A DNA stretch of 64,000 nucleotides from Halieaceae bacterium. Lineage in GTDB: Bacteria > Pseudomonadota > Gammaproteobacteria > Pseudomonadales > Halieaceae. The stretch is taken from NCBI GenBank assembly GCA_028282105.1, contig JANQIO010000178.1:1-64000 (forward strand), in the 5' to 3' direction. This document shows positions 1 to 64,000 of this stretch, in pieces. A program made the position numbers and the translations under genes. Under the pieces are notes generated by a model. It was not told the origin of the DNA. It was given only the letters and a program-made list of their open reading frames with translations, and searched no databases. Within the stretch, counting starts at the first letter, position 1. Every line of letters begins with the position of its first letter.

Positions 1-519
1 GGCACCACCTTCCGCGCCCTGGTGAAGAAGAAGTTCCCGGACCTGGACATCAACCACGTTCACCATGCCGGCAACTCTTCCGGCGTGGTCGGCGGCGCCG
101 CCGCCGTGCTAATGGCCTCACCCGAGTACGCCAAGGCCCAGGGCTGGAAGCCCCGGGCGCGGATTGTCGCGATGGCGAATATGGGTGACGACCCGACCCT
201 GATGCTGAATGCACCGCTGCCGGCGGCCCGCAAGGTGCTGGCCAAGGCCGGTATGTCCCTGGAGGACATCGACCTGTTTGAAATCAACGAGGCCTTCTCG
301 GTGGTAGCCGAGCGCTTCATCCGCCACCTCGACCTGGACCGCGACAAGGTCAACGTCAACGGCGGCGCCATGGCCCTCGGCCACCCGATCGGCGCCACCG
401 GTTCCATCCTCATCGGCACCATGGTCGATGAGCTGGAGCGTGCCGACAAGCAGTTCGGCCTGGTCACCATGTGCGCCGCTGGCGGCATGGCGCCAGCGGT
501 CATCATCGAACGCGTATAA
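1..519 (+). CDS. Thiolase / acetyl-CoA acyltransferase, 5'-truncated by the window edge
   Basis: NEAFS, GGAMALGHPIGATG and C-terminal CAAGGMAPAVIIERV thiolase motifs; frame is open through position 1. Confidence 0.93.
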   Translation, partial: GTTFRALVKKKFPDLDINHVHHAGNSSGVVGGAAAVLMASPEYAKAQGWKPRARIVAMANMGDDPTLMLNAPLPAARKVLAKAGMSLEDIDLFEINEAFSVVAERFIRHLDLDRDKVNVNGGAMALGHPIGATGSILIGTMVDELERADKQFGLVTMCAAGGMAPAVIIERV

Positions 520-527
520 ACCACCCC

Positions 528-553
528 GCACCCCGGCCTCCGCGCCGGGGTGC
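528..553. terminator. Candidate terminator hairpin downstream of the thiolase
   Basis: Perfect 10-bp inverted repeat GCACCCCGGC (528-537) / GCCGGGGTGC (544-553) just after the stop; no strong T-tract. Confidence 0.5.
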
Positions 554-746
554 ACGCCCGCCACAGCGCCACTGGTCTGTGCGGCGCCGTCGCAACTGCC
601 CACCGCGCCTGTATGTCGGCGCTGTATCGCAACTCCTTATCGCAGGATAGGCTCAGCCCATCGCAGCCGGCTGTCGTTCTGCCGATGCTTGACTAGCATT
701 GAGGGCTTTGCACAATAGCTCGCCTGACCCGGATCCCAACCCCACC

Positions 747-2618
747 ATGAAGCTTCTCTATACCCTGCTGTTCAGTCTTGTGTTCCTGCCCCTGTCGCTG
801 CAGGCCGATGATGGCCCGCCGGAGCGCGCCGACGTGCCCGAGAAATATCGCTGGGACCTGACCGACATGTACGCCGACAGCAACGCCTGGGAAGCTGATG
901 TGCGCCGCTTCGAGTCCATGCTGGACGATCTGGCCCAGTACCGCGGCACGCTGGACCAGGGCGGCAAGCAACTGCTAACGGCGATCAAGGCCTACGAGGC
1001 TACCTACCAGGTGTTGGGCAATATCTACGTCTATGCCGGCCTGTCGTCGTTTGAAGATCTTCGCAACAGCGATAACAGCGCGCGCTTCTCGCGGGGCCGC
1101 GGTTACATGGCCCGCTTCGAGGAGGCCACCGCCTTCCTGCGCCCGGAGCTGCTGGCCATTGATCCGGAAAAGCTGGAGAGCATGGTCGACCGCACCCCAG
1201 GGCTGGAAACCTACACCCACTGGTTCAATGAGCAGCTGCGGATGCGCGACTACACCCTCAGCGAGAAGGAAGAGCGCATCCTCGCAGCCGCCAGCGACCC
1301 GCTGGGTAAGTTCAACAACGTATTCTCCGCCTTCGCCAATGCCGACCTGCAGTTTGACGACATCGAAGACAGCGCCGGCAACACCCTGACCATGACCCAG
1401 TCGCGCTATGGCGATGCGCTGTACTCACGCGACCCGGAGCTGCGGGAAAACGCCTGGAAATCCCTGTTTTCCGGCTACCAGCAGTGGGGCAACACCCTGG
1501 CCGCCAACTACGAGGGCCACGTAAAGGGCCGGGTGTTTGAGGCGCGCATACGCGGCTTTGACTCCGCCATGCAGGCCTCCACCTACGGCAACGGCGTGCC
1601 CTCTGAGGTTTACACCAACCTGCTCAAGGCGCTGCGCGAAAATGTCGAGCCACTGCAACGCTACCTGCACCTGAAGCGCGAGGCCATGGGCCTGGAGACC
1701 CTACAGGTCTGGGACTCCTATGCGCCGGTGGCGGAGCCGCCCTACCAGGATATTCCCTGGGAACGCGCGCAGACCCTGGTGGCCGAGGCGCTGGAGCCCC
1801 TGGGCGAGGAGTATGTCGAGATTTACTGGCGCGGCTTTGAAGAAGACTGGGCCGACGTGCTGGAAAACAAGGGCAAACGCGGCGGCGCCTATTCCTGGGG
1901 TACCTACAACTCCAAACCCTATTTCTCGATGAACTACCAGGGCAACTTCGGTGACGTCACCACCCTTGCCCACGAGTACGGCCATTCCATACACAGCTAT
2001 CTGGCAAATGCCAACCAGCCCTACGTCTACTCCGGTTACCGCATCTTCATTGCTGAAGTCGCCTCAATGACCAATGAGGCCATTCTCTACCAGAAGATGT
2101 TGAAAGAAGCGCAGACCCGGGACGAGAAGCTGTTCATTTTGCAAAGCTACCTGAGTGAGTTCCGCGGCGCCATGTACCGGCAGGCGAGCCTGGCCGACTT
2201 CGAACTGCAGGCGCACACCCTGGTGGAGAACGGCGAGGCCCTGACCCGGGACAAGCTGGACGCGCTCTATGCCCAGGTGTTTGAGGACTACTACGGTGAC
2301 AGCATTGCCACCGATCCGCTAAATGACAGTGAGTGGAGTCGCATTCCCCACCTGCTGCGCACCGACAATTTCTACGTCTACCAGTACGCCACCTCCTTCG
2401 TTGCCGCAACGGCAATGGCCCGCAAGATACTCAACGAGGGAGAACCGGCCCGCGAGCGCTTCCTGGAAATGCTCAAATCCGGCAGCAGCGACTACCCGGT
2501 AGACCTGCTGAAGAAGGCCGGGGTAGACATGACCACGCCGCAGCCCGTGCTGGACACGGTCGCGGTAATGGACTCACTGGTCGATGAATTTGAAGCCCTG
2601 CTGGCTGAGGACAGCTAA
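747..2618 (+). CDS. Secreted M3-family oligoendopeptidase F-like metallopeptidase
   Basis: Signal peptide MKLLYTLLFSLVFLPLSLQA at ATG 747; HEYGHSIHS (HExxH) zinc motif; PepF-like sequence throughout. Confidence 0.9.
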   Translation: MKLLYTLLFSLVFLPLSLQADDGPPERADVPEKYRWDLTDMYADSNAWEADVRRFESMLDDLAQYRGTLDQGGKQLLTAIKAYEATYQVLGNIYVYAGLSSFEDLRNSDNSARFSRGRGYMARFEEATAFLRPELLAIDPEKLESMVDRTPGLETYTHWFNEQLRMRDYTLSEKEERILAAASDPLGKFNNVFSAFANADLQFDDIEDSAGNTLTMTQSRYGDALYSRDPELRENAWKSLFSGYQQWGNTLAANYEGHVKGRVFEARIRGFDSAMQASTYGNGVPSEVYTNLLKALRENVEPLQRYLHLKREAMGLETLQVWDSYAPVAEPPYQDIPWERAQTLVAEALEPLGEEYVEIYWRGFEEDWADVLENKGKRGGAYSWGTYNSKPYFSMNYQGNFGDVTTLAHEYGHSIHSYLANANQPYVYSGYRIFIAEVASMTNEAILYQKMLKEAQTRDEKLFILQSYLSEFRGAMYRQASLADFELQAHTLVENGEALTRDKLDALYAQVFEDYYGDSIATDPLNDSEWSRIPHLLRTDNFYVYQYATSFVAATAMARKILNEGEPARERFLEMLKSGSSDYPVDLLKKAGVDMTTPQPVLDTVAVMDSLVDEFEALLAEDS

Positions 2619-2630
2619 GGGCAGATAGAT

Positions 2631-2663
2631 GCGGGGGCGGCTGCTTGCGCAAACCGCCCCCGC
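2631..2663 (+). terminator. Rho-independent-like terminator
   Basis: Perfect inverted repeat GCGGGGGCGG (2631-2640) / CCGCCCCCGC (2654-2663), 13 nt after the peptidase stop. Confidence 0.7.
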
Positions 2664-2858
2664 TGTTTCGCCTTCCCTAGCGAAACCTGTCAAGGCGCGC
2701 TCCCCTGCGCCGCCTGTTCGCTCAACGTTTCACTTCACTCAAGGCAGTATCGCAACCCCCGGCAGCGCGCTCATGTCGCCCTGCTCGATTCGGTCTCGGA
2801 CCTGGACCGTATGCACCTAGTGTGAAGAATTCCTGAAGGGAAACAATTAGACGGAAGT

Positions 2859-2876
2859 ACTAAACTAAGGTTTAGT
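2859..2876. promoter_or_regulatory. Palindrome ACTAAAC-TAAG-GTTTAGT (site A)
   Basis: Perfect 7-bp inverted repeat with 4-nt spacer; related to 3671-3688 and 11865-11882. Confidence 0.45.
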
Positions 2877-2885
2877 TCGCAAAAA

Positions 2886-3587
2886 CTAGTTCGATACTTC
2901 GACAAAACCGCGAGCGCGGCCCGACGCACTGTCATGCTCCTGCATGGCGCCGTAAAGCATCTCCAGCGGCACCCAGGTGAAGGGGTACTTGTAGTCCGCG
3001 GTATCCATGATCAACACCCGGTCGGCCTCGGCATTGTAGGCCCCCAGCGGGCTGATATGTCCTACCCGCCCCTGCCCCAGCGCCTCGCGCTGGTAGTTCA
3101 CCAGCAGGTAGTCACCGGCGGTCGAGAGGTTGCGCTGCACCACCGCACGAAACTCCCCCAGGGTGAGATCATCTCCGTGCACGGCCTGCACCACCAGGCC
3201 ACGGGCCGCCAGCAGCCCGGTCAGGTCTGCCAGCGACATACCGCCAAAGGTGACCTGCAAGCGGGTCCGCACAGCGTCGGTGTCCCGGGTGAAGAAATCT
3301 GACTGGCGGGTGGGCGTGCCCAGCGCATTCAACACGATCGAGCCACTGGCGACACCGCAGTAGCTGCCGAGCTCCTGGGACTGGTAGGCATCCGACAGCG
3401 CCGGGTAGTCGGCCCGGTGCCCGGCATATTCCAGCAGCGCAATCCCCCGGGGCACATCTGCCGCTATCAGGGCCTCCGGCAACGGCAGGTCCTGTTGTTT
3501 CGGCTGCAGCAGGTACCACACGTAGCCGGCAAAGCCGAGCGGCAGCACCAGCAACACCAGGGCGATGATCTTGAGCGCGCGTTTCAT
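2886..3587 (-). CDS. Phytochelatin-synthase-like (PCS family, peptidase C83) protein with an N-terminal membrane anchor
   Basis: N-terminal TM MKRALKIIALVLLVLPLGFAGYVWYLL; YCGVASGSIVLNALG, GHISPLGAYN and VLIMDTADYKYPFTWVPLEMLYGAM match the PCS Cys/His/Asp regions. Confidence 0.82.
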   Translation of the reverse strand: MKRALKIIALVLLVLPLGFAGYVWYLLQPKQQDLPLPEALIAADVPRGIALLEYAGHRADYPALSDAYQSQELGSYCGVASGSIVLNALGTPTRQSDFFTRDTDAVRTRLQVTFGGMSLADLTGLLAARGLVVQAVHGDDLTLGEFRAVVQRNLSTAGDYLLVNYQREALGQGRVGHISPLGAYNAEADRVLIMDTADYKYPFTWVPLEMLYGAMQEHDSASGRARGFVEVSN

Positions 3588-3670
3588 GGCATTTCCCGCT
3601 ATCCAGACAGCCAGATACTAGCGCGTCCCGCAGCCGCTGTCGGCTGTTCGCGGGGAAGACCAGCCGGCGG

Positions 3671-3688
3671 ACTAAACCAAAGTTTAGG
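3671..3688. promoter_or_regulatory. Palindrome ACTAAAC-CAAA-GTTTAGG in the divergent promoter (site B)
   Basis: 6-bp perfect inverted repeat CTAAAC/GTTTAG between the PCS-like gene and the hybrid kinase; 15/18 identical to site A. Confidence 0.5.
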
Positions 3689-3739
3689 CGTCCAGAGTCT
3701 GCTACCTACGACTTAAGACGTATTGGCAGGACCCTGCGG

Positions 3740-5509
3740 ATGCACTACTTTGGACCATTGAACCACTGCCTGGCCCGGCCGCTCTTGAAACGCAGCACCT
3801 CAAGCACTGACACCGCCCTCGCAGAGGAGTTATTGCGGCTCCTCTCGGCACAGGTCACGCACTCACCCGTGAGCGTGATCGTGTCCATGAGCATCATCGC
3901 CTACATGGCCTACCAGCAGGCACCGAACCTGCTGTGGCTGTGGAGCTGCTGGCTGGGACTGGTGGTGCTGGCCCAGGCGGCGCGGGTTGTGATTATCCGC
4001 GGGCTGCGGGCGCGCAGCCACCTGGAGCCCCACCGCACGCTGCGCACCGCCGCACTGGTCAACGTCTGCAACACCATTCTCCACAGTGTCTCGCTGGTGT
4101 TCTTCCCGCTGTTCACGCCGTTCCAGGCGGCGCTGCAGTCTATGCTCATTATCGGTATGGGCGTGGTGTCCACGGTCACGGCCATGGGTTTCCTGCCCTT
4201 CGCCCTGGCCCACATCTGCCTGGGCCTGCTGCCGCTGTTCAGCATGTGGGTATGGAGCGGCCTGGCTGGCCCCGGCGGCGTGATGGGCCTGCTGATTGCG
4301 GTCAACGGTTTTGGTTATATGGTCACCCTGTTTTTCGTCTCGCGGCGCATCTTTGCCATGTTCAGGGAGTCGTTTGAAATGCGCGCGCAGTTGGAGGACG
4401 CCCTGACCCAGGCCGAGGCTGCCGGCAATGCCAAGACCCGCTTCCTCGCCTCGGCCAGCCATGACCTGCGGCAGCCCATTCACACCCTGTCGCTATTCAG
4501 CGCCGCGCTGGGCATGCGTGAGCTGGACGCCAGGGCCACCCATATAGCTGAGAACATCGACAGCGCCGTCAAGGCGCTGGCCTACCAGCTCGATGCCCTG
4601 CTCGACATTTCCAAGCTGGACGCCGGCATCGTGTCCGTCAAGCTGACGCGTTTCAACCTGGACACCATGCTGCACCGCCTGCACGAAGAGTTTCTCGCGC
4701 CCGCAGCCGAAAAGGACATCAGTATCTCCCTGGACTGCCCGCAGGCTGCCGTGGTGCGCAGCGACCCGGGGCTGCTGGAGCGCATCATGCGCAACCTCCT
4801 CACCAACGCCATCGCCCACAACAGCGATTGCACTATCCAGGTGGTGGCAACGCGCGAGGGCGAGCTCTGGGAAGTGACCGTGTCCGACACCGGCACCGGT
4901 ATCTCCGAGCATGACCAGCAACACGTTTTCGAGGAGTTCTACCAGGTGGAAAACCCGGAGCGCGACCGCAGCAAGGGCCTGGGTCTGGGCCTTGCCATTG
5001 TCCAGCGCCTGTCGAAGTTGCTTGACCTCAAGCTGGCGCTGGAGTCCGAGCCCGGCTGGGGCACCCGTTTTACGCTGAGCATCCCCGCAGATGCCATGCC
5101 CGCCACCACCACCGAAGCGCAGCGCCAGGTCAGCTCCCTGGAGGAACTCAAGATTCTGGTGGTCGACGATGAAAGCCAGGTGCGCGACGGGATGAAAGTG
5201 CTGCTGGAAGTGCTGGGCTGCAGCGTACAGGTAGCCAGCAACACCAGCGATGCGGTGTCTATGGCGACTACCGAAAAGCCTGACCTGGCGCTGGTGGATT
5301 TTCGACTGCGTGATCACGACACCGGGCTCAACACCATTGATCGGCTGCGCCACCTGTACCCGGGTCTGCCGGCCATCATCATCAGCGGCGATACCGCCCC
5401 GGATCGTCTGCAGCAGGCGCGCGCCGCCGGGGTGCCGATACTGGCCAAGCCCGTGCTGGTAGACCCGCTCAAACAAGCGATTTCAAAGGCCTGCCATATT
5501 GGAGCCTGA
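3740..5509 (+). CDS. Hybrid sensor histidine kinase with C-terminal receiver domain
   Basis: Multi-TM N-terminus; H-box FLASASHDLRQPIH; HATPase motifs (NLLTNAIAHN, DTGTGIS, GLGLGLAIVQRL); receiver domain LVVDDE...LALVDFRL...AKP. Confidence 0.93.
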   Translation: MHYFGPLNHCLARPLLKRSTSSTDTALAEELLRLLSAQVTHSPVSVIVSMSIIAYMAYQQAPNLLWLWSCWLGLVVLAQAARVVIIRGLRARSHLEPHRTLRTAALVNVCNTILHSVSLVFFPLFTPFQAALQSMLIIGMGVVSTVTAMGFLPFALAHICLGLLPLFSMWVWSGLAGPGGVMGLLIAVNGFGYMVTLFFVSRRIFAMFRESFEMRAQLEDALTQAEAAGNAKTRFLASASHDLRQPIHTLSLFSAALGMRELDARATHIAENIDSAVKALAYQLDALLDISKLDAGIVSVKLTRFNLDTMLHRLHEEFLAPAAEKDISISLDCPQAAVVRSDPGLLERIMRNLLTNAIAHNSDCTIQVVATREGELWEVTVSDTGTGISEHDQQHVFEEFYQVENPERDRSKGLGLGLAIVQRLSKLLDLKLALESEPGWGTRFTLSIPADAMPATTTEAQRQVSSLEELKILVVDDESQVRDGMKVLLEVLGCSVQVASNTSDAVSMATTEKPDLALVDFRLRDHDTGLNTIDRLRHLYPGLPAIIISGDTAPDRLQQARAAGVPILAKPVLVDPLKQAISKACHIGA

Positions 5510-5512
5510 TCC

Positions 5513-8500
5513 ATGGAAGATGCAGACAGGGAGAGTACGCAGGAGGATGCCGGCACTGCCGCCACCTGGCTGTCCGAGGGACTGGAAGTCCTCATCGCCG
5601 AACTCGACGGCCGAGACCAAAACGGCTCTGCACCCGACTTCGATGTCATCATAATCGGCAGCGGTTATGGCGGCGCCATTGCCGCTTCGCGGCTGGCCTG
5701 GGCAGAGAACGCCGCCGGCGCACCTCTCAAGGTCTGCCTGCTGGAACGTGGCAAGGAATACCTGCCCGGCATGTTTCCCGCCAGTGTTGCCAGCCTTGCC
5801 GGCCACGTCCGCGTGACCACCCCGCGCAGTTGGAACACCGAACAGGAACGCGAGCAGGGTGAAGCCAGTGCCGGGGTCGAGGGTCTCCGGGACGGCCTGT
5901 TTGATATACGCGTGGACGATGACTACAACGTGCTGGTTGCCAACGGCCTGGGCGGCGGCTCCCTGATCAATGCCGGGGTAATGGAGACCCCGCCCGCCAG
6001 CTTCTTCAACAGCGGGTGGCCCAGCGAAATCCTCGAGGATGGCGAGCTCCTGAGTTACTACCGGGACATGAAGCGGGAACTCGGCGCCGCCGATGGCCAC
6101 GGGCGCGACAATACCATCGCCCTGCACGAGCAGGTGCAACGCCAGCCGCTCAAGAAACACAGCGCGCTGAAACAGCTCGCCAGCGGCTCCCCCCACGCCC
6201 AGTTTCGCGATGCCGCCATCACAGTGTCCATGCAGGACAGTGACAATGACGCCGGCGTCGCCATGCGCCGCTGTACCCTGTGCGGCGATTGCGCCACCGG
6301 CTGCAACATGGGAGCCAAAACCTCGCTGGACCTGAACCTGCTGGCCAGGGCCCGACGCCGGGAGCAGATGCGCATCGTTACCGGCGCCACCGTGCTCACG
6401 GTGACGCCCGGCGGTGAGTTCTGGAACGTCGAGGTGGCGCACACACTGCCGACCCTGGCCGCCAAGGAGGGCAAGGCCACCGTTCTCAAGGCTCGCCAGG
6501 TTATCGTCGCTGCCGGTGCGCTCGGCTCAACGGAGATCCTGATGCGCAGCAAACGGGCGGGGCTCGCGGTATCCGATGCGCTCGGGGAAGGTTTCTCCGG
6601 CAACGGCGACATGATCGCCGTGGGCTACAACATGGAGCCCGAAATCAACGCCGTCGCCGACGAGGCCGATGCGCTCGACGCTCGCCGCGTGGGACCGACG
6701 ATTACCGGCGTGGTGGACTGCCGTGACGCCGATCAGCAGCACCCGGTAGTGATTGAAGAGATGGCGGTACCGGGCGCCATGCGCTGGGTGTTTGAAGAGC
6801 TCTACACCACCGTCAATAGCCTGCGCCAGCTCGCCACCGTGGACTGGCGCACCCATGACAAAAAGCACCCCGACCCGGATCCCCTGTCTGTCGACCGCAA
6901 GGCGATCCAGCACAGCCAGGTCTACGCGGTGATCGGTGACGACGGCGCCGACGGCGTGCTGGAATTCCGCGACGACTTTAGCCCCACCAGCGACGGCGCC
7001 ATCACCATCAACTGGCCGAGCGTGCGCAGCAAGCCCCTGTTCCCGGCACAGATAGAGCAGCTCGAATCCCTGGCCAGGCACTCCGATAGCGGTGGCAGCA
7101 TCATCCCCAACCCACTGTGGCGCCCACTACCCGACAACCTGGAGTTTCTTGCCGGCGGCGCCCGGGGCCCGCTGATGACCGTTCACCCGCTGGGCGGTTG
7201 CCCCATGGCCGACAGCGGCAACCAGGGCGTGGTCAATCACTGTGGCCAGGTTTTCAGCGGCAATGGCAAAGCCGTGCACCGCAACCTCGCGGTACTGGAC
7301 GGAGCAATCCTGCCACGGGCCGTCGGCACCAACCCGGCGCTGACCATCGCCGCTCTTTGCGCCCGCGCTATGCCCCACCTGCTCAAACACTGGTGCTACA
7401 CAGCGGTTGCCGAAGACATCGGCGAGCAGTTCCGCCAGCGGCCCCATTTTGACCACATTGAGCCACCAGCCGTCCGGCAGCGCACTGAGATGCAGTTTGC
7501 CGAGCGCCTGCGCGGGCCACTGACGCTCACGGTGGGCGGTGTTGAAAAAGACTACGTCGCGGAGCTGACGCTGTTCTTCAAGGACAAGGCGCTGCACGAG
7601 CTCACCGCCGCCCGGGACCAGAACGGCGGCCTGCACACCCTTACGGTTGCCGATCGCTCCGCCGCCAGCCACAAACGCAGTCAGCTGCGATTGTTTGATC
7701 TCGATACCTGGGAGGCCATAGACCGCGAGTACCTGTCCGGCCGAGAGCTGGAGCAGCGCCTGGACGCGGCAAGCCAACTGACAGCGCCGCTGCGCGGCAG
7801 CCTTACCATCCTCGCCAGGGAGCCTTCAAACGTACTGCAGCGCACCTGGCGCGCCCTGTGCGCCTACTTTGGCAATCGCGGCTGGCGGGATTTTTACCAA
7901 TCGCGCCACCCACTGGAACCGGACAGCGAAGCCGACAAGGCGCACCAGGCAGACAGGCAGAACGCGCCCGGGACGGGTAGCATCGGCTGGAGTGGACTGA
8001 AACACCTGAGCCGCGCCGGCGAGGTGCGCCTGTTTGAATATGAGCTGACGCTGAATACCGACGGCATCACCTCCCCGCTGGCAGAAAAACTGCGGGAAGC
8101 AGACCAGCGTATCCACGGTTACAAGCGCATCGGCTATATGCGGCGCGGCAATCCACTGCGCCAGCTCATGGAAGTGGATCTCGATGCCTTCCCGCAGCTG
8201 GCCAAGCACCGCCCGGCCAAACTCACGCTGCGACCGGAATTCCTGGCCCGCAAGGGCCTGCCCCTGTTCCGGATTTCCAAACAGCAGAACCTGGCGCTGG
8301 CGTTGACTGAGGTGGGCTCGCTGGCGGCCTATTTCATTCGCCTGCTGCTGAACACCCATCTGCTGAGCCTGAGGGCGCCGGACACTGCCCCGGCCCGCAC
8401 ACCCCGGCGCCTGCCGGGGTCGGTGCCCGGGTTGCCGGAGGTCGAGATACATCGCCGCAGGATCACTGAGCGGCCGCCGGGTGCGCCGCCCAGCCACGAG

Positions 8501-11284
8501 GGTGAGTACCGCCTCTCCCGCTACCCGGCTGCCAATACGCAGCAGCCGCCGGTGCTGATGATTCACGGCTACAGCGCCAGCGGCACCACCTTTGCCCACC
8601 ATTCCGTGAACCCCAACCTGGCGAGCTTCCTGTGGCACCGTGGCCGCGATGTCTGGATTCTTGATATGCGCTCGAGCTGTGGCATGCCCACCAGCCGCCG
8701 CAATTTCAGCTTTGAAGAGCTGGCCTATGCAGACATTCCGCTGGCGGTGGAGCAGGTATGTGAGATCAGCGGGGCCGAGAAGATCGACGTTGTCGCTCAC
8801 TGTATGGGCTCGGCGATGCTGTCGATGGCGGTGTTGACAGCGGCGGACCTGCCTGCGGACGCCACCTACCCGGTCCAGCACAGCAAACTCCCGCAGCGAA
8901 TCAACCGGCTGGTGATGTCCCAGGTCGGGCCTGTGGTCTGCATGGCGCCAGAGAATGTGTTCCGAGCCTACGCCTTCAGCTACCTCAAGCACTTCCTGCC
9001 GCTGGACCAGTACCAGTTTACCCCCGGCGGAAATGGCTTCGATACGCTACTGGACCGCGCCCTGGCCCTACTCCCCTACAGCGACGCAGAGTACGACCTG
9101 GAAAACCCTGCGCAGTGTTGGAAGCGCACCCCCTGGACTCGCACCCGCCGCCGCATGGACCTGCTTTACGGGCGTACGTTTTCGCTGAAGAACCTGGCCC
9201 CGTTGACGCTGGAGTGCATTGACGACCTGTTTGGTCCACTCAGTGTCGACACCGCGACCCAGGTGCTGCACTTCGCGCGCTACCAAACCATCACCGACCA
9301 CAGCGGCAACAACCTCTATGTGTCCCGCGACCAACTCGCCAGCAGTTGGACCTTCCCCACCCTCAGCGTTCACGGCCGTGACAACGGCCTGTCCTGGCGC
9401 GGCACCATCGGCCGCCTGCAGCGCCTGCTTCGCGAGGACGCCGGCCGCAGTTGGCGCAGCGTGGTGTTCGACGATTTCGGCCACCAGGACAGCCTGATCG
9501 GGCGCGGCGCGGAGGCCGTCTTCGCAGAGATCGAAGGCTTCCTGGCGGAGCCGGATAGCGTCCCGGTGACGCCACCGGCCCGGTCGCTGCTGCTGCAACC
9601 GCCCTGGTCCGGACCGGTCATGTCGGTGCCGCCCGATGACCAGACCGCGAAAACGCTGTCGATCAGCTTCGGCGTCAATCCGGCCTTGTCCAGGCCCAGG
9701 CTGCTACTCTGCATACCGCTGCGCGATCACCAGTACGGGCATCAGCTGGTATGGGAAAACGGCACTGATGCGCCGACCATGCAGCTCCAGGTTCTGGACC
9801 CGAAAGAGATCCGCTACAACTGGTGCAAGGTGGACATCGACTGGCCTGACACGCCGGCGGGCCATGACCGGGTGCTGTTGCTGCTGGTGTACAACGAGTC
9901 AGCGCTGCTGGACAACGCCGTGTTCGGCAAAGAGCCCTCAAACATCGATGAGTTTATCGGCGCTCGAGAACTCGACCCGGACCGACCCTGGCTCGCCAAA
10001 GAGCAGCTCGCAACAGCGCGATCGGCACTGGGCGATGGCAGTGAGTGCCTGCAGCAGCGGGTTCACGAACTGCTGCTGGAAGGCGCCCATGCCCTGCGCC
10101 ACGGCATTCTGCGCCTGCCAGAGCGCCGCGGAAACGGCCTGGTGATCGCCGCTGGTAGCTGCCAGTTTCCGCCGGGAATACTCGACCAGTGGCCTGGCTT
10201 CAACAGTTACTTCCGGCTCGCCAGCGGCTGCTACGACAGCGACTTCCCGCACCCCGACCTGCTGGTACTGCCGGGTGACCAGATCTACGTCGACAGTACC
10301 GCGGGCGTCTTCGACCCATCGGCGCTCGATGAGCGCTACCAGCATCCCTACCAGCGCTTTTATCGCTCCAGTGCCGCCCGCGCGGCCCTGCGGGAAGTGC
10401 CAGCCTGCATGATGCTGGACGACCATGAGATCGTCGACAACTGGGAACCGCTCCCCGATGATCCCGAGAACTGGCAGCGCCATGCGGAAGGGCTGGACTA
10501 TTTCCGGGTGTTCCAGCGCGACCGACACCGGGCCTGTGCCAAGGGCCTCTGGTACCAGTTCCAGCGCAAGGGCTTCGAATTTTTTATCCTCGACAGCCGC
10601 AGCGAGCGCAGCGGCCGCACCAGTGCCACCGCCTTCAAGGCCGACATGCTCTACGACGCCGACCGCGGCGGCGACCCGCAGCGCAACCAATGGCAGGCAT
10701 TGGAAACCTGGCTAAAGCGCGGGCCACGGGATCGCCCCCGGTTTCTCGTCTGCCCCGCCATGCCTTTCCCCCGGGAGCGGCGTGCGATTACCGGCAGCAC
10801 ACACTATGACGGCGATGGCCAGGAGCCACAGCGCTTTGCAGCGGCTATGCACTCCGACAGCTGGACCGGCTATCCCGACAGCCAGGCGCGTCTGCTGGAG
10901 CTCATCAAAGCCTCCAAAGTCAGCAAGCTGGTAATGATCAATGGCGACGCCCATCTGGGCTGCATTGCAGAAGTCTGGCTGGATGATAGCGAATTCCCCT
11001 TCTGGGCCGTGCACGCCTCCGCGCTCTACGCCCCATTGCCCTTTGCCAACGCGCGCCGGGCTGACCTGAAGGCCTGCGAGGCCTTCACGCTACCGCGCGA
11101 CATCAGCGGCAGGGTCTACACGGAGTTCGCACCGCCGGGCGACGGCTTCGCTATCCTCTCCGTGCGGGAAGCCGGCGCGGACTGGGAGATTGAGGTCAGC
11201 TATGATCGGGAGGGGGTGGCGTCAAACCAAGCTTGGCGGCGGCAAATACCGCTTCAGTCCGGTTGTGGACACCCAGTGCCTTGA
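5513..11284 (+). CDS. 1923-aa fusion: GMC oxidoreductase (cholesterol-oxidase-like) + alpha/beta hydrolase + PhoD-like metallophosphatase
   Basis: FAD motif VIIIGSGYGGAIAASRL and GMC C-terminus HPLGGCPM...VGTNPALTIAALCAR; hydrolase VLMIHGYSASG...VAHCMGSAM...DDFGHQD; phosphatase LVLPGDQIYVD...MLDDHEIVDNW...MINGDAHLG. One uninterrupted frame. Confidence 0.88.
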   Translation: MEDADRESTQEDAGTAATWLSEGLEVLIAELDGRDQNGSAPDFDVIIIGSGYGGAIAASRLAWAENAAGAPLKVCLLERGKEYLPGMFPASVASLAGHVRVTTPRSWNTEQEREQGEASAGVEGLRDGLFDIRVDDDYNVLVANGLGGGSLINAGVMETPPASFFNSGWPSEILEDGELLSYYRDMKRELGAADGHGRDNTIALHEQVQRQPLKKHSALKQLASGSPHAQFRDAAITVSMQDSDNDAGVAMRRCTLCGDCATGCNMGAKTSLDLNLLARARRREQMRIVTGATVLTVTPGGEFWNVEVAHTLPTLAAKEGKATVLKARQVIVAAGALGSTEILMRSKRAGLAVSDALGEGFSGNGDMIAVGYNMEPEINAVADEADALDARRVGPTITGVVDCRDADQQHPVVIEEMAVPGAMRWVFEELYTTVNSLRQLATVDWRTHDKKHPDPDPLSVDRKAIQHSQVYAVIGDDGADGVLEFRDDFSPTSDGAITINWPSVRSKPLFPAQIEQLESLARHSDSGGSIIPNPLWRPLPDNLEFLAGGARGPLMTVHPLGGCPMADSGNQGVVNHCGQVFSGNGKAVHRNLAVLDGAILPRAVGTNPALTIAALCARAMPHLLKHWCYTAVAEDIGEQFRQRPHFDHIEPPAVRQRTEMQFAERLRGPLTLTVGGVEKDYVAELTLFFKDKALHELTAARDQNGGLHTLTVADRSAASHKRSQLRLFDLDTWEAIDREYLSGRELEQRLDAASQLTAPLRGSLTILAREPSNVLQRTWRALCAYFGNRGWRDFYQSRHPLEPDSEADKAHQADRQNAPGTGSIGWSGLKHLSRAGEVRLFEYELTLNTDGITSPLAEKLREADQRIHGYKRIGYMRRGNPLRQLMEVDLDAFPQLAKHRPAKLTLRPEFLARKGLPLFRISKQQNLALALTEVGSLAAYFIRLLLNTHLLSLRAPDTAPARTPRRLPGSVPGLPEVEIHRRRITERPPGAPPSHEGEYRLSRYPAANTQQPPVLMIHGYSASGTTFAHHSVNPNLASFLWHRGRDVWILDMRSSCGMPTSRRNFSFEELAYADIPLAVEQVCEISGAEKIDVVAHCMGSAMLSMAVLTAADLPADATYPVQHSKLPQRINRLVMSQVGPVVCMAPENVFRAYAFSYLKHFLPLDQYQFTPGGNGFDTLLDRALALLPYSDAEYDLENPAQCWKRTPWTRTRRRMDLLYGRTFSLKNLAPLTLECIDDLFGPLSVDTATQVLHFARYQTITDHSGNNLYVSRDQLASSWTFPTLSVHGRDNGLSWRGTIGRLQRLLREDAGRSWRSVVFDDFGHQDSLIGRGAEAVFAEIEGFLAEPDSVPVTPPARSLLLQPPWSGPVMSVPPDDQTAKTLSISFGVNPALSRPRLLLCIPLRDHQYGHQLVWENGTDAPTMQLQVLDPKEIRYNWCKVDIDWPDTPAGHDRVLLLLVYNESALLDNAVFGKEPSNIDEFIGARELDPDRPWLAKEQLATARSALGDGSECLQQRVHELLLEGAHALRHGILRLPERRGNGLVIAAGSCQFPPGILDQWPGFNSYFRLASGCYDSDFPHPDLLVLPGDQIYVDSTAGVFDPSALDERYQHPYQRFYRSSAARAALREVPACMMLDDHEIVDNWEPLPDDPENWQRHAEGLDYFRVFQRDRHRACAKGLWYQFQRKGFEFFILDSRSERSGRTSATAFKADMLYDADRGGDPQRNQWQALETWLKRGPRDRPRFLVCPAMPFPRERRAITGSTHYDGDGQEPQRFAAAMHSDSWTGYPDSQARLLELIKASKVSKLVMINGDAHLGCIAEVWLDDSEFPFWAVHASALYAPLPFANARRADLKACEAFTLPRDISGRVYTEFAPPGDGFAILSVREAGADWEIEVSYDREGVASNQAWRRQIPLQSGCGHPVP

Positions 11285-11840
11285 AGGCGGCCGACAGGTG
11301 CGTCTTCACGGTGCCCTCGGCAATGTCCATTTCCCGGGCAATCACCTTGTTGGGTTTGCCCTGAATGGCCTTCAGCAGCACATCGGTTTGGCGCAGGGAT
11401 AGCAGGTCAGTGCGCGCGCTGTCGTCCACCGGCGCTCGCTCGCTGGTGGCATTGAGCGCCGCCTGCGGCAGGTAAACGCCGCCAGCGAGGATCAGCCTGA
11501 GAGCGGCCACCAGCACTTCCGAGCTGGAGGCCTTGGGCACAAAACCCGAGGCGCCCTGCTCAATCGCGTCGCGAATAATATCCGGATCGTCCATGCCCGA
11601 CAGCACGGCAATCTGTACTGCGGGATGGGCTTCATGGATTTTCTGCAGGGCCGTCAGCCCGTCGGTGCCGGGCATGTTCAGGTCCAGTAGCGCGAGGTCT
11701 ACGCTGGCCTCTTCGAGTACGCCCAGCGCTTCCTCGCAGTTGCCCGCGTCGGTGAATTTGATTTCATCGTTGAGGTCGGTGAGAAGGAACCGCATTCCCT
11801 GACGAAACATCTCATGATCGTCAACCAGCAATACATGCAC
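11196..11840 (-). CDS. LuxR/NarL-family response regulator
   Basis: REC domain VHVLLVDDHEMFRQGM...LALLDLNMPGTDG...VPKASS and LuxR HTH LSLRQTDVLLKAIQGKPNKVIAREMDIAEGTVKTHLSAAFKALGV; likely GTG start at 11840 (longest ORF extends to 11933). Confidence 0.93.
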   Translation of the reverse strand: MHVLLVDDHEMFRQGMRFLLTDLNDEIKFTDAGNCEEALGVLEEASVDLALLDLNMPGTDGLTALQKIHEAHPAVQIAVLSGMDDPDIIRDAIEQGASGFVPKASSSEVLVAALRLILAGGVYLPQAALNATSERAPVDDSARTDLLSLRQTDVLLKAIQGKPNKVIAREMDIAEGTVKTHLSAAFKALGVHNRTEAVFAAAKLGLTPPPPDHS

Positions 11841-11864
11841 TGTTATTATTTCCGCCGCCGTACC

Positions 11865-11882
11865 ACTAAACCAATGGTGTAG
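11865..11882. promoter_or_regulatory. Near-palindrome ACTAAACCAATGGTGTAG upstream of the response regulator (site C)
   Basis: CTAAACCAATGGTGTAG is a near-palindrome and shares ACTAAACCAA with site B; about 26 nt upstream of the likely GTG start. Confidence 0.4.
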
Positions 11883-12313
11883 AACGATAGTCCAATTGCG
11901 CTGAGATGTACACGCGAGACAATAGTCATGCACGCTTGCAGATTGCCCGAAAGGGCCGTGCTCCTATTGATTCCTCATGGATTTGAGAAAGTGGCCAGGG
12001 ACGGCTCTTTTTTCATAAAACCCCTATAAATCCAGTGTTTTCTGGCATCGAGCTGCGTTTTCGCACCCGCCGCCTCCTCTCCCGTTCGGTCAGCATTTCG
12101 CGCCGCAGCAGCCCTTGCAATGACCCACTTTCGACCCAGCTGCGAGCCAATTCGGGACCCGCGTATGTAGAGTGGTTTGTGGAGTGCAACTAAGCTGCGC
12201 GTGAGCCATGAATGTGCATTGTTTCCGTGGTTCGCACAGCTCCCGGCAAAGCTTGCGCCGGGCTTTCTGCGGCGCGTTTGCTGCGCTGTTCTTACTGCAC
12301 TGCGTTTACTGCT

Positions 12314-13033
12314 TTACTCAGGCTGGCGGGGAACAATGTCGGTGCCGGGCGCGAGTGCGTCGGCGACCAGGTCAAGGACTCTGGGGTTGACGCCCATGCC
12401 GATGTGGCTGGCGTCGACTTCCACATGCTCCACGCAGTTGCTCACCCGATCGATGCACGCTTCCCAACTGACGATGCCGTCGCGGCGTGAATAGATGGCG
12501 CGCACCGGAACTGTCAGCGACACCTTTTCCCGTTCGCGAATCGCCGCTTCGATAGCGTCGAAGTCTGTGCCGCCCAGTCGGTAGATCGGTGCGGTCAGGG
12601 TGTAGCGCGGGCCGCCCACGACCGGTGAGCCCAGGGTCACCACCCGGTCCACGCAGTCCGGCAGGTCGCGGGCAACTTCCCTGGCCAGGTAACCGCCCAG
12701 GCTCCACCCCACCAGGCGCAGGGGCTGGCCACTGTCTGCCGCAGACGTCGCCACCAGCTGCAATAACTGCTCCAGCAACTGCTGGACATTGCCGCGGTTG
12801 GTCCCCAGGCCCCAGCCATCCACCGCGTAGCCCAGGTAGCGCAGGTAACGGCGCAGCAGTGCCGTGGAACCGTCACCGCCGCCAAAGCCCGGCAACACCA
12901 GTACCGGCTCGCCCGCCCCGCGCGGAGCAGCGGCCAACTGTGGCAAGCGCAGCAGGAGTTCAGCGAATTCCACCGGCGCTGCAAGCTCGCGCAGCGTCGC
13001 CAGGGGATCGGGATAGGATTTGATGGGGGCCAT
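12314..13033 (-). CDS. Alpha/beta hydrolase
   Basis: VLVLPGFGGGDGST, LVGWSLGGYLAREVA (GxSxG), late His region HVEVDASHIGMGVNP. Confidence 0.85.
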   Translation of the reverse strand: MAPIKSYPDPLATLRELAAPVEFAELLLRLPQLAAAPRGAGEPVLVLPGFGGGDGSTALLRRYLRYLGYAVDGWGLGTNRGNVQQLLEQLLQLVATSAADSGQPLRLVGWSLGGYLAREVARDLPDCVDRVVTLGSPVVGGPRYTLTAPIYRLGGTDFDAIEAAIREREKVSLTVPVRAIYSRRDGIVSWEACIDRVSNCVEHVEVDASHIGMGVNPRVLDLVADALAPGTDIVPRQPE

Positions 13034-13111
13034 ACAGTTTCCAGTGCGGTACTGAAAAAAGTACGCCGCAACCGGTGGCCCGGATCGCGGCGTGAGTATG
13101 ACCTGGAGGGG

Positions 13112-13852
13112 TCAGGCTGCGTCGCGTTGCTGCAGCCAGGTGGTGAGTTCGTCAGCGCCGCCGATGTGCTCGCCATTGATAAATACCTGCGGGTAGGTGT
13201 CACCACCAGACAGGGCTCGCAGGGCGCGGTGCGGGTAGTCCCGCAGCAACTCCAGCTCGTCGTAGTCGAAGCCGTGCTCGCGCAGCAGGATCTTGGCGCG
13301 CTCACAGTGCGGGCAACCGGGACGGGTCAGCACGGCCACGTCCAGCGGCGCCTGGGTGCCGGGTGCGACATATTCCAGCATGTGGTCGGCGTCAGATACC
13401 TGGAAGGGGTCGCCGGGTTCCTGGGGCTCAATGAACATCTTCTCTACCACGCCGTCATTGACCACCATCGAGTAACGCCAGGAGCGCGGCCCGAAGCCGA
13501 GGTCGTCCTTGTTAACCAGCATGCCCATGCCCTTGGTGAATTCGCCGGTGCCGTCAGGCAGGAAAGTGACGTTGAATGCCTGCTGCTGGAGTTGCCACTC
13601 ATTCATCACGAAAGAGTCGTTGACCGACACGCAGATGATGTCGTCAATGCCATTGGCCTTGAATACTGCGGCCAGCTCGTTGTAGCGCGGCACATGGCTG
13701 GAGGAACAGGTGGGCGTAAATGCGCCCGGCAGGGAGAACAACACGACCCGCTTGCCCTTGAAGTAGCTGTCGGTGTCGCGATCAACCCAGTCGCTGCCCT
13801 GGCGGGTTTTAAAGGTGACCTGGGGTACTGCCTGGCCTTCTCGATTTTCCAT
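13112..13852 (-). CDS. Hybrid peroxiredoxin (Prx5)-glutaredoxin
   Basis: Prx5 active site [19 protein letters not shown]-terminal glutaredoxin domain [14 protein letters not shown]...[17 protein letters not shown]. Confidence 0.93.
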
Positions 13853-13972
13853 GGAATAAACCTCGTAGATTGTTTGCTTGGCTAGGTGAATTTCGATGCT
13901 ATGTACGTAGCCTACGGAATCCCGATTGATCTATAAATCAAATTACTCAACAAAACCTGATCGGAATTACCG

Positions 13973-13990
13973 ATAGGCCCGCTTGCCTAT
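13973..13990. promoter_or_regulatory. Inverted repeat ATAGGC-N6-GCCTAT upstream of dmeF
   Basis: Perfect 6-bp inverted repeat, 27 nt upstream of ATG 14018, in the divergent intergenic region. Confidence 0.35.
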
Positions 13991-14017
13991 GGCCGGTGAT
14001 ATGGGCTAAATGGACCC

Positions 14018-14956
14018 ATGCCGACAGACGACAGCCCACTGCCGCAACATCAGCCCCATTCCCACGCCTTTGGCCAAGACACGGTCAAACCCGGCGAACG
14101 CAAGACCCTGTGGGTGATCGTGCTCACTGCCATCACTATGGTGGTGGAGATTGTCGCCGGCATTGTCTATGGCAGCATGGCGTTGCTGGCAGATGGCCTG
14201 CATATGGCATCCCATACCAGCGCCCTGGGAATCACCGCATTTGCCTATATTTATGCCAGGCGCCACGCCAGGGACCGACGCTACAGCTTCGGCACCGGCA
14301 AGGTAAACGCTCTGGCCGGCTTCACTGGCGCGATATTGCTGGCCGTATTCGCGCTGATCATGGCGGTGGAGAGTTTCAGGCGCCTGGTGGCGCCCGTGCC
14401 TATCGCCTTCAACGAGGCGATCCTGGTCTCCGTGGTCGGCCTGCTGGTCAACGGTATCTCGGTGTTCATTCTCGGGGCCGGTGATCACCACCATCACGGC
14501 GAGCACCACCACCACGATCACGGTGACCACAGCCTGCGCTCCGCCTACCTGCATGTCGTCGCTGATGCACTGACGTCGCTGCTGGCAATCTTTGCGCTGC
14601 TGGCTGCCAAGTACTTCGGGGCGACCTGGATGGACCCGATGATGGGCCTGGTAGGGGCGGCGCTGATCACCCGCTGGTCGGTGGGCCTGCTGAAAAGCAC
14701 CAGCGCCATTCTGCTCGACCGCGAGGCCCCTGCCACGCTGCATGCGCGGGTAGCCGAGGCACTGTTGGATGAAGATACCGAGGTGGCGGACCTGCACATT
14801 TGGTGCATCGGCCCCGATATTTTCGCGGTGATTGCGGTGCTGGTGAGTCGCAATGCCGGCTCACCGGAGTACTACAAGGCGAGACTACCGGCGGAACTCG
14901 GTCTGCAGCATGTATCCATAGAGATTCACGACGAAATGCGTGAGATAAGCCGCTGA
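14018..14956 (+). CDS. dmeF: CDF-family cation efflux transporter, DmeF-like
   Basis: CDF TM segments (SMALLADGLHMASHTSALG, HVVADALTSLLAI), His-rich loop DHHHHGEHHHHDHGDH. Confidence 0.88.
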   Translation: MPTDDSPLPQHQPHSHAFGQDTVKPGERKTLWVIVLTAITMVVEIVAGIVYGSMALLADGLHMASHTSALGITAFAYIYARRHARDRRYSFGTGKVNALAGFTGAILLAVFALIMAVESFRRLVAPVPIAFNEAILVSVVGLLVNGISVFILGAGDHHHHGEHHHHDHGDHSLRSAYLHVVADALTSLLAIFALLAAKYFGATWMDPMMGLVGAALITRWSVGLLKSTSAILLDREAPATLHARVAEALLDEDTEVADLHIWCIGPDIFAVIAVLVSRNAGSPEYYKARLPAELGLQHVSIEIHDEMREISR

Positions 14957-14963
14957 GGCGAGC

Positions 14964-15434
14964 TTACTGGGCGAAGCCGTGGGCCACTTCCTCTTCGCTG
15001 GCTTCGCGAACCTCCACCACACTCACCGCAAAGTGCAGGTCGACGCCCGCCAATTCGTGATTGGCGTCCACGGTAATGTCGTCACCGCTGATGTCACGCA
15101 CCACAATGCGGCGCTGCGTTCCATCTGGCGCCTGGGCCGTGAACGCCATGCCCACTTCGATACTGGTGACACCCTCAAACGCGGCGCGAGGTACCACCTG
15201 CAGCAGTTCGGCCTGGTATTCGCCGTAGCCAAAATGGGGTTCCACCACGACGTTGAGGGACTCACCCGCGGTTTTGCCGACCAGCGCGCGCTCCAGGCCA
15301 GGAATGATATTGCCCGCCCCATGCAGGTACTTCAGCGGCTCGGCGCCGTCAGAGCTATCGATAACGGCCCCCTCTTCATCTTTCAGGGTGTAGTGGATAC
15401 TGACGACCATATTGTCGCCGACTAGCAGTGTCAT
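14964..15434 (-). CDS. FKBP-type (SlyD-like) peptidyl-prolyl cis-trans isomerase
   Basis: MVVSIHYTLKDEEGAVIDSS...LKYLHGAGNIIPGLERALVG...VDANHELAGVDLHF; ATG at 15434 inside the longer ORF. Confidence 0.92.
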   Translation of the reverse strand: MTLLVGDNMVVSIHYTLKDEEGAVIDSSDGAEPLKYLHGAGNIIPGLERALVGKTAGESLNVVVEPHFGYGEYQAELLQVVPRAAFEGVTSIEVGMAFTAQAPDGTQRRIVVRDISGDDITVDANHELAGVDLHFAVSVVEVREASEEEVAHGFAQ

Positions 15435-15471
15435 GGGGGCTCCCGGGCTGGCTTTAGGCGCAGTATAGCCG

Positions 15472-16572
15472 TTAAACCGCTGCCTCGGCGTCGGCGCGCT
15501 GATCCCAGGCCGCCAGCACCTCGGCCTCCCGCTGCGCCGGCATCCCGGCGCGCAGCGTGGCGCGACGTTCCGCGGGCTGTTGCTGCCACCAGGCGTAGAG
15601 GTCAGCGACCGTGTCGCGAATCGGCCGGTGACGCAGTCCCGCCGCTGTGGCGCGCTCGGTATTGACTGTCCAGGCGCCAGCCAGATCACCGGTGGGGCTG
15701 ACCCAGAACGGCAGATCGACCCACTCATTGACACCCTGCGCCAGCAGGAAGTCGTGGGGCACCCAGACCAGTTCGGCGCCAGGATTTGCGACTGACTGGC
15801 AGGCGTCCAGCATAGCGCCAAAGGTGTCCCCGGCATCGCTGGTAGCGTTGAACTCACCCAGTGTACGAGCATCTACACAGCGCGCAATCCACCCAGCGAG
15901 GTCGCGGGCATCGATAGTTTGTATGACATCGTCGGGCACGCCTGGCGCCAGCACCCGGCCACCGCGTGCCACCCGCACCGGCCAGTAGGTAAAGCGGTCT
16001 GTGCGGTCGCCGGGGCCAATGATCATGCCGGGGCGAATCGCCAATACCTTGCCTGGCAAGGCGCGGCGGGCTGCCTCTTCGCAGGCAAACTTCAGGGCGC
16101 CGTAGTACTGGTTCACGTCTTCGGATTCCGGCTCCGGCAGCACCTCCTTGGGGGCATTCTCGTCGATGCCGGGCGTTCCGAAGTTGGCGTAGACAGAGAT
16201 CGTCGACACAAACACATACTGGCGCAGGCTATCCCGGTCGAGCTGCGCCATCAGCGTGTCGACCGCACGAGGCAGGTAGGCTGCCGTATCTATGACCACG
16301 TCCCAGCGGCGCCCCTGCAACTGTTCGATGTCATCCGTCAGCCGGTCGCCCTTGATGAGTTCCAGGCCCGGAAACAGGCCCGGGTTGGTCTTGCCCCGGT
16401 TGAACAAGGTCAGGCGATGGCCTGCATCGCGCAGCGCGCGCACGATATGCGGCCCTATAAAGCCCGTACCGCCCATCACCAGTATCGACAGCGGCTCCGA
16501 GGCGGCAAGGCCTGGCGCTAGGCCAGCGGTGGCGGCCACGCCCAGGCCCTTGATAAATCTCCTGCGGTTCAA
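15472..16572 (-). CDS. NAD-dependent epimerase/dehydratase family protein with Tat-type signal
   Basis: Tat-like MNRRRFIKGLGVAATAGLAPG; Rossmann ILVMGGTGFIGPHIVRALRDAGH; YxxxK-type QYYGALKFACE. Confidence 0.87.
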   Translation of the reverse strand: MNRRRFIKGLGVAATAGLAPGLAASEPLSILVMGGTGFIGPHIVRALRDAGHRLTLFNRGKTNPGLFPGLELIKGDRLTDDIEQLQGRRWDVVIDTAAYLPRAVDTLMAQLDRDSLRQYVFVSTISVYANFGTPGIDENAPKEVLPEPESEDVNQYYGALKFACEEAARRALPGKVLAIRPGMIIGPGDRTDRFTYWPVRVARGGRVLAPGVPDDVIQTIDARDLAGWIARCVDARTLGEFNATSDAGDTFGAMLDACQSVANPGAELVWVPHDFLLAQGVNEWVDLPFWVSPTGDLAGAWTVNTERATAAGLRHRPIRDTVADLYAWWQQQPAERRATLRAGMPAQREAEVLAAWDQRADAEAAV

Positions 16573-16703
16573 GTTTTACCTCCCCGTGGTTTGCCCACAG
16601 CATACACCGCCCTGCTATGCTAGCGGCAACGGCCAGGCGCAATGCCGGCTCGGTCTGTCGCATGGCAGCCGGCATCTGCAGCAGACAATAACAAGGAGAT
16701 CAT

Positions 16704-17993
16704 ATGCTTAAGCCTACCCTCAAATTGCTTACCGCCCTGGCGGCGGGCCTTTGGCTGACGCCCGCATGGGCAGACATTCAGTTGATTCACGCCGGCAGCC
16801 TGCTGGCGGTGCCGGGTGAGGCGCCGCGCAGGGAGCAGACCGTGGTAGTGGTCGATGGCCGCATCAGCGCCGTGGTCGATGGCTTCCGGGATGCTGATGA
16901 ATACAGCGCCGACAGCGTCATCGACCTGCGCGACAGCTTCGTGATGCCAGGTTTGATGGATATGCACGTGCACTTACAGGGCGAACTGAGCCCGCAAAAC
17001 GACAGCCGGGAGCTGCGCTGGTCCAACGAGCTCACCCAGATGTTTGGCTACCACAACGCAATGAAAACCATGTTGGCCGGCTTCACCACCGTGCGCGACG
17101 TGGGTTCCCGCACCCAGCAAACCTATGCGGTGCGCGATGCCATCAACAGCGGCTGGATCGACGGCCCACGTATCATCGCCGCCGGCAGCGTCGGCATTAC
17201 CGGCGGTCACGCGGATGTCAGCGGCTCTCGCCATGAGTTCATGAAGTTGCTGACCGACGACTCCATCTGTGACGGCCCCTACGACTGCCGCCGCGCCACC
17301 CGCAATCGCATCAAGTACGGCGCCGACCTCATCAAAATCACTTCCACTGGCGGTGTACTGACCGACCGCGCCACCGGCACCGACAAACAGATGGAAGACG
17401 ACGAGCTGACCGAAGTGGTGCGGGCCGCCCATCGTATGGGCCGTAAGGTCGCCAGCCACGCCCACCAGGAAGCCGGCATCGTCGCCGCCCTCAAGGCCGG
17501 CGTTGATAGCATCGAGCACGGCACCTATACGGGCAAGGCCGCCATCCGCGAGTTCAAGCGCACCGGCGCCTATCTGGTGCCAACCCTGCTGGCCGGTGCC
17601 ACGGTGGCCAGCATGGCGGAAACCGGCGGCGTGCTGACACCCGCCCAGGCCAGGAAAGCCATAGAAGTCGGCGCAGCCATGCAGGGCAATTTTGCCATGG
17701 CCCACAAGGCCGGCGTGAAGGTGGCTTTCGGGACCGACTCCGGGGTGTCAGCCCACGGCGTCAACGCCATGGAAGCCGTGCTGATGCACGACGCGGGCAT
17801 GAGCGAAATGGACATCCTGGTGGCGGCCACCGTCAATGCCGCCGACCTGATCGACATGGCTGACACTCTCGGCACTATTGAGGCGGGCAAACACGCCGAC
17901 ATTATCGCCACCGGCGGCTCACCCCTGGACAATATCGACGAGCTGCTGGACGTCGACTTTGTCATGAAGGGCGGAAAGGTCTTCAAACAGTAG
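16704..17993 (+). CDS. Secreted amidohydrolase-family protein
   Basis: Signal peptide; VMPGLMDMHVHL, HAHQEAGIVAALKAGVDSIEHG, GTDSGVSAHG, GTIEAGKHADIIATGGSPL. Confidence 0.9.
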   Translation: MLKPTLKLLTALAAGLWLTPAWADIQLIHAGSLLAVPGEAPRREQTVVVVDGRISAVVDGFRDADEYSADSVIDLRDSFVMPGLMDMHVHLQGELSPQNDSRELRWSNELTQMFGYHNAMKTMLAGFTTVRDVGSRTQQTYAVRDAINSGWIDGPRIIAAGSVGITGGHADVSGSRHEFMKLLTDDSICDGPYDCRRATRNRIKYGADLIKITSTGGVLTDRATGTDKQMEDDELTEVVRAAHRMGRKVASHAHQEAGIVAALKAGVDSIEHGTYTGKAAIREFKRTGAYLVPTLLAGATVASMAETGGVLTPAQARKAIEVGAAMQGNFAMAHKAGVKVAFGTDSGVSAHGVNAMEAVLMHDAGMSEMDILVAATVNAADLIDMADTLGTIEAGKHADIIATGGSPLDNIDELLDVDFVMKGGKVFKQ

Positions 17994-18032
17994 CCCGGCC
18001 CGGCCGCTGTCAAGCGGCTGGGTACCGCAACC

Positions 18033-18062
18033 ACCAGTTCTCGCACCAGTTTGAGAACTGGT
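18033..18062. repeat. 10-bp inverted repeat (terminator or operator)
   Basis: ACCAGTTCTC (18033-18042) / GAGAACTGGT (18053-18062), perfect, 10-nt loop. Confidence 0.5.
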
Positions 18063-18210
18063 TCACGGTTTGCCGTAAAAGCCCCAGGAATTCAGTGACA
18101 CGGAGCAGGATTTTGCAGGCGTTTGCTTGTCGCAAAGCCGCCAGACCGTAAACTCGCTGGCCTTAGGGTGCTATCTCTGGCACCCACTGACAGCGGGGAA
18201 ATCGCGAGAC

Positions 18211-18600
18211 ATGTTGTACCGGCGGCAATCAGGATTACTGGCAAGCGGCCTGGCACTCTGTGCCAGCCTGGCGCTGTCTCCTGCGCTCGCCGAGAACGCC
18301 GGCGCGACCTTCGCGGCGCCGCTGCTGGCTTCCGACGAGGCCGCAAACTACGACCTGCTGCCCACGGCGGAGGATTTCCGCCTGGACACTCACACTGCCG
18401 TTGAGCACTCGCCATTTCACCTGCACCATATGCAGCGCAGCGACCCGCGCCTCAAGGCAGCCGACAACAGTGAACGCATCTACCTCGGCGAAAACCTGCC
18501 CTTTCGCGCCAACGTCAACCGCAGCGCCGACGTGCAAAAAAGCGGTGAGCTCTACCTGGAACTCAATCAGCGCGGCGCAGAACTGGTGTTCCGCTTCTAA
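18211..18600 (+). CDS. Secreted hypothetical protein
   Basis: ATG 18211 gives signal peptide MLYRRQSGLLASGLALCASLALSPALAENA; no family recognised. Confidence 0.6.
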   Translation: MLYRRQSGLLASGLALCASLALSPALAENAGATFAAPLLASDEAANYDLLPTAEDFRLDTHTAVEHSPFHLHHMQRSDPRLKAADNSERIYLGENLPFRANVNRSADVQKSGELYLELNQRGAELVFRF

Positions 18601-18607
18601 CAGCCAC

Positions 18608-19987
18608 TCAAACCCCTACGCTTGAATCCTGCGTCACCCGGTAGTCCGGTTGATCGATGGCCAGTTGCCCGTGGACGCTGAGTCGCAAATGTTCGGCAAG
18701 CCCCGACGTATCCAGCGGCAGCCCCTCTCGCAGCGCATGGGCCAGGGCCTGGCGGGTGGGCTCGGCGAGCCCCGCCAAACCCCTGAGCCGTTCGCGCTCA
18801 GCGTCCAGCAAAGCGGGCCCCAGCCGCGCCTCACGAGCGGCGATAGCCACCGAATTGGCCGCCACTTTCGCCAGATACGACTTGGACCCGGGTAACTCCC
18901 CTGCCACCTCGGCGCCGAGGAATTCGGCCACACTGAACAGCAACTCCTCGACGCGAGGCAGCGGGTCTTGCGATGGCGCGGGTTCAGGCAGGGAGAGCGC
19001 GCCGGGTATCAGCAGTGCCGCACAGTCGGCCTGCCCTTCCGAGGCGCGACGGCCGATAGCCGGGCGTTCGACGCTGCGGTTTTCCCCGCTGCGGTAGCTT
19101 GCCGCCATAATCAGGCAGCATACGGACCACCAGAAAGAGCCGAACACAATCCAGAACTGCAGGTGGTCGCGATCTACCTGCCTGCCAGACACTGCCTGGT
19201 AGCCGGCCAGTAGTTCATCCACCGGGCCGAAGCCGCCGACGGGCAGGTCAGCGCGGCCGAAGCGCCAGGAATTGGTGCACACCCAGCCCAGGTCACGTAC
19301 CGGGTCGCCAATGCCGGCCAGCTCCCAGTCCAGCACACCGACTATTCCGTCCCGCTCTGACACCATCAGGTTGCCATTGCGAAAGTCGCCGTGTACCAGC
19401 GCCGGCGCCACGGCGGGCGGCAGGTGCTCGAGCAGCCAGCGCGCCGTGTAGTCGATCATCGGCTGCGGCGAGCCGAATGCCTGGTACTGCTCCCAGGTGG
19501 CCCGAACCAGTTCCTCGGGCGTTGCGGCCTGCAGCATGCCGTCGAGGCCGGCGGCCTGCCAGTCAATCCCGTGCAGGCGCGCCAGAATCTCCCCACACTG
19601 GTGCGCCAGCGCCGGGCGAATATGCTCAAAGCGACGGCTATGGGTAATGCGACCGCCGAGGGTTTCCCCTTCCAGCCAGCCCATTACGAAGCCCTCACCG
19701 ATGCCGTCCTCAGGTACCAGCACCTGCAGCACCTCCGGCACCGGTAACCCCGCCTCGGCGGCGACCTGCAACAGCCTGGCCTCGACGGCGGCCGGCAGCT
19801 TGTCGGCGTCCACGCTGCCGGTGCTGCGACGCAGGCAGAGGGTTTCCGGCACACCCCTGCGCACCAACTCGAGCCGCCAGGTTTGCTGGCTGGCACCACC
19901 GGTCAGACGCTCGGCACGCGCCAGCGAGTCAAACCCCGGAAGGCCGCGGGCCAGGGCCTGTTCAAGCTGTTGCTGGAATTCGTCCAA
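18608..19987 (-). CDS. Phosphotransferase (APH/ACAD10-11 kinase-like) with C-terminal extension
   Basis: Kinase motifs LVHGDFRNGNLMV and GVLDWELAGIGDPVRDLGW; likely TTG start at 19987 (ORF extends further upstream through the neighbouring gene). Confidence 0.85.
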   Translation of the reverse strand: MDEFQQQLEQALARGLPGFDSLARAERLTGGASQQTWRLELVRRGVPETLCLRRSTGSVDADKLPAAVEARLLQVAAEAGLPVPEVLQVLVPEDGIGEGFVMGWLEGETLGGRITHSRRFEHIRPALAHQCGEILARLHGIDWQAAGLDGMLQAATPEELVRATWEQYQAFGSPQPMIDYTARWLLEHLPPAVAPALVHGDFRNGNLMVSERDGIVGVLDWELAGIGDPVRDLGWVCTNSWRFGRADLPVGGFGPVDELLAGYQAVSGRQVDRDHLQFWIVFGSFWWSVCCLIMAASYRSGENRSVERPAIGRRASEGQADCAALLIPGALSLPEPAPSQDPLPRVEELLFSVAEFLGAEVAGELPGSKSYLAKVAANSVAIAAREARLGPALLDAERERLRGLAGLAEPTRQALAHALREGLPLDTSGLAEHLRLSVHGQLAIDQPDYRVTQDSSVGV

Positions 19988-19995
19988 GAGCCGCG

Positions 19996-21264
19996 CTATT
20001 CCGCCACGCCCTTGGGCGCCCGCTGGCTCATAAAGCCGAACATATAGCCGGCCACCCGGCGCATCTGAATTTCCTCCGCACCCTCGGTAATGCGGTAACG
20101 ACGGTGGTGGCGATAAATGTGTTCGAAAGGTTTGTGGCGGGAATAGCCTAGGCCGCCGTGCACCTGCATGGCCCGGTCCGCCGCTTCGCAGCACAGGCGA
20201 TTGGCCCAGTAGTTGCACATCGAGACCTTGTCGGACACCGAGAAGGCGCCGTGCTCATCCATCATCCAGGCGGTCTTGTGGATCAGCGCCCTCAACATTT
20301 CGCACTGGGTCTGCAATTCCACCAGCGGGAACTGGATTGCCTGGTTGGCGGCCAGCGGCTTGCCAAAGGGCTTGCGCTGCTGGGCATAGGCCACCGACTC
20401 ATCAATGCAGTACTGGGCAGCGCCCAGGCTGGAAGCCGCCTGACGAATACGGTTCTCGTTGAAGAAGTGCTGCACCAGTTGCAGTCCGCGCCCTTCACCG
20501 CCAAAGATCTCGCTGTCGGGGATGCGTACGTCTTTCAGGCTAACGGTGCCGTGGTCGGTGGGCATATTGAATGTCCACAGGTATTCGTCGATGTTGAGGC
20601 CGGGCGCCTCCATGGGCACCAGAAAGGCGGTAATCCCCGCCGCGTCGCCAGGCTTACCCGAGGTGCGCGCCATGATGACATCGCGGCTGCAGGCGTGAAT
20701 GCCGGTATTCCAGGTCTTGCGGCCGTTGATCACCCACTCATCGCCGTCACGCACCGCGGTGGTTTCCATCCAGGTGGCATCGGAACCGTGCTCGGGCTCG
20801 GTGATTCCGAACGCGAAACCGGCCTCGCCCCGTGCCAGGCTGTCTACCCACTCAGCCTGCTGGGCTTCTGTGCCGTATTCCAGCATCAACAGCAGGCCCA
20901 CGTTGTTGCCGACAATGGCATGCTCGTTCTGCAGGTCACAGTGCAGACCCAGGCCTTTGCGCACCAGGTGCTCACGGATAATGGCCATACCGAGGTTGCC
21001 GCCGCCACGACCGCCGTATTCCTCTGGAAAAGGGTAACGGTAGACGCCGGCGGCATCGGCCCGCCGACGGGCCTCTGCGAGTAGCGCTTCCCACTCGGCG
21101 TTCGGCAGGCCTCCCCGTTCCCAATCGGTGCGCGCATCCTCGCGGCGGTGATCGAAGAAGCGGATATTGTCGTTCTCGGCTTCGAGGGGTTTGATCCGGG
21201 CTTCGATAAAAGCATCGAGCTCGTCGAGGAAGGCCTGCAGCTCGGCGGGAATAGTGAAATCCAT
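19996..21264 (-). CDS. Acyl-CoA dehydrogenase
   Basis: FGITEPEHGSDATWMETTAVRDGDEWVINGRKTW, CEAADRAMQVHGGLGYSRHKPFEHIYRHHRRYRITEGAEEIQMR. Confidence 0.95.
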   Translation of the reverse strand: MDFTIPAELQAFLDELDAFIEARIKPLEAENDNIRFFDHRREDARTDWERGGLPNAEWEALLAEARRRADAAGVYRYPFPEEYGGRGGGNLGMAIIREHLVRKGLGLHCDLQNEHAIVGNNVGLLLMLEYGTEAQQAEWVDSLARGEAGFAFGITEPEHGSDATWMETTAVRDGDEWVINGRKTWNTGIHACSRDVIMARTSGKPGDAAGITAFLVPMEAPGLNIDEYLWTFNMPTDHGTVSLKDVRIPDSEIFGGEGRGLQLVQHFFNENRIRQAASSLGAAQYCIDESVAYAQQRKPFGKPLAANQAIQFPLVELQTQCEMLRALIHKTAWMMDEHGAFSVSDKVSMCNYWANRLCCEAADRAMQVHGGLGYSRHKPFEHIYRHHRRYRITEGAEEIQMRRVAGYMFGFMSQRAPKGVAE

Positions 21265-21348
21265 GGGCGCTTATTCTTGTCGTGTTCTTGTCGTGGAGTG
21301 TGCTTGGGGTGAGTGGCGTCAGCGCCACATGATAGCGAGGGCGGTAGG

Positions 21349-21783
21349 TCAGCGCACCTTCTGGCGGGCCACCCAGTCGAAGTAGCGCGCCAGCGCCGGG
21401 TCAGCCGCCAGCTTGGCCGGATCGTCGTACTCCCGGTACAGCGTCATTTCATCGTAGCGCTCGTGGATTCCATCATGACACTGGCGGCAGATATCGATTC
21501 CGCGATTGAGTTGCTCGCGGCTGAACTGCTTGCGAAAGCGGGTGCGTCGATGCAGCTTCCTGGGAATCAGGTGGTGAAAGGTCAGCGGTAGCTCGCGCCG
21601 GCAGAAGGGACAGGTCCCTACCCGGCCACGACGACTGCGCAGACGTACCGCTACCCCACTTTCGCCGCTGTCTGCATCGAACGCCATAGCCTGCATGGTA
21701 TCCAATGCCCGGCAGGCTTTGCAGCCGCAGACCACGGGACTACAATCTGGCGACCACCCAGCGGAGTAAGCCACATGACACAT
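21349..21783 (-). CDS. HNH endonuclease-like protein
   Basis: CPFCRRELPLTFHHLIPRKLHRR...LNRGIDICRQCHDGIHERYDE; true start may be an internal Met (MQAMAFDADSG). Confidence 0.75.
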   Translation of the reverse strand: MCHVAYSAGWSPDCSPVVCGCKACRALDTMQAMAFDADSGESGVAVRLRSRRGRVGTCPFCRRELPLTFHHLIPRKLHRRTRFRKQFSREQLNRGIDICRQCHDGIHERYDEMTLYREYDDPAKLAADPALARYFDWVARQKVR

Positions 21784-22152
21784 CCGGCCCGGCGCCTGTT
21801 CCAGATTGCCACCGCCCCGGCTCGCTTTGCCCTGCGCCAGACCGTTACCAATGTGGACACCCTGCGCGCCCTGCGCCGCGACGCCGCTGCCTGGCAGCCA
21901 ATCCTGGAACAGGCCGCGGATGAAACTCTGGAAAACCTGGTGCGCGTACTGGCTGCAGCGGAAGACTCCCTGCCCGCAAACCTTGAGAACATGACACCGG
22001 GCGAGCGCCGGGCCGCGCTCACGGAGTCACTGGCCCGCAGCGAAAAGCACCTGTTGGCCGCCGCCGGCGAGCTGTACCGGAGTTGGCGGCTGGCCACAGC
22101 CGACGATCATGCAGTGATCGACAACCCGCCGCAGTCGAGCTTTCCCCAGTAG
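21775..22152 (+). CDS. Hypothetical protein
   Basis: 125-aa ORF, helical composition, no family recognised. Confidence 0.5.
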   Translation: MTHPARRLFQIATAPARFALRQTVTNVDTLRALRRDAAAWQPILEQAADETLENLVRVLAAAEDSLPANLENMTPGERRAALTESLARSEKHLLAAAGELYRSWRLATADDHAVIDNPPQSSFPQ

Positions 22153-22163
22153 GCTGGGCGGAC

Positions 22164-22649
22164 TCAGGGCGGTGATTCGGCCCGGTAGGCTACCGCGCGT
22201 CCCAACAGATCCGCCGTTCCCGGCTCACCCGCTTCCAGCATCACCCGCGCATCGCGGATCGCACGCTCCAGACCGCGTTTGGCGGCCGGTGTGAGTGCCG
22301 CGTCCTTGAAGTTGCTGTTGGGGCCCACCCCGATGGCATCGAACTCCGCCATCAGCAGCTCACTGCCGGGCTCCAGCGCTGTCGCCTGGAGCTGCAGGTT
22401 GAGAATCTCAAAGAAACCCAGGCTGCGCATGGGGTCCAGGGTTGGCAGCGCCGAATCCGCTTGCGCCAGCTTGTCGTTGTGCTCACGGCGATAGGCTTCC
22501 ACCAGCGGATAGCCATAGAGGTAGGCGAGCACACCCACATGGTAGGCGTACTGATCTTCCACCAGGGCGGCGCGGGTGTCGCTGGAAGGAGACTCAGCCC
22601 CGCACGCTGCCAGCACTGCCAGCAGCGCGAGCGGGATCAGCTGCCGCAT
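22164..22649 (-). CDS. Short DUF1254-like lipoprotein
   Basis: Lipobox LLAVLAAC; AYLYGYPLVEAYRRE typical of DUF1254; AEFDAIGVGPNSNFKDAALTPAAKRGLERAI resembles the interdomain segment. Confidence 0.6.
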   Translation of the reverse strand: MRQLIPLALLAVLAACGAESPSSDTRAALVEDQYAYHVGVLAYLYGYPLVEAYRREHNDKLAQADSALPTLDPMRSLGFFEILNLQLQATALEPGSELLMAEFDAIGVGPNSNFKDAALTPAAKRGLERAIRDARVMLEAGEPGTADLLGRAVAYRAESPP

Positions 22650-22654
22650 CTGCG

Positions 22655-24286
22655 TCAGGCGGCTTTATCGACGCTGGCGCCGGGTTCGCCCGAGGCCTCG
22701 GGAGACAGCCGCTTGGCTTCGGTAGTGGCCGCCTTGCGAGCCGGCTCGCTATCAGCCGGCTTCCTGCCGTTAGCCTTCCTGGCGCCGTTTTTGGCCTTGC
22801 GTGAGGGCCGCTTGGGGCGGCGCCTGGCCGCGCGCACCGGCTTCAGGTCGCCGCGTTCGAAACGCTCCAGAATGTCATCCAGCGTACGGGAGATCTTGGT
22901 GCAGGTGTCGATGGCGCGGATTTCCGGCCAGGCGGCTGCCTCGCCTTCCATCATCAGGGCCATCATCTCCTCTTCCGTGACATGGGAGAGAATCTTGGTG
23001 GGGTTGTAGAAGCGGAAGCGCGGCACGATATTGATGTCGCCCCGGTATTCCTGGTCCAGCAGGCTGTGCAGACCGTTGAGCATCCAGCTGAAGCGCGGGT
23101 AGTCACTGCCATACTTCTGCACCTGCAGGCGGTACGAGTTCAGGGTGCCGCGCGCCACTTCCACGCCCAGCTTGCCCACCGCAGACACCAGCGGGTTGCG
23201 GGTGCCGCCCTTGTCCAGGAACGGCAACACCATGGGGTTCACCATGCTGACAATGTAGTGGTTGGTGCTGTACAGGCGGCCCAGGCGCTTGGCCGGCAGG
23301 TCATCGGAGATGGAGCCGTCCACCCAGCGCCGCGAGGGCACGTAAGGCTGGGAATCACCGTAGACATTCTTGGCACTGAGGATGACCGGCGGGAATACGC
23401 CGGGCACCGCACAACTCGCCATCACTGCACTGCGAATGTAGACATTGGGCGAGGCGATGGCATTCAGCAGTCGTGAGGTCTGGTGGGGTTCGGCCGGCGC
23501 CACGGAAATGGAAATCTGGCGGCCGGTTTTTTCGTAGGCCTCCTGGAAGGTCATATCCGGGATCAAGCGCTCAACGATGGACTGTACTTCGTGCACGTCC
23601 ATGGTGGGGCTGCGGCCGAAGAACATTTTGTCCACCGCCGAGGCTTCTTTCTCCGCCTCGAAGTGTACGTTTTTCGGATCGAAGAACTGCTCCAGTTCAT
23701 CATCGGTGTGGGTACCCAGCACACCGGCAATCATGGAGCCGGCACTGGACCCGGAAATCACCCGCGGCAGCAGCTTGTGCTCCATCAGCGCCTTGACCAC
23801 GCCGAGGTGATAGAAGCCCAGCACACCGCCACCGCTGAGCATCAGCGCCGAGCGGCCGTAGCAGTGGTTGGCGCGGTAGAAAAAGTCGAGCTTTTCAGAC
23901 AGGGAAATTTCGTCGTCGGGCAGCTCCGCCAGGTAGTTCAGCGCATCGACAATCTCATCGATATAGTCTTCTACCAGCTTTTTGGTGCCCGAGCGGGCCT
24001 GCTCGTGCAGCTTGCTGCTGCCCATGCCGCCGAGATTGCCGTGAATGCCTTCATTGAGCGTAAACAGCAGGCCGACATCGTCATGGCGCGCCCGCAGGCT
24101 GCGCAGCCGGTCGAGCCGGCGACGGATGGAGGCGTAATCGTAGAGCTTGGTCTGGTCCACTTCGCGCCAGCGCTTCATGCCGCTGGCGGCGTCATGTTCC
24201 TTCGCCAGGGTCAGCCAATCCTCGTAGGACTCGGCCCGGTTCATGTCTTTCTCGAGCCGTTTGAGCCTGCGGTTTCTCAATACCAT
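22655..24286 (-). CDS. Patatin-like phospholipase with N-terminal DUF3336-type region
   Basis: MLSGGGVLGFYHLGVVKALMEH, GSSAGSMIAG (GxSxG), WVDGSISDDLP (Asp of dyad); basic Lys/Arg-rich C-terminal tail. Confidence 0.92.
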   Translation of the reverse strand: MVLRNRRLKRLEKDMNRAESYEDWLTLAKEHDAASGMKRWREVDQTKLYDYASIRRRLDRLRSLRARHDDVGLLFTLNEGIHGNLGGMGSSKLHEQARSGTKKLVEDYIDEIVDALNYLAELPDDEISLSEKLDFFYRANHCYGRSALMLSGGGVLGFYHLGVVKALMEHKLLPRVISGSSAGSMIAGVLGTHTDDELEQFFDPKNVHFEAEKEASAVDKMFFGRSPTMDVHEVQSIVERLIPDMTFQEAYEKTGRQISISVAPAEPHQTSRLLNAIASPNVYIRSAVMASCAVPGVFPPVILSAKNVYGDSQPYVPSRRWVDGSISDDLPAKRLGRLYSTNHYIVSMVNPMVLPFLDKGGTRNPLVSAVGKLGVEVARGTLNSYRLQVQKYGSDYPRFSWMLNGLHSLLDQEYRGDINIVPRFRFYNPTKILSHVTEEEMMALMMEGEAAAWPEIRAIDTCTKISRTLDDILERFERGDLKPVRAARRRPKRPSRKAKNGARKANGRKPADSEPARKAATTEAKRLSPEASGEPGASVDKAA

Positions 24287-24433
24287 GGATACCTCTTCAA
24301 CGCGTGTTGATGATTTAAGAATATCCCATCGATTGGGGTGCTAACAGGCTTGAATTTTGATTCTGCGCAAAGGGTCGAACGGTCTAATTCGGCCACGTGA
24401 CCAGATTCAACCACCCTGGCATGGCGGGACACT

Positions 24434-24525
24434 GCCGAAGGCTCTTGACCCCACCCCGCCGAAGGCTCTTTACCGAACCCGCTAAAGGCTCTTTACCCCT
24501 CCCCGCCGAAGGCTCTTGGCATCGG
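24434..24525. repeat. Tandem repeat, about 24-bp unit, 4 copies
   Basis: GCCGAAGGCTCTT-type units start at 24434, 24458, 24481 and 24505 (spacing 24, 23, 24). Confidence 0.85.
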
Positions 24526-25287
24526 TAGATTAGTGCGCTCCAGGCCACCGTTCACCGCGAGGATTTCACCGGTAACGTAGGCCGCCGCCGGCGATGCCAG
24601 GTAAAGCGCTCCCAGGGCAACGTCCTCAACCTCGCCCAGGCGTCCCATGGGGGTCAGGTCTACCATGACCTGCTCGACCTCATCGCTGAGCACGGTTGCC
24701 AGGGCATCGGTTTTGGTAGCGCCCACGGCGATAGCATTCACGCGTATTTTGGGAGCAAACTCCTGGGCCATTTGACGCGTAAGGAAGGTCAGGGCGGCCT
24801 TGGCCGTGCCGTAGGCGGCGAAACAAGGCGATGGCGCCTGCCCCGCCACTGAACTGATATTCACCACGCTGCCGCCGTGCTCGGCGAGCTGCTCGACGCA
24901 CAGGGTGGTCAATCGGAAGGCCGTACCCACATTGAAACGAAAAGCGGATTCAAACTCGTCGGTGCTGGTGTCCGCCGCCGGCTTGGGCGGAAAGCCGCCG
25001 GCATTGTTCACCAGGATATCGATGCGACCCAGTTCGGCAACCGCTTGCGCTGCCAGGGCCTCTACCTGCGCGGGGTCCATGACGTCTGTGGGGCAACACA
25101 GTGCCCGACGCCCCAGTGCGCGAACATCTTCGGCCACCGATTCGAGGTCAGCTTCGGTGCGCGCCGCCAGCACCACATCGGCGCCGGCCTCCGCGAAGAC
25201 GCGGGCAGTGCCCGCACCAATGCCCTTGCCGGCGCCGGTTATGACTGCGACGCGACCGTCCAGTCGGAATCGATCCAGTAAACTCAT
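24493..25287 (-). CDS. SDR-family oxidoreductase
   Basis: VAVITGAGKGIGAGTARVFAEAGADVV, NNAGG, YGTAKAAL; C-terminal PRAFGGEG is encoded within the 24-bp repeat tract. Confidence 0.92.
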   Translation of the reverse strand: MSLLDRFRLDGRVAVITGAGKGIGAGTARVFAEAGADVVLAARTEADLESVAEDVRALGRRALCCPTDVMDPAQVEALAAQAVAELGRIDILVNNAGGFPPKPAADTSTDEFESAFRFNVGTAFRLTTLCVEQLAEHGGSVVNISSVAGQAPSPCFAAYGTAKAALTFLTRQMAQEFAPKIRVNAIAVGATKTDALATVLSDEVEQVMVDLTPMGRLGEVEDVALGALYLASPAAAYVTGEILAVNGGLERTNLPMPRAFGGEG

Positions 25288-25371
25288 ATTTCCCCTCGTT
25301 CCACCGCAGCGTGCTAGCTATTTACGCCAGAATCCATACACTTGCAGCCGCACCCCAGGCAAGGACAGATT

Positions 25372-26442
25372 GTGAGAGCATATTTAGTAGTAGGCGCCCT
25401 GTTGCTAGTGATTTTCGGCTCCATCGGCGGCTACCTCTACACCAAGTTCTCGGCGCTTGCCGCAATGGACTTCAGCCCCCCTCCAGTTACCATCGCGGTT
25501 GCCACCGCGCAAGGTGAAACCTGGGATCGCTACCTGGAAGCAGTGGGTACCGTGCGCGCAGTTCGCGGTGTTGAACTGACCGCCGAGACCGCCGGTGAGA
25601 TCACCGCCATCGAGTTCGACAGCGGTGACCAGGTGGAGTCCGGCGAACTGCTGCTGGTGCTGAATGACGAAGTGGAACAGGCCGCACGCCGCAACGAGAT
25701 CGCCTCGGTGGAACTGGCGGAGGTGCTGTTCAAGCGCGACGCCGACCTGGTCACCAAGAATTCCGTTTCCCAGAGCCAGTACGACCGCTCCAAGGCCGAC
25801 CTGGCCAGCGCCCGCGCCCAGCTTGCCGAGACCGAAGCGCGCATCCGCAACAAGCGCATCTACGCGCCTTTCGCGGGCACCGTCGGTATCCGCCAGGTGG
25901 ACGTGGGCGACTACATTTCCCCGGGCACGGAGATCGCCACCCTGCAGGACCAGAGCCAGCTCGAGGTGGACTTCACCTTGCCCGACCGCTACGCACCGCG
26001 CATGCGCCCGGGGCTGCCGATACGCCTGTCGGTCAACGCTTTCCCTGAGCGGGCCTTCCCCGCCGAGCTGGTCGCACTGGACAGCGCCGTGGACCCCAGC
26101 ACCCGTAACTTGCTGCTGCGAGCCCGCATTCTCGACAACCAGGGCCTGCTGCCGGGTATGTTTGCCATCCTGAAGCTGGACCTGCAGGACACCATGGATG
26201 TGGTCACCGTGCCGGAAACGGCTGTGACGTATTCCCTGCAGGGGAATACTGTGTACGTGATTGAAAACACCGAGGACGGCGGCATGACCGCGGTCTCGCG
26301 CATCGTCAAAGTGGGCGAAACCCGCGATGGCCGCACCGCCGTGCTGGAAAACCTGTCAGCCGGCGAACGCGTGGCAACCGCCGGGCAGAACAAGCTCTAT
26401 CGCGGCGTGCGCGTGTTGCTGGATGAGGACGTGGCCCTCTAG
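25372..26442 (+). CDS. RND efflux periplasmic adaptor (MFP) subunit
   Basis: N-terminal TM; RNKRIYAPFAGTVGIRQVDVGDYISPGTEIATLQDQSQLEVDFTLPD typical of MFP proteins; likely GTG start at 25372. Confidence 0.92.
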   Translation: MRAYLVVGALLLVIFGSIGGYLYTKFSALAAMDFSPPPVTIAVATAQGETWDRYLEAVGTVRAVRGVELTAETAGEITAIEFDSGDQVESGELLLVLNDEVEQAARRNEIASVELAEVLFKRDADLVTKNSVSQSQYDRSKADLASARAQLAETEARIRNKRIYAPFAGTVGIRQVDVGDYISPGTEIATLQDQSQLEVDFTLPDRYAPRMRPGLPIRLSVNAFPERAFPAELVALDSAVDPSTRNLLLRARILDNQGLLPGMFAILKLDLQDTMDVVTVPETAVTYSLQGNTVYVIENTEDGGMTAVSRIVKVGETRDGRTAVLENLSAGERVATAGQNKLYRGVRVLLDEDVAL

Positions 26443-26459
26443 GCCCGCGGAGGTCGCTG

Positions 26460-29400
26460 ATGCGCTTTACCGACACCTTTATCAAACGCCCCGTGCTGGC
26501 CGTGGTGGTCAGCGCCCTGCTGTTGATGCTGGGCCTGCAGGCGATGGTGCAGTTACAGGTACGCCAGTTTCCCGACGTCGAGAAATCCCTGATTCTGGTA
26601 AGCACAGCCTACCCGGGTGCCAGCGCACGCACGGTGCAGGGCTTTGTTACCGACCCGCTGCAGCGCCGCATCGCCGCCGCTGAAGGTGTCGAATACATCA
26701 CCTCTTCCAGCGACCCCGGCGTTTCCAATATTTCCGTGCAGGTACGCCTGGGCGAAGACGCCACCCAGGTGATGACGGAGGTGATCGCCAAGGTCAACGA
26801 GGCCAAGTTCGAGCTGCCCCAGGAAGTGGAAGACCCGATTGTGACCAACACCTTCGGCGACGATGCCATGCTCTATATGGCGTTCCTCAGCAAGCAGATG
26901 TCGATTCAGCAGATTACCGACTACGTGCGCCGCAATATCCAGCCGGAACTGTCCACCCTGGATGGCGTGGGCGAGGCCAAGGTGCTGGGCGACCGCGAGT
27001 TTGCCATGCGGGTGTGGCTGGATCCGGCGCGCATGGCCGCCTTTGGCGTCACCGCCACCGATGTCACCGATGCGATTCGCGAGCAAAACGTGATCTCCGC
27101 CGCCGGCACCACCCGCGGCGCCCTGGTCCGCGCCAGTGTGGATGCGGAAACCGACATGCAGCGCCCCGAAGACTTCGAGGGCATCGTGATACGCCAGGAC
27201 GAGGAGCGCCGGGTGCGGCTCGCCGATGTGGCGGAACTGGACCTCGCCAGCGCCAACTACGACTCCGCCACCTTCTCCAGCGGCCGCGACACCGTGTTCC
27301 TGTCTATCACGCCGGCCCCCGGCGCCAACCCGCTGGAAGTGGCGGAACGCGTGAAGTCCACCATGCCCGCCCTGTCCGAGGAAATGCCCGCGGACCTGGA
27401 GGTGTTCTACGACTCCGATGCCAGCATCTTCATCCAGGAAGCGCTGAACGAAGTGCGCGCCACCATTTTCGAAGCCGCCATCATCGTTATTCTGGTGATT
27501 CTGGTGTTCCTGGGCTCTGTGCGCGTGGTGTTGATTCCGCTGGTCGCCATTCCGCTGTCGCTGGTGGGCGTGCTGTTCCTGGTGTGGTTGCTGGGATTTT
27601 CCATCAACCTGCTTACCCTGCTGGCGCTGGTGATCGCCATCGGCCTGGTGGTGGATGACGCCATTGTGGTGGTGGAAAACGTGCATCGCCATATCGAGGA
27701 AGGCATGCAGCCCTTCGACGCCGCCATCCAGGGCGCTCGCGAAGTGGCCCTACCCGTGATTGCCATGACCCTGACCCTGGCGGCGGTGTATGCACCCATC
27801 GGTTTCCTGGGCGGGCTGACCGGTGTGCTGTTCAGCGAGTTCGCCCTGACCCTGGCCGGCGCCGTGGTGGTGTCCGGCATTGTGGCGCTGACGCTGAGCC
27901 CGATGATGTGCGCCTTTTTCCTCAAGGACCACGACCACCGGGGCGCCCCCGCCGACTGGCTGGACAGACAGTTCGAAGCCCTGCACGACGGCTACCAGGC
28001 GCTGCTGGAAAAGTGCCTCAACAACCGCGGCGCGGTGCTGGCTTTCGCCCTCACCATCCTGTTCAGCCTGCCGGTGCTGTTCGCCATCGCCCAGAAGGAA
28101 CTGGCCCCGGAAGAGGACTACGGCAGCCTGTTTATCGTCGCCACCCCGCCCGACTACGCCAGCGTGGACTACGTGAACTACTTCCTCGATGAGATGGTGG
28201 CGGTCTGGAAGCAGGTGCCGGAAGTGAGCCACTCCTGGCAGGTGAACAGCCCCGGGCAGGTGTTCGGCGGCGTGGAGTTGCTGACCTGGAGTGATCGGGA
28301 GCGCAGCCAGCAGGAGGTGCAGGCGGACCTGCAGGCGGGCTTCAGCACCATCAGCGGCCTGGAGATATTTACCTTTGGCTGGCCTTCCCTGCCGGGCACC
28401 GACGCCGGCCTGCCGGTGAACTTCGTGATTGCCAGCACCGCGGACTATGCGTCGCTTGACGCGGTGTCCGACCAGGTCCTGGCAAAGGCGCGGGAGTCTG
28501 GCCTGTTTGCCTTCGTCAACAAGACCCTGCGCTATTCGCGCCCGGAAGTGCGAGTCAAAATCGACCGCGACCTGGCGGCGCGGCTCGGCATCACCATGCA
28601 GGATATCGGCGATACCCTGCAGATCATGCTCGGGGAAGCCGAGGCCAACCGGTTCAGCATCGAGGGCCGCAGCTACAAGGTGATCCCCCAGGCTGACCGC
28701 GGCTTCCGGTTGACCAAGGAATGGCTGGAGCGCTACTACCTGCGCACCGAGTCCGGCACCCTGGTACCCATGTCCACCGTCATCGAACTCGACCAACGCG
28801 TGGAACCCAACAGCCTGACCCAGTACCAGCAGCTCAACAGCGTGACCGTACAGGGCTTCATGATGCCACCCAACTCGCTGGGCACTGGCCTTGAGTTCCT
28901 GCAGGAGGCGCTCGCAGAAGTGGCGCCGGTGGGCTACCGCGCCGGCTACGAGGGTGAATCGAGGCGCTTTATCCAGGAGAGCGAGAGCTTCGGTGTGCTG
29001 TTCGCGGTGTCGCTGATCTTCATCTACCTGGTGCTGGCCGCGCAGTTCAACAGCTTCCGCGACCCCTTCGTGGTGCTGGTGGCTGTGCCGCTATCAATCT
29101 TTGGCGCCGTGGTGCCTCTGGCGCTAGGCATCAGCACTCTGAACATCTATACCCAGGTGGGCCTGCTGACCCTGATTGGCCTGATCAGCAAACACGGCAT
29201 CCTTATCGTCGACTTCGCCAACCATATGGTGGAGCAAGGCATGAACCGCAAGCAGGCAGCCCTTGAGGCGGCGGCCCTGCGCCTGCGCCCGATCCTGATG
29301 ACCACCTTTGCCACCGTGCTGGGCGTGCTACCGCTGGTGATTGCCAGTGGCGCCAACTCGGTGAGCCGCTTTGCCATCGGCCTGGTCATTACCACCGGCA

Positions 29401-29534
29401 TGCTGGTGGGCACCCTGTTCACGCTGTTTGTGCTGCCGACCTTCTATCTGCCCTTCCTGAAGGAAAAGCCCAAGCCTGCCGCCGAGCCCGCCGACGCTGA
29501 GGCGGCTGAAACCGGCTTGGCGACATCTTCATGA
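26460..29534 (+). CDS. RND efflux transporter permease
   Basis: 1024 aa; MRFTDTFIKRPVLAVVVSALLLMLGLQA, AIGLVVDDAIVVVENVHRHIEEG, LAAQFNSFRDPFVVLVAVPLSIFGA. Confidence 0.96.
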   Translation: MRFTDTFIKRPVLAVVVSALLLMLGLQAMVQLQVRQFPDVEKSLILVSTAYPGASARTVQGFVTDPLQRRIAAAEGVEYITSSSDPGVSNISVQVRLGEDATQVMTEVIAKVNEAKFELPQEVEDPIVTNTFGDDAMLYMAFLSKQMSIQQITDYVRRNIQPELSTLDGVGEAKVLGDREFAMRVWLDPARMAAFGVTATDVTDAIREQNVISAAGTTRGALVRASVDAETDMQRPEDFEGIVIRQDEERRVRLADVAELDLASANYDSATFSSGRDTVFLSITPAPGANPLEVAERVKSTMPALSEEMPADLEVFYDSDASIFIQEALNEVRATIFEAAIIVILVILVFLGSVRVVLIPLVAIPLSLVGVLFLVWLLGFSINLLTLLALVIAIGLVVDDAIVVVENVHRHIEEGMQPFDAAIQGAREVALPVIAMTLTLAAVYAPIGFLGGLTGVLFSEFALTLAGAVVVSGIVALTLSPMMCAFFLKDHDHRGAPADWLDRQFEALHDGYQALLEKCLNNRGAVLAFALTILFSLPVLFAIAQKELAPEEDYGSLFIVATPPDYASVDYVNYFLDEMVAVWKQVPEVSHSWQVNSPGQVFGGVELLTWSDRERSQQEVQADLQAGFSTISGLEIFTFGWPSLPGTDAGLPVNFVIASTADYASLDAVSDQVLAKARESGLFAFVNKTLRYSRPEVRVKIDRDLAARLGITMQDIGDTLQIMLGEAEANRFSIEGRSYKVIPQADRGFRLTKEWLERYYLRTESGTLVPMSTVIELDQRVEPNSLTQYQQLNSVTVQGFMMPPNSLGTGLEFLQEALAEVAPVGYRAGYEGESRRFIQESESFGVLFAVSLIFIYLVLAAQFNSFRDPFVVLVAVPLSIFGAVVPLALGISTLNIYTQVGLLTLIGLISKHGILIVDFANHMVEQGMNRKQAALEAAALRLRPILMTTFATVLGVLPLVIASGANSVSRFAIGLVITTGMLVGTLFTLFVLPTFYLPFLKEKPKPAAEPADAEAAETGLATSS

Positions 29535-29824
29535 TCATCGTCCACGGCGCCATCGAGATCGACCCGGAGCACTGGGAACAGGCGATGGAGCTGTCACTGG
29601 CGCACGTGGAACGCTCCCGCCAGGAGCCCGGCTGCATCAGCCATGCCGTGCACATCGACGCCGAGAACCCCAACCGCCTGGTGTTCTTCGAGGAATGGGC
29701 AGATATGCAGGCACTGCAGACCCACTTCGAGGTGCCCGCCTCTGGCGAGTTCGTGGCACAGCTCAGCGGGCTCGCCACCAGCGAGCCAGAAATGCGGCTG
29801 TTCGATAGCGAGGCGCTGGGCTAG
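29531..29824 (+). CDS. Antibiotic biosynthesis monooxygenase (ABM)-like dimeric barrel protein
   Basis: MIIVHGAIEIDPEHWEQAMELSLAHVERSRQEPGCISHAVHIDAENPNRLVFFEEW; 4-bp overlap with the RND gene. Confidence 0.85.
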   Translation: MIIVHGAIEIDPEHWEQAMELSLAHVERSRQEPGCISHAVHIDAENPNRLVFFEEWADMQALQTHFEVPASGEFVAQLSGLATSEPEMRLFDSEALG

Positions 29825-29828
29825 CGCG

Positions 29829-30206
29829 TCAGGCGAAGATAAACGCGTTCAGCTTGTTGCCATCCAGGTCGCGAAAATAGCCGGCGTAGAAGCCTTCTAT
29901 GCGCTGCCCAGGCGCGCCCTCGTCGGTGGCGCCCAGCTCCAAGGCCTTGGCATGGAAAGCATCCACCGCCTCCTTGGACTCCATACTGATCGCCGCCATC
30001 ACGCCGTTGCCGACGGTGGCCGGATTGCCGTCAAAGGGCGGCGTAATCGCAAACGCGGGCTCTTCCAGTGTGGTGCCCCAGGCAATAAAGCCGTTCTCGT
30101 CCTGAAATATCCGCGTGTGGCCAACGCTGCCAAGCAGCGCGTCGTAGAACGCCGCCGCTTTCTCCAGGTCGTTGGTGCCGAGGGTGACGTATCCGAGTCT
30201 TGCCAT
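29829..30206 (-). CDS. VOC/glyoxalase-family protein
   Basis: LGYVTLGTNDLEKAAAFYDALLGSVGHTR...GFYAGYFRDLDGNKLNAFIF. Confidence 0.9.
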   Translation of the reverse strand: MARLGYVTLGTNDLEKAAAFYDALLGSVGHTRIFQDENGFIAWGTTLEEPAFAITPPFDGNPATVGNGVMAAISMESKEAVDAFHAKALELGATDEGAPGQRIEGFYAGYFRDLDGNKLNAFIFA

Positions 30207-30305
30207 AGTGAAACCTCCTTTTTGGCTGCTATTGATAGCATAGACAGTGAATTATGAGATTTGTGTAACACACGCTACCCCATGGGTCGGATATAATCTG
30301 CACGC

Positions 30306-30340
30306 CACATCGCGATAACTGCACAGTTCGCCGCGATGTG
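30306..30340 (+). promoter_or_regulatory. Nested hairpin in the leader of the GGDEF-EAL gene
   Basis: CACATCGCG (30306-30314)/CGCGATGTG (30332-30340) with inner AACTG/CAGTT (317-321/324-328); TATAAT at 30292-30297. Confidence 0.6.
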
Positions 30341-30391
30341 AAACCACGGCTCTCGAATTCCAGCTACGTTGTATCGCGGTACCGCTTCACC

Positions 30392-31732
30392 ATGTCACGG
30401 CTGACACTTTTCGGCAGACCAGCTGCCACGCAGACCGACGCCCAGCCCACCACTGCGCCGGCCAACACCGATGCCCTCACCGGGCTGCACAGCCGTGAGC
30501 ACATCCTCAAGCTGTTGCCCAAGTTGTTATCCCGCCCCGCCGAGGACGGTGTACGGGCGCTGGTGCATATACGACCGGATCGCTTCGGCGAGATCGATGA
30601 ACGGCTGGGGCCGACCGCCAGTGACGCCGTGCTGCAAAAGCTCGCTGCCCGGCTCAAACAGATGCTTGCCACGAAGTGCCTCCTTGCCCGCTTCAGCGGC
30701 ACCGGTTTTCTGGCGCTGGTCTCGCGCCCGGACATTGCCGAGATCAGGAGCCTGGCAGAGAGTATTCGCGAGGATATCAGCGCAGAACTGTTTGAAATCG
30801 GGGCGCAGTCGACATCATTGACGGTGAGCATCGGCGTGGTGGTATTGCCCAAACTCCCCAAAAGCGCCGAGCAGTCCATCACCATGGCACAGGCCGCTAC
30901 TCGCGTTGCTCGCCAGGGGAGCGGCGACGCCGTGCACATCGATGAGCCAGACGACGCAGAGTACAAACAGGACACCGAAGCCTCGCGCTGGGCCAAGCGC
31001 ACCGCCGAGGCGCTGCAAAGCGACAGCTTCCGCCTGTTGTACCAGCCCATCGCCAAACTGGACGGCAGCAATTCCTTCAGCTTCGACGTGCTGATCCGCA
31101 TGATCGCGGAAGACGGCAAGGAGCTGCCCCCCGGCGACTTCCTGCCCGCAGCCGCCCAGGCCGGCCTGATGCCAGAGATCGACCGCTGGGTGATCAAGAA
31201 CGCCTTCAAGGTGGCCGCCGCCCGGCACGCCCGGGGCAAGAAAACCCGTATCTTCGTGCGCCTGGCCGAGGACACCCTGCGCGACAGCCACTTCGCCGGC
31301 TGGCTGGGCCTGGAAGCCCTCAAGCACCGCCTCGACCTCGACAGCGTGGTGTTGCAGATCCCCGAGGAAGTGATCGAACGCCGCCTCCCTGCCGTGCGTG
31401 AGCTGAGCGCCATCTGCAACGACATCCACCTGAAGCTCTCCATGGCCAGCTCAGGTGAGCAGCTGCGTTATCTCAACCTGGTGAGGGAACTCAATCTCGA
31501 CTTCCTGGTGCTGAACGGCAGCGAGGTCGGCAGCCTGGATTCACCGCAGCTCGAGCAGATGATCATCGCGGTCAAGGAAAACAACACCCGCGTTATCGCC
31601 TCGAGAGTGGAAGGCGCCGCCGCCATGTCACGGCTCTACCAGCTCGGCGTCGACTACGTCACCGGCTTCTACGTGCACCAGCCCGAGCAGGATATGGCCG
31701 ACGATGTGCACCTGACAGGCGTCGCAGAGTAG
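30392..31732 (+). CDS. Degenerate GGDEF-EAL protein (probable non-catalytic c-di-GMP effector)
   Basis: GGDEF-like TDALTGLHSREHIL...ARFSGTGFLAL (motif lost); EAL-like LLYQPIAKLDGSNSFSFDVLIRM...GLMPEIDRWVIKNA (EAL lost). Probable ATG 30392; ORF open from 30338. Confidence 0.82.
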   Translation: MSRLTLFGRPAATQTDAQPTTAPANTDALTGLHSREHILKLLPKLLSRPAEDGVRALVHIRPDRFGEIDERLGPTASDAVLQKLAARLKQMLATKCLLARFSGTGFLALVSRPDIAEIRSLAESIREDISAELFEIGAQSTSLTVSIGVVVLPKLPKSAEQSITMAQAATRVARQGSGDAVHIDEPDDAEYKQDTEASRWAKRTAEALQSDSFRLLYQPIAKLDGSNSFSFDVLIRMIAEDGKELPPGDFLPAAAQAGLMPEIDRWVIKNAFKVAAARHARGKKTRIFVRLAEDTLRDSHFAGWLGLEALKHRLDLDSVVLQIPEEVIERRLPAVRELSAICNDIHLKLSMASSGEQLRYLNLVRELNLDFLVLNGSEVGSLDSPQLEQMIIAVKENNTRVIASRVEGAAAMSRLYQLGVDYVTGFYVHQPEQDMADDVHLTGVAE

Positions 31733-31932
31733 CCCGCAGCCCCTGATCGCGGCGCTACGCCATCACTCTCCTCTCAGAAAAAACACGCGGTGGCAGGCCA
31801 ATCGAAGGCGCGCTATGGTCTGTTACGTGAGCCCGGCATTATCCGAAAGTCTGAGTGCGTTGGGGAACTCAAAACCGAGCCGTGACATACCGAAACTACC
31901 GCAGGTGTTTTGCGCGGGCTATTCACCTGGCT

Positions 31933-31939
31933 GTTAGGC
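31933..31939 (+). other. GTTAGGC heptamer resembling an integron attC core site
   Basis: Matches GTTRRRY; preceded by inverted repeat CAGGTG (31902-31907)/CACCTG (31924-31929); 17 nt upstream of ATG 31957. Confidence 0.25.
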
Positions 31940-31956
31940 GCCCAATTGAGGCCATT

Positions 31957-32313
31957 ATGGAAATAGCAGATGTACTAACACTACTGGCGAGTAATCCGGA
32001 AGGATCCTTTCTGGAGTTTTCTCCATTCAATGGAAAGAGCTTTGGCACATGTAGTGTGACGGGTGTTTCACCTGGGTGGGAGATGCATCCGGATACTGAT
32101 GAGTTTTTCTATGTCATTGAGGGGACCGTGGAGATCACTCTCCTTGAAGCTGAACGCCAGCATTACATCGCACCGGCCGGCAGTTCATTTGTTGTTCCTC
32201 GCGGCGTATGGCACAAACCCGGGGCGCCCGAAGGGGCAAAATTCATCTACTTTACACCCGGGCAGTCACTGTATTCGGAGAGCGAGGACCCACGCATTGA
32301 AGACAACGCCTAA
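31957..32313 (+). CDS. Cupin-domain protein
   Basis: WEMHPDTDEFFYVIEGTVEITLLE...APAGSSFVVPRGVWHKPGAPEGAKFIYF. Confidence 0.85.
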   Translation: MEIADVLTLLASNPEGSFLEFSPFNGKSFGTCSVTGVSPGWEMHPDTDEFFYVIEGTVEITLLEAERQHYIAPAGSSFVVPRGVWHKPGAPEGAKFIYFTPGQSLYSESEDPRIEDNA

Positions 32314-32662
32314 GCAAGTAATTGCAAAGTGGGTTGATTCATTCAACAGTGCTGATGCCGATGCATTGGCTAACTTCTATACGGCTGACGCAATCAACTA
32401 TCAGGTTGCAGAAAGTGAGATACATGGCCGAGACGCAATACGAGAAATGTTTGAGAGAGAGTTTGCGACGGCGGAGATGGTTTGTATCGTCGAGAACATC
32501 TTTGAAGATGGGGAATGGGCCATCCTCGAGTGGCGAGACCCTCTAGGCCTGCGAGGATGCGGCTTCTTTCATGTTATTGACGGCAAGATTGCGTATCAGA
32601 GGGGATATTGGGACAAGTTATCTTTTCTTCGCCAGCATGGACTCCCTATTCCACATGATTAG
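32297..32662 (+). CDS. SnoaL/NTF2-like protein
   Basis: KQVIAKWVDSFNSADADALANFYTADAINYQVAESEIHGRDAIREMFEREF...DGEWAILEWRDPLGLRGCGFFHVIDGKIAYQRGYWDKLSF; start uncertain (TTG 32297). Confidence 0.75.
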   Translation: MKTTPKQVIAKWVDSFNSADADALANFYTADAINYQVAESEIHGRDAIREMFEREFATAEMVCIVENIFEDGEWAILEWRDPLGLRGCGFFHVIDGKIAYQRGYWDKLSFLRQHGLPIPHD

Positions 32663-32673
32663 TTGGCCCCCTG

Positions 32674-32739
32674 GCCAGTTGGGGCTATTCGCTCACTGCG
32701 CTCGCCGGGCGCAGCTACAGCTGCGCCGCAGCCCCTGGC
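32674..32739. repeat. Long imperfect hairpin, attC-like or terminator
   Basis: GCCA (32674-32677)/TGGC (32736-32739), GGGGCT (32681-32686)/AGCCCC (32730-32735), inner perfect GGCGCAGC (32708-32715)/GCTGCGCC (32720-32727). Confidence 0.55.
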
Positions 32740-33013
32740 GTTCTTTTTGTAAATCGAGAAAAAGGTGACCAATCAGCTGAACCCGGCTTAAGCAATAATT
32801 GCCTGCTGCCGGCTGCTCAAACTAATTCAAGAAACAAGCCAAAATGCCGCAGAATTCCCAGGCCCGGGTTGGGAGCCGGTGTTTGAAAAACTGAATGAAG
32901 CGCTTCATAAGGCAAAGGAAGTTTTAGCTGCTCACGGCCCGGACCCCAAATACGTCGACTGAGAATAAAGCACTCGCGCAAATTACAAGTCGAGGATGCA
33001 AGGGGTCCAAGAG

Positions 33014-33073
33014 GTAAGACTCTTTGATGCTCCCGCGGATACCAGCAAACTGCAAGTCAAGGAGTCTGACCCC
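33014..33073. repeat. Imperfect inverted repeat of the GGGGTCAGACTCCTTGA type
   Basis: GGTAAGACTCTTTGA opposite TCAAGGAGTCTGACCCC (33057-33073). Confidence 0.6.
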
Positions 33074-33186
33074 TTGATACCTGGGCTACCCTCGGGATAG
33101 TTCGCCTCGCTGCCCGGGACCGTGTATTCATGACTCTTGCGGCTTAGAATCAGTAAACTGATATAGAAACGCCAGATTCGTAGCCA

Positions 33187-33588
33187 ATGGAAGATACAAC
33201 AGCTTTCTCTACGCTTGCGCCAGCAGAGCTTCTCAGTCTCGCCAACGAATTCAATACGCTCGGCGGCACCTATTTTGCGATGTACCTAACTCTCGTTAGC
33301 GGGTATCTCGTTGCCGCATATCTCGCAGGTGCAAACTTGACTCGCGGTCAGGTGCGTCTGGTAAACGGCATGTTTACCCTGTCATCGATCTACTTCGTTT
33401 GGAGTACGATGACGATGTGGCTTGCGGGTGTATCCATTTACCTGGAAGCGGCAGATGAGGAATGGAAACGCAATCTGTATGTGACAGCGGGACTGAACTT
33501 ACTCCTCACTATAGCAATGATAGTGGGCATTATCGCGAGCCTGCATTTCATGCATGGCGTTAGGACTAGGGCAAACAGAGAGAATTGA
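33187..33588 (+). CDS. Small integral membrane protein, unknown function
   Basis: 133 aa with about 3 hydrophobic segments; no family recognised. Confidence 0.6.
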   Translation: MEDTTAFSTLAPAELLSLANEFNTLGGTYFAMYLTLVSGYLVAAYLAGANLTRGQVRLVNGMFTLSSIYFVWSTMTMWLAGVSIYLEAADEEWKRNLYVTAGLNLLLTIAMIVGIIASLHFMHGVRTRANREN

Positions 33589-33613
33589 GCCCGCCTTGCC
33601 TGCTCGAATTCAG

Positions 33614-33630
33614 GGGGTCAGACTCCTTGA
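33614..33630. repeat. Inverted copy of the 17-bp repeat at 33057-33073
   Basis: GGGGTCAGACTCCTTGA is the exact reverse complement of TCAAGGAGTCTGACCCC. Confidence 0.8.
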
Positions 33631-33650
33631 GAACGCAAAGGTTAGAGAGA

Positions 33651-34076
33651 GTGAACAAGACTGCTCAGAAAGAGACCATGGGGTTTGGTCCTATTGCCGC
33701 CCTGGTCATTCTCGTGGGTTACCTGGGATTCGAGCTCACGATGCTCAGTGCCCAGAAGTATCGAACGGAACCGCTGTTTGTGCATTACGAGTTTGTCACG
33801 GCTGATCAAGCCGTGATGCGTTGCGGCGACCCCGGCGCCGAGGAGCGGCAGCGATTTCAGTCGAACTTCCAGGCCGTTCGGCGCAAGGCCTTCGCGGACC
33901 TTCGGGAAACCAATCCGCAAGCTTCGCAGGATGAGCTTTCCCGCGAGCTCGATGCACTGGCCACACAACGCATCAGCGAGGTCGACGCCTTCATAGACGC
34001 CAATGGCTGCAAGCATAAAGACGTCTGGCGCTGGGTGAAACTGCACCAAGTGCGGGCGCGACTCAATTTGAAATAG
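33651..34076 (+). CDS. Hypothetical membrane-anchored protein
   Basis: GTG 33651 or ATG 33678 start, then TM segment PIAALVILVGYLGFELTML and a soluble helical domain. Confidence 0.55.
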   Translation: MNKTAQKETMGFGPIAALVILVGYLGFELTMLSAQKYRTEPLFVHYEFVTADQAVMRCGDPGAEERQRFQSNFQAVRRKAFADLRETNPQASQDELSRELDALATQRISEVDAFIDANGCKHKDVWRWVKLHQVRARLNLK

Positions 34077-34099
34077 TGTATTGAACGCCTGCCAGGGAG

Positions 34100-34462
34100 G
34101 TGAAGGTGGAGTTGCTGTTCTCCTACGGAACGCTGCAGCAGAAGGACGTGCAGCTTGCCAACTTTGGCAGGGAGCTTGACGGTAGCCATGACCTGCTGCC
34201 CGGGTACGTGGTGGGTGAAATTGAGATAACCGACGAGCGGGTGCTTCGGGAAAGCGGCAAGCGTATGCATCCCATCCTCAAGTACACGGGTAATCCTGAA
34301 GACGCCGTCAGTGGCACCGTTTTCGAGATTACCGCAAGAGAGCTCGCACAAGCGGACGACTACGAAGTTGACGCCTACCAGAGAATCAGCGCGCTCCTGA
34401 GGTCCGGCCGCACATGCTGGATCTATGCAGACGCGAATGAGGCGCCAGGCGGTCGCCAGTGA
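34100..34462 (+). CDS. Gamma-glutamylcyclotransferase (AIG2-like) family protein
   Basis: ELLFSYGTLQQKDVQLANFGRELDGSHDLLPGY...SGTVFEITARELAQADDYEV. Confidence 0.85.
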   Translation: MKVELLFSYGTLQQKDVQLANFGRELDGSHDLLPGYVVGEIEITDERVLRESGKRMHPILKYTGNPEDAVSGTVFEITARELAQADDYEVDAYQRISALLRSGRTCWIYADANEAPGGRQ

Positions 34463-34533
34463 TTTGCCGTGCAGAAATGCGCTTGCGTCACTCGTTTCCC
34501 ACGCTCAGTCCCGGAACGCGGCGCTGAGTACAG

Positions 34534-35103
34534 ATGATGTACTCCACGATCGTCATATCCGGCGCGCCCGGATCAGGGAAATCTACCGTGGCGGAACGCC
34601 TGAGTGCCGAGCTGAGGCTGCCCTTGCTCGCTAAGGACGCCATCAAGGAGTCCCTGTTTCGCGCTATTGGCTGGGGTGATCGCGAGTTCTCCAGGAAGCT
34701 GGGCGCAGCCAGTTTCGAGGTGCTCCTCTCACTTGCCCTGTCCTTTTACCAGCGGGATATCCCGTTTATCCTTGAGTCGGCTTTCAGAAAGGATGATGGC
34801 CAGCTGCTATCGAATGCCCTCCCCGGCGCGATCTTTTTACAAGTTCATTGTCACGCGGACAAAGCCGTCTGTTTGCGTAGATTCAGCGAACGTGACAGCG
34901 CCGGTCAGCGGCACCCAGGGCATGCTGATAGTGAAGGGGTATCGGACCTTAACAGCTATCTGGATGATGACCTGTTCGGCCCGCTGGCACTATCGGGCCG
35001 CTGCCTGGAAATCGATACCAATGACTTCCATAGAGATTCCTACGAGTCGGGGTATCGGGCGGTGGTGACGATGCTTAAGTCGAGAAAAAGCCAAGGAAGT
35101 TGA
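34534..35103 (+). CDS. P-loop kinase-like ATPase
   Basis: Walker A VISGAPGSGKST followed by LLAKDAIKESLF and LESAFR. Confidence 0.8.
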   Translation: MMYSTIVISGAPGSGKSTVAERLSAELRLPLLAKDAIKESLFRAIGWGDREFSRKLGAASFEVLLSLALSFYQRDIPFILESAFRKDDGQLLSNALPGAIFLQVHCHADKAVCLRRFSERDSAGQRHPGHADSEGVSDLNSYLDDDLFGPLALSGRCLEIDTNDFHRDSYESGYRAVVTMLKSRKSQGS

Positions 35104-35108
35104 GCGCA

Positions 35109-35591
35109 ATGCGGAAGGTTCTCATATTCGGTAACTCGGGCTCAGGCAAGTCAACGCTGGCAAAAGCGCTGCAGGACACCGACGGCCTTGCACACCTCGA
35201 TCTGGACACGCTGGCCTGGCTGCCGACTTCTGAGCCTGAGAGACGACCCCTGTCAGAGTCGAAAGCAGATATCGATGCATTTCGCGAGGCGCATGAAGAC
35301 TGGGTGATCGAAGGATGCTACGCCGACCTGATTGAACTGGCAGTCCCGCACGCCACCGAACTGTTCTTTATGGACCTTTCGGTCGAAGACTGTAAAGCCA
35401 ATGCCAGGCGCCGACCCTGGGAACCCCACAAGTACGCGACCAGGGAATCGCAGGATGCCAACCTGCCCATGCTGCTGGACTGGATTGCCCAGTATGAGGA
35501 GCGGGAGGGCCCTTTCTCCAGGGCTGCGCACCTATCGCTGTTCGAAGGCTTTACAGGCAAGAAAACACGCTTCACCCATAACGCACGCTGA
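35109..35591 (+). CDS. P-loop NTPase, adenylate/shikimate-kinase-like
   Basis: Walker A VLIFGNSGSGKSTLAKAL, HLDLDTLAW, WVIEGCYADLIELAVPHATELFFMDLS; TTG 35100 is an alternative start overlapping the previous gene. Confidence 0.8.
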   Translation: MRKVLIFGNSGSGKSTLAKALQDTDGLAHLDLDTLAWLPTSEPERRPLSESKADIDAFREAHEDWVIEGCYADLIELAVPHATELFFMDLSVEDCKANARRRPWEPHKYATRESQDANLPMLLDWIAQYEEREGPFSRAAHLSLFEGFTGKKTRFTHNAR

Positions 35592-35677
35592 CGCTGAGAA
35601 CAGGCTACACTCTCCGCCTGTACCGTCGTCGACCTGCCCCACCCCACTAGCCATTTCGTGAAGGAGAATCCAAGATC

Positions 35678-36079
35678 ATGGAAGCACTTATCGCCACCTA
35701 CAGTTCTTCGATCACTGCCCTCGGTGCTGTTGCAGCACTAATGCTTCTGCAGGTACTGGTTGTGGATCTACTGGGGATCATGAACAAACACGTGCCGGGC
35801 TCTCCGGTGGCGGCAGATCATTCCAACGCCTTGTTTCGCGCCACTCGCACCGTAGGGAATACCAACGAGAGCGTGGCTATTTTCATCTGCGCCCTGCTGT
35901 TCTGCCTGTTGTCTTCAGCGTCCCCTACTTATACCGCCTACGCGGCATGGGGCTATCTGTTGAGTCGCCTGGCATACGCAGTCTGCTACTACGCAAACCT
36001 GCAAATACTGCGCTCGGTGACCTTCGGCGTCTCCCTGCTCGCACTGGGCGCACTTATTTTCATTGGTGCCTTTACCTAG
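35678..36079 (+). CDS. MAPEG-family membrane protein
   Basis: Four-TM architecture; SNALFRATRTVGNTNESVAIFICALL and AYAVCYYANLQILRSVTFGVSLLALGAL. Confidence 0.8.
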   Translation: MEALIATYSSSITALGAVAALMLLQVLVVDLLGIMNKHVPGSPVAADHSNALFRATRTVGNTNESVAIFICALLFCLLSSASPTYTAYAAWGYLLSRLAYAVCYYANLQILRSVTFGVSLLALGALIFIGAFT

Positions 36080-36104
36080 CACCCTCCCAAACTCAAGGAT
36101 CAAC

Positions 36105-36461
36105 GTGGAACACAGAAAACTGGTACTGCCGGAATTCCTCAACGACCAGGGCTACCTGTTTGGCGGCAACTTGCTGAAGTGGGTGGACGAATCCGCCTAT
36201 ATCACCGCCAGCCTGGAGTTCCCGGGCAACCGGCTGGTGACCGTGTCGCTGAGTGAAGTCAACTTCAAGAACCCCATCCATCCCGGCGAACTGTTGTGCT
36301 TTGATGTGCAACGGGTCCGCAAGGGCACCACCTCGGTGACCTACTCCATTGATGTTATCGGCGAGAAACTGGCCGGCACACGCTCGCCGCTGTTTGTCAC
36401 CAAGATCACCTTTGTGAACGTCGCCGACGACGGCCAGCCTACCCCGATCAAAACCAGCTAG
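36105..36461 (+). CDS. Hotdog-fold acyl-CoA thioesterase
   Basis: LPEFLNDQGYLFGGNLLKWVDESAYITASLEF...FKNPIHPGELL; likely GTG start 36105. Confidence 0.87.
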   Translation: MEHRKLVLPEFLNDQGYLFGGNLLKWVDESAYITASLEFPGNRLVTVSLSEVNFKNPIHPGELLCFDVQRVRKGTTSVTYSIDVIGEKLAGTRSPLFVTKITFVNVADDGQPTPIKTS

Positions 36462-36561
36462 CCGCGCCGTGCCTCCCGGGCAAGAAGGCCAGGGCCGCTT
36501 CCGCTTTGAAGCAGCCGGCAATCTGCTTTAGCATGAGCGCAGTTGAGTTGCGGAGAAGCAC

Positions 36562-37098
36562 TTGCCGATTCTGCTTGTTCTCATCGCCGCCCTGACGGGC
36601 GGTGGCCATGACTGCCGCCATGCTGCCGGCAGCTGGGACTGCGACGCCATGCTCTACCTGCTCGATGATTCCCCCGGTGTGCCGCAGCTTAAGGACCTGC
36701 GGCACATTGCCGATGTCACGCCCTCCCCTGACGTTACGGCTCAATCTGACACTGACACCCCTGCAATTAGTGAGCCTCCGGCACCCGACACACGCCCTGA
36801 AACTCCCACAAATTCGCCGGCACCGGTATCCCTTGCGACACCTGTGGAAGGCTGGGCTGTGCAGATCGCCGCGTTTGGCGATCGGGACGCCGCAGAGCTG
36901 GGTGCGCAGCGCATTGGTATCGACAGCGTGAACATCGTGCCCACCCGCCGTGACGGGGAGGACTGGTATGTGTTGCTGCTGGGTATCTATCCGAGCCGGG
37001 AACAGGCCGAGCAAGCCGGGCTAGGCTATGCCGAAGAATCCGGCGGCAGCTACTGGGTGCGCAACGCCGCTGCGCTGCCGAGGCCAGGCACTAACTAG
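36562..37098 (+). CDS. SPOR-domain protein
   Basis: C-terminal GWAVQIAAFGDRDAAELGAQRIG...PTRRDGEDWYVLLLGIYPSREQAEQA after a Pro/Thr-rich linker. Confidence 0.8.
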   Translation: MPILLVLIAALTGGGHDCRHAAGSWDCDAMLYLLDDSPGVPQLKDLRHIADVTPSPDVTAQSDTDTPAISEPPAPDTRPETPTNSPAPVSLATPVEGWAVQIAAFGDRDAAELGAQRIGIDSVNIVPTRRDGEDWYVLLLGIYPSREQAEQAGLGYAEESGGSYWVRNAAALPRPGTN

Positions 37099-37669
37099 CC
37101 GCCTGGCGCCGCCAGGCGGCCACACGGAGCAGCAGCAGGGCCACACAGACTGCGGCAAACAGGTAGTGCTGCGGGCGGCCAGTCTGCACCGCATTCCCGA
37201 CATAGCTCACCGTAAACGCCACCCAAATCAGGTAACCACCCACCGTGTGCAGGCGTTTCCAGTGTTTGCCCAGGGCGCGAACAGAAGCATCGTTCGAAGT
37301 AAACGCCATGGCGTAGATGGCGGCATAGATCAGTGGACCCGGGAATACTTCGAACTCAGACCAGTCACCCCAGACAAAATGGAACAGCACCACAATGCCC
37401 AGCAGGTGATAGGAATGGGAAATGGCAAAGGCGATCCCCAACTGGCGTCGCGCCTGCATCACCGGCCGCCAGCGGCCATCGGGTAACAGGCGGTGCAGCG
37501 AGGAAGCCGACCAGGCCAGGGCAAACAGCACCAGCGAGGAGCCGGCCGTCAGTCGTATGAAGGCGCCGGTTCCCGCCTGGGTAAACCCGCTGGACCAGCA
37601 GGCAGCCGCCGCCAGCGCTAGCGCCAGGGTGGTCACAGGTACAGCCAGGTTTTTCAGGTTCCAGGTCAT
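37091..37669 (-). CDS. Ferric-reductase-like transmembrane protein
   Basis: Multi-TM with RRQLGIAFAISHSYHLLGIV and WKRLHTVGGYLIWVAF histidines. Confidence 0.7.
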   Translation of the reverse strand: MTWNLKNLAVPVTTLALALAAAACWSSGFTQAGTGAFIRLTAGSSLVLFALAWSASSLHRLLPDGRWRPVMQARRQLGIAFAISHSYHLLGIVVLFHFVWGDWSEFEVFPGPLIYAAIYAMAFTSNDASVRALGKHWKRLHTVGGYLIWVAFTVSYVGNAVQTGRPQHYLFAAVCVALLLLRVAAWRRQAAS

Positions 37670-37839
37670 GCGTGGAGTCTACACGCGACACCCGGGGAAA
37701 GGCGGGCAAATCCTGTTAAAAATGTGGCAAGGCGCTAGCGATTTCCGGCACAGGTCGAGCCACGGGCTCAGTGCGTCGGCCGCATCCGCCATAGAGTCCG
37801 GTACACTGTGCCCCGCCCCACAGCCAAAGGTTGCTTACC

Positions 37840-38184
37840 ATGATCATCGTCGTCGCCAAAATCAGCTTCCACTCCCAGCAAGACCGCGATTTGGCCGTGG
37901 AACGCTCCGCGCCGATTCAGCAGGCGACGCGGGACCAGGAGCCGGGTTGCCTCGACTACTGTTTCGCGGCAGATCCCTGCGCACCGACGGTGATCCAGGT
38001 CTACGAACTGTGGCAGGACAGCGCCTCGCTGGCCGCGCACTTCGACCACCCCAACTACCAGGCCATGGTCGAGCTGCTCTCGGGCCTGGGCTTTGTAGAC
38101 AGCATTAACCGCGCTTACCTCACCGAGCGTGACGAGCCGGTCTATGGTGAGAATGGCGAGAAGAAAACCGCCTTCTTCGAGTAG
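37840..38184 (+). CDS. Antibiotic biosynthesis monooxygenase (ABM)-like protein
   Basis: MIIVVAKISFHSQQ...ATRDQEPGCLDYCFAADPCAPTVIQVYELWQDSASLAAHFDHPNYQ. Confidence 0.85.
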   Translation: MIIVVAKISFHSQQDRDLAVERSAPIQQATRDQEPGCLDYCFAADPCAPTVIQVYELWQDSASLAAHFDHPNYQAMVELLSGLGFVDSINRAYLTERDEPVYGENGEKKTAFFE

Positions 38185-38263
38185 TTACTCGCGCCACCGG
38201 CGCGCCCACGGTCTCGCCAGGGTAGCTCCCATCCCGGCGGCCGTGGTCATTACCGCCTGGCTG

Positions 38264-39796
38264 TCAGCGCGCCGCGCCCTTGTAGGCCTCCTGCAGGTGA
38301 CGCTTGTAGAGCTTGCCGTTTTCCATGCGCGGCAGCTCTTTCATGAAGTCGATGGAGCGCGGCACCTTGATGTGGGACAGATGCTCCCGGCACCACTCGA
38401 TCAACTCGTGGGCTAGGCTTTCATCGGCTGACTCAAAGTCCACCGGCTGCACCACGGCCTTCACTTCTTCACCGAACTCGGCGTTGGGAATGCCAAACAC
38501 CGCCACGTCCGCCACCTTGGCGTGGGTGATCAACAGGTTCTCGATTTCCTGGGGGTAGATGTTCACACCGCCGGAGATGATCATGAAGTTCTTGCGGTCG
38601 GTAAGGAACAGGAAGCCGTCCTCATCCAGATAGCCCACATCGCCCAGCGTGGACCAGCCGTGGCGGTTGTAGGACTTCTGGGTCTTCTCCGGTTCGTTGT
38701 GATACTCAAAGCGCGGACCGTTGGCGAAGTACACGGTACCCACCTCGCCCTGGGCGACTTCCTCGCCCTCGTCGTCGCAAATGCGTACTTCGCAGTTAAT
38801 CGCCTGACCGACGCTGCCAGGGCGCTGCAGCCAGGTGTTGGAGTCGATGATGGTCATGCCCGAGCCTTCGGAGCCGGCGTAGTACTCCATCAGCACCGGG
38901 CCCCACCAGGCGATCATCTGGTGCTTCACATCCACCGGGCAAGGGGCGGCGGCGTGAATCGCCAGCTTCAGAGAGCTGACGTCGTACTTACCGCGCACAT
39001 CTTCCGGCAGCTTGAGCATGCGGATGAACATAATCGGCACCCACTGGCTGTGGGTTACCTGGTGTTCCTGGATCAAGGACAGCGCCTTCTCGCCGTCGAA
39101 CTTTTCCATGATCACAGTGGTGCCGCCCATGGCCAGGATCAGGTTGTTGTAGTGCAGCGGCGCGGCGTGATAAAGCGGCGCCGGCGACAGGTAGACGGTG
39201 TTCTCATCAATGCCGAAGAAGGCGGCAAAGGCCTGCATACTGGGGTGCACATCGTCGAGGCTTTCCAGTTCGTTCACGGTCAGCACGCCCTTGGGCTGAC
39301 CCGTGGTGCCGGAGGAATAGAGCATGGGTGTGCCGTAGCTCTCGTCGGCGACGCGCTCTGCCGGCATTGCGGCTACCGCATCCTCCCAGGACTCGAAGCC
39401 GGGCACGGTGCCGTTGATCATGTAGTAGTGCTGGATGGCGGGAATGCCGCCCACCAGTTCCTCGGCCACCGCCGCCAGCTTCTTCGAACCGATAAACAGT
39501 TTGGCGTTGCAGTTCTCGAGAATGTACTGGGTTTCCTCCTTGCGAAGATGGGTGCTGATCGGGGTAAAGATCAGCCCGCAGCGCAGGGCCCCCTGCACGA
39601 TCTCCAGAAACTGGGGATCGTTCTCGAGCATCATGCCGATATGGTCGCCACGCTGGAGACCGTGGGAGCGGAACAACTGGGCGATGCGGTTGGTGCGTTC
39701 GTCCAGTTCGGCATAGGTGGTGACCTTGCCGGAATTCCCCATGATAATCGCGGGCTTATCCGGGGTTACCTTGGCGGTGGTACTGATGTGGGCCAT
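38264..39796 (-). CDS. Acyl-CoA synthetase (AMP-binding)
   Basis: MLYSSGTTGQPKGV, GDVGYLDEDGFLFLTDRKNFMIISGGVNIYPQEIE, MENGKLYKRHL. Confidence 0.95.
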   Translation of the reverse strand: MAHISTTAKVTPDKPAIIMGNSGKVTTYAELDERTNRIAQLFRSHGLQRGDHIGMMLENDPQFLEIVQGALRCGLIFTPISTHLRKEETQYILENCNAKLFIGSKKLAAVAEELVGGIPAIQHYYMINGTVPGFESWEDAVAAMPAERVADESYGTPMLYSSGTTGQPKGVLTVNELESLDDVHPSMQAFAAFFGIDENTVYLSPAPLYHAAPLHYNNLILAMGGTTVIMEKFDGEKALSLIQEHQVTHSQWVPIMFIRMLKLPEDVRGKYDVSSLKLAIHAAAPCPVDVKHQMIAWWGPVLMEYYAGSEGSGMTIIDSNTWLQRPGSVGQAINCEVRICDDEGEEVAQGEVGTVYFANGPRFEYHNEPEKTQKSYNRHGWSTLGDVGYLDEDGFLFLTDRKNFMIISGGVNIYPQEIENLLITHAKVADVAVFGIPNAEFGEEVKAVVQPVDFESADESLAHELIEWCREHLSHIKVPRSIDFMKELPRMENGKLYKRHLQEAYKGAAR

Positions 39797-39855
39797 ACAG
39801 CGGTCCTCTGTTTATCGTTATGAGCAAAACCAGAGGACCATGATAGCCGGATTTT

Positions 39856-41307
39856 TTACAGCCGCTCCAGTATCCCCGTCAGCAGGCGCCAGAAAGGCTC
39901 AACGGTTGAAATTTCCAGCCGCTCGCGGGGGGAGTGAGCGCCGCGGATGGTGGGGCCGAAGCTCAAAATATCGCACTCGCCAAGTTTGCCTTTGAGAATG
40001 CCGCACTCCAGGCCCGCGTGAATGGCCTTCACCTCGGGCTCACCGCCGAACAGCTCGCCGTAGACGGTTTTGCCCAGGGCCAGCAGCTCACTGTCAAAGT
40101 CCGGCTGCCAGCCGGGGTAGTCGATGGTGTTCTCCACTGCCATGCCCTGCCACTCAGCCACCGCCATCACCTGCTGGGCCAGGCCCTCGGCTTCATCGGC
40201 GTTGAAGTAGCGCAGCGTGGTTTCCACGAACACGCCCTCCGCGTCCACCCGTACCACGGCCAGGTTAATGCTCAGATCCACCAGGTCGGCGGGCTGTTCG
40301 GCGTTGTAGCTGATGGCGCCATGAGGGAACAGTTGCACCATCTGCTCAAAGGCGGCCTGGTCTGCCGCACTGAGTACCTCGGGCGCGCTGTCTGCAGCCA
40401 TTTCCAGGCTGAGTCCGTTGTCGGCCTCAGGCAGGAACGCCCGCCAGCGCGTCAGCAGGCGGGCATTGAGGGCCTCGAGTTTTTCCCGGGCGCCCGCGGG
40501 TGCTAGCACGGTAAGTCTGGCCTCGCGGGGAATCACGTTGTGGGCGGTGCCTCCATCGAAGGCAGCCAGCCGTACCTGCAGTTCGCGGGCTTCTACCAGC
40601 CACTGGCCCAGCAGCTTGATGGCATTGCCCAACTGCTGGTGAATCTGGATACCGGAGTGGCCACCGGCGAGTCCGCGCAGGCGCAGGGTCCAGGCCTCAA
40701 ATTCACCGGCTGGAGTTCCGCGCGCCAGAGGTTTGCGCAGTACCCAACCGCGGCCGCCGGCACAGCCGACAAAAAACTCCGGCCAGTCCTCGCTGTCCAG
40801 GTTGATCATGCGCTTGCCGGTCAGCAGCGAGACATCCAGGTCGGACGCACCCCACAGGCCGCTCTCCTCTTCCACGGTAAACAGCAGCTCCAGCGGCGGA
40901 TGTGACAGGCCCTCGGTGGTCATCAGCGCGAGCGCGGCTGAACAGCCGATGCCGTTGTCGGCTCCCAGGGTGGTGCGATCGGCCAGCAGCCAGTCGTCTT
41001 CCACCTGCAACGTTAACGGGTCGCGCTGGAAGTCGTGGTCCTTGTCGTCAGTCTTGACCGTCACCATGTCCAGGTGGTTCTGGATAATCAGCACGGCCTC
41101 GTCCTCCCGGCCCTGGCTGCCCGCCACCCGAACCACCAGGTTGCCGCGCGCATCGGTTTGCCAGGGGCAGGCATGGGCCTCGGCTAGGCCGATGATGTGT
41201 TCACGTACCGCAGCTTCCTCGGCAGAGGGCCGGGGAATCTGGGTGATTTCATAGAAGCGCTGCCACAGCGCGGCGGGTTCCGTGGGATAGCTGGCGGGCT
41301 GAGTCAC
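39856..41307 (-). CDS. pepD: Beta-Ala-Xaa (aminoacyl-histidine) dipeptidase
   Basis: NHLDMVTVK, LGADNGIGCSAALALM, FTVEEESGLWGA, GGHSGIQIH, HAGLECGIL. Confidence 0.93.
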   Translation of the reverse strand: MTQPASYPTEPAALWQRFYEITQIPRPSAEEAAVREHIIGLAEAHACPWQTDARGNLVVRVAGSQGREDEAVLIIQNHLDMVTVKTDDKDHDFQRDPLTLQVEDDWLLADRTTLGADNGIGCSAALALMTTEGLSHPPLELLFTVEEESGLWGASDLDVSLLTGKRMINLDSEDWPEFFVGCAGGRGWVLRKPLARGTPAGEFEAWTLRLRGLAGGHSGIQIHQQLGNAIKLLGQWLVEARELQVRLAAFDGGTAHNVIPREARLTVLAPAGAREKLEALNARLLTRWRAFLPEADNGLSLEMAADSAPEVLSAADQAAFEQMVQLFPHGAISYNAEQPADLVDLSINLAVVRVDAEGVFVETTLRYFNADEAEGLAQQVMAVAEWQGMAVENTIDYPGWQPDFDSELLALGKTVYGELFGGEPEVKAIHAGLECGILKGKLGECDILSFGPTIRGAHSPRERLEISTVEPFWRLLTGILERL

Positions 41308-41888
41308 TGGCTGTCTCCGTATAACAGGTCGGCAAGCGCCGAGAATTCGTTCACCACATAGTCCGCCTGGGCGGCGTGGGGGCTGTCGCCGGCGGGGTCA
41401 TACAGGCAGGACGGCATACCGGCGTTGGCGGCAGCCTGTAAATCATAGAGAAAATCACCCACACAGAGCATCCTGTCCGGCGCCAGCCGGAAACCGCTGG
41501 CGATAGTCAACAGTCCTTCGGGGTGGGGTTTGGCGGCGGCGTCTTCCCGGGCCACCAGCACGTCGGTGGGGATTGCCAGGGTCTCCATCATGAGCGTGGC
41601 AGCCTCGCGGCTGTTGCGGGTGAAAATGCCGAACGGCATGCGTCTTTCGGCCAGCAGTCGGCACAGGGCCTCGGCACCGTCGATCCAGCTCGCGCTGCGG
41701 GCGCCGGCCATTTCATACTCATGGATGATGGCCATGGCACGCTGTCGCTCAGGCTCGCTGTCCAGGCCCTCCACATACTCCAGCAGGCCTGTACCCTGGG
41801 GGCAGCCGGTGTCGGCGCGCATGCCGGCAAAGTCCAGACGGGAGTCCGCCAGGGTGCCGTCCAGGTCGAACACAATGCCCAGGAACAT
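41304..41888 (-). CDS. HAD-superfamily hydrolase
   Basis: FDLDGTLADSRLDF, FTRNSREAA, KPHPEGLL, CVGDFLYDLQAAANAG. Confidence 0.92.
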   Translation of the reverse strand: MFLGIVFDLDGTLADSRLDFAGMRADTGCPQGTGLLEYVEGLDSEPERQRAMAIIHEYEMAGARSASWIDGAEALCRLLAERRMPFGIFTRNSREAATLMMETLAIPTDVLVAREDAAAKPHPEGLLTIASGFRLAPDRMLCVGDFLYDLQAAANAGMPSCLYDPAGDSPHAAQADYVVNEFSALADLLYGDSQ

Positions 41889-41898
41889 CAGTACCGCG

Positions 41899-42753
41899 CT
41901 ACTGCAGCCGGCGCTGCATGCACTCCTGCATGCAAGTCGCCACCAGGCTGCCGTCCTGTGTGAAGAAGCGGCCTCGGGCCAGGCCGCGCGCGCCGCCTAC
42001 CCGCTCGCAGTTCACCTCGTACAGCAACCACTGGTCGACCCGGCAGGGGGCGTGAAACCACATGGCGTGATCGAGGCTGGCGGTCTGCATGCCCTGGAAG
42101 AAGCTGCGGCCACGGGGCAGCAGCGTGGCATCTACCAGGCCGCAGTCGGAAATATAGGACAGCAGCGCCGCGTGCAGGGCCGGTGCATCACCCAGGGTTT
42201 CGGTGGTCTTCAGCCAGATATGCAGCAGACCGTCGCGGGGCTTGGGCTTGCGCCAGTCAACGCTTTCGACAAAGCGCACGTCCCAGTCCAGGCCATCGGT
42301 AATCTGGAACTCGGGCCAGAAAAAATCCTCTTCCATGTGGATCTCGCGCTCGGTGCGCAGGCCCTCGGGTCCGCGCACCGCCGGCATATCCGGTTCAAAC
42401 TCGTCTCCGCTCTCCGGGATATGGAAGGACATGGAGCTGACCAGGATGATGCGTCCTTTCTGGCTCGCCACCACCCGGCGCGAGCTGAAGCTGCCGCCGT
42501 CGCGGGCCGGCTGCACTTCCAGGGTGACGGGAATCTTGCCGTCCCCCGGGCGCAGGAAATAGGCGTGCTGGGAATGAATCTGGCGCTCTTTGGGCACCGT
42601 TAGCTGCGCGGCGCGCACTGCCTGAGCCAGCACCTGGCCACCGTACAGGCGGGGGCCATCCGGATGGGTGTTCTGGGCGATGAAACGGTTTTCACCGTCG
42701 GGTTCCAGCGACATGGTGGCGAGCAAATGCTCGAGGGTCTGGCGATCGGGCAC
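41899..42753 (-). CDS. tesB: Acyl-CoA thioesterase II
   Basis: LYGGQVLAQAVRAAQLTVP, HSQHAYFLRPGD, LDHAMWFHAPCRVDQWLLYEVNCERVGGARGLARGRFFTQDGSLVA. Confidence 0.93.
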   Translation of the reverse strand: MPDRQTLEHLLATMSLEPDGENRFIAQNTHPDGPRLYGGQVLAQAVRAAQLTVPKERQIHSQHAYFLRPGDGKIPVTLEVQPARDGGSFSSRRVVASQKGRIILVSSMSFHIPESGDEFEPDMPAVRGPEGLRTEREIHMEEDFFWPEFQITDGLDWDVRFVESVDWRKPKPRDGLLHIWLKTTETLGDAPALHAALLSYISDCGLVDATLLPRGRSFFQGMQTASLDHAMWFHAPCRVDQWLLYEVNCERVGGARGLARGRFFTQDGSLVATCMQECMQRRLQ

Positions 42754-42880
42754 GGTTTATCCTTAGTACAACGGATCGGAGGGCGATGTGCGGGCGACAT
42801 TATGCCCGCGGCCTCCCACCCAATGGAAGTGTCGCCCAGCGCCGACCATACTGGGGGCTTCCAGCAGCGAGGAGATCACC

Positions 42881-43735
42881 ATGGAAAACTTCGACGGAAA
42901 GGTGGCGGTTATCACCGGAGGCGCCAGCGGGATCGGACTGGCTATTGCTGAAGCACTGGTCAGCGAAGGCGCGCGGGTGGCGATTGCCGATATCAAGGGC
43001 GCCGAGCAGGCCGCCGCGGCGCTGGGCGACAATGCCCGTGGCTATCGCTGCGATGTCACACAGATGAGTGACATCGAGGCGCTGGCGGACGCCGCCTGGT
43101 CAGAATTCGGGCAGGTGGACCTGCTGTTCAATAATGCCGGCGTGATGCCCGGGGTGGCGCCGCTCACCGGCGCCAGCGAGAACGACCTGCGCTGGGTCTA
43201 TGAGGTGAACGTGTTTGGCGCCTGGAACGTCTGCAAGGTGTTCGTCGAGCGGCTCACCGGCCAGGGCAGCCCCGCCCACATCGTCAACACCGGCTCAGAA
43301 AACAGCCTCTGCGCCCTGGGCCCGATGATGGCGGTATACAACTCCAGCAAGCACGCCGTGTTGGGCTTCACCGATATCCTGCGCCACGAGCTGCCGGATT
43401 TCATCGGCATCAGCCTGCTGTGCCCGGGCGTGGTAAAAACCAGCCTGGCCAGCAGCGTGGAAGCCCGCCCGGAGGATTTCGGCGGACCGGAGAAAAACCA
43501 GCTCGGCGATATGACCATCGGCATGGAGCCCGCGGAGCTGGCGCGCCGTTGCCTGGACGGTGTCCGTCGCGGGGACTTCTTCATCGTCACGCACTACGCC
43601 ACCCGCTATATGGCGGAGGAACGCTGCCAGGAAGTCATGAAGGCCTTTGACGAGCAGACCGAGGCCTATGACGGCTGGCAGGAATGGGACAGCCGCAGCA
43701 TGATACTGCGTGCCCTGGGCGCGCTGTCAGATTAG
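42881..43735 (+). CDS. SDR-family oxidoreductase
   Basis: VAVITGGASGIGLAIAEAL, NNAGVMPG, YNSSKHAVLG; ATG 42881. Confidence 0.93.
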   Translation: MENFDGKVAVITGGASGIGLAIAEALVSEGARVAIADIKGAEQAAAALGDNARGYRCDVTQMSDIEALADAAWSEFGQVDLLFNNAGVMPGVAPLTGASENDLRWVYEVNVFGAWNVCKVFVERLTGQGSPAHIVNTGSENSLCALGPMMAVYNSSKHAVLGFTDILRHELPDFIGISLLCPGVVKTSLASSVEARPEDFGGPEKNQLGDMTIGMEPAELARRCLDGVRRGDFFIVTHYATRYMAEERCQEVMKAFDEQTEAYDGWQEWDSRSMILRALGALSD

Positions 43736-43743
43736 GCCGGGTA

Positions 43744-45024
43744 TCAGGAGGCTTTCGCCGCCGGTTCGATAAAAGCCAGCCGCGGGTCGTTGGGGTAGAT
43801 CCACTCGTCGCCAATCACCTGCTGCACCCGCAGTTCCTCGGGCACCCTGTCGATGCCAATCAACTGGTCGGCGGCCTGGTTCCAGTGATAGATGCGCACT
43901 TCCTGGTAGCTCAGGGGCACGCCCCTGAAAGCGTAGGACTCCATTGATTTCTGGATCTTCTCGCCAAACTGGGTGTCCTCCAGCAACACCTGGCACAGTG
44001 ATTCGCCGTTGTTGTCGGTCCACAGGTCTGGGGGTACGCCGTCGCCCCAGTCCGGAGCCATGGTCCAGGTTTCCATGCGGCACTTGTCGATGCCGTTGGG
44101 CCAGAACAGGATCGGCGGTATCGCCGCCGCCGACAGCGGCACCACCAGGTTGGGGAACAGGCCGTAAGACTGGGTGCAGGTGCGGGCAATCTCCCCCACG
44201 GTATCGATCTGCACCACGTCGTCGGGCACGCCCACGGCATCCAGGTTGCCCCGGTCCCCGGCCGGCACCGGCGCCACCATGCGGCCATGGCCGTTGAGAT
44301 ACATGGTGTTGACGTTGCGACGGTCGTCGAGAATCGGCGACACCGTCTTGGGGTGAATACTGCGCACGTGGTAGACCTCGGTGTTGGCCTCCATGGCGAT
44401 CTTCCAGTTGCAGTCCAGGTCCCAGATATGCCGAGCCGCCAGGCGGCATTTGTCGAACTGGAACTCTTCCCACTCGTCGGCAATCGGCCCCAGCCAGTCC
44501 AGCAGGGTCGGCGCTTCATCATCGAAGTTCACGAAGATCAGGTTGCCGAATCGTTCGCAACGCACTGCCTTAAGGCCCCGGCAACTGAAGTCCAGGTCGC
44601 GGAAGTCTTCCGGATCGCGAACCGCTATCAGCTCACCCTCGTGGCTGTAACTCCAGCCATGGTACTGGCAGGTGAGGCGTTTCTTCTTGCCGCTTTCTTC
44701 GGTCACCACTGGCGCGCCGCGGTGGCTACAGGTGTTGTAGAAGGCATTGATGGCGCCGCTTTCGGCATGCACCAGCACCACCGGCTGGCCGGCGTTCTCC
44801 CACAGCCGGAAGCAGCCGGGCTCGGGCAACTCGTCGATGTGGGCGGCGAGCAGCCAGCTCTTGCGCCAGACGTGGTCCAGTTCCAGTTGGTAATAGCGCG
44901 GGTCCACATAGCGACCGGCGGGGATGTCCGGCAGGGTCGGAAAACCCTCGGGCGGCGCGGTGCGCGCGGCCTCGTACTCCATCAGGTCGCGCAGTTGCTG
45001 GATTTCGGCAGGGCTCATAGGCAT
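43744..45024 (-). CDS. Rieske non-heme iron oxygenase, alpha subunit
   Basis: Rieske motif CSHRGAPVVTEESGKKKRLTCQYHGWSY; NWKIAMEANTEVYHVRSIHP; start chosen at 45024 (ORF open to 45060). Confidence 0.93.
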   Translation of the reverse strand: MPMSPAEIQQLRDLMEYEAARTAPPEGFPTLPDIPAGRYVDPRYYQLELDHVWRKSWLLAAHIDELPEPGCFRLWENAGQPVVLVHAESGAINAFYNTCSHRGAPVVTEESGKKKRLTCQYHGWSYSHEGELIAVRDPEDFRDLDFSCRGLKAVRCERFGNLIFVNFDDEAPTLLDWLGPIADEWEEFQFDKCRLAARHIWDLDCNWKIAMEANTEVYHVRSIHPKTVSPILDDRRNVNTMYLNGHGRMVAPVPAGDRGNLDAVGVPDDVVQIDTVGEIARTCTQSYGLFPNLVVPLSAAAIPPILFWPNGIDKCRMETWTMAPDWGDGVPPDLWTDNNGESLCQVLLEDTQFGEKIQKSMESYAFRGVPLSYQEVRIYHWNQAADQLIGIDRVPEELRVQQVIGDEWIYPNDPRLAFIEPAAKAS

Positions 45025-45062
45025 GCAAATATCTCCGTCGACAGGGGCGGCACTCGACAAGA

Positions 45063-45082
45063 AAGTATTACGCGTTATACTT
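45063..45082. promoter_or_regulatory. Candidate TetR-type operator
   Basis: AAGTATTACGCGTTATACTT: 20-bp palindrome with one mismatched pair between the divergent oxygenase and TetR genes. Confidence 0.65.
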
Positions 45083-45113
45083 TTCTGTCAAGCCAAGCCG
45101 GATAACCGCCCGC

Positions 45114-45803
45114 GTGGAAAACGCCCAGCGCAAAGCCTACAGTTCGCCCCGCCAAATCGAACGGCAGCAGCGCATACTCGCAACGGCGCGCCAGGAGATT
45201 TCCCGGCTGGGCTACGAGGGTCTCACCATGCGCGGTCTGGCCGACGCTTCCGGGGTCGCCCTGAAGACCCTCTACAACCTCTACTCCAGCAAAGATGAGC
45301 TACTGTTCGCCGCGGTCGGTGGCCTGCTGCAGGACCTGCAGGCGCTGCCCGAAGTCACCAGCACCGAAGCGGGCCTGCCGCGTGGACTGGCCTATACGCG
45401 CGTGCTGGGGGAAACGATTGAGCGCGAGCCGGCTTACGCCGACGCGATGGCCCGGGCGCTGTTCCAGTCAGCTTCCGCCAACCGCCTGGTGGATATTCTG
45501 TTGCGAGACAGCGTGGACCTGATCGCCGATGAGCTCATGGAAGCTGAGCGACGGGGAGAACTGCTTGCCGGGACCGACATCGATACCACAGCCCAGCGAT
45601 TGATCGCCGCCCGATGGGGCGCGGTGCTGCTGTGGCAAAAAGGGCTGCTGCCGCTGGATGCGGTGGCGACAGAGCTGCTGGCCGGCCAGATTGCGTTGCT
45701 CCAGGGTGTCTGCCAACCCGCGCGGCGGCAGTGGCTGGCGAGCCTGCTGGAGTCAGCACGGAATCTCAGCGACCGGCCAGCAGTTCCTTCTGCAGGCTCA
45801 TGA
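45114..45803 (+). CDS. TetR-family transcriptional regulator
   Basis: RQQRILATARQEISRLGYEGLTMRGLADASGVALKTLYNLYSSKDELLFAAV. Confidence 0.93.
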   Translation: MENAQRKAYSSPRQIERQQRILATARQEISRLGYEGLTMRGLADASGVALKTLYNLYSSKDELLFAAVGGLLQDLQALPEVTSTEAGLPRGLAYTRVLGETIEREPAYADAMARALFQSASANRLVDILLRDSVDLIADELMEAERRGELLAGTDIDTTAQRLIAARWGAVLLWQKGLLPLDAVATELLAGQIALLQGVCQPARRQWLASLLESARNLSDRPAVPSAGS

Positions 45804-47049
45804 TGCGGCGGGTGGCCGCAAATACCGATAGCTCCGGCGCCGCCCTGCCCTGCTTGCCCAGTTCATCGAGCTGGGCGTAGAACCAGAACTGCACCGCAAA
45901 ACCCGCCACCGAGCGCAGCGCGTTGATCTTGCCCAGGAAAGCCAGCCAGCTTGGAAACAGGGAGAGTCGCTGCTCGTAGCGCACCAGTTCCTCTGCGCCG
46001 TCCAGCAGTCGGGCGGGGGCATCGGTATCCACACACATGGGCCGTCCGATACCCACCAGGTCGGCCGCACCGGATTCGATGGCCTGCTCCATGGCGTCGC
46101 GGCGCCGAAAGCCGCCGGTCACCATCAGAGGGATGCTGACCTCGGCCTGCATGGCCTGGGCGAAGTCGACGAAATAGGCCTCCCGGGCCACCGTGGATTT
46201 CGCCACGTTCTGCTCTTCCACGGCTTCAATGCCTTCGATATCCAGCAGCTTGGGCTGTTCGTAGGTCCCGCCGGAAATCTCTATCAGGTCGACACCGGCA
46301 TCCTGCAGCCAGCGCGCCACCTGCAGGCTGTCCTCAAAGGCGAAACCGCCCTTTTGAAAATCCGCGCTGTTGAGCTTCACGGCGACCGGGAAGTCCGCTC
46401 CCACCGCCGCGCGCACTGCCGTCACCGTTTCCAGTAGCGCCCGTGCGCGATTGTCCAGGCTGCCGCCATAGGCGTCGGTGCGCAGGTTGCTGCGTGGGCT
46501 CAGGAAGGAAGACATCAGGTAACCATGGGCGGCGTGTACCTGCACGCCGGTGAAACCCGCCTGCTGACAGGCCACGGCCGCCACCGCAAAGCGCTGCACC
46601 AGCGTCTGGATCTCCTCGACAGTTAGCGCCACCGGCTCACCGAACTGGCCGCCCGGCAGACCCACTTTCACCGCCGATGGGGCTTTGGGATGAGGATTCA
46701 CCATTTTCTGGGTCTGGCGACCGCCGTGGCTGAGCTGAGCCCAGAAATGATTGCCGTTACGGGTGGCCGCGCTGGCCCAGTTCGACAGCGCCACCTGCAT
46801 TTCCGCGTCCGGCGCCCGGTCGATCACCACATTGCCGGGGCGCTCCAGGTGATCGGCGTCGATCTGGATGTTGCCGGACAGCAGCAGCCCCGCGCCGCCG
46901 TCTGACCAGAGCCCATAAAGCTGGGCCAGCGCCGGGGTAGGTACACCCTTCGGCGTGGCAAGCCCCTCCGTCATGGCCGCTTTGGCGAGGCGATTCGGCA
47001 GGCTGGACCCGCAGGGCAGCGCCAGCGGCTGGGCAAGAACACTTTTCAT
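45766..47049 (-). CDS. NADH:flavin oxidoreductase (old yellow enzyme family)
   Basis: GSSLPNRLAKAAMTEGLATPKG, WAQLSHGGRQTQK, GFTGVQVHAAHGYLMSSFLSPRSNLRTDAYGGSLDNRAR; ATG 47049. Confidence 0.94.
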   Translation of the reverse strand: MKSVLAQPLALPCGSSLPNRLAKAAMTEGLATPKGVPTPALAQLYGLWSDGGAGLLLSGNIQIDADHLERPGNVVIDRAPDAEMQVALSNWASAATRNGNHFWAQLSHGGRQTQKMVNPHPKAPSAVKVGLPGGQFGEPVALTVEEIQTLVQRFAVAAVACQQAGFTGVQVHAAHGYLMSSFLSPRSNLRTDAYGGSLDNRARALLETVTAVRAAVGADFPVAVKLNSADFQKGGFAFEDSLQVARWLQDAGVDLIEISGGTYEQPKLLDIEGIEAVEEQNVAKSTVAREAYFVDFAQAMQAEVSIPLMVTGGFRRRDAMEQAIESGAADLVGIGRPMCVDTDAPARLLDGAEELVRYEQRLSLFPSWLAFLGKINALRSVAGFAVQFWFYAQLDELGKQGRAAPELSVFAATRRIMSLQKELLAGR

Positions 47050-47093
47050 GGTGACTCCAGGCGGTAGAACAGCGCCGGAGTATAGCCTTGAGC

Positions 47094-47372
47094 TTATTCC
47101 ACCCGCACGCCCTTCCAGAACGCGACCCGACCGCGAATCTCGGCAGCGGCGTCCTTGGGCTCCGGGTAGTACCACACGGCGTCACCGTTGGTCTCACCGT
47201 TGGCCACTACATTGTAGTAATGGGCAGTGCCCTTCCAGGGGCAGAAGCTGGTGGTATCGCTGGGCGTGATCAGCGACTTGTCGAGGGCGTCCTCGGGAAA
47301 GTAGTGGTTGCCTTCCACCACTACCGTGTCGTCGGATTCCGCGATAACCGTATCGTTCCAGATGGCTTTCAT
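47094..47372 (-). CDS. DUF427-type protein
   Basis: MKAIWNDTVIAESDDTVVVEGNHYFPEDALDKSLITPSDTTSFCPWKGTAHYYNVVANGE. Confidence 0.88.
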   Translation of the reverse strand: MKAIWNDTVIAESDDTVVVEGNHYFPEDALDKSLITPSDTTSFCPWKGTAHYYNVVANGETNGDAVWYYPEPKDAAAEIRGRVAFWKGVRVE

Positions 47373-47487
47373 AAGCTGACCTCTGCGTGTTGTCTGATGG
47401 CGAGTGGCTATGCCTTTTTGTACGCCCGTGGACCGTACCGGATTTGGGTGATGTGGCGCTTATTGCAGCGCGGGGTATAGTTTACGA

Positions 47488-48279
47488 ATGAGCGAACTCC
47501 CGCCACAGACAACGTCGCAATCGCTGCGCGCGCAGATACGCACAGGCGCGTTCACCGGCAACACCTCGGGCCATGCGCCCGGCCACGTGCAGTGCAATAT
47601 CGTCATCCTGCCGAAAGCCTGGGCCGGGGATTTCCTGCGCTTTTGCCAGCTCAACCCGAAGCCCTGCCCGCTGGTGGCCAGCGGTCAGCCCGGGGACCCG
47701 GGGCTGCCCGGCCTCGGCGACATCGACATCCGCACCGATGTACCCCGCTACCGCATCTACCGCGACGGAGCACTGGCCGAAGAAGTCACCGATATCCAGG
47801 CCCTGTGGCAGGACGACCTGGTGACGTTTGCCCTGGGCTGCTCCTTCAGTTTCGAAGAGGCCCTGATGGCCGACGGCCTCGAGGTGCGCAACATCGCTGA
47901 GGGCGTGAACGTGCCCATGTATCGCAGCACTATCGCCTGCGCGGAAGCCGGCCCCTTTCGCGGCAATATGGTGGTGAGCATGCGACCGTTCCTGGCGGCG
48001 GACGCCATCCGCGCGGTGCAGATATGCACGCGCTTTCCCTCGGTGCACGGCGCACCTGTGCACCTGGGCGACCCGGCCCTGATCGGCATCGAGGAACTCG
48101 ACGCGCCAGACTACGGCGACGCCGTGACCATGAAGCCGGATGAGCTGCCGGTATTCTGGGCCTGCGGGGTGACGCCCCAGGTGGCCCTGGAACAGGCCAG
48201 GCCGCCGCTCTGTATCACCCATAGCCCCGGCTGTATGCTGGTCACGGACCTGCCCAACAGCAGGCTGGCGATTCTTTAG
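47488..48279 (+). CDS. DUF1445/UPF0317 putative hydro-lyase (D-glutamate cyclase N-terminal family)
   Basis: [88 protein letters not shown]. Confidence 0.92.
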
Positions 48280-48307
48280 ACACGACTGCTAGCGAACAGG
48301 ACAGCCC

Positions 48308-49045
48308 ATGTTTTTAAACTGCGATCTCGGTGAGAGCTTCGGCGCCTGGACCATGGGCCTGGATGCTGAGGTGATGCCCTATATTGACCAGGCCAACGTC
48401 GCCACCGGCTTCCATGCCGGTGACCCTGTGGTGATGCGGCGCACCCTGAAAATGGCCAAAGACCACGGCGTGACCGTGGGCGCGCATCCGGCCTACCCGG
48501 ACCTGGGCGGCTTCGGGCGCCGTTCCATGGCCTGCTCACCGGAAGAGATCATCGCCAGCCTGCACTACCAGGTGGCAGCCATGGACGGCATGGCCCAGGT
48601 GGCCGGCGTCGAACTGCGCTACGTTAAACCCCATGGCGCGCTGTACAACGACATGATGGCGAAAGACGAGGTGCGGGCGGCAATCATCGAGGCACTGGCC
48701 AGCTATCACCGCCCACTGGCGCTGATGCTCCAGGCCACACCCGCCGTCGAACAGCACCGCGCCGAGGCCGAGGCCGCCGGCGTCGAAACCTGGTTCGAGG
48801 CCTTTGCTGACCGCTGTTACACCGATGACGGCAAACTGCTGTCGCGGCGCCTGGAAGGCGCGGTACACACCCGCGACAAGATGCTCGCGCAGGTGGAGCA
48901 GCTCTGCGACAAGGGCACACTGACCACCGTCAATGGCATCGAGTTGCCCATCTCCGCCGACACGCTCTGTGTCCATGGCGACAACGCCGAGGGTGTGGCC
49001 GCCATCCGCGACATTCGCGCACTGGTCGACCAGGCCGCAGGCTAG
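48308..49045 (+). CDS. pxpA: 5-oxoprolinase subunit PxpA (LamB/YcsF)
   Basis: LNCDLGESFGAWTMGLDAEVMPYIDQANVATGFHAGDPVVMRRT, VGAHPAYPDLGGFGRR. Confidence 0.95.
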   Translation: MFLNCDLGESFGAWTMGLDAEVMPYIDQANVATGFHAGDPVVMRRTLKMAKDHGVTVGAHPAYPDLGGFGRRSMACSPEEIIASLHYQVAAMDGMAQVAGVELRYVKPHGALYNDMMAKDEVRAAIIEALASYHRPLALMLQATPAVEQHRAEAEAAGVETWFEAFADRCYTDDGKLLSRRLEGAVHTRDKMLAQVEQLCDKGTLTTVNGIELPISADTLCVHGDNAEGVAAIRDIRALVDQAAG

Positions 49046-49052
49046 CCCCCGG

Positions 49053-49730
49053 ATGCAGATTCATTTCGCAGGCGAAGACGCCCTGATTGTCTACCTGGGT
49101 GAGGAAGCCAGCCCGGACGTGTCAGACCGGGTACAGGCGGCCGCCGCCGCGATAGAAGCCGCGCTGGGAACCGCACTGGTCGACCTGGTGCCCTCCTACG
49201 CCTCGGTGCTGGTGATTTACAACATGCTGGAAATCGACCATCTCGCCGCCAGGCAGCGCATTCACGCGGCGCTGGATGCGCTGGAGACCGGCAGCACACG
49301 TGAGGGCGCACTGGTCAAGCTGCCGGTCTTCTACGACCCCGAGGTGGGCCCCGACCTGGAAGCCCTGGCCGACAAGGCCGGACTGACGGTGGACGAGGTC
49401 ATCAAAATCCATCTGGGCACCGAATACCGGGTGTACGCAATCGGCTTCGCGCCGGGCTTCGCTTACCTGGGTCAGGTGGATGAGCGCATCGCGGCGCCAC
49501 GCCTGACCACACCACGGCAATCGGTGCCACGCGGCGCCGTGGCGATTGCCGATCGTCAGACCGCGGTCTATCCCGCACCCTCGCCGGGCGGCTGGAACCT
49601 GATCGGCCGCTGCCCACAGCGTATGTTTGATCCCGCGGCTTCGCCCACCATGCCGGTGAACGTCGGCGACCGGGTGCAGTTCGAAGCCATCGACCGCCAG
49701 GCCTTCCTGGAACTGGGGGGCGCGCTGTGA
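49053..49730 (+). CDS. pxpB: 5-oxoprolinase subunit PxpB (KipI-like)
   Basis: YRVYAIGFAPGFAYLGQVDERIAAPRLTTPRQSVPRGAVAIADRQTAVYPAPSPGGWNLIGR; ATG 49053. Confidence 0.95.
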   Translation: MQIHFAGEDALIVYLGEEASPDVSDRVQAAAAAIEAALGTALVDLVPSYASVLVIYNMLEIDHLAARQRIHAALDALETGSTREGALVKLPVFYDPEVGPDLEALADKAGLTVDEVIKIHLGTEYRVYAIGFAPGFAYLGQVDERIAAPRLTTPRQSVPRGAVAIADRQTAVYPAPSPGGWNLIGRCPQRMFDPAASPTMPVNVGDRVQFEAIDRQAFLELGGAL

Positions 49731-50668
49731 GCGGTTTCAGCATTATCAACCCGGGCATGCTGAGCCTGTTGCAGGACGGCGGCCGCTACGGCCAGCATCG
49801 GATTGGCCTGACTACCGGTGGGCCGCTGGACCGCTTCGCCATGAGCTGGGCCAACCGCCTGGTGCACAACGCCTCGGATATCACCGCGGTGGAGGCGAGC
49901 TTCGGTGGACTCAAGCTGGAATCCCACATCAACACCCTGGTAGCTGTCACCGGTGGTGACCAGCCACTGAGTATTAACGGCGCGAAAAAAGCCGCCTGGC
50001 GCAGTCATAGGGTGGAAGCCGGCGACATTATCGAACTGGGTTTCGCCAGGCAGTTCTGCCGCAGCTATCTCGCGGTGCACGGCGGCTTCCAGGTGGAGCC
50101 GGATTTTGGCAGCACCGCCACCGTGGTGCGGGAAGGCATTGGCGGCCTGTCCGGGCGCAAGCTGGACAGCCGCGACCAGCTTCCCGCCCGCGGCACCACC
50201 GAGCGCCAGTGCCTGCAACTGAATGACCCGAACCGCACGCCCTACCAGACCGAGGTCACGGTGCGGGTGCTGCCCGGTTACCAGGTGCAGCATTTTCCGC
50301 GTCTCGAGCAGCGGCGGTTTTTTTCCGGCATTTACAGCGTCACCGAGCGGGCCGACCGCATGGGCTACCGCCTGGAGGGCCCCGCCATCGCCTGCGACAT
50401 CAAGGGTATTCTGTCCGAAGGCATCTGCATGGGCGCCATCCAGATTCCGGCTGATGGCCAGCCCATTGTCTTGCTGCAGGACCGCCAGACCATCGGCGGC
50501 TATCCAAAGATTGGTTCCGCGCTATCACTGGATACCGGTAGACTGGCGCAGCTTATGCCCGGTGCCACGGTGCGCTTTGAACCGGTAACCCCCCATGCCG
50601 CGGACAACCTGTTCCATATGGCCCACAGCATGCACCAACGTATGACCCTGGACCCCGTGAATGACTGA
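49727..50668 (+). CDS. pxpC: 5-oxoprolinase subunit PxpC (KipA-like)
   Basis: INPGMLSLLQDGGRYGQHRIGLTTGGPLDRFAMSWANRLV, VLPGYQVQHF, SEGICMGAIQIPADGQPIVLLQDRQTIGGYPKI. Confidence 0.95.
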   Translation: MSGFSIINPGMLSLLQDGGRYGQHRIGLTTGGPLDRFAMSWANRLVHNASDITAVEASFGGLKLESHINTLVAVTGGDQPLSINGAKKAAWRSHRVEAGDIIELGFARQFCRSYLAVHGGFQVEPDFGSTATVVREGIGGLSGRKLDSRDQLPARGTTERQCLQLNDPNRTPYQTEVTVRVLPGYQVQHFPRLEQRRFFSGIYSVTERADRMGYRLEGPAIACDIKGILSEGICMGAIQIPADGQPIVLLQDRQTIGGYPKIGSALSLDTGRLAQLMPGATVRFEPVTPHAADNLFHMAHSMHQRMTLDPVND

Positions 50669-51587
50669 ATCCACCGGCAGCGACAAGGACATGGCGCTGA
50701 GCGTCGCCATCGAAGACCTGCTGGTACAGCGGGATCACCGCGGCATGGCGAAGGTGCAGGCGGCACTGGAGCCCGGTTACTACCTGCGTGCGGCGCGGGC
50801 CCTGCGGGATATCGACGGCACGGTGCTGATCGGCACCGGCTTCCCGGTAGACGACACCTACGAAACCGACGGCCCGGTAGGCGCGCTGGCCCTGTACGAC
50901 ACCCTGGCATACCTGGGCGCGCAGCCCATGCTGGTGTGCGGCACACCGCTTTCCGCCACCCTGGCGGAGGACTACCGGGTGCACGACATCGCGGTGGGCA
51001 ATAGCGCCGGCCGCGTTACCGACCAGGGCATTGAACCCGTGCGCCTGCGCGGCGGCCGTCGCGCGGGTGATCCGGAGATCAGCACCCTGGACGCCCTGGT
51101 GAGCATCAAACCCAGCGCCGTAATCAGCATCGAGCGCCCGGGCCTCACCGCCGAGGGCCGCTACTACAATATGCGCGGTGAGGATATTACCGAGCGCTGC
51201 GCCTGCTTTGATTACTTCGTGGAACTGGCGGGCTGCCCCACCATCGCGATCGGCGACGGCGGCAACGAAATTGGCATGGGCAATGTGCAGGAGGCTATCC
51301 AGGCCCTGGACCTGGAGCCGTCCACCACCCGCTGCGACGAATTGCTGGTGGCCGACGTGTCCAACTGGGGCGCCTACGGGCTGATTGCCCTGCTGGGCTA
51401 CTGGCGCGGCGAGGACCTGCTGGCCCGCATTTCCCCGGCCGCCCTGCTGGAATACCTGAGTGAACGTGGCAGCGTGGACGGCGTGACCCGCGAGCCCACA
51501 GCGACCGAGGATGGTTTCGAGGTGGAAATCGGCGAAACTATCCTCAACTCCCTGCGAGAGATAACCGGCTTTGGAGAAGCAGCATGA
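50661..51587 (+). CDS. DUF4392 protein (D-glutamate cyclase C-terminal family)
   Basis: VLIGTGFPVDDTYETDGPVGALALYDTLAYLGAQP, SIERPGLTAEGRYYNMRGEDIT, IAIGDGGNEIGMGNV. Confidence 0.88.
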   Translation: MTESTGSDKDMALSVAIEDLLVQRDHRGMAKVQAALEPGYYLRAARALRDIDGTVLIGTGFPVDDTYETDGPVGALALYDTLAYLGAQPMLVCGTPLSATLAEDYRVHDIAVGNSAGRVTDQGIEPVRLRGGRRAGDPEISTLDALVSIKPSAVISIERPGLTAEGRYYNMRGEDITERCACFDYFVELAGCPTIAIGDGGNEIGMGNVQEAIQALDLEPSTTRCDELLVADVSNWGAYGLIALLGYWRGEDLLARISPAALLEYLSERGSVDGVTREPTATEDGFEVEIGETILNSLREITGFGEAA

Positions 51588-52435
51588 CAATCGCATATCT
51601 CAATGGTGACTTCCTGCCGCTGGAACAGGCGCGGATCAGCCCGCTGGACCGGGGCTTCCTGTTTGGCGACGGCATCTACGAGGTGGTGCCCTCCTACGGC
51701 GGCCGCATGGTGGGTTTTGGCCCCCACATGGAGCGCATGAAAAACGGCCTGGCGGCGATCGACATCAAACTCGACTGGGATGAAGCGCAGTGGCATAAGG
51801 TGTGCGACGAACTGATCGAGAAGAACGGCGGTGGCGACCTGGGCATCTACCTGCACGTGAGCCGCGGCGCCGACAACAACCGCAACCACGCCTATCCGCA
51901 GGGCATTGAGCCGACGGTGTTTGGCTATACCTTCGACATACCGCCGGCGCCCGTGGCAGACCGCGGCACCACCAGGACCTTCACAGTCACTACCACCCAG
52001 GACATGCGCTGGAAGCGCTGCAACATCAAGTCCACCGCTCTGCTTGGCAATGTAATCCACTACAACCAGGGCGACGGCAGCGATGAAACCGTTCTCTACA
52101 ACGCCGCGGGTGAAATCACCGAAGCCGCTGCCTGCAACGTGTTTATCGTCAAGGACGGTGTGGTGGCGACCCCGGATACCGACCACCAGATTTTGCCTGG
52201 CATCACCCGCCTGCTGTTGGTGGAAATCCTGCGCGCCGACGGCAGCATTCCCGTTGAGGAACGGGTGGTGACACTGGACGAACTGCGCCATGCGGACGAG
52301 GTGTGGCTGACCTCCTCCACCAAGGAAGTGGGCCCGGTGGTGATGATTGATGGCGCCCCGGTCGGCGAAGGCGAGCCCGGACCGGTCTGGGAGCGCGCCC
52401 AGGCCCTGTTCTCGGAATTCAAATACGACTACTGA
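51584..52435 (+). CDS. dat: D-amino acid aminotransferase
   Basis: Class IV PLP fold: ISPLDRGFLFGDGIYEVVPSYGG, RWKRCNIKSTALLGNV, AAGEITEAAACNVFIVKDGVVATP, LPGITR. Confidence 0.9.
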   Translation: MTIAYLNGDFLPLEQARISPLDRGFLFGDGIYEVVPSYGGRMVGFGPHMERMKNGLAAIDIKLDWDEAQWHKVCDELIEKNGGGDLGIYLHVSRGADNNRNHAYPQGIEPTVFGYTFDIPPAPVADRGTTRTFTVTTTQDMRWKRCNIKSTALLGNVIHYNQGDGSDETVLYNAAGEITEAAACNVFIVKDGVVATPDTDHQILPGITRLLLVEILRADGSIPVEERVVTLDELRHADEVWLTSSTKEVGPVVMIDGAPVGEGEPGPVWERAQALFSEFKYDY

Positions 52436-53520
52436 TGGCCCGACCCACCCAGGCCATCGTCGACCTTGAGGCCCTGCGCCACAACTGCCGGCTGGCTCGT
52501 TCGCTGAGCAGCGACGGCAAGCTGATGGCGGTGGTCAAGGCCAATGCCTACGGCCACGGCGCGATACCCGCGGCCAAAGCCCTGGAGCCACTGGTGTCTG
52601 CCTTTGCGGTCGCCTGCATCGAGGAAGCGGAAGACCTGCGCAACGCTGGCGTCGCCCGCCCGATCCTGCTGATGGAGGGCATCTTCCAGGCTGAGGAACT
52701 GGAAATCGCCGCCCAACGCGACTTCTGGGTGATGCTGCAGAACCACCAGCAGTTGGACGAGCTGGACGCTGCGACATTGTCACGGCCGGTCACCTGCTGG
52801 CTCAAGCTCGACAGCGGTATGCATCGGCTGGGCTTCTCCCTGGACGAGTCGGCCGCTCTGTTGGCGCGCCTGCGCGCCAGCCCCAATGCCAGCGGTGATG
52901 TGGTCATGGCGACTCATCTGGCCCGCGCCGACGAGTTGGACAACGACTTTACCCCGCAGCAAATCCGCGTTTTCCGAGGACATACCGCCGCGTTGGGGAC
53001 TCCCTGCAGCATGGCCAATTCGCCGGGGCTACTGGGCTGGCCGGAGTCCCGGGATGCCTGGAACCGCGCCGGCGTCATGCTCTACGGACAGTCACCCTTC
53101 CCCGAGCCACACCCGCAGGCGGACCAGCTGAAACCGGTGATGACCCTGCAATCGGAAATCATCGCCCTGCGCGATGTGGCCGCGGGCGAGTCGGTGGGCT
53201 ATGGCGGCGCCTGGACGGCTCGCCGCGGCAGCCGCATCGCGACTATCCCGGTCGGCTATGGTGACGGCTATCCGCGCAACGCCGGTAACGGCACACCGGT
53301 GCTGGTAGGCGGCCGGCGCGTACCGCTGGTGGGGCGTGTCTCCATGGACATGATCACCGTAGACGTGACCGACCTGCCGCCGATGGCGGTCGGCGCACCG
53401 GTGGAACTGTGGGGAGACCATATCACTGCCAATGAAGTGGCGTCCCATGCGGGCAGCATCGGCTACGAAATCATGACCCGTATGCTGCCGCGAGTGCCTC
53501 GCCGCTACCTGGGTCAGTAA
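52435..53520 (+). CDS. alr: Alanine racemase
   Basis: MAVVKANAYGHG (PLP Lys), CWLKLDSGMHRLGF, GYGGAWTARRGSRIATIPVGYGDGYPR, VGRVSMDMITVDVT. Confidence 0.95.
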   Translation: MARPTQAIVDLEALRHNCRLARSLSSDGKLMAVVKANAYGHGAIPAAKALEPLVSAFAVACIEEAEDLRNAGVARPILLMEGIFQAEELEIAAQRDFWVMLQNHQQLDELDAATLSRPVTCWLKLDSGMHRLGFSLDESAALLARLRASPNASGDVVMATHLARADELDNDFTPQQIRVFRGHTAALGTPCSMANSPGLLGWPESRDAWNRAGVMLYGQSPFPEPHPQADQLKPVMTLQSEIIALRDVAAGESVGYGGAWTARRGSRIATIPVGYGDGYPRNAGNGTPVLVGGRRVPLVGRVSMDMITVDVTDLPPMAVGAPVELWGDHITANEVASHAGSIGYEIMTRMLPRVPRRYLGQ

Positions 53521-53626
53521 CAGCGATTCAATGACACCTCCCCAGCAGCGCCCGGCAACAAGTCTTAACGTGACCTGGCGCAGCGGCGATTGCTAACATC
53601 AGCTTCCCAATGGTCATGAGTCCCCC

Positions 53627-56600
53627 GTGAAACGCTCGCTACGAATCCTGAGCCTGCTGGTCATTGCCCTGATAGTGTTGCGGGGCGCAGAGTATGTGGT
53701 GGAACAGGCGCTCAACCGCGAGCTGCCGCCCCTGCTGACTGAGGCGTTGGACATACCGGTGCGCATCGCCCCGTTGCGCGCCGACATCATCACCCTGACG
53801 GCCAAGACCGCCCGCTTCGAGATGGGGGAGCCCGATCACCTGGCCATCGACGCCGGCGAGGTGTGGGTCAGCCTCAACTGGACGGACCTGTTGAGCGGTG
53901 AAATTCGCCTGGTCACCGGCGCCGGCCAGGAGCTGCTGATCGATCTGTCCGCCTGGCCAGAAAGCGAGGGGCCGCCGAGCGAGGACTATGCCAACCTGGA
54001 GCAGTGGTTGCCCAGCATGCTGGATGTGGGAGACCTGCGCTACCGGCGCGAAGACGGCAGTGAACTGCATTTCTATAACGCTCGCTGGCGCCGCGCCGGT
54101 GACGACAACGCCAGCCTCGCCTGGCAGAGCCGCTTTCCCACCGGCAACGTTGATATCGATATCGACCTGGCCTCGCTGACAGACTTCCTGTGGCTGCGCG
54201 CCTTCCAGGCCTCGATCACCCTGGCCACCGACCAGGAGCAGTTACCGATATCCGAACTGGGCCTGTCGATCACCCCAACGGCAGACCAGGGCTACCACCT
54301 GGAGATCGATGGCGAGCTGGCCGGCATGCCGGTGGATCTCTCTGCAAATGGCACCGAGGCCTGGGCCCTGCCCCGCGTCTCCAACACCCGCGTCGAATTT
54401 GTGAATGCCCCTGAACTGGGCGCATTGATCAAGCTGCTGACTGCCGACGGCAAGGAGGACGCCTACCAGGGCGAGCTGTCGAGGACGGTGCCCGCCATCA
54501 ATCTACCGCGCCACGACGGCGAGTTGGATATTGGTGAACTGCGCTTCGGCAAGGAGAAGCTCCACGATGTGGGCTTCAGCATGACCACCAGCGGCAGCTA
54601 CCTGGCATTCACGCGCATTGCCGCCTCCGGCCCCTATGCACACCTGGTGGCCAGTGCGGCGATCGCCACCGTGGAAGAAGGTTGGCAGGTGGCCCTGGGG
54701 GGCGACATGATTGCCAACACCCCGGACAAGGGCATCATGGCACGCTACGTGGACTCCCAATGGCTGGCCAAGCGCGGGCGTACCCGGCTTAAAACCCACG
54801 GCAACAACTGGGTGCAACTGCTGGACGAGCTGGAGGGCACCATGGATCTGGCGGGTGTGCACCGTGGCAGAGTGGAGACCCCGGTATCAGTGCATGCGGA
54901 GGTGGACGGTTCACCCGATCGCTTCGCCCTGGAGAACGTGATGCTGCAGCTTGGCGACTCGACGGTGTCTGGCGAAGTGGCCTTTTCCAGCGTCGACGAT
55001 CTCTACCTGCGCTTCAGCGCCGAGGGCACACGGCTGGACCTGCGCTTCCTGGCGACGGAAGACTCCGCCATGCAAGAGCCCGGGGTGACTGTGCCGACCT
55101 TCCTGACCTGGCTGCCTCGCTACAATGTGGACGCCGAGCTGGATTTTGACGCGGTGGTGCTGCCCGAGTTCGAACTGACCAACCCCAAGGTCAGTATCAA
55201 TCGCGGCCTGGAAGCCGGCGAGTTCCTGCTATCCGCCACCGGTCCCTCAGCGGGCGGGCTGGAAGTGGACTTTGACTACCGGGTGCTCGATTCCGGCGTC
55301 GCCGACACCACCCTGGAATTCCGTCTAGACAAGGTCTATGTGTCCGAGTTCTTTGGCCTCGGCACCAGCGCCCTGGACAGCCGCACCAGCGGCCTGCTGT
55401 CACTCGCGGCCCAGGGCAGTTCGATTCGCGAAGTACTCAAGCGCGGCCGTGGCGACGCCAGGTTGCAAATTGAGAGGCGGGACGACGGCGACTGGTCGCG
55501 GTCTGCGAGCCCGGGAGAGACGGTGACATTCAACGGCAAACCCTCACTGGCGGTCGAGGACAACGCGGTGGTGGGTGTGGTGTTGGAGGACATTGATATC
55601 GATGCCCTGCAGCAGGACGTCACCGGCACGTTTTCCATCATCGTGACCCGCGAGCCGGCAATGGTGGCGGACCTGACCTCCACGCGCCTGAATATCGACC
55701 GCATCATGGATTTCATTCCCGAGTCGACCGATGCCGCTGATGAATCCGACACGCTGACGCTCTTGCGCGATGCCGTGCCCGGCCGCATCAGCCTCGCCGT
55801 TGACGACCTGGTGTGGCTGGAGCGGGAGTTCAGGCAGGTCGACCTGGCACTGACCGCCAGGTCCGGCTATTTCGGCTTTGAAAAACTGTCGTTTACTCAC
55901 AAGAACGCAAGAGTGGACGGTGGGATAGCGCTCAATTGGAGGGATCCGCAAACCGCTTCACTGAACGCCGATATGCGCATGGAGCAGTTGCGGCTGCTGG
56001 AGTTCTTCGGCCTCGAGGAGCAGCGCCTGCGCGACAAGCTCAGCGCGCCACTGGCGGGCGAACTGAAACTGGCGAGCAGTGGCGACAGCCTGGCCGCGCT
56101 GATGGCGCGCCTGAACGGCCAACTTCTGCTGGAGACCACCGACCCCAGCGAACCTGCCCCCGACCGCCTGGATATCGCCTTTGAGCAGTTACCCGACGGC
56201 AGCCGCATCGCATTTCGCGAGCTCAAGTTCGTGGGCAGTGATGTGCAGGGCCAGTTGCGCGTGACCACCGGCACGCCCCGGCGTTTCGAGCTGGAGCTGG
56301 ACGGCGGCACCCTCGACCTCACCCCCTGGGAGTTGGCCGACACGCCGGCTGTAGACAGGGCCGAGGGCAGCGACACCGGGCCGGTGCGGCAAACCGCACA
56401 GGTAGCGCGCAATGTGGTGGGTTTCGCCGGCAGCCTGTTTGGCGGCAGCGAGCGGGAGACTGAACCGGGAGAGCGGATATTCAGCAGTGAGCCGCTGGAA
56501 CTGCAGGCGCTGAGCAATACTGACGTGCGGGTAAAAGGCCGGCTGGGGCGCATCTACAGTGGCACTATTGTGGCCGAGGACTTCGAGGTGGATGCGAGAA

Positions 56601-57409
56601 TGGCCGAGGGCAAGCTGGCGGTCAGCGTCAACGCTGCCGAGGCCAATGGTGGGCCGCTAACCGCAAGCTTCAAGTTTGACGGTACAGTTACACCGCCGGC
56701 CATGGCACTGGATGTGCAGGGCGTCAACGTACATCGGCAGCCGGATCAGGGGGGCTACCCCACCTCCATGCACGCCGTCCTGAGCAGCAGCGGTGCCAGC
56801 GAAGCCGAGATCGCGGCCAACCTCAATGGCCAGGCCTACCTGGAACTGGGCCGCGGGCCGATGGACTACCGCGGCGTGAACTTTCTCACCGCCGATATGG
56901 CCAGCAATATGTTCAATGTGCTGATTCCCAATGCCAAGGAGCGCACCCCTGAAGTGCGCTGCGGGGCCTCGCTGCTGGAGTTCAACACCGGTATCGGCGC
57001 TACCCCCTATGGCTATGCGGTGCAAACCCGCTCTGCCAACCTGTTGGGGGGCATGGAAATTGACCTGATAGAAGAACAGATGCGCGTGCGCTTCCAGTCG
57101 CGCTCCCGCAAGGGCGTGGGCATTTCAATTGGCAACGCCTTCTCAAGCACCGTCGAACTGGCGGGTCCGCTGAATGATCCGGCCATCGTTCCCAATACCC
57201 CCGGCCTGCTGGTGCGTGGCTGGGCCGCCTTCATGACCGCCGGTCTGTCGGTGCTGGGCGAGAGCGTAATGAACCGCATGCTCGCCAGCGAAGACCCCTG
57301 CGGCTCACTGAAGAAGGAAATGCGCAAAAAACTCTGCGACAGCGACGCGCCCCTCTCTGATTCCCCACTCGCCTGCCCGGCGACCGACATCACCGCCGCC
57401 AAAGGCTGA
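53627..57409 (+). CDS. AsmA-like/DUF3971-type large membrane-anchored protein
   Basis: 1260 aa, single N-terminal TM, long repetitive beta-rich region, C-terminal AsmA-like segment; family call by architecture. Confidence 0.72.
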   Translation: MKRSLRILSLLVIALIVLRGAEYVVEQALNRELPPLLTEALDIPVRIAPLRADIITLTAKTARFEMGEPDHLAIDAGEVWVSLNWTDLLSGEIRLVTGAGQELLIDLSAWPESEGPPSEDYANLEQWLPSMLDVGDLRYRREDGSELHFYNARWRRAGDDNASLAWQSRFPTGNVDIDIDLASLTDFLWLRAFQASITLATDQEQLPISELGLSITPTADQGYHLEIDGELAGMPVDLSANGTEAWALPRVSNTRVEFVNAPELGALIKLLTADGKEDAYQGELSRTVPAINLPRHDGELDIGELRFGKEKLHDVGFSMTTSGSYLAFTRIAASGPYAHLVASAAIATVEEGWQVALGGDMIANTPDKGIMARYVDSQWLAKRGRTRLKTHGNNWVQLLDELEGTMDLAGVHRGRVETPVSVHAEVDGSPDRFALENVMLQLGDSTVSGEVAFSSVDDLYLRFSAEGTRLDLRFLATEDSAMQEPGVTVPTFLTWLPRYNVDAELDFDAVVLPEFELTNPKVSINRGLEAGEFLLSATGPSAGGLEVDFDYRVLDSGVADTTLEFRLDKVYVSEFFGLGTSALDSRTSGLLSLAAQGSSIREVLKRGRGDARLQIERRDDGDWSRSASPGETVTFNGKPSLAVEDNAVVGVVLEDIDIDALQQDVTGTFSIIVTREPAMVADLTSTRLNIDRIMDFIPESTDAADESDTLTLLRDAVPGRISLAVDDLVWLEREFRQVDLALTARSGYFGFEKLSFTHKNARVDGGIALNWRDPQTASLNADMRMEQLRLLEFFGLEEQRLRDKLSAPLAGELKLASSGDSLAALMARLNGQLLLETTDPSEPAPDRLDIAFEQLPDGSRIAFRELKFVGSDVQGQLRVTTGTPRRFELELDGGTLDLTPWELADTPAVDRAEGSDTGPVRQTAQVARNVVGFAGSLFGGSERETEPGERIFSSEPLELQALSNTDVRVKGRLGRIYSGTIVAEDFEVDARMAEGKLAVSVNAAEANGGPLTASFKFDGTVTPPAMALDVQGVNVHRQPDQGGYPTSMHAVLSSSGASEAEIAANLNGQAYLELGRGPMDYRGVNFLTADMASNMFNVLIPNAKERTPEVRCGASLLEFNTGIGATPYGYAVQTRSANLLGGMEIDLIEEQMRVRFQSRSRKGVGISIGNAFSSTVELAGPLNDPAIVPNTPGLLVRGWAAFMTAGLSVLGESVMNRMLASEDPCGSLKKEMRKKLCDSDAPLSDSPLACPATDITAAKG

Positions 57410-57436
57410 TACGGCTTCAGCACCAACGACTGGGGC

Positions 57437-57684
57437 AGCGCCTCCCAACCACATTAAAGACGCGATCTGTAACTCACTCAAAAAGCAAAACGGTCACGTA
57501 GCGCCTCTCAACCACCTTAGAGACGCGGCCTCTAGCGGTCTTCAAAAAAAGCAAAACCGTCATGTAGCGCCTCCCAACCACCTTAGAGACGCGGCCTACA
57601 GCAGTCTTCAAAAAAAGCAAAATGGTGACGCAGCGCCTCCCAACTAACTTAAAGGCGCGGCCTATAGCGGTCTTATAAATAGTA
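57437..57684. repeat. Tandem repeat, 66-bp unit, 4 copies
   Basis: AGCGCCTCCCAACCACCTTAGAGACGCGGCCT...CTTCAAAAAAAGCAAAACCGTCATGT; units start at 57437, 57500, 57566 and 57632. Confidence 0.92.
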
Positions 57685-58002
57685 CGCACGAAGAATACGG
57701 ATTAGATAAACCAAGGTAATCGCCGTAAACGCCAGCGAAGACCCAATACCAAAGGAAAACCCACCCAACGCAAACACCCCCACGCTGAGAATCGCCCACC
57801 ACTTGATCATGCCCTGTATGTCCGGGCCGGCCGCCTGCTGGGGAATGTAGAGAAACTCCTTGCCGGTGAGGGCTGCGCCGCAGTTGTAGCACTTGGCTGC
57901 ATTTGACGGCACCGGGCCGCCACATTGCACGCAGGCCAGCACCTTGATCGCCTGCTCGGTATCGGCCTGGGCGGCCTGTTGTTGATTCTGGTTATCGTCC
58001 AT
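57673..58002 (-). CDS. Zinc-ribbon, C-terminal membrane small protein
   Basis: CVQCGGPVPSNAAKCYNCGAAL zinc ribbon then two hydrophobic segments; ATG 58002. Confidence 0.75.
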   Translation of the reverse strand: MDDNQNQQQAAQADTEQAIKVLACVQCGGPVPSNAAKCYNCGAALTGKEFLYIPQQAAGPDIQGMIKWWAILSVGVFALGGFSFGIGSSLAFTAITLVYLIRILRAYYL

Positions 58003-58015
58003 GGATACCCCTCGG

Positions 58016-59065
58016 TCAGGCAGCCTGTTGCAGCCGCATACCCAACTGCTCGATGAGCATCGTTTCGTCTTGCAGGATACCGCGCAGGCGCCCGCTGACC
58101 GTCTGCCAGGCGGCCTCGGCATGCGGCGCCGCCGCCAGTTCCCGCAGCGCCGGTGACAGCGCGTTCCAGCGCTCGGCGGCGCGCACAGCCAGCGCCACGT
58201 CATCCGCTGATACCAGCGCGGTATCGCGCTCGCGCGCCCAGGCCAGGAACACGGCGAAGTGATTGCGGAAAAAGCCGCCGCCGGTACCGAACTTGACGAT
58301 GGCGTTGTCCAGGTAGACCAGCCGCTCGGCGGCATCATCCAGGCCCGGCCAACTGTCCACGGCGTCGCACAGCGCGGCCAGGCCCGACAGGCCGGTCTCA
58401 CAGCGGCCCTGCCCCCCCGCTGCCGCGGCCATGAGATCGCGCTGCGAGGTGTCCACGCCCTGCATGCGCTCAACCGTAATCCGCAGGGCAAGGGCAGCGG
58501 CCTCGGTCAGGCTGTGACGCACCTCTCCCGACTGGAACTTGCCCCACTGGTTGTAGGTGGAAATACCCACCGGCGGATTGCGGCTCTGGACCAGGGCCTG
58601 CATGGAGCAGGTCTCCGGATAGTCGTTGATACGATCGGCGATATAGACCTCGCCGGCTTCCTCGTCAAAACCCAGCAGCACAAAGCGATGGCCTGGAAAA
58701 TGCACGGTGTACTCGCGGTAGTCCAGATAGAAGATATCGCCGGACAGCATGGTGGGCCGGCCGGCGAGGATTTCCGCCTTCACATCTTCCCAGGCCTTGT
58801 CATTATCAGGCTCCATCTGCTCGCTGTAATCGATACCAAGAGTGCGAGCGATATCCGCCTCCATGGTCGAGCCACGCCCGAAGGCCATGAATGGCGGGCT
58901 GGCGTCCGGGTACTCGAAGTAGACGGCATCCAGCCCCGCCCCGAGGCCAAATACCACGCCCTCGGGCAGGTCCAGGCCACAGTAGTGATAAATCAGGTTG
59001 CGCATGCTGCCACTGCCACAGTGGCCGGCGGGCACGATCCTGAAGTCATCGATCATTGCGCGCAT
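58016..59065 (-). CDS. BtrH N-terminal-domain protein with C-terminal DUF4872-like region
   Basis: GHCGSGSMRNLIYHYCGLDLPEGVVFGLGAGLDAVYFEY, GRPTMLSGDIFYLDYREYTVHFPGHRFVLLGFDEEAGEVYIAD. Confidence 0.8.
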   Translation of the reverse strand: MRAMIDDFRIVPAGHCGSGSMRNLIYHYCGLDLPEGVVFGLGAGLDAVYFEYPDASPPFMAFGRGSTMEADIARTLGIDYSEQMEPDNDKAWEDVKAEILAGRPTMLSGDIFYLDYREYTVHFPGHRFVLLGFDEEAGEVYIADRINDYPETCSMQALVQSRNPPVGISTYNQWGKFQSGEVRHSLTEAAALALRITVERMQGVDTSQRDLMAAAAGGQGRCETGLSGLAALCDAVDSWPGLDDAAERLVYLDNAIVKFGTGGGFFRNHFAVFLAWARERDTALVSADDVALAVRAAERWNALSPALRELAAAPHAEAAWQTVSGRLRGILQDETMLIEQLGMRLQQAA

Positions 59066-59181
59066 AGGGACGCAGCTTCCTCGTTAATGTGGGTCACAGC
59101 ATACACCGGACGGCGCAGCGGCCGTAAATCCGGCAAAGGATGGCCGCACGTATAGTGTTCATACGAACACGGCATAAATCC

Positions 59182-59739
59182 ATGCTTTATAAAAACGCCG
59201 CCCTGCACTTTGGCACTGCAGCACTGATCTTTCTCCTGTGGCGGGCGGCCGATGTCTGGTATACCGGCAGCCGGCACGCCCTGGCCAGTGGCCTGTCAGT
59301 CACACTGGCAGCGCTGGTGGGAATCATCTGGGCAACGGTTATTCACGAGTGGCTGCATCTGGTCGGCGCCCGCCTGGCAGGCGCCCAGGTGACCGCCGCC
59401 AAACGCTACACCCTGCTGGTCTACGACTACGACTTTGCCAGTAATAGCCTGGGGCAATTCAACGTGATGAGCGTGGCCGGCCAACTCGGTAGCTGGATCG
59501 CGGTGTTGCTACTTGCCTGGCTGGTGCCCGCCGACAACCCGGGGCGCGCCATGCTGGCCGCCGGCGCCATCGGCTCGGCGATCTTTGCCGCCGGTGTTGA
59601 GCTGCCACCGCTGCTCAGGGCACAGCGCAGCGGTGATCCCTTCGCGGAGCTTTCCAAGATCACACCGAAGGTGTTGGGCGCCAGTGCCGCCGCCGCGATC
59701 GCCGTGGCCTATATCGCCTGGAAACTGCGCTACGGCTGA
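59182..59739 (+). CDS. Integral-membrane zincin-like protein (DUF3267/M50-like)
   Basis: HEWLH motif in a TM context (IIWATVIHEWLHLVGARLAGAQV); ATG 59182. Confidence 0.7.
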   Translation: MLYKNAALHFGTAALIFLLWRAADVWYTGSRHALASGLSVTLAALVGIIWATVIHEWLHLVGARLAGAQVTAAKRYTLLVYDYDFASNSLGQFNVMSVAGQLGSWIAVLLLAWLVPADNPGRAMLAAGAIGSAIFAAGVELPPLLRAQRSGDPFAELSKITPKVLGASAAAAIAVAYIAWKLRYG

Positions 59740-59828
59740 GCCCAAAGGATGGCCCAAGGGGACAGCCGCGGGGCTTTGCTTTACCATACAGTTTTTGTCG
59801 ATGACTGAGCCCGATCAGCACCACACCC

Positions 59829-61358
59829 ATGCAGCAGGCCGTCTCCACGGACCCGATACCCAGCGACCAGGACATTCCTGACGGCGCCATCCTCGCCGCC
59901 ATCGACCTGGGTTCCAACAGTTTCCACCTGATCGTCGCCCGGGTTGAGCACGATGAGATGCGACCGGTAGAAACCCTGGCCGAGAAGGTCCAACTGGGCG
60001 CCGGGCTCAAGAATGGCGTGCTCGACAAGGCGGCCATCCGCCGCGGCATAGACTGCCTGTCGCGCTTCAAGCAGGTGCTGGACAGTGTGTCCCCCTACCG
60101 CACCCGTATCGTCGGCACCAACGCCCTGCGCCAGGCCCGCAATCGGCGGGATTTCACCAGCGCCGCGGAGGCCCTGTTGGGTGTCCCCATCGACGTCATT
60201 TACGGCCGCGAGGAGGCGCGCCTGGTATACCTCGGGGTCGCCCACACCCTGGCGGATGATGAGCATTCGCGGCTGGTGGTGGATATCGGCGGCGGCAGTA
60301 CCGAGTTTATTGTTGGCCAGCGCTTTGAGCCCCAGAAGCTGGAAAGCCTGCAGATGGGCTGCGTGTCCTACACGCGCCAGTTCTTCAAGCGCGGCCGTAT
60401 TACCAGCAAGCGTTATCGCCGGGCCTACGACGCCGCCCGCCTTGAGGTCTCACATATACGCCATCGCTTTTCCGCCTCCCAGTGGGAAGACTGTGTTGGC
60501 TCCTCGGGCACCCTGCAGGCCATAGAGGCCATCATCCAGGACTTCGGCTGGAGCGAAGGCGGCATCAATCGCAGCGGGCTGGCCTGCCTGGAGAAAGCGC
60601 TGCTGACCTTTGACCACATCGACAAAATTGCAATCGAAGGCCTGTCGGAGACCCGCCGCAATGTGATCCTGGCCGGGGTGGCCATCACCGCGGGCATCTT
60701 TGACGAGCTGGGCATCAAGCTGATGCGCCCCAGCCGCGGCGCCCTGCGCGAGGGCGTGATTTACGACCTGCTGGGTCGGCTGTCTCATGAGGATGTGAGG
60801 GAGCGCACCATTAACGCCCTGATGCAACGCTACAGCGCGGACGCGCAGATCGCCGAAACCGTCGAGGAGCGCGCCGACAACCTGTTCGATGCGGTGGCGG
60901 GGCCCTGGGAGCTGGACAACAGCGACCGCGACCTGCTGCGCTGGGCGGCGCGCACCCACGAGATAGGCATGGCCATCTCGCACAAGCACTACAACCGCCA
61001 CGGCGCCTACCTGCTGCGCAATGCCGACCTGCCCGGCTTTTCCCAGGATGAACAGGAAACCCTGGCGCTGCTCGTCTGGTGCCACCGCCGCAAGCTGCCC
61101 ATGGAGGACCTGGAAGAGATGCCGGCCAGCGACCTGCAGCGGGTCAGCCGGCTGGTGGCCATACTGCGGCTGGCCTGTGCCTTTAAATATGTGGAGCAAC
61201 TTGAAGAGCTGCCGAAGGTGCGCGTCAGTGCCAAGGTGCGCGGCCTCAAGCTGCAGTTCCCGGCAGACTGGCTGCAACAACACCCGCTGACCAGCTATGA
61301 ACTGCGGGAGGAAAAGGCGCAGCTCCGCAAACTCGGGCTGCGCCTGGCGATTCGCTAG
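59829..61358 (+). CDS. ppx: Exopolyphosphatase / GppA family
   Basis: AAIDLGSNSFHLIVARVE, GTNALRQARN, VVDIGGGSTEFIVG, GSSGTLQAIEAI, HEIGMAISHKHYNRHGAYLLRN. Confidence 0.95.
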   Translation: MQQAVSTDPIPSDQDIPDGAILAAIDLGSNSFHLIVARVEHDEMRPVETLAEKVQLGAGLKNGVLDKAAIRRGIDCLSRFKQVLDSVSPYRTRIVGTNALRQARNRRDFTSAAEALLGVPIDVIYGREEARLVYLGVAHTLADDEHSRLVVDIGGGSTEFIVGQRFEPQKLESLQMGCVSYTRQFFKRGRITSKRYRRAYDAARLEVSHIRHRFSASQWEDCVGSSGTLQAIEAIIQDFGWSEGGINRSGLACLEKALLTFDHIDKIAIEGLSETRRNVILAGVAITAGIFDELGIKLMRPSRGALREGVIYDLLGRLSHEDVRERTINALMQRYSADAQIAETVEERADNLFDAVAGPWELDNSDRDLLRWAARTHEIGMAISHKHYNRHGAYLLRNADLPGFSQDEQETLALLVWCHRRKLPMEDLEEMPASDLQRVSRLVAILRLACAFKYVEQLEELPKVRVSAKVRGLKLQFPADWLQQHPLTSYELREEKAQLRKLGLRLAIR

Positions 61359-61726
61359 TTCAGGACCTTGTAGCCCCGGCCGCGCATGCAGCGCTTGACC
61401 ACCTCGGATTTCTCCTGGTCTCCGCGAATGGCAGATTTCGCACCGCCGGCCACGGCGCCAACGCCGGCAAACTCACCGATGCTCTCACCGAGAATTGCGC
61501 CGGTGGCCGCGCCCACCGCACCACCGGCTGCGGCCCCTTTGGCCACCCCGTGCTCAATGCGCACCTGGTCTGCATAACCCTCGCAATCGGCCAGGTCCGC
61601 GTGATAGCTGCTCATGTTGACACCCTTGGTATCGACGATGGGGCCCGGCGCCGAGGAACAGGCCGCCAGGGCGCTCACGGCCGTGCACAGCAGCAGGTGC
61701 TGTAAAGACAGTCTGGGCATAGTCAT
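61355..61726 (-). CDS. Glycine-zipper lipoprotein
   Basis: Lipobox VSALAAC; GAAAGGAVGAATGAILGESIGEFAGVGAVAGGAKSA. Confidence 0.82.
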   Translation of the reverse strand: MTMPRLSLQHLLLCTAVSALAACSSAPGPIVDTKGVNMSSYHADLADCEGYADQVRIEHGVAKGAAAGGAVGAATGAILGESIGEFAGVGAVAGGAKSAIRGDQEKSEVVKRCMRGRGYKVLN

Positions 61727-61826
61727 TCATATCTCCTTGTGATTTTCTCTGTGGCTATACTCTGTAACGTCCTACCTCTAAAAACGGTATACACGGCAAA
61801 AAATTCCATTCGCAGGAAAAAAATTC

Positions 61827-62726
61827 ATGAGCGTCCTCCGCACCCCCGATGAGCAGTTCCAGTCGCTGCCCGACTATGACTTCGCCCCCCACTACTACAC
61901 CATCGCCGACCCCAGGCTCGGTGAGCTGCGCCTGCACTACCTGGACGAGGGGCCCAGCGACGGCCCGGTGGTGCTGTGCATGCACGGGGAGCCAAGCTGG
62001 TGCTACCTGTATCGCAAGATGATTCCGGTGTTCGTGGCCGCCGGCATGCGCGTGCTGGCCCCCGACCTGATTGGTTTCGGCCGCTCCGACAAGCCCAGTG
62101 AACGGGATGACTACAGCTACCAGTCCCATATGGGCTGGATCACCGACTGGTTCCTGGCCATGGACGTGAGCGATGTGACCTTTATTGGCCAGGACTGGGG
62201 CGGGCTGCTGGGGCTCAGGCTGCTGGCCGAGAACCCCGACCACTTCGCGCGCTTCTCCATCGGCAATACCATGCTGCCCACCGGCGACATACCGGCCAAC
62301 GATGCATTCATGGCCTGGCGTCAGTTCAGCCAGGAGGACCCGGTGTTCGATATCGGCTTCATCTGTAACGAGCTGGGCAACGGCGACCTGACTGACGCCG
62401 AAATGGACGCCTACCGCGCGCCCTTCCCGGGGGATGAGTACAAGGCCGGCGCCCGCCAGTTCCCCACCCTGGTTCCCATCTCTACCGACGATCCCGCGCG
62501 GGAGCCCAACCTGGCAGCCTGGAAAGTGCTGGAGGCCTGGGAAAAACCGGCGTTGATGTGCTTCTCGGATGGCGACCCCATCCTGGGTGAGGCCTACAAG
62601 ATTTTTCTGGAGCGGGTCCCCGGCACCGCCGGCCAGCCCCATGTGACCTTGCACGGCGGCCACTTCGTACAGAATACTGACGGTCCGCGCTGGGCCCAGA
62701 CGGTTGTCGACTGGATCCACGCCTGA
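61827..62726 (+). CDS. Haloalkane dehalogenase-like alpha/beta hydrolase
   Basis: CMHGEPSWCYLYRKMIP, FIGQDWGGLLGLRLL (Asp nucleophile), late HGGHFVQ. Confidence 0.9.
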   Translation: MSVLRTPDEQFQSLPDYDFAPHYYTIADPRLGELRLHYLDEGPSDGPVVLCMHGEPSWCYLYRKMIPVFVAAGMRVLAPDLIGFGRSDKPSERDDYSYQSHMGWITDWFLAMDVSDVTFIGQDWGGLLGLRLLAENPDHFARFSIGNTMLPTGDIPANDAFMAWRQFSQEDPVFDIGFICNELGNGDLTDAEMDAYRAPFPGDEYKAGARQFPTLVPISTDDPAREPNLAAWKVLEAWEKPALMCFSDGDPILGEAYKIFLERVPGTAGQPHVTLHGGHFVQNTDGPRWAQTVVDWIHA

Positions 62727-62763
62727 ACCACGCCGCAAGCCACCCAATAATAAGGAACGTTTC

Positions 62764-63189
62764 ATGCCAAACAGACCAACCACCATCCAGGATTGCATGC
62801 GCAAGAACCCGCTGACGATCAACCAGGGCGCCAACATCTTGCAGGCCGTGGAAATGATCGTTGAGTACAAGCTCACCGGACTGACGGTGACTGACGATGC
62901 CGGCTGCGTGGTGGGCATTCTCTCGGAAATCGAATGCCTGGAGGCGGTGCTCGACAGCATCTACAACGATGGCGACGCCGAGCACTACCTGGTCAAGGAA
63001 GTGATGCAGACCAACGTCAATTCCGTCACCCCTGGCGACGGTATCGTTGAGGTCGCCCAGGATATGCTGAAGACCCGTCAGCGCCGCCGCCCGGTTATCA
63101 CCGACGGCCGCCTGGTCGGCCAGGTTAGCAGCAGCAACGTGCTGTGGGCCCTGATGGAGTACTCGCGCCGCAAAACCCAACAGGGCTGA
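62764..63189 (+). CDS. CBS-domain protein
   Basis: IQDCMRKNPLTINQGANILQAVEMIVEYKLTGLTVTDDAGCVVGILSE...VMQTNVNSVTPGDGIVEVAQDMLKTRQRRRPVI. Confidence 0.92.
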   Translation: MPNRPTTIQDCMRKNPLTINQGANILQAVEMIVEYKLTGLTVTDDAGCVVGILSEIECLEAVLDSIYNDGDAEHYLVKEVMQTNVNSVTPGDGIVEVAQDMLKTRQRRRPVITDGRLVGQVSSSNVLWALMEYSRRKTQQG

Positions 63190-63194
63190 GGCAA

Positions 63195-64000
63195 ATGCGA
63201 CTTCTCCACCCCTGGCTGGCGCTGGCCCTGGCGGCGGCGCTGGCCGCCTGTTCCGAATCGCCACCGGCGGGCGCTCCAGACCCGGCTGCGATGCCGCTGG
63301 ATGCAGAGACCCTGCGCCAGGAGACCCGTGCCAGCAATATCGAGATCATTCGCGACGATTACGGGGTGGCGCATGTATACGGCAAAACCGACGCCGACGC
63401 CGTGTTTGGCCTGCTCTATGCCCAGGCCGAAGACGATTTCCCGCGGGTGGAGCGCAACTACATCTGGGCCATGGGGCGCCTTGCCGAAGTAGAGGGCGAG
63501 AAAGCCTTGTTCAGCGACCTGCGGGCGCGCCTGTACATGACCGAAATCGAGGCGCGCCAGGCCTATGCCGGCGCCCCAGACTGGCTGAAGAACCTCTGCA
63601 TTGCCTTTGCCGATGGCCTCAACTACTACCTGCGCACCCATCCGGAGGTGACGCCCAGCCTGCTGACGCGATTTGAACCGTGGATGCCCATGTACTTCTT
63701 TGAGGGCTCCATCGGTGGTGACATTGAGCAGGTGCCATTGGCGGGCATCGAAGCCTTCTACGACCGCAGCGTGGATGACATTCTCGCCGGCCTGCCGGCG
63801 GCCGAGCCCGCCAGGCCACGGAACGAAAATACCGAGCCCAGCGGCTCTAACGGCATCGCCCTGGCCGGCCGGCACACCGACAGCGGCAACACCCTGTTGC
63901 TGATCAACCCCCACACCTCCTTCTACTTTCGCAGCGAGTACCACATGGTCAGCGAGGAGGGCCTCAATGCCTACGGCGCGGTGACCTGGGGACAGTTCTT
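63195..64000 (+). CDS. Penicillin-acylase (Ntn hydrolase) family lipoprotein, 3'-truncated by the window
   Basis: Lipobox LAAALAAC; IEIIRDDYGVAHVYGKTDADAVFGLLYAQAEDDFPRVE; SGSNGIALAGRHTDSGNTLLLINPH; open to the window end. Confidence 0.9.
   Translation, partial: MRLLHPWLALALAAALAACSESPPAGAPDPAAMPLDAETLRQETRASNIEIIRDDYGVAHVYGKTDADAVFGLLYAQAEDDFPRVERNYIWAMGRLAEVEGEKALFSDLRARLYMTEIEARQAYAGAPDWLKNLCIAFADGLNYYLRTHPEVTPSLLTRFEPWMPMYFFEGSIGGDIEQVPLAGIEAFYDRSVDDILAGLPAAEPARPRNENTEPSGSNGIALAGRHTDSGNTLLLINPHTSFYFRSEYHMVSEEGLNAYGAVTWGQF

Follow-up and report, generated by a model that had tools for sequence, protein, structure and literature searches.

The window, a stretch of 64,000 nucleotides from a Halieaceae bacterium, raises the question of whether three enzymes are genuinely joined in one protein and, if so, what such a protein does. 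The frame at 5513-11284 on the + strand runs through 1923 residues without a break and was found unaltered in the genome assembly. The initial annotation had recognised a GMC oxidoreductase, an alpha/beta hydrolase and a PhoD-like metallophosphatase in this single frame and had proposed a domain search as a check. A Pfam search of the product detected each of the three above the curated cut-offs, namely GMC_oxred_N (residues 135-346, 6.7e-13) with GMC_oxred_C (residues 556-615, 1.8e-8), Abhydrolase_1 (residues 1012-1155, 3.2e-10) and PhoD (residues 1561-1822, 3.7e-17), and the placement of the matches showed that the domain coordinates proposed earlier were about right. Not recognised at that stage were the linker domain, the cysteine used as nucleophile, the Cys4 motif and the signalling genes on either flank. 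The enzyme gene and its parts are as follows.

5513..11284, + strand: three-enzyme ORF for a GMC-linker-Cys hydrolase-PhoD protein of 1923 aa (ORF translation, Pfam, homologues)
5618..7396, + strand: GMC oxidoreductase domain, about residues 36-628, with the catalytic pair H558/N607 (Pfam; cholesterol oxidase alignment)
6272..6304, + strand: Cys4 motif C254xxC257GxC260xxxC264, putative Fe-S ligands (invariance in 29 sequences, as specified below; spacing as in PMC6719666)
7394..8476, + strand: linker domain, residues 628-988, of predicted mixed beta/helix fold and with no Pfam assignment (AlphaFold, Pfam, profile comparison)
8480..9688, + strand: acid-lipase-like alpha/beta-hydrolase domain, residues 990-1392 (Pfam, profile, AlphaFold, fold search)
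8801-8803, + strand: hydrolase nucleophile C1097 (alignment, model)
9482-9484, + strand: hydrolase H1324 (alignment)
10115..11281, + strand: PhoD-like metallophosphatase domain, residues 1535-1923 (Pfam; alignment with Bacillus subtilis PhoD, 2yeq; ligand residues)

Collinear full-length homologues of 30-84% identity occur in independent genomes, and the joining of separate ORFs by sequencing error, a scenario raised in the initial annotation, is therefore ruled out. The three-enzyme frame is genuine and not an assembly artefact. A few relatives carry two separate genes, as would be expected if sequencing or assembly had produced the fusion, but the frame is found at full length in numerous independent genomes, isolates and Ensifer plasmids among them, which makes such an origin virtually inconceivable. 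A phage origin of the gene was also discarded, no PHROGs match being found. Inspection of the N-terminus by eye revealed neither a Sec nor a Tat signal, in line with the earlier remark that no signal peptide is obvious. The sequence GGAG at 5501-5504 lies 8 nt upstream of the enzyme ATG and within the 3' end of the preceding kinase gene. Each catalytic domain is a member of a known superfamily yet scores under the cut-offs of characterised equivalogs, and one such protein is publicly annotated as 'alpha/beta fold hydrolase'.

Within the same genus, proteins 72-84% identical were found in three genomes, in one of which contig ends cut the gene. Other members of the family encode more remote relatives, 1800-1900 residues long, and homologues on Ensifer plasmids share 37-41% identity over 90-99% of the query. 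A scan of a genome collection yielded 73 loci, the majority of them in alpha-, beta- and gammaproteobacteria; many of these relatives are from metagenome-assembled genomes, and ORF starts were called mechanically. The domain set occupies a single frame in ca. 45 of the 73 loci. A split form is present in at least 10 further loci (Ramlibacter, Aquabacterium, Rhizobacter, Mesorhizobium and others): a GMC-hydrolase gene of ca. 1250-1390 aa is directly followed by a PhoD gene of ca. 490-630 aa, the intergenic gap being -4 to +38 nt where the arrangement is clearest. A frameshift could explain the split locus L049, where the first gene is longer and the two genes overlap by 17 nt. On a quick enzyme tree built on the part common to the fused and split forms, the state switches at least four times. 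Catalytic residues are retained down to ca. 30% identity. The family is uncommon: at E <= 1e-60, a member was detected in 8 of 370 gammaproteobacterial genomes, one being that of the window, and several of the eight are of the two-domain form. Copies in metagenome-assembled genomes labelled Cytophagales and Nitrospirae (L054, L096) are found either at the end of a contig or on one that is very short; mis-binning may account for them.

GMC-hydrolase fusions had been described at the outset as a familiar kind, and two-domain relatives bear this out for the wider family. Separately, a gene for a calcineurin-type metallophosphoesterase was observed at L024:4140-5981, L028:13461-14912 and L108:5944-7848, where it adjoins either a GMC-hydrolase gene of the two-domain kind (Azospirillum, G011) or a lone GMC gene (Cupriavidus), as if a phosphoesterase had been recruited beside GMC genes more than once. 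A general link between GMC-hydrolase genes and calcineurin-type phosphoesterases was rejected, since only a few loci show it and the phosphoesterase is also present without GMC-hydrolase genes.

The oxidoreductase domain belongs to the GMC superfamily by its FAD Rossmann motif GSGYGGA, which follows an invariant pattern, its N- and C-terminal Pfam domains and its catalytic His/Asn pair; in the cholesterol oxidase alignment, His558 falls on HPLGG and Asn607 on NPFVTI, and both are invariant in the family alignment. The domain is closest to cholesterol oxidase (1.4e-35, vs 9.2e-7 for choline dehydrogenase, an identity that was dropped on this much weaker score), and its score against the cholesterol oxidase model NF058674 was 122.8 bits, under the curated cut-off of 850. 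The Cys4 motif of the domain reads CxxCGxCxxGC, and at these positions the solved cholesterol oxidases that were aligned have other residues. C254, C260 and C264 were invariant in 29/29 sequences, and C257 is replaced in one divergent relative. The [3Fe-4S] cluster of FAD-glucose dehydrogenase, which accepts electrons from FAD, has Cys212, Cys218 and Cys222 as its ligands (PMC6719666), and the spacing of C254, C260 and C264 is the same (C-x5-C-x3-C). A putative Fe-S cluster bound by the Cys4 motif is thereby suggested for the present GMC domain. The motif was found in 7/7 two-domain GMC-hydrolase relatives checked and in 4/7 single-domain GMC proteins checked; CxxCxxCxxxC was seen in the single-domain proteins at L009, L011, L016 and L019. 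A possible cluster may thus be widespread among these GMC enzymes, which suggests that one branch of the superfamily carries an overlooked Fe-S cluster.

A fourth domain of ca. 340 residues joins the GMC domain to the hydrolase. Residues 628-988 modelled alone with AlphaFold gave a pLDDT of 89.4 and a pTM of 0.82. No Pfam match was obtained for this domain across 38 members, and a PDB fold search with the model returned nothing significant (best E 0.036), with beta-barrel and lipid-carrier proteins among the non-significant matches. Profile comparison (hhalign 97%, E 1.8e-11, 138 columns) showed homology between its second half and the linker of two-domain GMC-hydrolase proteins. GMC-linker-Cys hydrolase is therefore a wider unit, and in the present clade PhoD is joined to it.

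For the hydrolase domain, whose AlphaFold model had a pLDDT of 84.9, the fold search placed lysosomal acid lipase and gastric lipase closest (E 4e-13 to 8e-12, 16-17% identity), the fold neighbours being lipases and esterases. In a profile search, acid lipases were likewise closest, PhoD hits apart. Lysosomal acid lipase and gastric lipase use a Ser nucleophile. Here C1097 occupies the strand-helix elbow of the model, so that fold and nucleophile elbow are those of the class, and the nucleophile is Cys in every sequence, within HC[MIV]G in the three-domain proteins and HC[FVY]G in the two-domain proteins. His1324 is invariant in the hydrolase alignment (A6), and at position 1290, where the triad acid would be expected, the residue varies (D, E, G or other). 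The Cys nucleophile implies a thioester acyl-enzyme from which both hydrolysis and transfer are possible, and the phrase '(thio)ester cleavage or transfer' in the initial annotation was thus a fair hedge. These observations suggest that bacteria possess a Cys-nucleophile branch of acid-lipase-like enzymes.

The invariance of this Cys in all three-domain and two-domain relatives, together with weak matches of PHA synthase models over the nucleophile region, would also fit a biosynthetic role, in which the Cys hydrolase domain is an acyltransferase with PHA synthase-like chemistry that builds an acylated product tailored by the PhoD and GMC domains. However, the PHA synthase scores were far under the cut-off (16.8 bits vs 365.3) and the fold neighbours are lipases and esterases; membership of the PHA synthases was rejected on these grounds, and biosynthetic assembly is unlikely.

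The PhoD domain is a member of Pfam PF09423 (62.9 bits vs a cut-off of 27), and Cys1550, Asp1589, Tyr1592, DDHE and GDxH are retained in nearly all relatives; the score was under the NCBIfam cut-off for alkaline phosphatase D. Some PhoD relatives are phospholipases D. The protein might accordingly turn over phospholipids, with PhoD acting as a phospholipase D, the hydrolase stripping acyl chains and the GMC domain oxidising the freed alcohol, e.g. choline. Although the GMC and lipase-like classes are compatible with this, the GMC domain scores as a cholesterol oxidase far better than as a choline dehydrogenase, and no choline or betaine genes recur nearby, which leaves phospholipid turnover decidedly improbable.

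The flanking sensor and regulator genes are the strongest clue to enzyme function. In the window these are as follows.

3740..5509, + strand: hybrid sensor histidine kinase of 589 aa with a hydrophobic membrane N-terminus, HisKA, HATPase_c and receiver (Pfam, hydropathy)
11196..11933, - strand: convergent LuxR/NarL-type response regulator (Pfam), whose gene shares 89 bp with the 3' end of the enzyme gene

The kinase gene ends 3 nt upstream of the enzyme ATG, and hydropathy indicated several, ca. six, transmembrane segments in the N-terminus of its product. When all neighbouring genes were clustered, three partners besides the split PhoD recurred widely, namely the hybrid histidine kinase, the LuxR/NarL-type regulator and, in alphaproteobacteria, a Guanylate_cyc-AAA protein; this clustering gave no recurrent metabolic neighbour as a clue to the substrate. 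Of the 38 beta- and gammaproteobacterial loci flanked by 2.5 kb or more on either side, 36 have the kinase within 3 kb of the enzyme, 31 the regulator and 37 either of them, and none has the cyclase; adjacency was scored as tblastn hits within 3 kb, which undercounts where ORFs overlap. In alphaproteobacterial loci, the cyclase was present in 11/11 and the kinase in 0/11. More than half of the kinase matches lie within 100 nt of the enzyme, in five gene-order patterns, and the match at L081 overlaps an over-long ORF start. The window kinase core shares ca. 40-93% identity with the kinases that adjoin the enzyme in most genera, whereas the next best in its own genome reaches 34%; the pairing of kinase and enzyme is therefore specific in those genera. 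For the divergent Halioglobus-Hahella-Pseudohongiella group, kinase identity is only 32-38%, and orthology is not shown by identity alone. The type of regulator switches twice on the enzyme tree, with loci too short to reveal the neighbour labelled by class, and the Mesorhizobium enzymes cluster with betaproteobacterial enzymes yet adjoin the cyclase. The alphaproteobacterial partner at L021:5645-9655 (Guanylate_cyc + AAA_16, ca. 1340 aa) weakly resembles the TOMM kinase/cyclase fusion model. Elsewhere in the window, G+C falls to 0.53-0.57 at 32001-36000 (vs ca. 0.63), a region with small ORFs, e.g. for cupin-like and P-loop kinase-like proteins, that is possibly acquired DNA, and an ORF read by eye as a peroxiredoxin-glutaredoxin type fusion lies at 13112-13852.

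The recurrent signalling neighbours raise the possibility that a hydrophobic signal, made or destroyed by the enzyme, is sensed by the adjacent membrane histidine kinase, the cyclase protein replacing the sensor in alphaproteobacteria. The constant presence of a membrane-embedded kinase and a LuxR-type regulator, the swap to another signalling protein in alphaproteobacteria and the failure of other neighbours to recur are consistent with this, and the layout would resemble that of RpfF/RpfC or CqsA/CqsS. An ordinary local regulator of the enzyme gene would give the same layout, however, and the nearest NCBIfam models are NahK/ErcS for the kinase core and NarL/ErdR for the regulator (scores under the curated cut-offs), not known quorum-sensing pairs. 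A role in making or destroying a signal is thus conceivable but rather doubtful, and we would be similarly hesitant to call the locus an undescribed lipid-signal system composed of a four-domain enzyme, a dedicated membrane sensor kinase and a LuxR-type regulator, with the cyclase on the sensor side in alphaproteobacteria.

The reading that we tentatively prefer is that the protein is a cytoplasmic multi-enzyme that modifies one class of hydrophobic metabolite (lipid, terpenoid or sterol-like) and is made under its own signal-transduction genes. It starts from what is observed in sequences and models, i.e. the domains, their conserved catalytic residues, the recurrence of fused and split forms and the sensor neighbours. 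The GMC domain would oxidise an alcohol with FAD, and the electrons would probably leave the FAD via a putative Fe-S cluster bound by the Cys4 motif. In the acid-lipase-like domain, the Cys would attack an acyl bond to give an acyl-enzyme that is resolved by hydrolysis or transfer, while the PhoD domain would remove a phosphate or cleave a phosphodiester. The linker domain may hold a lipid between the sites. A substrate of this enzyme would then present a hydroxyl group, a phosphate and an acyl bond, either simultaneously or successively.

Counted in favour of the multi-enzyme acting on lipids were the proximity of the GMC domain to cholesterol oxidase and of the hydrolase to acid lipases, the occurrence of the same activities in fused or adjacent form, the pairing with kinase and regulator or with cyclase, and the [3Fe-4S]-like Cys spacing; the lack of a recurrent metabolic neighbour, the non-conserved triad acid and the loss of C257 in one relative were counted against it. 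The sterol- or lipid-type substrate proposed in the initial annotation is plausible, given the similarity of the GMC domain to cholesterol oxidase and of the hydrolase fold to lysosomal acid lipase/cholesteryl ester hydrolase. Its stepwise processing of one substrate gains indirect support from the same three activities being fused or operonic, but a single shared substrate does not follow, as fusion indicates coupling and not a shared substrate, and the arrangement of the domains does not reveal the sequence of the steps. The substrate, the Fe-S cluster, the step order, channelling and the use of one molecule by all three sites are what we infer.

That the three activities are kept together in three proteobacterial classes, whether fused or split, suggests a pathway uniting oxidation, acyl chemistry and dephosphorylation, and the steady company of kinase and regulator, or of cyclase, makes the function of the enzyme directly testable. 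While each catalytic domain is of a known superfamily, no description of the architecture, of the locus or of such a pathway was found in the open-access literature searched.

Compared with known systems, the GMC domain has its nearest structural-database relatives in the GMC cholesterol oxidases (PDB 1coy, 4u2l; NF058674), with which the positions of the catalytic His and Asn align, whereas the solved enzymes have neither the Cys4 motif nor extra domains. It shares the GMC fold, the His/Asn pair and the C-x5-C-x3-C spacing with the catalytic subunit of Burkholderia cepacia FAD-glucose dehydrogenase (PDB 6a2u), which, unlike the present protein, works in a complex with hitchhiker and cytochrome subunits and lacks both the hydrolase and the PhoD domain. 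By fold as well as by profile, the hydrolase domain was matched best by lysosomal acid lipase and gastric lipase (PDB 6v7n, 1hlg), which differ from it in the nucleophile and in their low identity. The PhoD domain matches alkaline phosphatase D of B. subtilis (PDB 2yeq) in its Pfam assignment and in the DDHE and GDxH regions; known PhoD is a secreted single enzyme, whereas here it forms a C-terminal domain with no export signal visible by eye. Two-domain GMC-hydrolase proteins (Leptospira, Rhizobium, Azospirillum, Bernardetia) have the GMC domain with its Cys4 motif, a homologous linker and the Cys nucleophile in common with the present protein, but are ca. 1130-1280 aa long and do not contain the PhoD domain. 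Finally, the kinase core and the regulator are nearest to NahK/ErcS hybrid kinases and NarL/ErdR regulators, respectively, and the kinase differs from NahK/ErcS in its sub-cut-off score and in the hydrophobic membrane N-terminus that precedes its core.
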